From the NCBI GenBank assembly GCA_018692315.1, contig JABHKC010000081.1, positions 1-33,525 on the forward strand: DNA of 33,525 nucleotides. The letters run 5' to 3'. Position 1 is the first letter of the stretch, and every line of letters starts with the position of its first letter. The notes under the pieces were generated by a model. The model saw nothing but the letters and a program-made list of their open reading frames with translations. It was not told the origin of the DNA and searched no databases. Shown piece after piece: positions 1 through 33,525 of this stretch. The position numbers and the translations under genes were made by a program. The stretch comes from Bacteroidota bacterium. Its GTDB lineage: Bacteria > Bacteroidota > Bacteroidia > Bacteroidales > JABHKC01.

Positions 1-17
1 TAGTGCCACTAAGAAAA
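1..17 (+). repeat. Left terminal inverted repeat of the insertion sequence
   Basis: TAGTGCCACTAAGAAAA is identical to the reverse complement of 1853-1869. Base 18 no longer matches, so the visible repeat is 17 bp. The window starts on its first base, so any further outer match is not visible. Confidence 0.85.
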
Positions 18-207
18 CACCACTTTTCTCAAATGTTACAAATTTAGTTTGACTCGAAATTACAAAAAAATCTAAAAAAAATCTAAATCTGATCAGAAAT
101 GAAAATCCTTGCTAAATTTTTGAAATTTTAATGGCATTTTTACGAAATTAGCTAAAATTTGACATTCCTCTCCCATTTCACTTTTTAAAAGCAAGAATAT
201 CAGACTG

Positions 208-1734
208 TTATGCAACAGCCGAAAACCGAATTCGCTGTTTGTCCAACTGCCGGCGTTTTGCCTTTAAAATTTGTCGTCCGATTTTTTTAAGATTGTATGC
301 ACATACTCCTAAGCTTATATATCTGATATAATGGTGAATACCTCTATCAGGACAACGGTCTAATCCTCTGTGTTCCAATTCGTTGATGTTAGATTCTATT
401 GCACTATGTTTATTTTTTAATCGCTTAAATGTACAACTGCTTTCTTCTGTTTCTTCTGCCTTGGTTCGTTTTCCCAGTTTTGGCATTATTACATTGGGGA
501 TTTCTAATTGTAATAATTCTTTGTTTTCTTTTCTCCAAAAACCTTTGTCAAAACTCCATGAAGAAATTTTGTGCTTGTTTAAAAGTCTATCAGCCAATTC
601 AATAACAATATCCCTATCTTGCTCTGTGCTGGATAGCAACTTATGATCTACTATCAAATTATACTGATCGGTAGTTATCACCAGTTTCTTTCCTAATTCA
701 ACATTTGGTCGGCTCTTGCCTTTTTTTACCCATTCGGTATAGGTCTCAAATATTGAAAATAGTTTTTCTTCATGTGGTATTTTTTCTTTCTGTAGTATTC
801 GCCTGTCAATTAAGTCTATGTGTTTTTCGGCTAACACTATAAAATATTCAAGAGTTATAATAAGCAAAATATCTTGCTCGTTATTTTGTGCCATATTTGG
901 CATTTCGCTTTGAAGCTTTTTTAAAAATGCTTTTGCCTTTTTTAAATAATTTTCTGCTGCTCTGACTACTCTTTCTTCTTTCTTTTTGCCGCCGCTACTA
1001 CTCGCTTTGCCCAGTTCTCGCATCAAGCCCTTGATCTCTGCTCGCCAGTTTTTCATCTTGCGCCAACCTTTATGACCTTCTTGTTTTTCTAAAAATTTAT
1101 AAACAGTATCCAAACATTTACGCACACTGTCCCAAAGTAAATTATAATCAGTCGGAAAATGAACATTGCTTTCTACTACAAAACTATCTGTTTTTAAGTG
1201 CAATGCTGTGTCTTCTTTTTTTTTAAATACTTCTTTATGACCAAATTCTAATATGACTGTATTTATTTCTGTTATTAGCTCATTACTAAGCTGTGAAACA
1301 TTGTCATAAATATTCTGATATTCATATTCAATTATTTCAAATCCAAAATCTCTTTCTATACCCATCAACTGCCTCATACTTCGATGGTTGTTAGATAAAT
1401 TATGAAGTGTATCATAACTGGTATTTAAACAAAGTCGAACCTGAGCTAAAACAAAAATACTCCATAAATCCATCCCCTTTCTTCCTGTTTTTTTCTTGCC
1501 TGAATTAATGTGTTTTTCTAATATGCTGAATATCTTTTCATTATATTGCTTGTTGCAATATATTTCTTTCAGAGCAGATAATAATTCATCTAAAGCATTT
1601 TTGCTCTTTACCGGAATGTAGGTATCTTCAATTGGCAATTGTCCCAATCGTAATTGTTGCTCGAATCTATTTCGCATATCTGAATCTAATTTTATTATAT
1701 CCCAATCTATCTTCTTAATTCTAACATTAAACAC
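208..1734 (-). CDS. Transposase, ISNCY-like DDE family
   Basis: This 508-residue protein should cut and join the ends of the surrounding insertion sequence. The N-terminal third has the family block GRKGMDLWSIFVLAQVRL followed by NNHRSMRQLMG (about residues 84-125), which I recognise from ISNCY-type transposases. Candidate catalytic acids are Asp183 in LKTDSFVVESNVHFPTD, Asp396 in SFDKGFW and Glu447 in KHSAIESNINELEHRGLDR. A basic helical insertion rich in Lys (about 220-280) separates the first two. The C-terminus is basic, as is usual for DNA-binding ends. The frame is intact, so the element may still be active. The family name rests on motif memory; the DDE transposase call is firmer. Confidence 0.85.
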   Translation of the reverse strand: MFNVRIKKIDWDIIKLDSDMRNRFEQQLRLGQLPIEDTYIPVKSKNALDELLSALKEIYCNKQYNEKIFSILEKHINSGKKKTGRKGMDLWSIFVLAQVRLCLNTSYDTLHNLSNNHRSMRQLMGIERDFGFEIIEYEYQNIYDNVSQLSNELITEINTVILEFGHKEVFKKKEDTALHLKTDSFVVESNVHFPTDYNLLWDSVRKCLDTVYKFLEKQEGHKGWRKMKNWRAEIKGLMRELGKASSSGGKKKEERVVRAAENYLKKAKAFLKKLQSEMPNMAQNNEQDILLIITLEYFIVLAEKHIDLIDRRILQKEKIPHEEKLFSIFETYTEWVKKGKSRPNVELGKKLVITTDQYNLIVDHKLLSSTEQDRDIVIELADRLLNKHKISSWSFDKGFWRKENKELLQLEIPNVIMPKLGKRTKAEETEESSCTFKRLKNKHSAIESNINELEHRGLDRCPDRGIHHYIRYISLGVCAYNLKKIGRQILKAKRRQLDKQRIRFSAVA

Positions 1735-1852
1735 TGTTTATCAGCAATTTCAAAAGATAAAGATACAAAATAATAGTATAGATTCGAGCATTATTAAACA
1801 AACTTATTAACAATTAGGTATTAGTTATCAACATATTACATGGAAATATATC

Positions 1853-1869
1853 TTTTCTTAGTGGCACTA
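1853..1869 (-). repeat. Right terminal inverted repeat of the insertion sequence
   Basis: TTTTCTTAGTGGCACTA is the exact reverse complement of bases 1-17. The outer half belongs to the odd-length palindrome CTTAGTG-G-CACTAAG at 1857-1871, so this end could form a small cruciform. The next gene's ATG lies only 6 bases further on. Confidence 0.85.
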
Positions 1870-1874
1870 AGTAT

Positions 1875-3395
1875 ATGGATGACATAAAAACCAAATCCAA
1901 AGTACAGAAAGTAGAGAATAACACAACTAATAATCAGCGGCAGGAAATTGTTAATCATATTACCTTGTACGACACTATTAATGAATTTGGTGCAAGCAGA
2001 ACAATTGAATGTATAGTTATTGATGACGAAACTAAAGAACCAATACCATTTGCAAATGTTACCTTTGCAGATAATGGAATCAATATTTCCGGTTGTATAA
2101 CAGACTTTGATGGAAAATTTACTATATTATCTGTTCCTGAAGTAGATTCTTTAATCATGAAAGTGAGTTATGTTGGTTATAAGACTGAGTCGATAGATAT
2201 TTCTGAGGGATTTCCTTCAGTTATTAGTTTACAGGTGTCAGCAATGCAAATACAAGAGGTTCTCATGGTTAGATATAATGATAGAGATGAAACTATAACA
2301 TCCGAAGAAATCGCCAGAATGCCTGGGCGAGATGCTTCTTCAGTTGCAACAACCGTAGGTGGTGTTTACTCTGAAGATGGTCAAATTGGAAGTATAAGAG
2401 GTTCTCGTACTGAAGGTACTGCCACCTTTGTTGATGGGATAAGATTATTATCTCCTAAGTATGAAACTTTAAATAAATCTAAGTCAACTATAAAAGTTCT
2501 ATCCTGGATGCCACATGCACCATATATGGAAGAACTTAGAAAAGCAAATGATGATGAATTATTAGCAATTTATTACAAACTTAAAGATGAAAACAAAAAT
2601 CGTCCATCATTCTACATTCAAGTTGCAGACTTGTTTTTCGTAAAAGGAAAACATAAACAGGCAGTTAGAATCCTCTCGAATACTATAGAATTAGATTTGG
2701 AAAATCCAGAACTTCTTAAAGTAGTTGCAAGACGTTTGTTGGACGAAAAAGAGTATGAAATGTCAATTAAAATATTTACTGAAATAAAAGATTTACGTCC
2801 TGAAGAGCCACAGTCATACAGAGATTTAGCTTTAGCCTACACTAAAAACAAACAATACCAAAAAGCATTAGATATGCATTTACATATCTTAAATAGAAAA
2901 TGGGGACGATTTGAGGAAATAAAAGAGGTAGTATTTAATGAGTTCAATTGGCTTATTGCTTTGCATGGAAAAGATCTGGATTTATCAGAAGTGAATAAAG
3001 ATTATATAAAATCAATGCCATTGGATATACGTATTTCAATAGACTGGAGTAGCAACAACAATGATATTGATTTGTGGGTAGTAGATCCAAACGGAGAAAA
3101 ATGTTATTATAAAAACAGATTTACTAAGATAGGAGGAAAACTATCAAAAGACTTTACACAAGGCTACGGACCAGAAGAGTTTTCAATAAAAAAAGCTAAG
3201 CGAGGTTTTTATACTATTTATGTAAATTATTATAGCGAATCACGTCAAAGTATCACTGGACCGGTAACTGTTTATGCAGAATTGATCACACATTACGGAA
3301 CAGATAAACAAAAAACTGAAAGAATTGCAATCCAATTAGAGAATGACAGTAGTAAAAAAACAGTCCAAATAGGCCAGTTGGAATTTAATGAATAA
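1875..3395 (+). pseudogene. 3' part of a surface protein (CarboxypepD_reg, plug-like, TPR, DUF2135), 5' end cut by the IS
   Basis: The visible frame codes for 506 residues. It shows a carboxypeptidase-regulatory-like fold (about 45-110, with EPIPFANVTF and VSYVGYKTESIDIS), a TonB-plug-like segment (about 128-192, IGSIRGSRTEGTATFVDGIR), TPR-like helices (about 235-330) and a C-terminal DUF2135/YfaP-like domain (about 385-495, NNNDIDLWVVDPNGEKCYY). In Bacteroidota this set usually follows VIT and von Willebrand A domains and a signal peptide. All of those are missing here, the first ATG is 6 bases past the insertion sequence, and the frame stays open back into the element. I infer that the insertion removed the 5' part and that the ATG is accidental. 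It could still be expressed as a cytoplasmic fragment. The remaining domains look intact, so the insertion may be recent. Confidence 0.75.
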
Positions 3396-3614
3396 AAGAA
3401 TCTGGTAGATGAAGCAAGAGAATAATCTTTACACTATAAAATATAGAATTTTCGAGAATTTTAAGGATTTTTAAATTACAAATAGACTTAATGCGGGCAA
3501 CAATGATCATATTTGCAGCTATTTCGGTTACTATTATATTCATTTTGCATTATCACTATTAATGTCTCAAAGAAAACTACATTTCCTTCAAGTGGCTTTA
3601 ATAATATCCACACC

Positions 3615-4811
3615 TCATTTGTTTACCGATTCAACTACCAATTCAAATAAATGCATGTCATCATGTTCAGTTCCAGCTTCAGGGTGCACCGGATTTTCAG
3701 CCTCATATTTCAATACTACTACCAAATCTAAAGATGGAACTACCCCAATAATCTGCCCTCCATATCCACTTGCTAGAAAAGCCGGATGTCCTCCTACCAT
3801 TGTAATATACCATTGATAACCGTAGCTATATCTTCCATAGATATTTGTTATATGATCTTTTGTTGATGTTCTCACCCAATCTTCCGACAGCAAAGTCTGA
3901 TTGTCCCACTTTCCTCTATTTAAATATAAAAAACCAAATTTTGCCATATCTCTGGCTGTCATATACAGTCCAAAACTTGCAGTTTCGATTCCTTTCGTAT
4001 CTCGTCGCCATGTTTGAGAAAGAGGAGTTAAATAGTCATCCCAGCTATTATAAACTATAGAGTGTGAGAGTGTGTCAAATTCTATCCCCATTGGATCGAA
4101 CAGTCGTTCTTTGGCAATTTTACCAGGAGTTTTATTTGTGCTATAATATACCAAGGATGTTAGGAAATGTGAATTGCCTGAGCTATAATAGAATATCTTT
4201 CCCGGTTTATTGTTTTGCCCTCGTACTAAGGCAGATGCAACCCAGTCATCAGAAAATATCCAATCAACCCAAAGTTGCCCCGATTCTGCCCATGACAATC
4301 CAGTTGTTTGAGTAAGCACATGGTGTAAGCTTATTTCGTTGAATTCAGGATATGATGGCATCAATTCAGACATTAGTTGATCTGTAGAATTAATTGTTTG
4401 TTGATCCATGAGTATGCCTATTAGTGCTGAGCTAAAGCTTTTAGTAACAGACCAAAGATCTGTGCTTTGGTCTTTTCCTCCATTTCCATAATAATCTTCA
4501 AAAACTATGTAGCCATCTTTAATTACCAGTAGAGCTCTGGCAAGAGAGTCATTTTCAGCAAACTGATCAGCTAAGTCCATTTTTAATGGATCAATATTAT
4601 GATCTTCTAAAGAAGCTAATTCCCATTCATCTGTAGGCCAATATAATCTTTCTTGAAGAGGCCAATCATAACCATTGTCTGGAACAATAAAGTCTTGATT
4701 AGAATCTTTAGTACAAGATGTTATAATTGAACATGATGTTGCTAAAAGAAATGTGATGAGGAGAAATAATGGTGATAGAAAGTTTCTGACTAAGGCGATT
4801 GAATTTTTCAT
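3615..4811 (-). CDS. Lipoprotein serine hydrolase, beta-lactamase class C fold (COG1680)
   Basis: This is a probable membrane-anchored serine hydrolase or esterase of the penicillin-binding-protein/beta-lactamase class C fold, 398 residues from the chosen start. The nucleophile motif SVTK is at 121-124, followed by LTQTTGL at about 166-172, the Tyr motif YSSGN at 209-213, and a late SGYGGQ that replaces the usual KTG-type loop. This pattern is closer to 6-aminohexanoate-dimer-hydrolase-like proteins than to true AmpC, so the substrate is unknown. The N-terminus MKNSIALVRNFLSPLFL runs to a lipobox at ATSC (Cys27). A second Cys at 33 is a less likely anchor. An upstream in-frame ATG at 4868 would add 19 residues before the signal peptide, so I chose 4811. 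The gene stands alone. Confidence 0.85.
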   Translation of the reverse strand: MKNSIALVRNFLSPLFLLITFLLATSCSIITSCTKDSNQDFIVPDNGYDWPLQERLYWPTDEWELASLEDHNIDPLKMDLADQFAENDSLARALLVIKDGYIVFEDYYGNGGKDQSTDLWSVTKSFSSALIGILMDQQTINSTDQLMSELMPSYPEFNEISLHHVLTQTTGLSWAESGQLWVDWIFSDDWVASALVRGQNNKPGKIFYYSSGNSHFLTSLVYYSTNKTPGKIAKERLFDPMGIEFDTLSHSIVYNSWDDYLTPLSQTWRRDTKGIETASFGLYMTARDMAKFGFLYLNRGKWDNQTLLSEDWVRTSTKDHITNIYGRYSYGYQWYITMVGGHPAFLASGYGGQIIGVVPSLDLVVVLKYEAENPVHPEAGTEHDDMHLFELVVESVNK

Positions 4812-5010
4812 ATAATGTACTTTCAAATAAAAGATTGCATTAATTATTAATTTCATGACATAATTCAATTCAAAATTAATGCCAACATTAGTATATCCGG
4901 TAAACTCCGCAGATTCCTTTGGCCTTGAACTTTACTATTTTTAGAACTCCATTTTAATATTCTATTTTAGGAAATCACCTTACTAATTCTCAATTTTTTG
5001 AAATAAAAAA

Positions 5011-5034
5011 AAGCCTATCAAATTTGATAGGCTT
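5011..5034 (-). terminator. Rho-independent terminator of the cold-shock gene
   Basis: A perfect 24-base palindrome, with arms AAGCCTATCAAA and TTTGATAGGCTT, is followed on the minus strand by a run of seven T (5004-5010). It lies 33 bases past the stop codon of the cold-shock gene. Confidence 0.9.
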
Positions 5035-5067
5035 ATAAGTTACAAGATGTCAAAAAGTAATATTATA

Positions 5068-5259
5068 TTATTCTACTTTGACATTTATTGCGTTCAAGCC
5101 TTTTGGACTTTCCTCAACATCATAGCTTACTTTGTCTCCCTCATTTATCTCATCGGTTAATCCATTTTGATGTACAAATACATCTTTACTACCGTCATCA
5201 GGTGTAATAAATCCAAATCCTTTAAATTTGTTGAAAAATTTCACTGTTCCTTTACTCAT
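5068..5259 (-). CDS. Cold-shock domain protein (CspA family)
   Basis: This 63-residue single-domain protein should bind single-stranded RNA or DNA and act as an RNA chaperone in the cytoplasm. RNP1 is visible as KGFGFIT (about 14-20) and RNP2 as DVFVHQN (about 27-33), with the conserved start [10 protein letters not shown]. Length and motifs match the family. The frame also opens at 5325, but those 22 extra residues ([21 protein letters not shown]) are unlike the family and overlap the promoter, so the start is 5259. A -7 element lies 30 bases upstream and a strong terminator lies downstream, so the gene is a single transcription unit. Confidence 0.95.
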
Positions 5260-5288
5260 AATTAAAAATTTAAAATTTAAATAAAATA

Positions 5289-5296
5289 CAAAGTTA
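5289..5296 (-). promoter_or_regulatory. Bacteroidota -7 promoter element of the cold-shock gene
   Basis: On the minus strand the sequence reads TAACTTTG, which fits TAnnTTTG. It ends 30 bases before the chosen ATG and leaves a short A/T-rich leader. I see no convincing -33 element. Confidence 0.6.
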
Positions 5297-5681
5297 GTAT
5301 TATATTCTTTATATGATTGATTCATGCATAATTAACTTTTTTCTTGTGCATAAACGCTTGAAATAAACACTTTTGGAATTGCGTTTATTTTCGTGTTGAA
5401 CTAAACCTAAGCCAGCTAATTCAGTAATAATCACGTAATTTCATCTTTATTAATTTTTAAAATATATAAAGATGAAAAAAAATGAATCACGATAAAAAAT
5501 CGGGATTGGACAAAATGCAAAAAAGGCTTTTGGTGAGCAATCATTATTGAAAAGCCGTCAAATAGAATTAATTACTATCAAATATTAGCTGACTTTCGGA
5601 AAACAAACCGGAAATTCCGTTCACCTCCAAAATACCCAAATTATTAGGAGTTTATAATAAATAGAGTATTTATAATGTTCG

Positions 5682-5699
5682 ATCCCGATACATCGGGAT
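5682..5699. repeat. Small hairpin, ATCCCGAT-AC-ATCGGGAT
   Basis: Two perfect 8-base arms surround a two-base loop. It is G/C-rich against its surroundings and resembles REP-type units. No T-run follows on either strand, so it is not a clear terminator. Confidence 0.5.
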
Positions 5700-5847
5700 T
5701 ACAAACCCTAAAGTAAAGCCTCTTTCCTAACCAAAGGTTTTGTTGTCCTTTGCGACAAACGGAGCTATGGGCTTCTCCGACTTCTCTTGTTTCCTTTCCG
5801 AATTTCGCTATGCTAATATCGGATTGTTTAGTATTTTACTTATGGCG

Positions 5848-5961
5848 ACTTCTAAAAATGCAAATTTCTTCGTTGTTTCGATATTTTAAAATCCTCATTT
5901 ACAATAGTAAACTGCGGTTTTGAAATTTCTCACGCCTTGAAATTTGCTATTTTTAGAAGTC
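5848..5961. repeat. Palindromic element with 22/23-bp arms, MITE-like
   Basis: GACTTCTAAAAATGCAAATTTC (5848-5869) is the reverse complement of 5939-5961 apart from one inserted base. The interior also folds, with imperfect arms around 5885-5895 and 5915-5926 and a central hairpin TTTAC-AATA-GTAAA at 5898-5911. The left shoulder and arm, TTATGGCGACTTCTAAAAAT then G (5840-5860), recur exactly at 26971-26991, which shows that it is dispersed. Confidence 0.65.
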
Positions 5962-6021
5962 CCTTTATATTATTCTTGTATTATTTGGCAAGAAATTTCA
6001 CACAGTATATTCAAAACATAA

Positions 6022-6158
6022 TCTCGCAAAGGCTCAATGGCACAAAGTATTATGAAAGAAAACTCTTTGCAATCTTAAAAACAAGTTTCGGACTCAAAAC
6101 AAGAATTGTTTCGTTTCATAGATTTCCAAAAACTTTGCGTCTTTGCATCTTTGCGAGA
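6022..6158. repeat. Inverted repeat of GCAAAG-type units
   Basis: The 27 bases at 6022-6048 (TCTCGCAAAG then GCTCAATGGCACAAAGT) match the reverse complement of 6132-6158 at 21 of 27 positions. Both arms are built from repeated GCAAAG-like words. I see no coding potential between the arms. Confidence 0.6.
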
Positions 6159-6219
6159 ATTTTTTCTGGTTTATCCAGCTTAAGATTGTAAGATAGTATT
6201 CATTGTTCGGTTTAACAAG

Positions 6220-6293
6220 TAGCGAGGGCGGGACTTGAACCCGCGACCTCATGATTATGAATCATGCGCTCTAACCACCTGAGCTACCTCGCC
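6220..6293 (-). tRNA. tRNA with CAT anticodon, probably elongator tRNA-Met
   Basis: The minus strand folds as a 74-base cloverleaf. The acceptor is GGCGAGG with CCTCGCT (a G-U pair at 1:72), the D arm is GCTC/GAGC, the anticodon arm is CATGA-TTCATAA-TCATG and the T arm is GCGGG-TTCAAGT-CCCGC. The CCA end is not encoded. The paired 1:72 position argues against an initiator tRNA. A tRNA-Ile with lysidine-modified CAT cannot be excluded by reading alone. Confidence 0.95.
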
Positions 6294-6396
6294 TTAAAAT
6301 TTTGCGGCTGCAAAGATAATTTATTTTAATATTTAAAGAAAATATTTTAATATTTTTTTGAAATTGAAAATTTGACTCATCTCAACTTTTCACTTT

Positions 6397-7194
6397 TCAC
6401 TTAACAAAAGGTGGAGCTTGACTAATGTTTTCAACAAGTTTCGGAAAGTAAATCTTATAAACAGTTTCGATATATTTATTGCTTGAAGGGAAAGGAACTT
6501 TCGCCACATTTCCGTACAAGAATTTTCCACTGAAATCGAAAATTGAGTAATGTAAATTTATCCAATAATTATAGGAATCTGAAGCAACATTCATTGGGTC
6601 GGAAAAATCTCCTTTTATTTCAAATTGGGTGATAAAAAGCATTAAATCGACATCATATTTTCTCGAAAGGCTTTTTAAAAAATTCTCGTCTTCGAACTTT
6701 ATATTTACAAACTTATTCGACTTATCTTTACGAACTTCAACAATTTCGCCTTGAAAAAGGCCGTCTTGAATTTCATTGTTGGAGTTTGTTTTTTTTCTTT
6801 TGTCGAATTTTTTAAAAAAGGATTTTTTTTCTGTTGTATCCTTTTCTTGCGGACGATCCATTAAAAAATATCCAATCATGCTTAAAATTTCGTCTAAATC
6901 TTCACTTGCAGCATAAGTATAATTATTCAGCAGGCTAACCGTACTTCCTTCATAAAAAACTTTCTGCAAACTAAAATCTAACTGCAACTGTGTGTAATTA
7001 AGCATTTGTTCGTAAGTCATTTCCGATTTTTTTGCAAATTCGTGCATGGCATCACTATAATACATATGTTCTGCAAAAGGAATTAGCAAAATAATTTTTG
7101 CAGTATCAGGATTGAGAGTATCATTTACAATTTCCTGAGATTTAAGATGAAAATTAATTATAGAAAAAAGGAAGATTAGAATAAAAAATCTCAT
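6397..7194 (-). CDS. Secreted protein of unknown function
   Basis: I do not recognise this 265-residue protein. It starts with a signal peptide (MRFFILIFLFSIINFHLKSQ, cleavage near residue 20). A mixed alpha/beta region follows, then a Lys- and Asp-rich linker at about 125-150 (EKKSFFKKFDKRKKTNSNNE) and a C-terminal half with VDLMLFITQFEIKGDF and NYWINLHYSIFDFSGKFLYG. The phrase about synthesising a simple value such as IILLIPFAEHMYYSDA near the mature N-terminus resembles periplasmic proteins that compute an attribute and then assemble at the membrane, but this is weak. There is no lipobox and no T9SS tail. The next gene upstream on the same strand ends 54 bases before the start, so the two could share a transcript. 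Confidence 0.7.
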   Translation of the reverse strand: MRFFILIFLFSIINFHLKSQEIVNDTLNPDTAKIILLIPFAEHMYYSDAMHEFAKKSEMTYEQMLNYTQLQLDFSLQKVFYEGSTVSLLNNYTYAASEDLDEILSMIGYFLMDRPQEKDTTEKKSFFKKFDKRKKTNSNNEIQDGLFQGEIVEVRKDKSNKFVNIKFEDENFLKSLSRKYDVDLMLFITQFEIKGDFSDPMNVASDSYNYWINLHYSIFDFSGKFLYGNVAKVPFPSSNKYIETVYKIYFPKLVENISQAPPFVK

Positions 7195-7248
7195 GGATTA
7201 TTTTGTTTATGAATTATAAATTGAGTTAGTGCTCTCGAAAACTTAATT

Positions 7249-8415
7249 TTATAATCCTGTTGAACGTTTATGCAAAATACTTGCATTTTGAACGCCTTCA
7301 AGATAATAAATCCAAGCAGAGTTATTGCCAACATATGGTTCTGGTTCTTTACGATTCATAGGGTGGTTATGACTTACTCTAAAAGATGCACCTAAATTAG
7401 GATTGACCGGTGCAACCCATATTGTTGAATTACTGTTGTCATCGGGGCCCGGGTGAGAAGATCTAACAAATGTGATATATGAATTTCCATTAATTTTAAA
7501 AACTTCGGGAGAGATAAGATAAGGATAATTACTCGGATATGGAGGATAAATTTGGTTCAATAAATTCCAGTTCCCATTTTGATTTCTTAAATACACATTT
7601 AGTCCGCACCATGCAACACCGTCATGCTCAACAGTGGTGAAAAACATATATCGTCCATTATAAGTAGGATTTACCGATTTCCACATATAAGAATCGCCTT
7701 TGGTTGAGGCAGAGAAAGTAAGTTGTTCAGAATTATTCGGATCTCGTATATCATAAAGATAAGTTTGTGAAATATTGTTTAAATCGGGTTTCACTGAAAT
7801 TAATAATTCTCGATTTTCTACCCATCTGGCAATTCCTACATCAATGGAAGAAAAAATAAGATCGTTAGGAAGGATTGTTTCTGAAGAAGGATTGTCTAAT
7901 TCTCGCCACATTGGTACATAGCTTCCATTATTCAGAATTGCAACATAAACAGCTTTTAAGGGGTAAGTTCCATGAGAATCCATGCTTCCGGGAGAACCTG
8001 CCCGAGCTTTATATTGATAATTAATATTTTGAAGTTTCTCGGTTTGCCAATTGCCCAATGAATCTTGCCATGCTCTTGCAATTTTCGAAACTGGAAATGT
8101 ATCGTGCCAGGCATTGTAAATAATCTGTATTTCATTTGAATTATAAGTCCACTCGGGACCATTCATAACCAAAGACATAGGGACAATATTTGTATCAATA
8201 ATTTGATAATTGCTAAACATTCCTGTATTCGGATTTATTTCTGCTACCCATAGATTTGAACCATCGCGCTCTTGCCATGTAACCATATTGTATGGTGCAG
8301 ACACAAATTCAGGGTCAGGAAAATTTGTATTAGGATAAGCAATATCAACTTGAGCTACAGAATGTTTTACAAAAAATATACTTAAAAGAAAACTCAGCAA
8401 TATAATACTTTTCAT
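7249..8415 (-). CDS. Secreted protein, possible beta-propeller, function unknown
   Basis: This 388-residue protein has a clear signal peptide (MKSIILLSFLLSIFFVKHSVAQ). The mature part is rich in Trp, Tyr, Asn and Pro and contains repeated short blocks of the type seen in TolB-like or sialidase-like propellers, such as NLWVAEINPNTG, PEWTYNSNEIQIIYNAW, SVNPTYNGRYMFFTTVEHDG and STIWVAPVNPNLG. The repeats are too degenerate for me to count blades. I see no catalytic motif, lipobox or T9SS sorting domain, so the protein probably ends in the periplasm or leaves by another route. A -7 element lies 24 bases upstream. Confidence 0.7.
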   Translation of the reverse strand: MKSIILLSFLLSIFFVKHSVAQVDIAYPNTNFPDPEFVSAPYNMVTWQERDGSNLWVAEINPNTGMFSNYQIIDTNIVPMSLVMNGPEWTYNSNEIQIIYNAWHDTFPVSKIARAWQDSLGNWQTEKLQNINYQYKARAGSPGSMDSHGTYPLKAVYVAILNNGSYVPMWRELDNPSSETILPNDLIFSSIDVGIARWVENRELLISVKPDLNNISQTYLYDIRDPNNSEQLTFSASTKGDSYMWKSVNPTYNGRYMFFTTVEHDGVAWCGLNVYLRNQNGNWNLLNQIYPPYPSNYPYLISPEVFKINGNSYITFVRSSHPGPDDNSNSTIWVAPVNPNLGASFRVSHNHPMNRKEPEPYVGNNSAWIYYLEGVQNASILHKRSTGL

Positions 8416-8438
8416 AAATCAATGTTTAAAATTCACTG

Positions 8439-8446
8439 CAAAAATA
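8439..8446 (-). promoter_or_regulatory. Bacteroidota -7 promoter element for the 388-residue secreted protein
   Basis: The minus strand reads TATTTTTG, matching TAnnTTTG. It ends 24 bases before the ATG at 8415. Confidence 0.55.
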
Positions 8447-8535
8447 TGGCAATATTTTGTGTTTTGCAACATATTTTTTGTTAAACTCATACAATTTACA
8501 ACTATAGAATTTCGATTATGGCTAAGAAATCAAAG

Positions 8536-9429
8536 CTATTCTACAATTTTTTCGAAAGTATCTTCAATATTTCCCGGAGTATTTACGATTTGCATAAATG
8601 TACTCATAGAAAGCAAAGGCCAGTGCAAAGCAATTCGGTATCTTCCGTTAAGCATGCTTGCTTCATTGTCTTGAAGAATAAGCTCGTAAGGCATTGCAGC
8701 TGTATGCTTTTCTCCAATTGTTGGCAAATATTTCGACTCTCCAATTTCAGTATCGAGCATTGCAATACCAAAAACTGCAACTTTTTTTTCAGGAATTACA
8801 ATTTCATAAACTTTGGCAGTGTTTTCAGGCTTTTTGTCAAGATTAGCTCGAATAGTTTTTAGGCCTTCTTCAAAAGAATTGAATTCTCGCAACTCTATAG
8901 GATCAGTAAAATATGGCATGCCAAACATATACTGGTATTCCCAAAGGTCTTCGATTTCGGAGTCACCTCCAAATTCAACAAAATTTGGATTAATTCGTTT
9001 TAGTGCATCTTTAATATCTTTATCAATAATTTTCAATTCGTTTTCGATAGGTTTTATTTCTTCCATTAAGTAGGCATGAAAAATGTACATTGGATTCAAC
9101 AAACTAATTTCAAGATTACCCTTTTCTAAATAAAAGCCAACTTTTATTACCGAAGCCATTAGCCCTCTATCCTTTTTCTTCAGAACTATAGATTGAAGTT
9201 GTTTGCTTGAAAAAGCAATAACATATAAATTCTTATTATTCCCTGGATGATATTCTCCAATTGTCTCAAATCCTTTTTGAGATAGTGCATTCTTAACAAT
9301 ATTTGCAGCCTCAGGAATGCTTTCTTTTACAACTCCAATTTTATAATAAGCTGGTATTTTTTCGTTAGCAAAACTGTTACTTGCCGATAGAATTAAAATA
9401 CTAACCAAAATTAATTTCAGATTTCTCAT
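8536..9429 (-). CDS. Exported protein with a DUF302-like domain
   Basis: The protein is 297 residues from MRNLKLILVSILILSASNSF, a signal peptide cut near Ala21. The frame extends to an ATG at 9441, but the shorter start places the signal peptide at the N-terminus. Residues about 30-120 resemble DUF302 (COG3439), with ALSQKGFETIGEYHPG, a middle beta region and SLLNPMYIFHAYL in place of the usual NP..A..L block. The C-terminal part, PYELILQDNEASMLNGRYRI then ALHWPLLSMSTFMQI, looks like a second related half. The molecular role of this family is not settled. It is divergent from the caspase-fold gene and has its own -7 element. Confidence 0.65.
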   Translation of the reverse strand: MRNLKLILVSILILSASNSFANEKIPAYYKIGVVKESIPEAANIVKNALSQKGFETIGEYHPGNNKNLYVIAFSSKQLQSIVLKKKDRGLMASVIKVGFYLEKGNLEISLLNPMYIFHAYLMEEIKPIENELKIIDKDIKDALKRINPNFVEFGGDSEIEDLWEYQYMFGMPYFTDPIELREFNSFEEGLKTIRANLDKKPENTAKVYEIVIPEKKVAVFGIAMLDTEIGESKYLPTIGEKHTAAMPYELILQDNEASMLNGRYRIALHWPLLSMSTFMQIVNTPGNIEDTFEKIVE

Positions 9430-9463
9430 AACTAAATACATTAAATTTAATATTTTTTTTTCA

Positions 9464-9471
9464 CAAAAATA
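9464..9471 (-). promoter_or_regulatory. Bacteroidota -7 promoter element for the DUF302-like gene
   Basis: The minus strand reads TATTTTTG. It ends 35 bases before the ATG at 9429. Its divergent partner is at 9523-9530. Confidence 0.55.
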
Positions 9472-9522
9472 TAAAATGAGTTGAATTATTAAAATTTTAG
9501 TTTCTGTAAAAGCAATTTTTAC

Positions 9523-9530
9523 TATTTTTG
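9523..9530 (+). promoter_or_regulatory. Bacteroidota -7 promoter element upstream of the caspase-fold gene
   Basis: TATTTTTG fits TAnnTTTG and lies 75 bases before the ATG at 9606. It shares the 176-base divergent gap with the element at 9464-9471. Confidence 0.45.
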
Positions 9531-9605
9531 AATTGTATTTGATAATTTGATATGAAATCTTGAGTACTTGCGTATTTTTATAAATTTTAAAATTTTTAAT
9601 TAGAA

Positions 9606-11861
9606 ATGTCCTTTTTCAGATTACTTTTTTTATTGATTGTTTTTATTGGATATAAAATTACTTATTCGCAACAAATTGCGACAATTTTTCACGACGATTT
9701 TACGGATAATAGAAATGAATGGCTTGAAAAAAATTCGAACCAACATAAAACAAAAGTTACAAATAATACATTCTTCCTTCACAATAAATTAAGAAATGGC
9801 TCTTTGGCTGCTACCAAAGAAATAGAAATGAACCATGAAAACGATTTCATTATCGAAGCCACTATGCGAAGAATAAAAGGATTTGAAAATGATGGTTACG
9901 GACTTACATGGGGCAGGTTCAACAGTGAAAATAGTTTTAGTTTTACTATCAGCGAATCAGGAGGATTCGAAATTGGCAAATGGCAAAACGGTAAATGGCA
10001 AAATATGGTGAAATCGACTCAGTCTGAGCATATTAACACAAAGAACAAGTTTAACCAGATGGCGATTAAAAAAAGTAAAAACCAAATCAGTTTCTATATA
10101 AATCAAAACCTTGTTTCAGAACTTCCGTTCGAGAATTTTTTTGGTTTCGATCTGGGTTTCATTATTTATCACAATATGGTTGTTGAGGTAGAAAATATAC
10201 GAGTTTCAGGAACTTCATATTTTCAAGGATATTCCTATAATAGTAAAAATTCTTTAAGAAAACATAATGAACAAGATATATTGATTAGAAATATTGAATA
10301 TAAAGATTACGATGGAGATACTGTTCTAAAAAGTGTTAACAATGGCGATATATTCTTTGATTTATTTAACAATTCAAAAATTAATTTTAAAGAATTATCT
10401 GTTCTTCTTACTCCTTTAAATTCAGATCAGAATATCGAATACAAGCCTATAACTCAGGTTTTTAATTTGAAACCAGGTTCTACAAAAAAAGTTTCAATAG
10501 ATATATTTGCAAACAAACAATTTCAAGGTGGAAGCAAAACTTTTAGGATAGATGTGATTGAAAAAGACGGTTTCGTTGCGAATCCATTAGAATTTAGTAT
10601 TTCTTCCGAAGCATTTTCGCAACCCGATGTTCGTGTTGAAAAAATAATTATTGATGATACTATTGATGAAAGTGGCAAAACACTGCGATATGGTAACGCA
10701 AATTCGATGATTGATGCAGGTGAAGTAATTGAGGCGGCGATTTTTCTAAAAAACTACGGCGGGAAAGAAAACAATTTTTATGCTAAAATAAATTTAAAAA
10801 CAAGAAGTTACGATATATCCTTCAAAGAACGAGGACAAAGAATGCAGTTAGGAAACTTTGAGCCAAACGAAACCAAAATCATAAAATTTTCATTTTTTAC
10901 AAATTCAAGATTCGGAATAAACGATATTCCTTTTATTATGAATTTATACTACAGTCACAGAATGCACAAAGAAATTGATTTTGGGCTAAAGCATGGAGAG
11001 CTATGGAACAGAAAATATCTAAAATATACTTATAGCGAAGTGATAAATACAGTAAAAAAGCCAACAATAGAAATTGCTGATATTGATACCGGTTACAAAA
11101 ATGCACAAATAAAAAGTGATTTGCTGGTTGTAATAATTGGCTCGGACCAACACTACAAAGAATATCAATCGAATTTTGCGAAAAACGATGCGCAGGTTTT
11201 TTACCAATATGCAAAAACAGTTTTTGGAGTTCCTGAAAAAAATATATTTATGCGACTGAACGAAACAATTTCGGCAGCCGAATTTTTATCCTTATTTTCA
11301 AAAAATGGGTGGATTTCTCAAAAATCTAATAAAAATGAAATGTCCTTGATAATTTATTTTTCTGGTCATGGATACCCAAATATGCAATGGAAAGACGATT
11401 TGCAAATTTTGCAATATTTAAATCCAAATTTCAATAAAGAAACTGGAGAAAGCAAAATATCGAATGAAATTTACAAACTAAGCGAGGCAAAAAATCTAAA
11501 ATCAATAAGTGTAATAGTAGATGCTTGCTATTCAGGAAACAGAGCAACACATAGTATGCAATTATCGGACAATGCAGAAAAGTTTTTAATTGACAGAAAA
11601 AGCGAATTTCCAAACGAAAATATTAGCTACCTATCTTCAGCGCCACTTGACAAATATGGAATTGCTCTCGAACAAAAAAATCATAGTTTTTTAACATATT
11701 TTCTTTTCAAAACTATAAAGTCAAAAAATGCTTTGCCCAATATTTCTATTCAAGATATTTTGCAAGAAATGAAAAAAGATTCAAGCCTTAATAATACTGA
11801 AAAAGAAGCAATTTATGACATATTTTTTATTTCAAAAAATACTAAGAGGCAACTTTTTTAA
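9606..11861 (+). CDS. Secreted caspase-fold (C14) protease with an N-terminal lectin-like domain
   Basis: The protein has 751 residues, a signal peptide (MSFFRLLFLLIVFIGYKITY, cut near SQ22) and three regions. Residues about 27-200 resemble a concanavalin-like (DUF1080/LamG type) domain, with FHDDFTDNRNEWLE and GLTWGRFNSENSFSFTIS. Residues about 340-460 look like a CARDB/Ig-like domain with DAGEVIEAAIFLKNYGGKEN. Residues about 500-700 form a caspase fold with His588 in YFSGHG and Cys641 in VDACYSG, the expected His-Cys dyad. Family C14 enzymes cut after Arg/Lys or Asp; the specificity here is unknown. There is no clear T9SS tail, so the protein may act in the periplasm or on the surface. It stands first in a plus-strand run but the next gene has its own promoter. 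Confidence 0.85.
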   Translation: MSFFRLLFLLIVFIGYKITYSQQIATIFHDDFTDNRNEWLEKNSNQHKTKVTNNTFFLHNKLRNGSLAATKEIEMNHENDFIIEATMRRIKGFENDGYGLTWGRFNSENSFSFTISESGGFEIGKWQNGKWQNMVKSTQSEHINTKNKFNQMAIKKSKNQISFYINQNLVSELPFENFFGFDLGFIIYHNMVVEVENIRVSGTSYFQGYSYNSKNSLRKHNEQDILIRNIEYKDYDGDTVLKSVNNGDIFFDLFNNSKINFKELSVLLTPLNSDQNIEYKPITQVFNLKPGSTKKVSIDIFANKQFQGGSKTFRIDVIEKDGFVANPLEFSISSEAFSQPDVRVEKIIIDDTIDESGKTLRYGNANSMIDAGEVIEAAIFLKNYGGKENNFYAKINLKTRSYDISFKERGQRMQLGNFEPNETKIIKFSFFTNSRFGINDIPFIMNLYYSHRMHKEIDFGLKHGELWNRKYLKYTYSEVINTVKKPTIEIADIDTGYKNAQIKSDLLVVIIGSDQHYKEYQSNFAKNDAQVFYQYAKTVFGVPEKNIFMRLNETISAAEFLSLFSKNGWISQKSNKNEMSLIIYFSGHGYPNMQWKDDLQILQYLNPNFNKETGESKISNEIYKLSEAKNLKSISVIVDACYSGNRATHSMQLSDNAEKFLIDRKSEFPNENISYLSSAPLDKYGIALEQKNHSFLTYFLFKTIKSKNALPNISIQDILQEMKKDSSLNNTEKEAIYDIFFISKNTKRQLF

Positions 11862-11892
11862 TAAAAAATTAGTCAGTTTTTATAAAATTGCT

Positions 11893-11900
11893 TATCTTTG
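11893..11900 (+). promoter_or_regulatory. Bacteroidota -7 promoter element for the Omp28-like gene
   Basis: TATCTTTG fits TAnnTTTG and ends 26 bases before the ATG at 11927. Because it lies inside the longest open frame, it also supports the downstream start. Confidence 0.6.
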
Positions 11901-11926
11901 AAGATTATTTAATTAAAATTGAAATT

Positions 11927-13228
11927 ATGAAGACAAAAATTACTTTTATATTTAGTTTTACACTTGCACTTATTTTTTCAATAAGTGTTTTTGCTGTTCA
12001 AACCTCAGAAAATGAGAATGATAAAAAGAAAACTGAAAAATCTACAACAGAAACCAGCCAGCGTTTAGTTCTTATTGAACATCATACGAATACTGGCTGT
12101 GGCCCTTGTGCTTCTCAAAACCCTGATCTTGAGGCATTAGCAAATACAGGTGAAAATCAATCAATGATTGCACATATACAATATCATCCATCATGGCCAG
12201 GTTCTGATCCAATGTACGATTTTAACGTAAATGAAGGTCAAGGCGATGCAAGAGTTGATTATTATGGTGTATCAGGAGTACCAAATACTGTTATTGCAGG
12301 TAATGTAAAAGAAGGGGGACCATCAGGAATCACTCAGAGTGATTTGGATACAGAGTATGCCCGTCCAGGTCAATTTAAGGTCAGTGGAGTTGGTAATTAT
12401 TCAGGAGAATATTTAACTATTAGTGTTATAATTGAATCTCTTAGTGATTTTCCTACGGGCGATTTAGTAGCACATGTGGTTCTTGTTGAGGATATTGAAT
12501 ACGCCACTGCTCCCGGGAGCAATGGCGAAACTTATTTCCCAAATGCAATGCGACGTATGTTTCCAGACGATCAAGGGACAGATTTAAGTAATCCTGAGAC
12601 CGGAGATGTTACAGACCTAAGTTTCTTATACACAATACCTGAGGAGATAATTATTGAAAATTGTAAATTGATTGTTTTTGTTCAAGACAATGCCGACAAA
12701 GAGGTTTATATGGCTGATAAATTAACAGTTACAAATTGCGAAATGAACACAGAAGTGATAACCATTGATGTAAATCAGCATGGTGGAAGCAATGGACAAG
12801 CCACTGCAATAGGTTACGATGGAGTTCCTCCAATTTCTTATCTTTGGAATACACCTGATAGCTCAACCTCCTCCACAGTTATTGGATTACCTGCCGGCGA
12901 ATACATTGTTACAATTACCGACAGCGATTTCCCTCCCTGCATGGTGATATTAACTGTTGAAATACTCGAACCAATAGCCGGTATCAATGATGAAGGTGCT
13001 AATTCAATTTCTATTTACCCTAATCCAACCACTGGAAAAATTAATATTAGTAATGCTGAAAACTCATCAGTACACATATACAATATGATCGGTAGCGAAG
13101 TTTTCAAAACTGAAATAATTTACGACAATCAATCAATTGACATTTCTGAATTACCTTATGGGAATTATTTTGTAAAAGTACTGTCAGAAGATAAAGTTGT
13201 AACAAAAAGTGTTTCGCTAATAAAATAA
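11927..13228 (+). CDS. Omp28/thioredoxin-like T9SS cargo with an SprB-type repeat
   Basis: The start at MKTKITFIFSFTLALIFSIS puts the signal peptide first; the frame opens 39 bases earlier but would overlap the promoter. The 433-residue protein has a thioredoxin-like region with Cys58-Gly-Pro-Cys61 in EHHTNTGCGPCASQNP, as in the Omp28 family. An SprB-like repeat with PPISYLWNTPDSSTSSTVIG and LPAGEYIVTITDSD follows at about 285-345. The last 75 residues are a type A T9SS sorting domain (SIYPNPTTGKINIS ... YGNYFVKVLS). I infer a secreted or cell-surface redox-active or binding protein. The CGPC pair suggests thiol chemistry, but activity is not shown by the sequence. Confidence 0.85.
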   Translation: MKTKITFIFSFTLALIFSISVFAVQTSENENDKKKTEKSTTETSQRLVLIEHHTNTGCGPCASQNPDLEALANTGENQSMIAHIQYHPSWPGSDPMYDFNVNEGQGDARVDYYGVSGVPNTVIAGNVKEGGPSGITQSDLDTEYARPGQFKVSGVGNYSGEYLTISVIIESLSDFPTGDLVAHVVLVEDIEYATAPGSNGETYFPNAMRRMFPDDQGTDLSNPETGDVTDLSFLYTIPEEIIIENCKLIVFVQDNADKEVYMADKLTVTNCEMNTEVITIDVNQHGGSNGQATAIGYDGVPPISYLWNTPDSSTSSTVIGLPAGEYIVTITDSDFPPCMVILTVEILEPIAGINDEGANSISIYPNPTTGKINISNAENSSVHIYNMIGSEVFKTEIIYDNQSIDISELPYGNYFVKVLSEDKVVTKSVSLIK

Positions 13229-13250
13229 ATTATAGATTAAATATTTATCC

Positions 13251-13285
13251 AAAAAAAAGGATACCAAAACGGTATCCTTTTTTTT
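13251..13285. terminator. Strong rho-independent terminator after the Omp28-like gene
   Basis: GGATACC and GGTATCC pair across an AAAAC loop, with eight A before and eight T after. The symmetry means it could end transcription in both directions, but only the plus-strand gene at 13228 needs it. Confidence 0.9.
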
Positions 13286-13369
13286 ATGCACTATTTTGAA
13301 TCTTTCTAAAAATCTTTTATACAATAACTGAATATTTAATATTCTGTTATTTTTTTATTATATCAAATT

Positions 13370-13408
13370 GTAACAATATCTTAACATCTGCTTAACAGTT
13401 TTGTAATC
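13370..13408 (+). promoter_or_regulatory. Probable PhoP binding array (Pho box)
   Basis: Four hexamers start at 13370, 13381, 13392 and 13403, spaced exactly 11 bp: GTAACA, TTAACA, TTAACA, GTAATC. PhoP sites in other phyla are tandem half-sites with about one helical turn between them, and the Bacillus half-site is TT(A/C/T)ACA. The array is 45 bases before a phosphate-type porin that is followed by a pstS remnant, so the context fits phosphate control. This is a prediction; Bacteroidota PhoP sites are less well described. Confidence 0.6.
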
Positions 13409-13452
13409 TACAAAGGATTTATTTGTAGAGTTAAAATTTATAAAAAAATATT

Positions 13453-14430
13453 ATGAAGAAATTATTTACAACACTATCTATTGTTCTACTTTTTAGTAGT
13501 ATTTTCTCTCAAGAGAAAGCTGATGAATTTAAACCTTCAGGGAAACCATTCATTAAAGTTTTTACCAATTATCATCATAGTTTTTATGATGGAGATGGTC
13601 ATAGCGCCTTTGAGGTTCAAAGAGCGTATTTGGGATATGCCTATAAATTAAGCAAGAATTTCTCAGGAAAAGTAACTATTGATGTTGGCGATCCGGGAGA
13701 TAGTAAATTTCAAATGACCGCATATTTGAAGACCGCCTATGTTCAATATAAAGGCAAAAGGTTAACAACAAAATTTGGTCTTATCGGCCGAAACCAGTTT
13801 AAATTGCAAGAAAAACAGTGGGGTGGTCGATATTTATTTAAATCTTTTCAGGATAAAAATAAATTTGGTGCCAGTACTGATTTAGGATTATCTGCTTCCT
13901 ACAAATTAAATGAAATGACGACAATTGATGTAGCCATAGAAAATGGTGAGGGATACAAATCTTTGGAAAAAGACAGCATTTTTAAATATAGTGCAGGTAT
14001 TACACTTTCACCGCTTAAAGGTTTAGATGTACGTGGATACTATGATTTCATGCGGGCTGATGATGCTCAAAGTACAATGTCCTTTTATGTTGGATATAGC
14101 AAAGCCAAGCTAAAAGTTGGGGCTGAATATAACCAGCAGTTTAATTATAGTAGGACTGCAGATCAGGATATGAGCGGAATGTCGTTTTATGGTTCGTACA
14201 ATTTTCAAAAATTTAGATTATTCGGACGATTCGATCAACTATCCTCCGTAAAAATTGGTGATGCAACAGATCCGTGGAACATTGGTAAAGATGGAGAAAC
14301 AATTATTGCAGGAATTGAATTTTCCCCAATAAAAGGACTAAAAGTTACCCCTAACTATCAGGTATTTATGCCAGCAGATGGTGGAGAAAGTGAAAGCATT
14401 CTTTATCTAAGCTGCGAAATAAAATTTTAA
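13453..14430 (+). CDS. Outer-membrane porin of the OprO/OprP (phosphate-selective) family
   Basis: The protein has 325 residues, a signal peptide (MKKLFTTLSIVLLFSSIFSQ) and alternating beta-barrel strands through to a terminal Phe (EIKF), as expected for insertion by the Bam machinery. Features typical of the porin O/P family include FEVQRAYLGYAYKLSKNFSG, FGLIGRNQFKLQEK and SPLKGLDVRGYYDFMR. The family name implies phosphate or polyphosphate uptake, but related porins take other anions. A Pho-box-like array lies upstream and a pstS remnant lies 38 bases downstream, which supports a phosphate role. Length is shorter than Pseudomonas OprP but normal for Bacteroidota relatives. Confidence 0.8.
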   Translation: MKKLFTTLSIVLLFSSIFSQEKADEFKPSGKPFIKVFTNYHHSFYDGDGHSAFEVQRAYLGYAYKLSKNFSGKVTIDVGDPGDSKFQMTAYLKTAYVQYKGKRLTTKFGLIGRNQFKLQEKQWGGRYLFKSFQDKNKFGASTDLGLSASYKLNEMTTIDVAIENGEGYKSLEKDSIFKYSAGITLSPLKGLDVRGYYDFMRADDAQSTMSFYVGYSKAKLKVGAEYNQQFNYSRTADQDMSGMSFYGSYNFQKFRLFGRFDQLSSVKIGDATDPWNIGKDGETIIAGIEFSPIKGLKVTPNYQVFMPADGGESESILYLSCEIKF

Positions 14431-14468
14431 AAAAATAGAAAATTAGACTTAATCAAAATTCAAAACCA

Positions 14469-14848
14469 ATGAGAAAATTATTTGCATATTATTTGCTGTA
14501 GCACTTTTAGTTGGATGCAACAGTACAAATTCCGACACAAATGAAACAAACAACACAAAAAAATCAGTGAGTATCACTGCTGCCGGTGCAACATTTCCTT
14601 TACTATTCTATGTTTATCCTTCAAAAACTACACAAAAGAAACCGGCATATTGCTCACTTATGGTGGTATTGGTTCAGGAGGCGGCATCAGAAGTCTTAAA
14701 GACAAAGTTGTAGATTTTGGTGCCAGCAATGCTTATTTAGGTACAGAAAAAGAAACTGCAATGCCTGCAGAAATTGTGCATCTCAACTTGTATAGGCACT
14801 GTTGTAGTTGCTTATAATCTCCCAGGGATTGAAAATATAAATTTATCA
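14469..14848 (+). pseudogene. pstS: Broken and truncated pstS (phosphate-binding protein)
   Basis: Reading across frames gives the start of a PstS lipoprotein. MRKLF is followed after a shift by ILFAVALLVGCNSTNSDTN (lipobox LVGC) and ITAAGATFP. A second shift near 14612-14622 leads into FKNYTKETGILLTYGGIGSG and then SLKDKVVDFGAS. A third near 14776-14784 leads into STCIGTVVVAYNLPGIENIN. The family normally continues for about 150 more residues, but the match stops at 14848, exactly where the facing lipoprotein gene ends. At least three frameshifts plus loss of the 3' half make it non-functional. Individual shifts could be sequencing errors; the truncation cannot. No pstC, pstA, pstB or phoU follows. 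Confidence 0.85.
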
Positions 14849-15475
14849 TTTTTTCAGAATAGCATTTCCCTCCAAATCGAAACTTAGGCGACTTCTTTTC
14901 TTATATTCTTTCCCATTAACAGTTTGTGTTTCAGCTAAATTACATTCTTTCAGTAATCCGTTTTGGTAAAGTATTATACTTGAAAGTAGTCCCTTTTTGC
15001 AAAGTACACCATCAATCTTTGTATTTTCATTTGAGAAAAAACTTTTCAGTTTTCCATTTGCATAAAAAGAAGTTTGAACACCTTTGACTCCTCCTCCACC
15101 TCTGCAATAATGCCCCTGAACAATTGTATCTTCAGGGAAAACGCAAATTAATCCTTTATTGTGTTTTATTCGTATCCAGCTACCTTTTCTAAAATTATTG
15201 TCCGAAATCGAAAAATTCTCGCTCAAACAAAAAAGTTCCAATTGCCATTCGTTTGTAAAATGTATCCAATTTTCTTGACATGGATAGCCAAAAATTGTTG
15301 TATCTGACTTCAAATATCCTATTACAGTTTGTGTTTTGCCCTGGTCGTCAAGTGAGTATCTTAGCTTTTTAAATTCTATATTGTACTCAGAAATGTTGTA
15401 CTGCCAGGCAGTATAATTCCCACATGAAGCAAAAAAAACTAAAGCTATTGATACAAATACAACATTTTTTTTCAT
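14846..15475 (-). CDS. Lipoprotein of unknown function
   Basis: I do not recognise this 209-residue protein. Starting at MKKNVVFVSIALVFFASCGN gives a lipoprotein signal with Cys at residue 18. The open frame begins at 15535, but those 20 extra residues would precede the signal. The C-terminal third has short repeats like QTSFYANGKLKSFFSN and LSSIILYQNGLLKECN, which recall MORN/YwqK-type units, although the rest does not. It ends against the pstS remnant and begins 70 bases after the end of the carboxypeptidase gene, so the two may share a transcript. Confidence 0.6.
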   Translation of the reverse strand: MKKNVVFVSIALVFFASCGNYTAWQYNISEYNIEFKKLRYSLDDQGKTQTVIGYLKSDTTIFGYPCQENWIHFTNEWQLELFCLSENFSISDNNFRKGSWIRIKHNKGLICVFPEDTIVQGHYCRGGGGVKGVQTSFYANGKLKSFFSNENTKIDGVLCKKGLLSSIILYQNGLLKECNLAETQTVNGKEYKKRSRLSFDLEGNAILKK

Positions 15476-15544
15476 GTTAATGAATTTTGAAAATAGAAAA
15501 CTGCTTGTGAATATTTTTATAATAACCAATATCAAATTATTATC

Positions 15545-18400
15545 CTAATAGTGTAAAATCTTCCTTGTAACATTCAAAACTCCAAAATTTACTTTCAATA
15601 AATATATTCCTTTAGCTTGATTTTTAATATTAATCTCTTCAGAAAAAGTTTTATCAGAATTTTTAAAATATCTGTGGTCAATTATTTCCCCTATGATATT
15701 TGTAATAATTATTTCAATATCAGATTTTGTTGGATTATCGAATGAAACGACAAATGACTCAAATGCAGGATTTGGAAATATTTTTACATTGTTTTTCCCG
15801 TTTGCACTAAAATCAATTGTTGAAATCAAATCTATAAAAGCAAAAGAAGTATCGTTTCCACAAGTATTTGAAACAATTTGTTGAACCTGAAATGCACCAG
15901 AACTTGCATAAGTGTGAATAGGATTTACTTCGCTTGAAAAAGTTCCATCTCCAAAATCCCAATAGAAAGTTGTTCCGTTAGCAGATTGGTCTATAAATTC
16001 TACTGTAAGTAAATTGCTAGTATAGTCGAAATCAGCAATTGGTTGAAATTCCACCGTTGCGGTAATTGTGGCTCTATCGCTTAAGCAAGTTGGCTGAGAC
16101 AATTTCCAATCGTAAAAATAATAGTAATATCCAGTTGGATCAGAAGAAGCACTGCTATGTTTGATACTTACAATGCCTTGAAGTTCATATGGATATGAAA
16201 GCCCGGCATTGTTTCTATATAAATTTGGAAATGGTGGTCCAGCTAACTGAAGATCATTGGCAATTGGAATCTCAAATCCTAAATATATCATACTTTCGCC
16301 ATCGGGAATATTTACAGTTATTGATTGTAGAACACTTCCGGTATTATCTATTAACTGAATAACTCTATCGTATGTCCCTGAAGCATACACCTTTACAGAA
16401 TCTAAAGTAACAGCCTCGTAGCAGTCAAACACCAAATAGTGTTGACCATAGTTGTTGAAATAGCCACCACCACCAGTATTATCAGCTTTAGCAGCAGATA
16501 ATGTAGGAGGAGAAACCATATCTTCAACATAATAAGTTGTAGTTTCTAGCAAAATTGGTGTGGTGAAAGTATTTCCTGAAGATAAAATATTGCCACCAAA
16601 TTGCTCATCGTACCAGTTCAATAAACCAGAGCCAGATGCACTGAGAGTAAGAGTTCCAATGTCGCAACGGCTTGCTGACACTACAGATGGTTCGGGCAAT
16701 AAATCAATATTTATCATATTATTGATGGTGAATGTGTTGCTCCCAACTGAATTTGTTACAGTCAATGATACATTGTAAATGCCACTTGCGTAATAATTGT
16801 GAAAAGGATTTTGTTCAGTTGATGAATTTCCATCTCCAAAATCCCAACTATAAGTAGAATTTGTAGAAGTATTTGTCATATCTACAAATTGAATTTCTCC
16901 AGTACATGAGTTTAGTTGTTCAGCAAAAAAATCGACTATCGGAGGAGCTGCTACAAGTTGTACATCAAGCGTTAAAGCCGATCCATTTACAATATTTAAT
17001 GAAAATGTTTTTGGAAAATAGCCAGGACTGGAGTATGTAATATCATATGTGCCTTCGTAGATTGGACGATGGTAGTCGCCTAAAGGCAACTTCGAGTATA
17101 CAAAAGAATTGTCAATATCATGATTTTCAACAAAAACCTGAGCCTTAAGTGGTTCTCCCGTGACGCTATCAGTAACAATCCCATTTACACCGTATAAGAC
17201 TTCTTCAATATAGGTCAACAAGGACCTATAATTTGCATCCCAAAATGTTGGCAATGTTATTCCGCTCGGATTTTTAGTGTTTGAAAGTTCGAGTGTCATT
17301 TCGCGGCAATAGTGATAGTATTGCATAAAATCTTGCCTCCCACCAGCCACCGGATACCACTGGTATCCATTAGTAATTCCATTGTTAAGTGCTGTAAAAT
17401 AATTTGCCTGACTATAGGTTTGAGCTGTATCTGCATACATTCTTGCAACTCTTTCCCACCAATTATCATCGGCATGTAAAGCCGATTGTGTATCCCAAGG
17501 ATAATTGACGACTTCTACTCCTCCATGTATATTTGCACTCATTACAAATTCAAGTGAATCTGCAAAATCCATCATTACAATGTTTTCTGTTTGCCATTGA
17601 TTTCCATCGGGATGCTCTCCATCGTCAAAATCCGGAAAGTTTCTGTTCAAATCTACATTGTTTGCATTATATCTTGTTGCTCCTGAAACTGTATTATTCC
17701 CGGCAGCATATGTCCCATCTGGGTTTGCATTTGGATTTATCCAAATTTCAATATTATTAACCAATGATGTAGCAGTTGAATCTATCCCATAATTTGAAAG
17801 TAGGTAGTCTATTAGCCTAAGCATAAGCACATATCCAACAGTTTCATCACCATGCATGCTTGAAGTATAATTGAATCGAGGCTCGCTTTCTTCGACATTT
17901 ACACTATCAGAAATTTTTGCATATAATATTTTCCTACCTTGAACAGTTTCGCCAATATCATAAATTTTGCATAAACCAGGATAATTGGTCTCAAAACTAT
18001 ACATCATTGCAACATATGCTTGATATGTAGGATATGAATCCCAGGATTTTGCACCTTTAAAATCATTTTCGGTTAGCATTTTAGGGTTTTTCAGCAGATC
18101 TCCCGGATTAGTCAAAACTTCATATTTATAACCAAGGTTTAGGAATTCTGTAAATTCTTTTGAATTGGCATAAGCAAAAAGAGTTTTTTGTGTCCCACGA
18201 TAGTTTCTGTCAATCGAAATTATTTTACTAACTGTCTCAAGTTCAGAGCGAGTATTAATTTCAAATTTAAAAAACACTTCACCTTTTTCGTTTAATGATT
18301 TTTTGGCTTTGTCAAATTGGCTCAAATCTTGACTTTGTAATTGTGTTATAGTCATTAAAAGCAAAATGATAATCCCAGTTATTTTAATTTTCTTTTCCAT
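15545..18400 (-). CDS. Secreted M14 zinc carboxypeptidase with PKD domains and T9SS sorting tail
   Basis: The protein has 951 residues from MEKKIKITGIIILLLMTITQ; the frame opens 12 bases earlier. The M14 catalytic domain (about 130-400) shows zinc ligands His183 and Glu186 in MHGDE and His292 in ANIHGG, NPNANPDG and NNVDLNRNFPDF for substrate binding, and the catalytic Glu371 in EMTLELS. A carboxypeptidase-regulatory fold (about 405-485), a PKD domain with YSWDFGDG, an Ig-like/CUB-like region and a second PKD with FYWDFGDG follow. The tail FPNPAFESFVVSFDNPTKSD is a type A sorting domain. I infer a surface or secreted exopeptidase that trims peptides for uptake. A -7 element lies 21 bases upstream. 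Confidence 0.92.
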   Translation of the reverse strand: MEKKIKITGIIILLLMTITQLQSQDLSQFDKAKKSLNEKGEVFFKFEINTRSELETVSKIISIDRNYRGTQKTLFAYANSKEFTEFLNLGYKYEVLTNPGDLLKNPKMLTENDFKGAKSWDSYPTYQAYVAMMYSFETNYPGLCKIYDIGETVQGRKILYAKISDSVNVEESEPRFNYTSSMHGDETVGYVLMLRLIDYLLSNYGIDSTATSLVNNIEIWINPNANPDGTYAAGNNTVSGATRYNANNVDLNRNFPDFDDGEHPDGNQWQTENIVMMDFADSLEFVMSANIHGGVEVVNYPWDTQSALHADDNWWERVARMYADTAQTYSQANYFTALNNGITNGYQWYPVAGGRQDFMQYYHYCREMTLELSNTKNPSGITLPTFWDANYRSLLTYIEEVLYGVNGIVTDSVTGEPLKAQVFVENHDIDNSFVYSKLPLGDYHRPIYEGTYDITYSSPGYFPKTFSLNIVNGSALTLDVQLVAAPPIVDFFAEQLNSCTGEIQFVDMTNTSTNSTYSWDFGDGNSSTEQNPFHNYYASGIYNVSLTVTNSVGSNTFTINNMINIDLLPEPSVVSASRCDIGTLTLSASGSGLLNWYDEQFGGNILSSGNTFTTPILLETTTYYVEDMVSPPTLSAAKADNTGGGGYFNNYGQHYLVFDCYEAVTLDSVKVYASGTYDRVIQLIDNTGSVLQSITVNIPDGESMIYLGFEIPIANDLQLAGPPFPNLYRNNAGLSYPYELQGIVSIKHSSASSDPTGYYYYFYDWKLSQPTCLSDRATITATVEFQPIADFDYTSNLLTVEFIDQSANGTTFYWDFGDGTFSSEVNPIHTYASSGAFQVQQIVSNTCGNDTSFAFIDLISTIDFSANGKNNVKIFPNPAFESFVVSFDNPTKSDIEIIITNIIGEIIDHRYFKNSDKTFSEEINIKNQAKGIYLLKVNFGVLNVTRKILHY

Positions 18401-18421
18401 AATATAATACATTTAAAAATG

Positions 18422-18429
18422 CAAAAATA
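18422..18429 (-). promoter_or_regulatory. Bacteroidota -7 promoter element for the M14 carboxypeptidase
   Basis: The minus strand reads TATTTTTG and ends 21 bases before the ATG at 18400. The MITE lies about 60 bases further upstream, so any -33 contacts are outside the element. Confidence 0.6.
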
Positions 18430-18491
18430 CGAATTTGTATCTTATATATGATCTTTTTTGTAGCTATGTTTCAATATTGAAAAAAGATAAA

Positions 18492-18654
18492 TAGTGTATC
18501 TAAGAAAACAGGCAATTTTTATAAAATAATTTATTTTAAAGAGATTTCTATTTTCTTTCATGCAGTAAATGCTTTTGTATTAGACAAATGAAAAAAATAG
18601 AAATATCGCAAAAAGAGATATTTCTAGTTTTGAACTGTTTTCTTAGATACACTA
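18492..18654. mobile_element. MITE, 163 bp, with ends related to the left-end insertion sequence
   Basis: TAGTGTATCTAAGAAAACAG (18492-18511) is the exact reverse complement of 18635-18654. The interior has no gene but folds again: ATTTCTATTTTCTTTCAT (18544-18561) is almost complementary to 18588-18604. The first 17 bases match the insertion sequence end at 14 positions, differing only at bases 6-8 (TAT for CCA). A target duplication is not clear. It sits between the lyase stop codon (8 bases away) and the carboxypeptidase promoter. Confidence 0.85.
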
Positions 18655-18662
18655 AATTAGGA

Positions 18663-19511
18663 CTATTTGAATATTTTCAGTCCAAGATGATAAGCTTTTT
18701 GGAATGCCTCCATATTTAATTTATTTTCAATATGGTTTTTATTTAAATATTCAATCAATGAGGATGTTTGCAAATTGGCTACCAACTCTTTACCTGTCAT
18801 TGGGCAGCCACCAAGATTGTGCATAACCGTATCAATAATATTGCATTGGTTTTTCATTGCAGCATCAAGTTTTTCATACCAGCTTTCGTTTGTGGTATGC
18901 AGATGAAAACCAAAATAAATTTCAGGAAACTGGGCATATATTGTTGAATAAACTTCAGCAATTATTTCAGGATTTGCGATATTAGTAATGTCCGACAATG
19001 AAATAATTTTAATTCCTAATTGCCTGAGTTTTTCAATTTGCTGAATTACCAAATCGATATTCCATATGTCTCCGTACGGATTTCCGAACGCCATTGTAAT
19101 ATAAACAATCAAAGTTTTGTTTTTGGAAAGACAAATTTCCTGAAGCTCTGCAACAGTTCTATTAGATTTTTCGATATTTGAATTTATATTCTTCTGCAAA
19201 AAAGTTGGGGATATGGAAGAAGGAAAGCCAAGAAAATCAATGATGTCATACTTACAAGCCTGTATTGCTCCCCGTCCATTTCCAACAATAGCCATCAACT
19301 TGGTTTTTGAATTCGATTTTTTAAGGAGCTGAGTTACCAGATTGGTATCAGCAAGTTGCGGAATTGCCTTAGGCGAAACAAAACTCCCAAAATCAATAAT
19401 ATCGAAACCAACCTCCAATAATGAATTAATATATTTTGCTTTCATTTCTGTAGGAATAAATTCTTTTATTCCTTGCATTGCATCACGAGGCGATTCTATA
19501 ATCTTTATCAT
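18663..19511 (-). CDS. HMG-CoA lyase family enzyme
   Basis: The protein has 282 residues from MIKIIESPRDAMQG; the frame opens at 19577 but the extra 22 residues are not family-like. It is a TIM-barrel lyase that would split 3-hydroxy-3-methylglutaryl-CoA into acetoacetate and acetyl-CoA, as in leucine breakdown. Visible key residues are Arg9-Asp10, FGSFVSPKAIPQLADT, AFGNPYGD, LSDITNIANP, the metal-binding pair His203 and His205 in HLHTT, and Cys236 in NLGGCPMTGKELVAN with Asn246. The motif LSDIT replaces the usual LGDT, and HLH replaces HCH, so it is a divergent member and could act on a related acyl-CoA. No other leucine-pathway gene is near. Confidence 0.85.
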   Translation of the reverse strand: MIKIIESPRDAMQGIKEFIPTEMKAKYINSLLEVGFDIIDFGSFVSPKAIPQLADTNLVTQLLKKSNSKTKLMAIVGNGRGAIQACKYDIIDFLGFPSSISPTFLQKNINSNIEKSNRTVAELQEICLSKNKTLIVYITMAFGNPYGDIWNIDLVIQQIEKLRQLGIKIISLSDITNIANPEIIAEVYSTIYAQFPEIYFGFHLHTTNESWYEKLDAAMKNQCNIIDTVMHNLGGCPMTGKELVANLQTSSLIEYLNKNHIENKLNMEAFQKAYHLGLKIFK

Positions 19512-19603
19512 TTTTCTAAAAAAGTGTAAAAATACCAAATTATATTGATTGAGTTTTATTGTAATTTTTGAATCCAAAAATTTAATTTAATACAAAATTT
19601 GTC

Positions 19604-19611
19604 TATTTTTG
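19604..19611 (+). promoter_or_regulatory. Bacteroidota -7 promoter element for the riboswitch transcript
   Basis: TATTTTTG fits TAnnTTTG and ends just before the predicted cobalamin aptamer, so the leader would begin near 19618. Confidence 0.6.
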
Positions 19612-19620
19612 CAGCCAATG

Positions 19621-19830
19621 GTATAAAAGTTCGAAACGTTGAACTGTAATGAAAAGGGAATCAGGTGAAAATCCTGAACAGTACCCGCTGCTGTAATCTC
19701 ATAAAAGTTTTTGGAACATATAGCCACTGTCAAAAAAAATCCTTGATGGGAAGGCTTTCAAAAACCGAGTAAGTCAGAAGACCTGCCATTAGGCTTTGGA
19801 ATTATCTTTACGATGAAGATCTGATAACAT
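19621..19830 (+). ncRNA. Cobalamin (adenosylcobalamin/B12) riboswitch
   Basis: The core elements of the B12 aptamer are present in order: GGGAATCAGGTGAAAATCCTG with ACAGTACCCGCTGCTGTAA (19656-19696), GCCACTG (19723-19729), GGGAAGGC (19748-19755), CGAGTAAGTCAGAAGACCTG with the B12 box ending at 19787, and a hairpin ATCTTT-ACGATG-AAGAT near 19805 that could serve as the kissing-loop arm. A hairpin AGCTTT...AAAGCT at 19867-19885 may be part of the expression platform. The exact 3' limit is my estimate. Confidence 0.92.
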
Positions 19831-19974
19831 AAGATATTTCTTAAAAAAGCCTAAGTATTATTCAAAAGCTTTCGGGTAAAAAGCTGAGGATATCTCCAAT
19901 TGTATCCTTCCAAAACTCCCGTGGCTTACGAATATTGGTTGTTAATTTTTTATTTAACCAATAATAGTAAGATT

Positions 19975-20694
19975 ATGAAAATCAATTATTTTTTAAAAAG
20001 TTTATTCGCATTAATTTTGATGCTGTCATCGTTTTGTACGATTTCGCAATTTGCTGCTTCCGATGTTGAATTTTGGGTAGGCTCCGGTTCAAATCAAGCA
20101 ATTTTTGTGATAGATTTCAACGATAGCACAAACAACGAAAGTTATGCCTGGGGATTCAGGTTTGATGGGACGAGTACAGGTGAAGAGGCTATAAATAGCA
20201 TTGTTTCTGCCGACAATAATCTTTCGGCAAATATTGTAGGTGGTTTCATCAACGACCTTGCTTACCAATCTCATAGCGGTTTTTACGAAAATCCAAACTA
20301 TTGGAGTACCTGGTCAGGAACCAGTTCTGCAGACTGGACAATGAACATGGGCATGGGGAGCACAATTAACAATAACGACTGGTTTGGCTGTTCTTATACA
20401 GATTTTGATCCTGCAATTGAACCAGGGGAACCTATTGCAGCCCAAAGCTCAACTTCAATTAGCAATGTTGATTTTCAAAATCGTATAGCTTATCCAAATC
20501 CTTGTAGAAGTAATTTTAATATTTCAGAAACTATCGAAAATTTTGAAAAAATTGAAATTTCAAATATTTCTGGAAAAATTGTAAAAACATTCAAGACTAA
20601 AACACTTGATGTTTCAAATTTGAAAAATGGAGTGTACTTCGTAAAAATAATTTCGAAAAATGAAGTAATTGTTACAAAAATTATAAAAAAATAG
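19975..20694 (+). CDS. Riboswitch-controlled T9SS cargo of unknown function
   Basis: I cannot assign a function to this 239-residue protein. The start at MKINYFLKSLFALILMLSSF gives a signal peptide; the frame runs in from 19900, inside the riboswitch leader. The mature N-terminal domain (about 25-150) is rich in Trp, Gly and Asn, with VEFWVGSGSNQAIFVIDFND, ESYAWGFRFDGTSTGEEAIN and SGTSSADWTMNMGMGSTINN. The last 75 residues are a type A T9SS sorting domain (IAYPNPCRSNFNIS ... KNGVYFVKIIS). It is the only gene behind the cobalamin riboswitch and the next gene is convergent. I infer a B12-repressed surface protein, possibly one that captures cobalamin or a precursor. It could also be a substitute for a B12-dependent function. 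Confidence 0.75.
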   Translation: MKINYFLKSLFALILMLSSFCTISQFAASDVEFWVGSGSNQAIFVIDFNDSTNNESYAWGFRFDGTSTGEEAINSIVSADNNLSANIVGGFINDLAYQSHSGFYENPNYWSTWSGTSSADWTMNMGMGSTINNNDWFGCSYTDFDPAIEPGEPIAAQSSTSISNVDFQNRIAYPNPCRSNFNISETIENFEKIEISNISGKIVKTFKTKTLDVSNLKNGVYFVKIISKNEVIVTKIIKK

Positions 20695-20730
20695 AAATAC
20701 TGGGCATTTTCAACTTACAATTTAGCCATT

Positions 20731-21402
20731 TCAGTTTTCAATTTCAAACGAATTCCATAGACTATCATTAGATGTTTTAGCACAAATATTTACTTCTTCT
20801 TTTGAAACAGGATGAATAAATGAAATTCTCCGAGCATGCAGATTTATACTACCATCTGGATTTGTTCGAGGAAATCCATATTTAATGTCGCCTCGAATTG
20901 GGCAATTTATTTTTGCAAGTTGAGCCCTGATTTGATGGTGTCTTCCGGTTTTCAATTCTATTTCAAGAAGGAAATAATTTTTAGAAACCCCAATTGTTTG
21001 ATAATATAGAATTGCTAATTTCGACTCTGGAATGTTCTTATCGTATGCAAATGATTTATTTTTTTTGGTATCCCTTTTCAAATAATGAGTTAGCGTTCCA
21101 GACTCAATTTCAGGTTTGTTTTTAACAATTGCCCAATAGTATTTCTTTACTTCATGGTCCTTAAACATTCGATTCAAGCGTGAAAGTGCTTTGCTGGTTT
21201 TTGCAAACAATACAATTCCGCTCACCGGGCGGTCAATTCTATGAACTACTCCAACAAAAACATTTCCTGGTTTGGAATATTTCTTTTTCAAAAATGCTTT
21301 AACATTTTCTGACAAAGGAGTATCGCCGGTTTTATCGCCCTGTACAATTTCCTTTGCCTTTTTGTTAACTACTATTATGTGATTGTCTTCGTATAAAACC
21401 AT
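20731..21402 (-). CDS. RluA-family pseudouridine synthase
   Basis: This 223-residue enzyme should convert uridine to pseudouridine in rRNA or tRNA. The catalytic Asp57 lies in VVHRIDRPVSGIVLFAKT, with KYYWAIV and TGRHHQIRAQL typical of the RluA/RluC/RluD group. There is no N-terminal S4 RNA-binding domain, so it is a single-domain member, and the exact target base cannot be told. It lies 59 bases behind mnmA on the same strand, which gives a possible RNA-modification pair. Confidence 0.92.
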   Translation of the reverse strand: MVLYEDNHIIVVNKKAKEIVQGDKTGDTPLSENVKAFLKKKYSKPGNVFVGVVHRIDRPVSGIVLFAKTSKALSRLNRMFKDHEVKKYYWAIVKNKPEIESGTLTHYLKRDTKKNKSFAYDKNIPESKLAILYYQTIGVSKNYFLLEIELKTGRHHQIRAQLAKINCPIRGDIKYGFPRTNPDGSINLHARRISFIHPVSKEEVNICAKTSNDSLWNSFEIEN

Positions 21403-21461
21403 TTTACTTACTGATGACAGGAGATTGTTTTAATTTTACATTCATGGTATTTTGAACGATT

Positions 21462-22550
21462 TCAATTAGAAATTATTCCTCCTCCGATGACATCGTTTCC
21501 ATCATAAAAAACAGCAGATTGCCCAGGTGTTATTGCTGATACGTCTTCATAAAACTCTACTTTTAGCCTGTCTCCTACTCTACTTATTCTCGACAATGTT
21601 TCTTTGCTTCTATGCCTGATTTTTGTTTTCACTTCAAACTCATTCGGAAATTCATCAAACTTCATAAAATTCAATTTAGAAACCCACATTTCTTTTGAGT
21701 TTAATTCGTCTTTAGTGCCTAATTCAATTGTATTTGATTCCGAAATTATTTTCACTACATAGAGCGGATGTCCTACTGCAATATTTAAACCTTTTCGTTG
21801 CCCAATTGTATAAAACGGATAGCCATAGTGCTTTCCAAGAAATTTCCCATCAGTCAAAACAAAGTTGCCTTGTCCTACTCTTTTTTCAAGTCCTTCTACT
21901 TTTCTTTTCAAAAATCCACGATAATCATTATCAGGAACAAAACATATTTCGAAGCTTTCACTTTTTGTGGCTAACTCTTTAAAACCATTTTCAATAGCTA
22001 TTTGCCTAATTTCTTCTTTTTCGAAATCGCCAAGAGGCAAAATAGTTCTTTTCAGGTTTTCTTGCGTTAAGCCCCACAAAACATATGATTGGTCTTTGTT
22101 ATTATCTTTACCTTTAGAAATAAAATATCTGCCGCTTTCATTTTTCACTTTTGCATAATGCCCGGTGGCAATATAATCGCAAGACAATTTATCGGCCTTT
22201 TTTAGTAGAGCATCCCATTTTATATATGTATTACATAAAACACAAGGATTTGGAGTTCTTCCTGCAAGATATTCATCTACAAAATTTTCGATAATTAAAT
22301 TCCCAAATTCGTTTCTAACATCGAAAATATAATGTGGAAAACCAAGGCTAACTGCAAGATTTCGAGCATCATTTATAGAATCGAGGCTGCAACATCCGGT
22401 TTCTTTTTTAGAACCTCCCGAGCTTGTATAATCCCAGGTTTTTAAAGTAATACCAACAATATCATAATTTTGTTTATGTAGCATCATAGCAGTGATAGCA
22501 CTATCAATACCACCGCTCATTGCTACTAAAACTCTTGGTTTTTTTTTCAT
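21462..22550 (-). CDS. mnmA: tRNA-specific 2-thiouridylase MnmA
   Basis: The enzyme activates U34 of Lys, Glu and Gln tRNAs with ATP and adds sulfur at position 2. The 362-residue protein has the PP-loop SGGIDS (12-17), the conserved Cys106 in NPCVLCNTYIKW and the second active-site Cys203 in FEICFVPDNDYRGF. GHYAKV, IGQRKGLNIAVG and the C-terminal beta barrel are as expected. The start directly follows sppA with 3 bases between the genes, so they are probably co-transcribed. Confidence 0.97.
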   Translation of the reverse strand: MKKKPRVLVAMSGGIDSAITAMMLHKQNYDIVGITLKTWDYTSSGGSKKETGCCSLDSINDARNLAVSLGFPHYIFDVRNEFGNLIIENFVDEYLAGRTPNPCVLCNTYIKWDALLKKADKLSCDYIATGHYAKVKNESGRYFISKGKDNNKDQSYVLWGLTQENLKRTILPLGDFEKEEIRQIAIENGFKELATKSESFEICFVPDNDYRGFLKRKVEGLEKRVGQGNFVLTDGKFLGKHYGYPFYTIGQRKGLNIAVGHPLYVVKIISESNTIELGTKDELNSKEMWVSKLNFMKFDEFPNEFEVKTKIRHRSKETLSRISRVGDRLKVEFYEDVSAITPGQSAVFYDGNDVIGGGIISN

Positions 22551-22553
22551 TAA

Positions 22554-24320
22554 TTACTTAATTTCCAAATGATATGGTAGGCGAGCTTGCACACCTTCCA
22601 TATTTAAAATTGATTCGATTTGATGGTAATACTCGTAGGATTTTCCAAATTTGTTTTTCAAGAACATATTGGCTGTTTGGCCTGTAATTTCTTTCAACAA
22701 TTGATCAAATGGGTCTTGTTGTTCAGGTAGCTCAACTATTCTGAATTTTTCAAGATTTGCAGCATTTTTTGCAATTTCTACTGCGTCCTGCAAACCACCG
22801 AACTCATCAATCAAGCCAATTTCTTTTGCATTAATTCCACTCCAAACTCTACCTTGCCCTATATTATCAACCTCCTCCCAGGTCATATTTCTTCCATCGC
22901 TAACATGATTTACAAAAACATCGTAAATTTCCTCTATACTCTCCTGAATTACCGCTCTTTCTTTATCTTTCAATTTACGAGTAAATGAGCCAATATCGGA
23001 ATATTCGTTAGTAGTAACTCTATCCACTGTAATTCCTAATTTGTCGTTTAGGAATTTTTCCGAATTAAGCAATAAGCCAAAAACTCCAATTGAGCCTGTA
23101 ATTGTATTTGGGTCAGCAATAATCTTATCAGCCGGACATGCAATATAATATCCTCCTGAAGCAGCAACTCCACCCATCGAAACTATTACCGGTTTTGCTT
23201 GCTTTGCCAAACTCACTTCACGCCAAATTATTTCTGAAGCCAAAGCACTTCCACCTGGAGAATTAATTCTAAGAACAATAGCTTTTATAGAACTATCTTT
23301 TCTTGCTTTTCTGATAGTTTCGGATAAGCCGGCAGAACCAATCTGATCGTCTCCACCTGAGCCCATAACAATTTCGCCAGAGGCATAAATTATTGCGAGC
23401 TTTTCTTTTGCAAATCCTTTATATTCACGCTTTGCAGGTGTTTTTGAATATTTATTTAAGCCTATCAATCTAATGCTTTTTTTAGCACCGATATCTGCTA
23501 ATTTCTTCAATTCTTCGCTTAGTTCATCGCGATATTTCATACCATCAATAATTTTATTTTCTTCTGCTGTTTCACCATTTCTTATTGTCAAATTATTGGC
23601 ATATGAATTTAAATCTTCAATAGAAATTTGTCTTTCAGAAGATATCCCTTCGACTATATCATCCCAAATTGAATTAATAATTTTTTCTGTTTGCAAACGA
23701 TTTTCATTGCTCATTTTGTCGAGCATGAATGGTTCAACGGCAGCTTTAAATTTTCCATGTCGGATTATTTGCGGCTCTAATCCAAGTTTTTCTAAAGCAC
23801 CTTTAAAAAATAACTGCTCAGATCCAATTCCCTTATACTCAATAATTCCTTGCGGATTCATGTAAATTTTGTCTGAAACAGAAGCCAGATAATACGAACT
23901 TTGTGAATAATAATCAGCATAAGCATAAATAAATTTTTCAGATTCCTTAAAATCAATCAGGGCATTTCTTATTTCTTCAATATTTGCAATATTTGTTTGT
24001 ATTTGCGAAATATCAAGCAAAATTCCTTTTATCCTTTCATCTGCTTTAGCTTTTTGAATATTTTTCAAAATATCGTTTAGTCCGAGACTATTTATTTTCT
24101 CAAACTTCTCTAAATCAAATGTTTCTAATGGATTGTTACTAGTTCGTTCCTTAATTGGATAATCTAATTTTATATGTAAAATTGATTTTTTCTTTACATG
24201 AACTACTTCTTCTTTTGGCATCAATGATGCAACTATTCCCATGAAAATAAAAAACACTAAAAATGTTGTGATGATAAATCCAACAATTGTTGCTAATGTA
24301 TATTTCAAAAACGATTTCAT
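22554..24320 (-). CDS. sppA: Signal peptide peptidase SppA, 67-kDa type
   Basis: This 588-residue membrane-anchored protease has an N-terminal transmembrane segment (about 8-32) and two tandem ClpP-like domains. The catalytic Lys192 is in GKFKAAVEP in the first domain and the nucleophile Ser388 is in GGVAASGGYY in the second, which is the dyad of the long SppA form. It degrades leftover signal peptides in the membrane. It is the first gene of the likely unit sppA-mnmA-rluA-like and has a -7 element 52 bases upstream. Confidence 0.96.
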   Translation of the reverse strand: MKSFLKYTLATIVGFIITTFLVFFIFMGIVASLMPKEEVVHVKKKSILHIKLDYPIKERTSNNPLETFDLEKFEKINSLGLNDILKNIQKAKADERIKGILLDISQIQTNIANIEEIRNALIDFKESEKFIYAYADYYSQSSYYLASVSDKIYMNPQGIIEYKGIGSEQLFFKGALEKLGLEPQIIRHGKFKAAVEPFMLDKMSNENRLQTEKIINSIWDDIVEGISSERQISIEDLNSYANNLTIRNGETAEENKIIDGMKYRDELSEELKKLADIGAKKSIRLIGLNKYSKTPAKREYKGFAKEKLAIIYASGEIVMGSGGDDQIGSAGLSETIRKARKDSSIKAIVLRINSPGGSALASEIIWREVSLAKQAKPVIVSMGGVAASGGYYIACPADKIIADPNTITGSIGVFGLLLNSEKFLNDKLGITVDRVTTNEYSDIGSFTRKLKDKERAVIQESIEEIYDVFVNHVSDGRNMTWEEVDNIGQGRVWSGINAKEIGLIDEFGGLQDAVEIAKNAANLEKFRIVELPEQQDPFDQLLKEITGQTANMFLKNKFGKSYEYYHQIESILNMEGVQARLPYHLEIK

Positions 24321-24372
24321 AAAATATTAGAATTTAATTGGTTAATAAATAATAATTAAAAATGTAAAACTG

Positions 24373-24380
24373 CAAAATTA
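24373..24380 (-). promoter_or_regulatory. Bacteroidota -7 promoter element for the sppA unit
   Basis: The minus strand reads TAATTTTG, fitting TAnnTTTG, and ends 52 bases before the sppA ATG. Confidence 0.5.
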
Positions 24381-24449
24381 ACTGTTTATTTAAGAAAAAA
24401 TTTCTTTTTGCAAAAAACATCTATTTGTTGGTCAATTCTAAAATTGTTT

Positions 24450-26855
24450 TTACAAGCCAAACTTTGCAAATATTTTCTCTAATTCTTCCTGTTTGAAAGG
24501 CTTGCTAATATATTCATCCATCCCAACATCAAGGCATTTTTCTCTGTCTCCTTTAATGGCGTTTGCTGTTACCGCAACAATTAATACCGGATTTTTTTCA
24601 TCGCGTTCCTGCTCTATCAAACGAATAATTTTAGTAGCTTCAAGTCCGTCTTTCTCAGGCATATGAATATCCATTAAAATAATATCATATTTATTCTTCT
24701 TGAACATTTCGATGGCAATTTCGCCATTATCGGCAATCTTTGGTATTTGATTCATCTTGCCCAAAGTTATTGTTGCAACTCTCTGATTTATAAGATTATC
24801 TTCGGCATACAATATTTTAATAGCTTTTTTCTTTTTGCTTTCTTTTTCAATATTATCTTCAGATGTATTGATCATATCTGCTTTTTTCATGCTAATTATT
24901 TCAGTCATAACCTTATATAACTGATTGATTTTTATAGGTTTGCTTAAAGAAGCAGCAAAACCTTTTTCCTTGATTTCTTTTTTCGTAAGCAGATTGCATA
25001 CAGAGGTAAGAAGTATTAGATGAGTTTCGTCAACCAAATCGTACTCTTTTAGTTTTTGAGCAAGTTGAAGGCCATCCATATCAGGCAACTGACAATCCAT
25101 CAAAACTATATCAAATTTACTTTTTGCCTGTTTTTTCATCTCTATAATTTCAATCGCTTCCATTGGATTATCAACAGTTTGATATATGCAGTTTTTGTAC
25201 TCAAGGTATTTGCTGAAAATTTTAAGATTCGTTTTATTATTATCTACAATTAATACCTCAAGTTTTTCTAATTTTTCAAAAGAGTTTTCTTCAGAAATGG
25301 ATTCTTTGTCAGATATATCTAAGAGTACTGTAAACCAAAATGTTGAACCTTCTCCCTCCTCACTTTTTACATCAATTTCGCCACCCATTCTTTCTACAAG
25401 TTTCCGAGAAATTACTAAACCTAAACCTGTACCACCGTACTTTCTGGTTGTTGAAATATCGACCTGAGAAAAAGATTTGAACAATTTGTCTTGGTTTTTA
25501 CGAGAAATTCCAATTCCACTATCCTTTATTTTAAAAAGTAGTTTTACACTCTTTTCTCCCAAATCAACTAAATCGCATGAAATAAGAATTTCTCCTATGG
25601 AGGTAAATTTTATTGCATTATTTATTAAATTTATAATTACTTGTTTTAATCTGACAGGATCGCCGCAAATAACTTTTGGAATTTTTGGATCAATAAAAGT
25701 TATTAGCGGAAGATTTTTGCTTGAGGCTTTCAAAGCAAGCAAGTCGCAAATTTCTTCAACTACTTTATTAACTGAAAAATCAATGTGCTCCAATTCAATT
25801 TTATCTGCTTCTACTTTCGAAAAATCTAAAATATCATTTATAATATCGATTAAATTATCGGCTGAATTTATAATTATATCTACGTATTCTTTTTGCTCCT
25901 CTTGAAGCTCGCTTTGTTTAAGGATATCTGCCATGCCAATAATTCCATTCATTGGTGTGCGAATTTCGTGAGACATATTTGCAAGAAATAAGCTTTTAGT
26001 TTTGTTAGCATTCTCTGCCCTTTCCCTTTCCTCGACAAGACAATCGTTAGTTGTCATCAGTTCTTCGTGATATTGTTGTAAATTTTCATTTGTAGTTTTC
26101 AGTTCTTCTTCATGTTGTTCGAGCTCAACATTTTTAATTTGTATTAAATTATATTGCTTTCTAGAATAATATCTAAAAAAAACTGTAGCAGAAATGCCAA
26201 GTATAAAAGCAATTATATGCACAATTATCAAATTTCTTTTTCCGTCTTTTAATATCTCAAAATGACTTTCAGCATTTGTTGTTACGCTAATACCACCTCT
26301 AATTTCTCCCAATTTATAGCCTTCGTGCTCGTGACATTTCAAACAGCTTTTTTGAACAAAAAGTGGGCTAATATATCTGAAAAATTTTGCAGAGTCGTTT
26401 TCGATAAGTTCCATGAAATTATCACCTTTTTTTTGGAAAGTTTTTAGTCCTTTTTTTTCCCAATCGTCAGCTATATTTATTGGATTTGTTGGGTCCAGAC
26501 TAATTACTCTGAAATGTGTACCTTTCTTTGAGTTAGCTATATCGGAAAGTTGCCTGAACATAAAAGCAGGGTGAACCAATGTAAGATTCAATCCTAAAGA
26601 GTCAATCGAAATATCTCTATTTGGAACTTTCAGATACTCGTTTGGTTGCGATTTTTCGGTAATTGGAACATATACACCTCCATGGCTCTGATTCCAAACT
26701 TTTGTAGTCATTACCATATCAATGAAAGTTTTAGCTTCTTTAACTACTATTCTATCAGTACTTTTCCGTAATGTACCGATATTCCAAAAAAGAGATACAG
26801 CAATAACCGCTGTCCACAAAATCGTTTGAATCAAATAAAAATATTTATTCCTCAT
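24450..26855 (-). CDS. Hybrid histidine kinase with a c-haem DUF3365-like sensor and two receiver domains
   Basis: The protein has 801 residues from [10 protein letters not shown]; the frame opens 48 bases earlier. A first membrane helix (about 7-25) is followed by an extracytoplasmic DUF3365/Tll0287-like domain with a c-type haem motif Cys171-Leu-Lys-Cys174-His175. A second helix (about 209-227) leads through a coiled coil (240-285, [20 protein letters not shown]) to the dimerisation domain with phospho-acceptor His296 in [10 protein letters not shown]. The ATPase domain has [15 protein letters not shown] and GTGLGLVIS. Two receiver domains follow, with Asp587 and Asp729 as the phosphate acceptors. 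No partner regulator is adjacent. I infer sensing of redox state or a gas ligand by haem; direct proof is absent. Confidence 0.93.
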
Positions 26856-26873
26856 ATCTTTTTTTTTACCATT

Positions 26874-26881
26874 CAAAAATA
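26874..26881 (-). promoter_or_regulatory. Bacteroidota -7 promoter element for the hybrid kinase
   Basis: The minus strand reads TATTTTTG and ends 18 bases before the ATG at 26855, which supports that start over the ATG at 26903 further upstream. Confidence 0.6.
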
Positions 26882-26970
26882 CTAAGAAATATTGTAAAAA
26901 CAAGGGTTTCTATGTTTTCATCAGATTGTTTTAGTAACATACCAAAAGTTGGTGGAATATTTTGAGTCAT

Positions 26971-26991
26971 TTATGGCGACTTCTAAAAATG
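26971..26991 (+). repeat. Partial, decayed copy of the 5848-5961 repeat element
   Basis: TTATGGCGACTTCTAAAAAT then G matches 5840-5860 exactly over 21 bases. The next bases, TTTGATATTTAAATCCC, resemble TTTCGATATTTTAAAATCCTC of the first copy, but with a deletion in between. The right arm is missing. Confidence 0.6.
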
Positions 26992-27062
26992 TAATACTTT
27001 GATATTTAAATCCCATAAGTTTATAATTTCAGTAGAAAGATATTCAACAAATAAATTATTTA

Positions 27063-27070
27063 TATATTTG
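27063..27070 (+). promoter_or_regulatory. Bacteroidota -7 promoter element for the small membrane protein
   Basis: TATATTTG fits TAnnTTTG and ends 20 bases before the ATG at 27091. Confidence 0.6.
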
Positions 27071-27090
27071 AACTGAAAAAATATTTAAAT

Positions 27091-27639
27091 ATGAACAGCT
27101 TGAACGGTACAAATTCTGGGCAAACATTTGGAATAATTGGTTTTATCTTTGCAGTATTAGCTTTTATTTTTGCTTTTATCCCTTGTATTGGAATAATAGC
27201 AATCTTACCTGGTATTTTTGCAATCATTTTTAGCGCATTAGGACTTGTGCAAGCTAACAAATCTAATAGTCCTAAAGGACTGATAATTGCTGCTTTAGTA
27301 ATTTCGATAGTTTCGGTAATAGTAGCTAGTATTTGGGGACTATTTTTCATTAGGGTTGCAAACGAAAGGGATTTCATTATTCAGCACGAAAATGTAAATT
27401 TCAAAAAAGAGGACTTAGGTAATATAGATGAACTTGACGAACTTGCAAAAAATCTTGAGGACAAACTCGATTCCATAGATCTCGACGAAATCAATATTAC
27501 AATCGATGGCAACAAACTCACGATGGAGGAAAAAGAAAAATTAAAAGAAAGTGCGAAAAAAGCAACTAATGAAATTAAAAATTCTGTAAAAGAGTTTGTA
27601 AAAGATGTTCAAGAAATTGATGAGAAAAAAAATGAATGA
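27091..27639 (+). CDS. Small membrane protein, DUF4190-like, with an acidic helical tail
   Basis: The 182-residue protein starts with two close hydrophobic hairpin segments (about 12-52 and 64-88) separated by QANKSNSPKG, the pattern of DUF4190-type proteins. The rest (about 95-182) is charged and helical, with NIDELDELAKNLEDKLDSID and EEKEKLKESAKKATNEIKNS, so it probably extends as a coiled coil into the cytoplasm or periplasm. Function is unknown. It heads a plus-strand group of small membrane and lipid-anchored proteins. Confidence 0.75.
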   Translation: MNSLNGTNSGQTFGIIGFIFAVLAFIFAFIPCIGIIAILPGIFAIIFSALGLVQANKSNSPKGLIIAALVISIVSVIVASIWGLFFIRVANERDFIIQHENVNFKKEDLGNIDELDELAKNLEDKLDSIDLDEINITIDGNKLTMEEKEKLKESAKKATNEIKNSVKEFVKDVQEIDEKKNE

Positions 27640-27719
27640 GAAAAAAAATAAGAAGACTGGAAAAACAAATTGAACAAAAAATGTAGAAATCGGCACATTG
27701 TAATAAGTTCAAATACATT

Positions 27720-28160
27720 TTGTTTAATATTAAAAAATTTCACCATTTTCAATTGACTTCAAATAAAAATCTCTCAAAACGAAACTATCATATTGTAAAT
27801 CTAATTTTCACTGCGATAATTTCATTTGTGTTTGTTTATTCAGCAATTTTTTCTCCCGATAAAAATAATTACCCTGTAATATGTTTCCATGAAAAAATCA
27901 CTGGAGAGCCTTGCTCAAGCTGTGGTTTGTCTCATAGTTTCAGCGAAATTGTACAAGGAAATATTGAGAATGCAAGACATTATAACAAAAATGGAATTCT
28001 AATATTTTCATTTTTCTTAATACAATTCTTCGGAAGAATAATCGCTTCAACACTTATAAAATGGAATTTAATAAGTTTGAAAGTTCTTGTAATTTTTGAT
28101 AGTACATTTTCATTCCTGCTTTTTCTGTTTTGTTTCAAAAACTTATTTGTATTTTGGTAG
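27720..28160 (+). CDS. DUF2752-like membrane protein
   Basis: This 146-residue protein has three predicted membrane segments (about 24-45, 90-110 and 122-142). Between the first two is the DUF2752 signature, here ITGEPCSSCGLSHSFSEIVQ followed by GNIENARHYNKNG, with the paired Cys motif CSSCG in place of the usual CPGCG. The role of the family is unknown. It often lies near DUF4190- or TM2-type proteins, as here. The first 20 residues are polar, so a later start is possible, but no better ATG is visible. Confidence 0.75.
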   Translation: MFNIKKFHHFQLTSNKNLSKRNYHIVNLIFTAIISFVFVYSAIFSPDKNNYPVICFHEKITGEPCSSCGLSHSFSEIVQGNIENARHYNKNGILIFSFFLIQFFGRIIASTLIKWNLISLKVLVIFDSTFSFLLFLFCFKNLFVFW

Positions 28161-28177
28161 CGAAAAAATTGTTGGTT

Positions 28178-28636
28178 ATGAAAAATATTGTTCAGTTGAT
28201 TTTTATTGCAGTTGCCATGTTCTTGCTTTCATGTTCTCGAAATCTTGAGAAAAGAATAATTAACACCTACTCTAATGGTTTGCCAAAATATGTAGAATTC
28301 TATGAAACTACAGATACAACAAAAAATCTGGTTAAACATATTAGATTTTACCAAAATGGAGAAAAAGAAGAAGAGGGAGAATTTGAAAACAATTTGAAAC
28401 ACGGAAAATGGACCTATTGGTACGAAAATGGAAATGTATGGAGCAGAGGCTATTTCAAAAATGGTTTAAGAGATGGCGAAACTACCGTATATTTTGAGAA
28501 CGGACAAAAGCAATACTCAGGCTTCTATACAGATAGCAAATCGGATAAAAAATGGACATTCTGGAATTCTGATGGAAAAAGAGTCAAAGAAGTTTTTTTT
28601 GATAAAGGTAAGATTTTGGAAGAAAAAGAGTTTTAG
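28178..28636 (+). CDS. Lipoprotein with MORN/YwqK-type repeats
   Basis: The protein has 152 residues from MKNIVQLIFIAVAMFLLSCS, a lipoprotein signal with the lipobox LLSC. An earlier in-frame ATG at 28130 lies inside the preceding gene and would bury the signal. The mature part has about four repeats such as IRFYQNGEKEEEGEFENNLK, HGKWTYWYENGNVWSRGYF and NGLRDGETTVYFENGQKQYS, which fit the YwqK/MORN group. In Bacillus YwqK is an antitoxin partner, but in Bacteroidota such lipoproteins are widespread and the role is unknown. No toxin gene is adjacent. Confidence 0.8.
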   Translation: MKNIVQLIFIAVAMFLLSCSRNLEKRIINTYSNGLPKYVEFYETTDTTKNLVKHIRFYQNGEKEEEGEFENNLKHGKWTYWYENGNVWSRGYFKNGLRDGETTVYFENGQKQYSGFYTDSKSDKKWTFWNSDGKRVKEVFFDKGKILEEKEF

Positions 28637-28656
28637 TGTATTATGAGTTTTGAGTT

Positions 28657-31368
28657 ATGAAGAAAAAGATACTACTGTATTTATTATTATTCAATTGTTT
28701 TTGGGGATATTCGCAAAACGAGGGTAATATCTGGTATTTTGGCAAAAATGCAGGTCTTGATTTCAATTCTGGATTCCCTACTGCCCTTACGGACGGACAG
28801 ATAAGTTCACATGGTGGTAGTTCTTGCATTTCTGATGCAAATGGCGATTTGCTTTTCTATTCTGACGGAATGACTATTTGGGATAAAAATCATAATATCA
28901 TGCCGAATGGAAGCGGATTAATGGGTCATGCGTCAGCAACACAGTCGAGCATTATAGTCCCGAAACCCGGCTCGTCAAATATTTATTATATTTTAACAAA
29001 CGATGTTTACAATAGCTCAAACGGCTTAAGATATTCTGAAATTGACATGAATTTAAATGGAGGATTGGGCGATATTACCAGCACAAAAAATATTTTGCTC
29101 ATTTCACCAACCACCGAAAAGCTTACGGCAATAAAACATAACAATGGTACAGATTTTTGGGTAATTACACACGAAAGAAATACAAATATTTTTTACTCAT
29201 TTAAGGTTGGTTCAAATGGAATTAATCCGGCAATAACCAGCGCTGTTGGCATCAATCATACTGGAACAAATAATTATTCCGATATTAGCATTGGGCAGAT
29301 GAAAGCCTCGCCGGATGGTACTAAACTTGCCATAGCCACTTCTGCATTCGGAAATACCTTCGAATTGTTCGACCTAAACAGCACAACTGGTGAAATATCG
29401 AATCCTATCACATTGCAATCTCCAACATATACATATCCTTATGGCATTGAATTTTCGCCAGACGGAACAAAATTTTATATTGGTACATACGATGGTAATA
29501 ATAAGATCTATCAACTTGATTTGCAGGCAGGCTCAGTTAGTAATATCCTAAATTCCAGTACTTTGATAGGAGAATCTTTAAGTGGAAATATCGGAGCCTT
29601 ACAAATTGGTCCAAACAGTAAAATTTATGTTGCAAGAATGAATAGCTACTATCTCGGTGTGATAAATAATCCTAATATTTTAGGAACTGCATGCAATTAT
29701 TTGGATGACGGAATTTATCTATCAGGTGAAAAAAGCAGAAAAGGCTTACCAAATTTTATTCAATCATTTTTTAATTACCCTCGCTTCACTTTCGAGAATA
29801 TTTGTTTTGGCGATTCAACTTTTTTCTTCATATCAGATGTTTCAAACGTAATTTCGGTTTTATGGAATTTCGGAGACCCTGCATCAGGATCCGCAAATAC
29901 CTCAACACTTTTTGAACCATTTCATGTTTTCAGTGCTCCCGGGCAATTTTCAGTAACATTGATAAGAAATTTTGACAACTCTTCGGACACTGTATTTCAA
30001 TTAATTAGCATATTGCCGGCTCCCAACCTCAATATTGGAAACGATACTTTATTATGCCCGGGCGAAGATATTACTTTTGAATTATTAGAAACTTACGAAT
30101 CGGTTGTTTGGGACAATGGAACCGGAAGTAGTACATATTATACAGCAACAGCCGGAACTTATTGGGTAGCAGTTTCGGATAGTAATAATTGCTATTCTAC
30201 CGACACAGTTGTTATCGAATTTATTCAAATTCCAACAGTCGAACTTGGCAATGATACTGTTATATGCGAATCAGAAACATTTTTTATCGAAGTCCAAAAT
30301 CCGGGCTTAGAATATATTTGGTCAACAGGTGCAACTACTCAAAGCATTTCAGTGCAAACTGAAAATACATATTTTGTGAGCGTTTCAAATAGGTGTGGCG
30401 AAGCTATCGACTCTGTTTCTCTTGAAGTTATTCCTGCTTTTACTATCGAACTTGGTGAAGACCAAACTATCTGTTTTGGCGATGAAATAGAAATTAACGC
30501 AGGATTTGTCGAGAATGCTGATTATATTTGGTCAAATGGAGAAATAAATTACTTGATAACTGCAAACTCATCGGGTGTATATTCAGTAACGGTAGAAGAT
30601 GCATGTCTTTCTTTATCAGATTCTATTTTGGTAAATGTAATTGATATCGTAAGTGTAGATTTGAGAAATGATACAGGAATTTGTTTAGGAAGTTCTGCAA
30701 TGCTTTTTGCTAACAGCGAGAACGCAAACAGTATATATTGGTCAACCGGAGATACCACCCAGTCTATTTCAGTGAGTATGACCGGTACCTATACTGTTAT
30801 TGGGATGAACGAATGTTTTGAAGCAAGCGACACCTTCAATTTAACAGTTTATGCTTCACCGTTGATAGAATTGGGAGAAGACATTACAATTTTCGACGAT
30901 GAAAGCTTTACATTAAATGAAAATGGTTTAACAAATCTTTCGTATGTATGGAATCCGGGTACAGGACTTGATGATCCTTACGCAATTAGCCCAGTTGCAT
31001 CGCCATCGTCCACAACGGACTATAATGTTGTGGTTACAGATGAGTTTGGTTGTGAAAAAAGCGACCAAATAACAATTATCGTTGTTGAACGTCCCTTACC
31101 TGATATTGAGATATATAATACCTTTACACCAAACGGCGATGGAGTAAACGACACTTGGTATATTGAAAATATTGAAGCATATGTGAATTGCACTCTCGAA
31201 ATTTATAATCGTAACGGAAACGAAATTTATAGAGCAATAAACTACCAAAACGATTGGGATGGCAAATATAAAAACAAAGATTGTCCGGCTGCAACATACA
31301 TATATATTTTAGACTTAGGAGTTCCTAATGAAGAATTGAGAAAAGGAACAGTTACAATTATCAGATAA
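28657..31368 (+). CDS. Large secreted protein with propeller, PKD and Ig-like repeats and a type B T9SS sorting domain
   Basis: This 903-residue protein has a signal peptide (MKKKILLYLLLFNCFWGYSQ). An N-terminal WD/propeller-like region (about 22-365) contains IWYFGKNAGLDFNSG, MKASPDGTKLAIATS and YGIEFSPDGTKFYIGTYDGN. A PKD domain with SVLWNFGDP follows at about 380-455. About four tandem Ig-like repeats of some 85 residues come next (about 455-810), each starting with a block such as IELGEDQTICFGDEIEINAG or VELGNDTVICESETFFIEV and containing YIWSTG or similar. The last 90 residues, with NTFTPNGDGVNDTWYIEN, are the gliding-associated type B sorting domain. The stop codon overlaps the ATG of the PorP/SprF gene, which suggests that this protein is its cargo. 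It is probably an adhesin-like surface protein. Confidence 0.92.
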   Translation: MKKKILLYLLLFNCFWGYSQNEGNIWYFGKNAGLDFNSGFPTALTDGQISSHGGSSCISDANGDLLFYSDGMTIWDKNHNIMPNGSGLMGHASATQSSIIVPKPGSSNIYYILTNDVYNSSNGLRYSEIDMNLNGGLGDITSTKNILLISPTTEKLTAIKHNNGTDFWVITHERNTNIFYSFKVGSNGINPAITSAVGINHTGTNNYSDISIGQMKASPDGTKLAIATSAFGNTFELFDLNSTTGEISNPITLQSPTYTYPYGIEFSPDGTKFYIGTYDGNNKIYQLDLQAGSVSNILNSSTLIGESLSGNIGALQIGPNSKIYVARMNSYYLGVINNPNILGTACNYLDDGIYLSGEKSRKGLPNFIQSFFNYPRFTFENICFGDSTFFFISDVSNVISVLWNFGDPASGSANTSTLFEPFHVFSAPGQFSVTLIRNFDNSSDTVFQLISILPAPNLNIGNDTLLCPGEDITFELLETYESVVWDNGTGSSTYYTATAGTYWVAVSDSNNCYSTDTVVIEFIQIPTVELGNDTVICESETFFIEVQNPGLEYIWSTGATTQSISVQTENTYFVSVSNRCGEAIDSVSLEVIPAFTIELGEDQTICFGDEIEINAGFVENADYIWSNGEINYLITANSSGVYSVTVEDACLSLSDSILVNVIDIVSVDLRNDTGICLGSSAMLFANSENANSIYWSTGDTTQSISVSMTGTYTVIGMNECFEASDTFNLTVYASPLIELGEDITIFDDESFTLNENGLTNLSYVWNPGTGLDDPYAISPVASPSSTTDYNVVVTDEFGCEKSDQITIIVVERPLPDIEIYNTFTPNGDGVNDTWYIENIEAYVNCTLEIYNRNGNEIYRAINYQNDWDGKYKNKDCPAATYIYILDLGVPNEELRKGTVTIIR

Positions 31369-32330
31369 TGAAAAAAACATATTTACTTTATTTATTTTTA
31401 TTAATCTCAAATATTTCGTTGAGTCAACAATTGCCGCAATTTAGCCAACGAATGATCGATGTTTTGCAATATAATCCTGCATATGCAGGTAGCAAAATGA
31501 ATCCTGAACTTATTATGCACTACAGAAATCAATGGGTAGGTTTTGAAAATGCACCAACCACAAAATCTGTAAGTATTCATGGCAAAATAAACAGGCTGAT
31601 GGGCTTGGGAGCCTATATAATTGGCGATGCTATTGGGCCAAGCAAGACTTTAAGCCTGAACCTTTCTTACGCTCATCATATAAATTTCGATGCTTTTGCT
31701 TTATCTTTTGGTTTGGGTGGGAATTTTCTACGATATGGAATTGATGGAAGAGAAATTTCCATTCACGAACAAAACGACAATGCCGTATCATTAACTTCTG
31801 CTGATAATGTTTGGAAACCCGACATATCATTCGGCACATATATTCATGGAAGCAGTTTCTATTTTGGAATTTCTGCCGTTCAGTTATTAAAATCCAAGAT
31901 TAAAATTTTCATGGATGAAAACAAAGAAGGATTAATCCCTCTTTCAAGGCATTATTACATTACAGCCGGTTATATGCACAATATTCTAACAATCGAAATT
32001 GAACCTTCTTTTATGTTCTATAAAGCTCCTGGTAGTCCTTCCCAATTAGATTTTAATTTGAATGTAAAATTTATGGATAATTACCTCACTGGTATTTCGT
32101 ACAGATATGACGATTCAATAATAATTCTGCTGGGAGCCCGATTTTTCGAAAAATATAAAATAGCATATTCATATGATCTCGTTATTTCTCCCCTGAGAAA
32201 ACACAATAGTGGTTCTCATGAAATTATTCTTTCATACAAACTACCAAATACTAAAAAATATAACAGGTATAAGCACGAATATCAATACGATTTCAATCCG
32301 AAAACTAAGAAGTGGCGCGAGCGTTGGTAA
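31368..32330 (+). CDS. PorP/SprF-family type IX secretion membrane protein
   Basis: The 320-residue protein has a signal peptide (MKKTYLLYLFLLISNISLSQ) and the family start QLPQFSQRMIDVLQYNPAYA followed by GSKMNPELIMHYRNQWVGFE. The rest alternates as an outer-membrane beta barrel. Members bind type B cargo at the T9SS translocon and help attach it to the surface. The ATG overlaps the stop codon of the preceding cargo gene (TAATG), so the two are translationally coupled. A genome can have several such genes, so the name porP or sprF cannot be fixed. Confidence 0.93.
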   Translation: MKKTYLLYLFLLISNISLSQQLPQFSQRMIDVLQYNPAYAGSKMNPELIMHYRNQWVGFENAPTTKSVSIHGKINRLMGLGAYIIGDAIGPSKTLSLNLSYAHHINFDAFALSFGLGGNFLRYGIDGREISIHEQNDNAVSLTSADNVWKPDISFGTYIHGSSFYFGISAVQLLKSKIKIFMDENKEGLIPLSRHYYITAGYMHNILTIEIEPSFMFYKAPGSPSQLDFNLNVKFMDNYLTGISYRYDDSIIILLGARFFEKYKIAYSYDLVISPLRKHNSGSHEIILSYKLPNTKKYNRYKHEYQYDFNPKTKKWRERW

Positions 32331-32428
32331 GAGCCCGACTCGGTAGGTTTAGCTTGCTTTTATGTTCTTGGGTGTTACACAGATTTTCTTCATATACGTC
32401 TATTTCAGTGTTGGCAAGACATACTTTT

Positions 32429-32467
32429 TTGCAATTTTGGACAAGCGTTGGCTTGTGTGAATTGCAA
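32429..32467. repeat. Two-part hairpin between the PorP/SprF gene and hsdS
   Basis: TTGCAATT (32429-32436) pairs with AATTGCAA (32460-32467), and inside it ACAAGC (32441-32446) pairs with GCTTGT (32451-32456) over a GTTG loop. A T-run of six precedes it on the plus strand but none follows, so it could end minus-strand transcripts or be a boundary repeat. Confidence 0.55.
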
Positions 32468-32493
32468 ATGTGTATGGCTTTTCACTATCATAA

Positions 32494-33525
32494 TTAATTC
32501 AATAATATTTGTTCAATTTCCTTACTCGCTTCTTTCAATGCCTCTTCCGTTTTATCTTTTAACTTTTGTGCTTGTTCTCTTATTTCTGAAATATGCTCGG
32601 CTATTTCTTTTTGCTTTTCAATTTTTGGCAATGGTATTATTTGATTAAAATAGTTCGACATTATTAAATTTCTAATCCCATTTGTTTGACTTTGCATTGC
32701 ATCAGTTAATTTTATATTATGGACTGTTTTCAAGAAACAGAACAAATACTCAGAATTGATTTTTAAATTATCAACCCTAATTTTATGAATAAAATTACTG
32801 TATCCTATTTGATGTGTTTTTAAAATATTTTTTGTTATAATTGAAATCCTGCCAACTGGTTGGTCTGGGCTTCCTCCTGACTTTTCAATTAACAAATCAT
32901 TTACCTGAATATCAATTTTTTCTAATTTGTCAGAATTTATTAAACGATATTTTACACGTGAATTGTCAAGATTAAGATTATACAAATTATCAAATTCAGT
33001 TGCTCTAATAACTAAGCATCGTTTGTAATCAACTAATTCTACTTTTTCGTCTTTTCCCCAATCACCTGCTACACTATGAGCAACTAATTCTTTTAATTTT
33101 ACTTTATTAAAAGCAGTTCCTTTAATTGCATTTCTTATTGCTTGTGTATTATTATCATACAGTTTAGGGTCAAACCTACCACCCGAAATTTCTTTTAATG
33201 AAACCGTAAACATTCTATTATCCAAAGTATTTTCAGGTGGTTCAGGTAAATTTATTCCTAACTCCCCAAGCAAATAATCATCAATACTTGATAAAAGTTT
33301 TTTGGCTTCGGCTTCGTTTCGTTTTTTCTGTTGAATATAGTTTGAATATAATTCAATAACTTTATTTTGAATTTCTTGGGCAGGAAAAGGTATTTTTAAA
33401 TCACGAATAGCTTCTTGTGATAAACTACCCATAATTGCACCTATTTTATTTTTATCAAATTGTGCTTGTCCAATTTCAGAGTTAAAAAATATTTCAAGAA
33501 ACTTTGGATTAATAGTATTATCTAA
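32494..33525 (-). CDS. hsdS: Type I restriction-modification specificity subunit HsdS, 5' end outside the window
   Basis: The subunit sets DNA sequence recognition for a type I restriction-modification complex. The visible part has 343 residues and is open to the right edge. An internal ATG at 33432 is preceded in frame by 31 more codons (LDNTINPKFLEIFFNSEIGQ and so on), so it is not the start. The visible part includes the end of the first target-recognition domain (GSLSQEAIRDLKIPFP), the central helical spacer (ELYSNYIQQKKRNEAEAKKL), a full second recognition domain (about 90-270) and the C-terminal helix (EKQKEIAEHISEIREQAQKL). The first recognition domain and hsdM/hsdR lie to the right, if present. 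Confidence 0.9.
   Translation of the reverse strand, partial: LDNTINPKFLEIFFNSEIGQAQFDKNKIGAIMGSLSQEAIRDLKIPFPAQEIQNKVIELYSNYIQQKKRNEAEAKKLLSSIDDYLLGELGINLPEPPENTLDNRMFTVSLKEISGGRFDPKLYDNNTQAIRNAIKGTAFNKVKLKELVAHSVAGDWGKDEKVELVDYKRCLVIRATEFDNLYNLNLDNSRVKYRLINSDKLEKIDIQVNDLLIEKSGGSPDQPVGRISIITKNILKTHQIGYSNFIHKIRVDNLKINSEYLFCFLKTVHNIKLTDAMQSQTNGIRNLIMSNYFNQIIPLPKIEKQKEIAEHISEIREQAQKLKDKTEEALKEASKEIEQILLN

Follow-up and report, generated by a model that had tools for sequence, protein, structure and literature searches.

What does a single small protein, exported by the type IX secretion system (T9SS), do behind a cobalamin riboswitch? The question is raised by a 33,525-nucleotide stretch of DNA from a Bacteroidota bacterium (the whole stretch is referred to below as the window), for which a first-pass annotation had proposed an undescribed cobalamin-capture factor. 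That proposal gains from the linkage of the gene family to cobalamin riboswitches and to btuB and btuG and from a predicted fold shared with B12-binding beta domains; the binding itself is a prediction. The domain is modeled with the fold of the B12-gripping half of intrinsic factor and its relatives head B12-uptake operons, so the protein probably captures B12. We put at roughly 0.8 the probability that it is a cell-surface corrinoid-capture protein, repressed by B12, exported by the T9SS, and built on a transcobalamin-like beta-grasp domain with putative corrinoid binding.

The regulatory element upstream of the gene is well preserved. The RF00174 covariance model matches the window with 103.2 bits (E value, 5.3e-25; gathering score, 31.5) over all of its 189 positions, in agreement with the earlier reading of the aptamer core as complete, and this is the sole RF00174 match in the whole 4.98-Mb genome (99.6% complete). 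The octamer at the 5' edge of the aptamer (Table 1) is presumably a -7 promoter box of the Bacteroidota type; a similar motif, TAnnTT[TC]G, stands at the same place in 25 of the 27 riboswitches compared (the window and 26 relatives), so the suggestion that the unit has its own -7 element holds. A TTG near -33 is present in 6 of these 27 riboswitches, the one in the window not being among them. Within the leader, RNA folding predicts a hairpin at about positions 19933 to 19963, just 5' of the start codon. The fold of positions 19780 to 20000 has a z-score of -2.66 (1 of 200 shuffled sequences is equally stable) and does not tell transcriptional from translational control.

The coding sequence is taken to start at the ATG at position 19975; the mechanically called open reading frame opens at a TTG at position 19900, within the leader. 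As first described, this is one gene of 239 codons followed by a convergent pseudouridine synthase gene. The C-terminal sorting domain is recognized by both PF18962 (7.1e-15; 55.5 bits against a cut-off of 27) and TIGR04183 (2.4e-14; 53 bits against a cut-off of 23), as had been claimed, and is the only Pfam match of the protein. What had been called a Trp/Gly-rich domain turned out to be a defined domain of about 131 residues, which matches no family in Pfam or NCBIfam; scans of 62 relatives gave scattered single-member matches only (9 and 8 families, respectively, with best E values of 0.014 and 0.022). At 28 domain columns conserved in at least 85% of sequences, the window protein has the commonest residue in 26. 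Trp110 (W88 of alignment A1) is invariant, and several glycines of the domain are conserved (G14, G16, G38, G80, G104, and G116), among which the two strongly conserved glycines of the SLBB superfamily may lie. As for paralogues in the same genome, one of the 50 matches listed is the protein itself and the rest overlap its T9SS tail; a profile of the domain finds the window protein as its sole match there.

Table 1. Features of the riboswitch-led unit, its flanking genes, and an example of the second T9SS protein found in related operons (positions are those of the window unless a locus is named)
Feature	Position	Strand or orientation	Basis or remark
Cobalamin riboswitch aptamer, full length	19602..19804	+	RF00174 model positions 1-189 of 189
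Presumed Bacteroidota-type -7 box, TAnnTTTG, TATTTTTG	19604..19611	+	Read directly; 5' edge of the aptamer
Leader, 170 nt, from aptamer to start codon (expression platform)	19805..19974	+	
Coding sequence with stop codon, 239-aa T9SS-exported protein	19975..20694	+	ORF; relatives in 29 loci
Probable Sec signal peptide, residues 1-25	19975..20049	+	By eye
Predicted transcobalamin-like beta-grasp domain, residues 26-156, one copy	20050..20442	+	Bounds from an iterated HMM
T9SS type A sorting domain, residues 173-239	20491..20691	+	PF18962, TIGR04183
HMGL-like gene, upstream neighbor	18663-19514	Divergent	
Pseudouridine synthase, downstream neighbor	20731-21402	Convergent	
Partner protein, about 325 aa, example	L104:6198-7190		21 further loci

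Close relatives of the protein were collected by a protein-only search of genome contigs that was blind to the riboswitch; it yielded 29 loci, with sequence identities of 38 to 54%. Of these loci, 27 have an RF00174 match upstream of the gene and in the same orientation. The two exceptions are L040, in which the contig start cuts at the match, leaving 28 loci testable, and L038; L021 has a riboswitch truncated at the 5' end. The counts of BtuB and BtuG come from tblastn, because lists of longest open reading frames pick wrong frames in GC-rich loci: BtuB was found in 24 loci, BtuG in 22, and either of them in 25. Neither was detected in L017, L036 (which ends near the gene), L038, or L039, so that L038 lacks riboswitch, BtuB, and BtuG alike. 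Two gene orders are common, namely riboswitch, domain gene, BtuB, and BtuG, and the same order with a gene for a T9SS protein of about 325 aa between the domain gene and BtuB. In Crocinitomix catalasitica, for example, the second gene matches the solved BtuB1 of Bacteroides thetaiotaomicron with an E value of 2.3e-75 and the third matches BtuG-type chains with 3.7e-40. The number of domain copies per family member ranges from one to three, the C. catalasitica protein having three.

The first-pass annotation had proposed looking for the domain behind B12 riboswitches or beside btuB/btuG in other genomes, and the counts of 27 and 25 of 29 loci display that recurrence. It had also held that a btuB-type gene following in close relatives, with the arrangement in the window a rearrangement, would speak against its proposal. 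Such a gene does follow in 24 of the 29, and this weakens the statement that the riboswitch controls a lone protein, taken as a rule; the capture role is made stronger by it, because the protein usually comes first in a btu operon. The lone arrangement in the window is probably derived, an operon having been reduced to one gene, the direction of change being read from the majority of loci rather than from a tree.

More distant members share the association. A profile of 63 domains (A1), run over 395 genomes of the phylum, matched 8 of them, with full-length matches in the window genome and in genome G265. Seven partial matches cover the first ~60 positions, in frames of about 750 to 800 aa or in a 262-aa lipoprotein, and represent a divergent version of the domain. 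RF00174 leads six of these seven loci, and the seventh (L059) meets a contig end. With the 262-aa lipoprotein as the query, a search of 393 genomes of the order gave matches in 40, that of the window included. Twenty loci were taken from these 40 genomes (the best ones and then mostly one per genus, the remaining 19 being left out), and in 19 of the 20 an RF00174 match precedes the gene in the same orientation, at a distance of no more than 5 kb; as L106 is the same locus as L019, which the first set already contains, the independent count is 18 of 19. The count rests on the full covariance model, since a 15-base core pattern misses some riboswitches (L100 and L109). The exception, L099, has no riboswitch within 20 kb, yet BtuB is encoded there and BtuG is weakly matched. 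BtuB is present in 16 and BtuG in 14 of the 20 loci, and neither was found in L100, L107, L111, or L112. The 20 genomes hold 60 RF00174 matches, for a chance expectation of about 0.2% per gene, an estimate that overstates significance because the loci are related by descent; common descent voids the formal probability, not the pattern of riboswitch linkage.

Among these distant loci, the protein at L055:9781-12021 (scanned as L054, the product of this gene) has a divergent transcobalamin-like domain followed by a propeller of the DUF5074 (BtuG) type, and by eye the ~750-aa proteins at L058:7854-10133 and L060:7866-10139 resemble this fusion. All three long proteins are encoded by later genes of riboswitch-led btu operons. 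In an alignment of divergent members (A4), 6 of 11 sequences weakly match the NCBIfam model SCO2322_fam (best E value, 6e-6; below the curated cut-off where one is shown), a family that may, to judge from these sequence matches, belong to the transcobalamin-like clade as a further branch.

In the genome of the window, three proteins have B12-binding domains (in frames of 1,227, 723, and 1,126 aa), and CbiC, the sole biosynthesis marker looked for, was not found, which makes it probable that the organism uses B12 but does not synthesize it de novo. BtuB is encoded on contig 47 (L043:4361-6313, plus strand; 1.4e-73 to a solved BtuB) and BtuG on contig 21 (L044:3657-4703, minus strand; 4e-72 to a solved structure), in contigs of 53.7 and 38.1 kb, respectively, with other neighbors. 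No RF00174 match was present in 11 kb around BtuB or in 9 kb around BtuG; thus, the transporter is unlinked from the riboswitch-led protein and apparently is not under a cobalamin riboswitch in this organism.

These data bear on an alternative according to which a btu operon has decayed, leaving its riboswitch and first gene behind, and the product of that gene no longer matters. It could draw on the 24 relatives in which BtuB follows the gene, nothing of a btu operon following in the window, and on the ~325-aa T9SS protein, which is missing from the window genome (the search for it returned matches to the sorting domain only). Against it, the frame, riboswitch, and sorting domain are intact, 26 of the 28 conserved columns are kept, and BtuB and BtuG are still encoded elsewhere in the genome. 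Lone riboswitch-gene units, with two domain copies, occur also in Chryseobacterium jejuense (L039:7746-9125) and in genome G265 (L062:8109-9482), the latter of which has a full riboswitch-led btu operon elsewhere (L055). We regard a decayed remnant as unlikely and retain the reading of the product as a probable capture protein.

The predicted structure points the same way. An AlphaFold2 model of the window domain, computed with its 62 relatives in the input, has a pLDDT of 95.0 and a pTM of 0.90. In VIA-align comparisons, the best match is haptocorrin (Z 12.0; 1.6 Å over 94 residues), followed by intrinsic factor and transcobalamin; the top 14 rows are all B12 carriers (Z 10.5 to 12.0; root mean square deviations of 1.6 to 2.4 Å over 94 to 101 residues). 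In the carriers, the aligned region is the C-terminal beta domain; in the model, it comprises residues 13 to 123. After the carriers come 3u7z (Z 9.9), a putative metal-binding protein that we take to be a DUF4430 protein, and then a small archaeal modifier with a beta-grasp fold (Z 6.7). Foldseek E values are weak (best, 0.0098), and the top 15 rows, among the best 50 of 176 rows, consist of 3u7z and transcobalamins. Sequence identity between the window domain and the animal beta domains is only 7 to 14%; profile searches of PDB sequences with A1 and the wider A4 gave chance matches only, and a viral fold library contained no significant match to the model. The fold itself is predicted with high confidence on the strength of the model, the domain being read as a beta-grasp of the transcobalamin-like clade.

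A finer feature of the model concerns the putative site of binding. DSSP assigns a helix to residues 47 to 57 and strands to residues 61 to 66 and 69 to 75, directly after it. A hairpin following the helix is described as the mark of the transcobalamin-like clade and as making several of the contacts with B12 (PMC1796856), and in the secondary structure of the model the two post-helix strands match that hairpin.

A different ligand has nevertheless to be considered, namely that this beta-grasp, instead of binding B12, binds a glycan or a partner protein and works within the B12 uptake complex as scaffold or adhesin. The wider superfamily is reported to include polysaccharide-export and DNA-receptor domains (PMC1796856), and BtuL and BtuK2, although encoded in cobamide operons of B. 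thetaiotaomicron, are reported to have shown no binding (PMC12751083). The model, by contrast, has the B12-binding beta domains as its nearest folds, at Z 10.5 to 12.0, other beta-grasp rows reaching at most 6.7 with the single exception of 3u7z at 9.9, and its strands directly after the helix match the hairpin with the B12 contacts. A role other than B12 binding therefore appears quite improbable, and the corrinoid-capture reading is carried forward.

The predicted fold leads to DUF4430 (PF14478), a domain that has been placed in the C terminus of vertebrate carriers (PMC4350170). The window protein itself does not match PF14478, nor does any of the 63 domains at E values up to 1; a DUF4430 search of 296 genomes of the phylum gave 13 matches at E values up to 0.1, 1 of them above the cut-off and none in the window genome. 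A bridge is provided by two of the distant loci, L107 and L112, whose genes lie directly behind a riboswitch. Both are found by the family HMM (1.6e-15 and 4e-13, respectively; the best of 500 shuffled sequences reached 0.036), and their excised domains pass PF14478 with 38.7 and 26.5 bits (cut-off, 23.8). As a whole protein, L112 scores 23.1 bits, just below that cut-off; its second domain does not match PF14478, and neither locus encodes BtuB or BtuG within the stretch taken. A true DUF4430 protein (L118) scored no better than shuffled sequences against the family profile; therefore, the bridge is carried by L107, L112, and the fold. Since these excised domains pass PF14478 and the window domain does not, the latter is, as judged from sequence scores, a relative of PF14478 and not a scored member; the whole branch to which it belongs likewise falls short of this Pfam model. 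The L112 protein (L112:8548-10464, minus strand), whose gene follows a cobalamin riboswitch, combines two transcobalamin-like domains, a BtuH-like partner domain, and a sorting domain.

That partner domain is related to the ~325-aa T9SS protein of the second gene order, which, whole or as a domain, was found in 22 of the 57 loci searched (L106 repeating L019). Three such proteins were scanned and had no Pfam match beyond the sorting domain. The model of the partner has a pLDDT of 79.6, with some stretches below 50. Its best matches are BtuH2 (7biz; Z 12.8, Foldseek 5.5e-4) and the H-domain part of BtuG1 (8blw_B; Z 11.3, Foldseek 2.4e-4), with carbohydrate-binding modules at Z 9.8 and below. 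Judging from these models, the operons of the relatives may thus carry two kinds of T9SS-exported B12 binder.

How could a lone beta domain contribute to uptake? At low intracellular cobalamin, the riboswitch would leave the gene on, assuming the usual repression by cobalamin. The product would leave the cytoplasm by Sec, cross the outer membrane through the type IX system, and then be either released or kept on display; cargo with a type A sorting domain is described as attached to the cell surface via anionic lipopolysaccharide (PMC9143113). The beta-grasp domain would then bind a corrinoid and might hand it over to BtuG and BtuB, encoded elsewhere in the genome. By analogy with human transcobalamin, whose alpha and beta domains still bind when separated, with lower affinity (PMC5599065), the lone domain could be a moderate-affinity collector that releases its ligand to the very tight binder BtuG, or it could be a lid on a second binder. 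The fusions to a propeller (L055) and to a BtuH-like partner (L112) favor close cooperation.

It is highly improbable that the lone arrangement is an artefact of a fragmented assembly (248 contigs, the window being one whole contig) and that the true neighbor is a btu operon, as the gene is flanked by coding sequence in the middle of its contig and BtuB and BtuG sit in their own contigs with other neighbors.

The window protein agrees with the animal B12 carriers in being secreted, in its predicted fold, which matches along the entire domain, and in the pair of strands that comes immediately after the helix. Unlike them, it has a T9SS sorting domain and a gene behind a riboswitch; sequence identity is low, and the alpha/alpha-toroid domain, which in the carriers closes over B12, is absent, the beta domain occurring in the family in 1 to 3 tandem copies instead. 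A full carrier of the intrinsic-factor type was considered and rejected, since the 239 aa hold only a signal peptide, one beta-grasp domain, and the sorting domain. The beta domain of human transcobalamin is reported to bind cyanocobalamin by itself and to meet the alpha domain only in the presence of B12 (PMC5599065). B12 binding by transcobalamin-like domains of bacteria was predicted in 2007, from a comparison of sequences and structures; in the members of the clade listed in the available part of that work, from Gram-positive bacteria, planctomycetes, euryarchaea, and animals, Bacteroidetes do not appear, and most known members are said there to carry signal peptides (PMC1796856). In contrast to that clade as described, the carriers of the domain here are T9SS cargo or a lipoprotein, encoded in btuB operons.

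The established surface B12-binding lipoproteins of Bacteroides are BtuG, BtuH, and BtuJ (PMC6143338, PMC8941943, PMC10404256, PMC12751083, PMC13398666). Like the present family, BtuG, BtuH, and BtuJ (DUF4465) are reported to be encoded with btuB in cobalamin-riboswitch loci and to act in surface capture (PMC6143338, PMC8941943, PMC12751083). They are lipoproteins with beta-propeller or jelly-roll-type folds, whereas the window protein is a predicted beta-grasp protein exported via the T9SS. Identity with BtuG was rejected, as there is no DUF5074 match and the model is a beta-grasp and not a seven-bladed beta-propeller; the same applies to BtuJ/DUF4465, as the sorting domain is the sole Pfam match and the model is not a jelly-roll. 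BtuK1 and BtuK2 of B. thetaiotaomicron (BT_1486/BT_1487) are likewise encoded in a cobamide operon with a riboswitch, and BtuK1 is reported to bind B12 (PMC12751083). If a BtuK structure is among the PDB sets searched, it was met neither by the sequence profiles nor among the best 50 of the 176 Foldseek rows; a relationship to the present family is possible.

No description of a T9SS-exported transcobalamin-like protein in btu operons was found in the literature searched, most subscription journals lying outside the search. The family thus adds to the B12 uptake systems of Bacteroidota a domain for which Pfam and NCBIfam have no model and connects this domain with the part of human intrinsic factor and transcobalamin that grips B12. 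Its riboswitch-led btuB operons give strong genetic context to the 2007 prediction of B12 binding (PMC1796856), and a likely B12-capture step is assigned to the type IX secretion system instead of to lipoproteins. A more far-reaching split-carrier reading, in which the domain and a second binder would close on B12 together, seems rather unlikely, although the fusions in L055 and L112 fit it; if true, it would give relatives of the animal B12-carrier domain a part in B12 uptake by Bacteroidota.

Two other genes of the window can be described in passing. A 506-aa protein encoded at positions 1875 to 3395 (plus strand) combines a carboxypeptidase-regulatory-like domain, weak TPR-like matches, and DUF2135, by eye with no apparent signal peptide. 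A 751-aa protein encoded at positions 9606 to 11861 (plus strand) contains a weak caspase-like Peptidase_C14 domain (4.8e-5, just above the cut-off).
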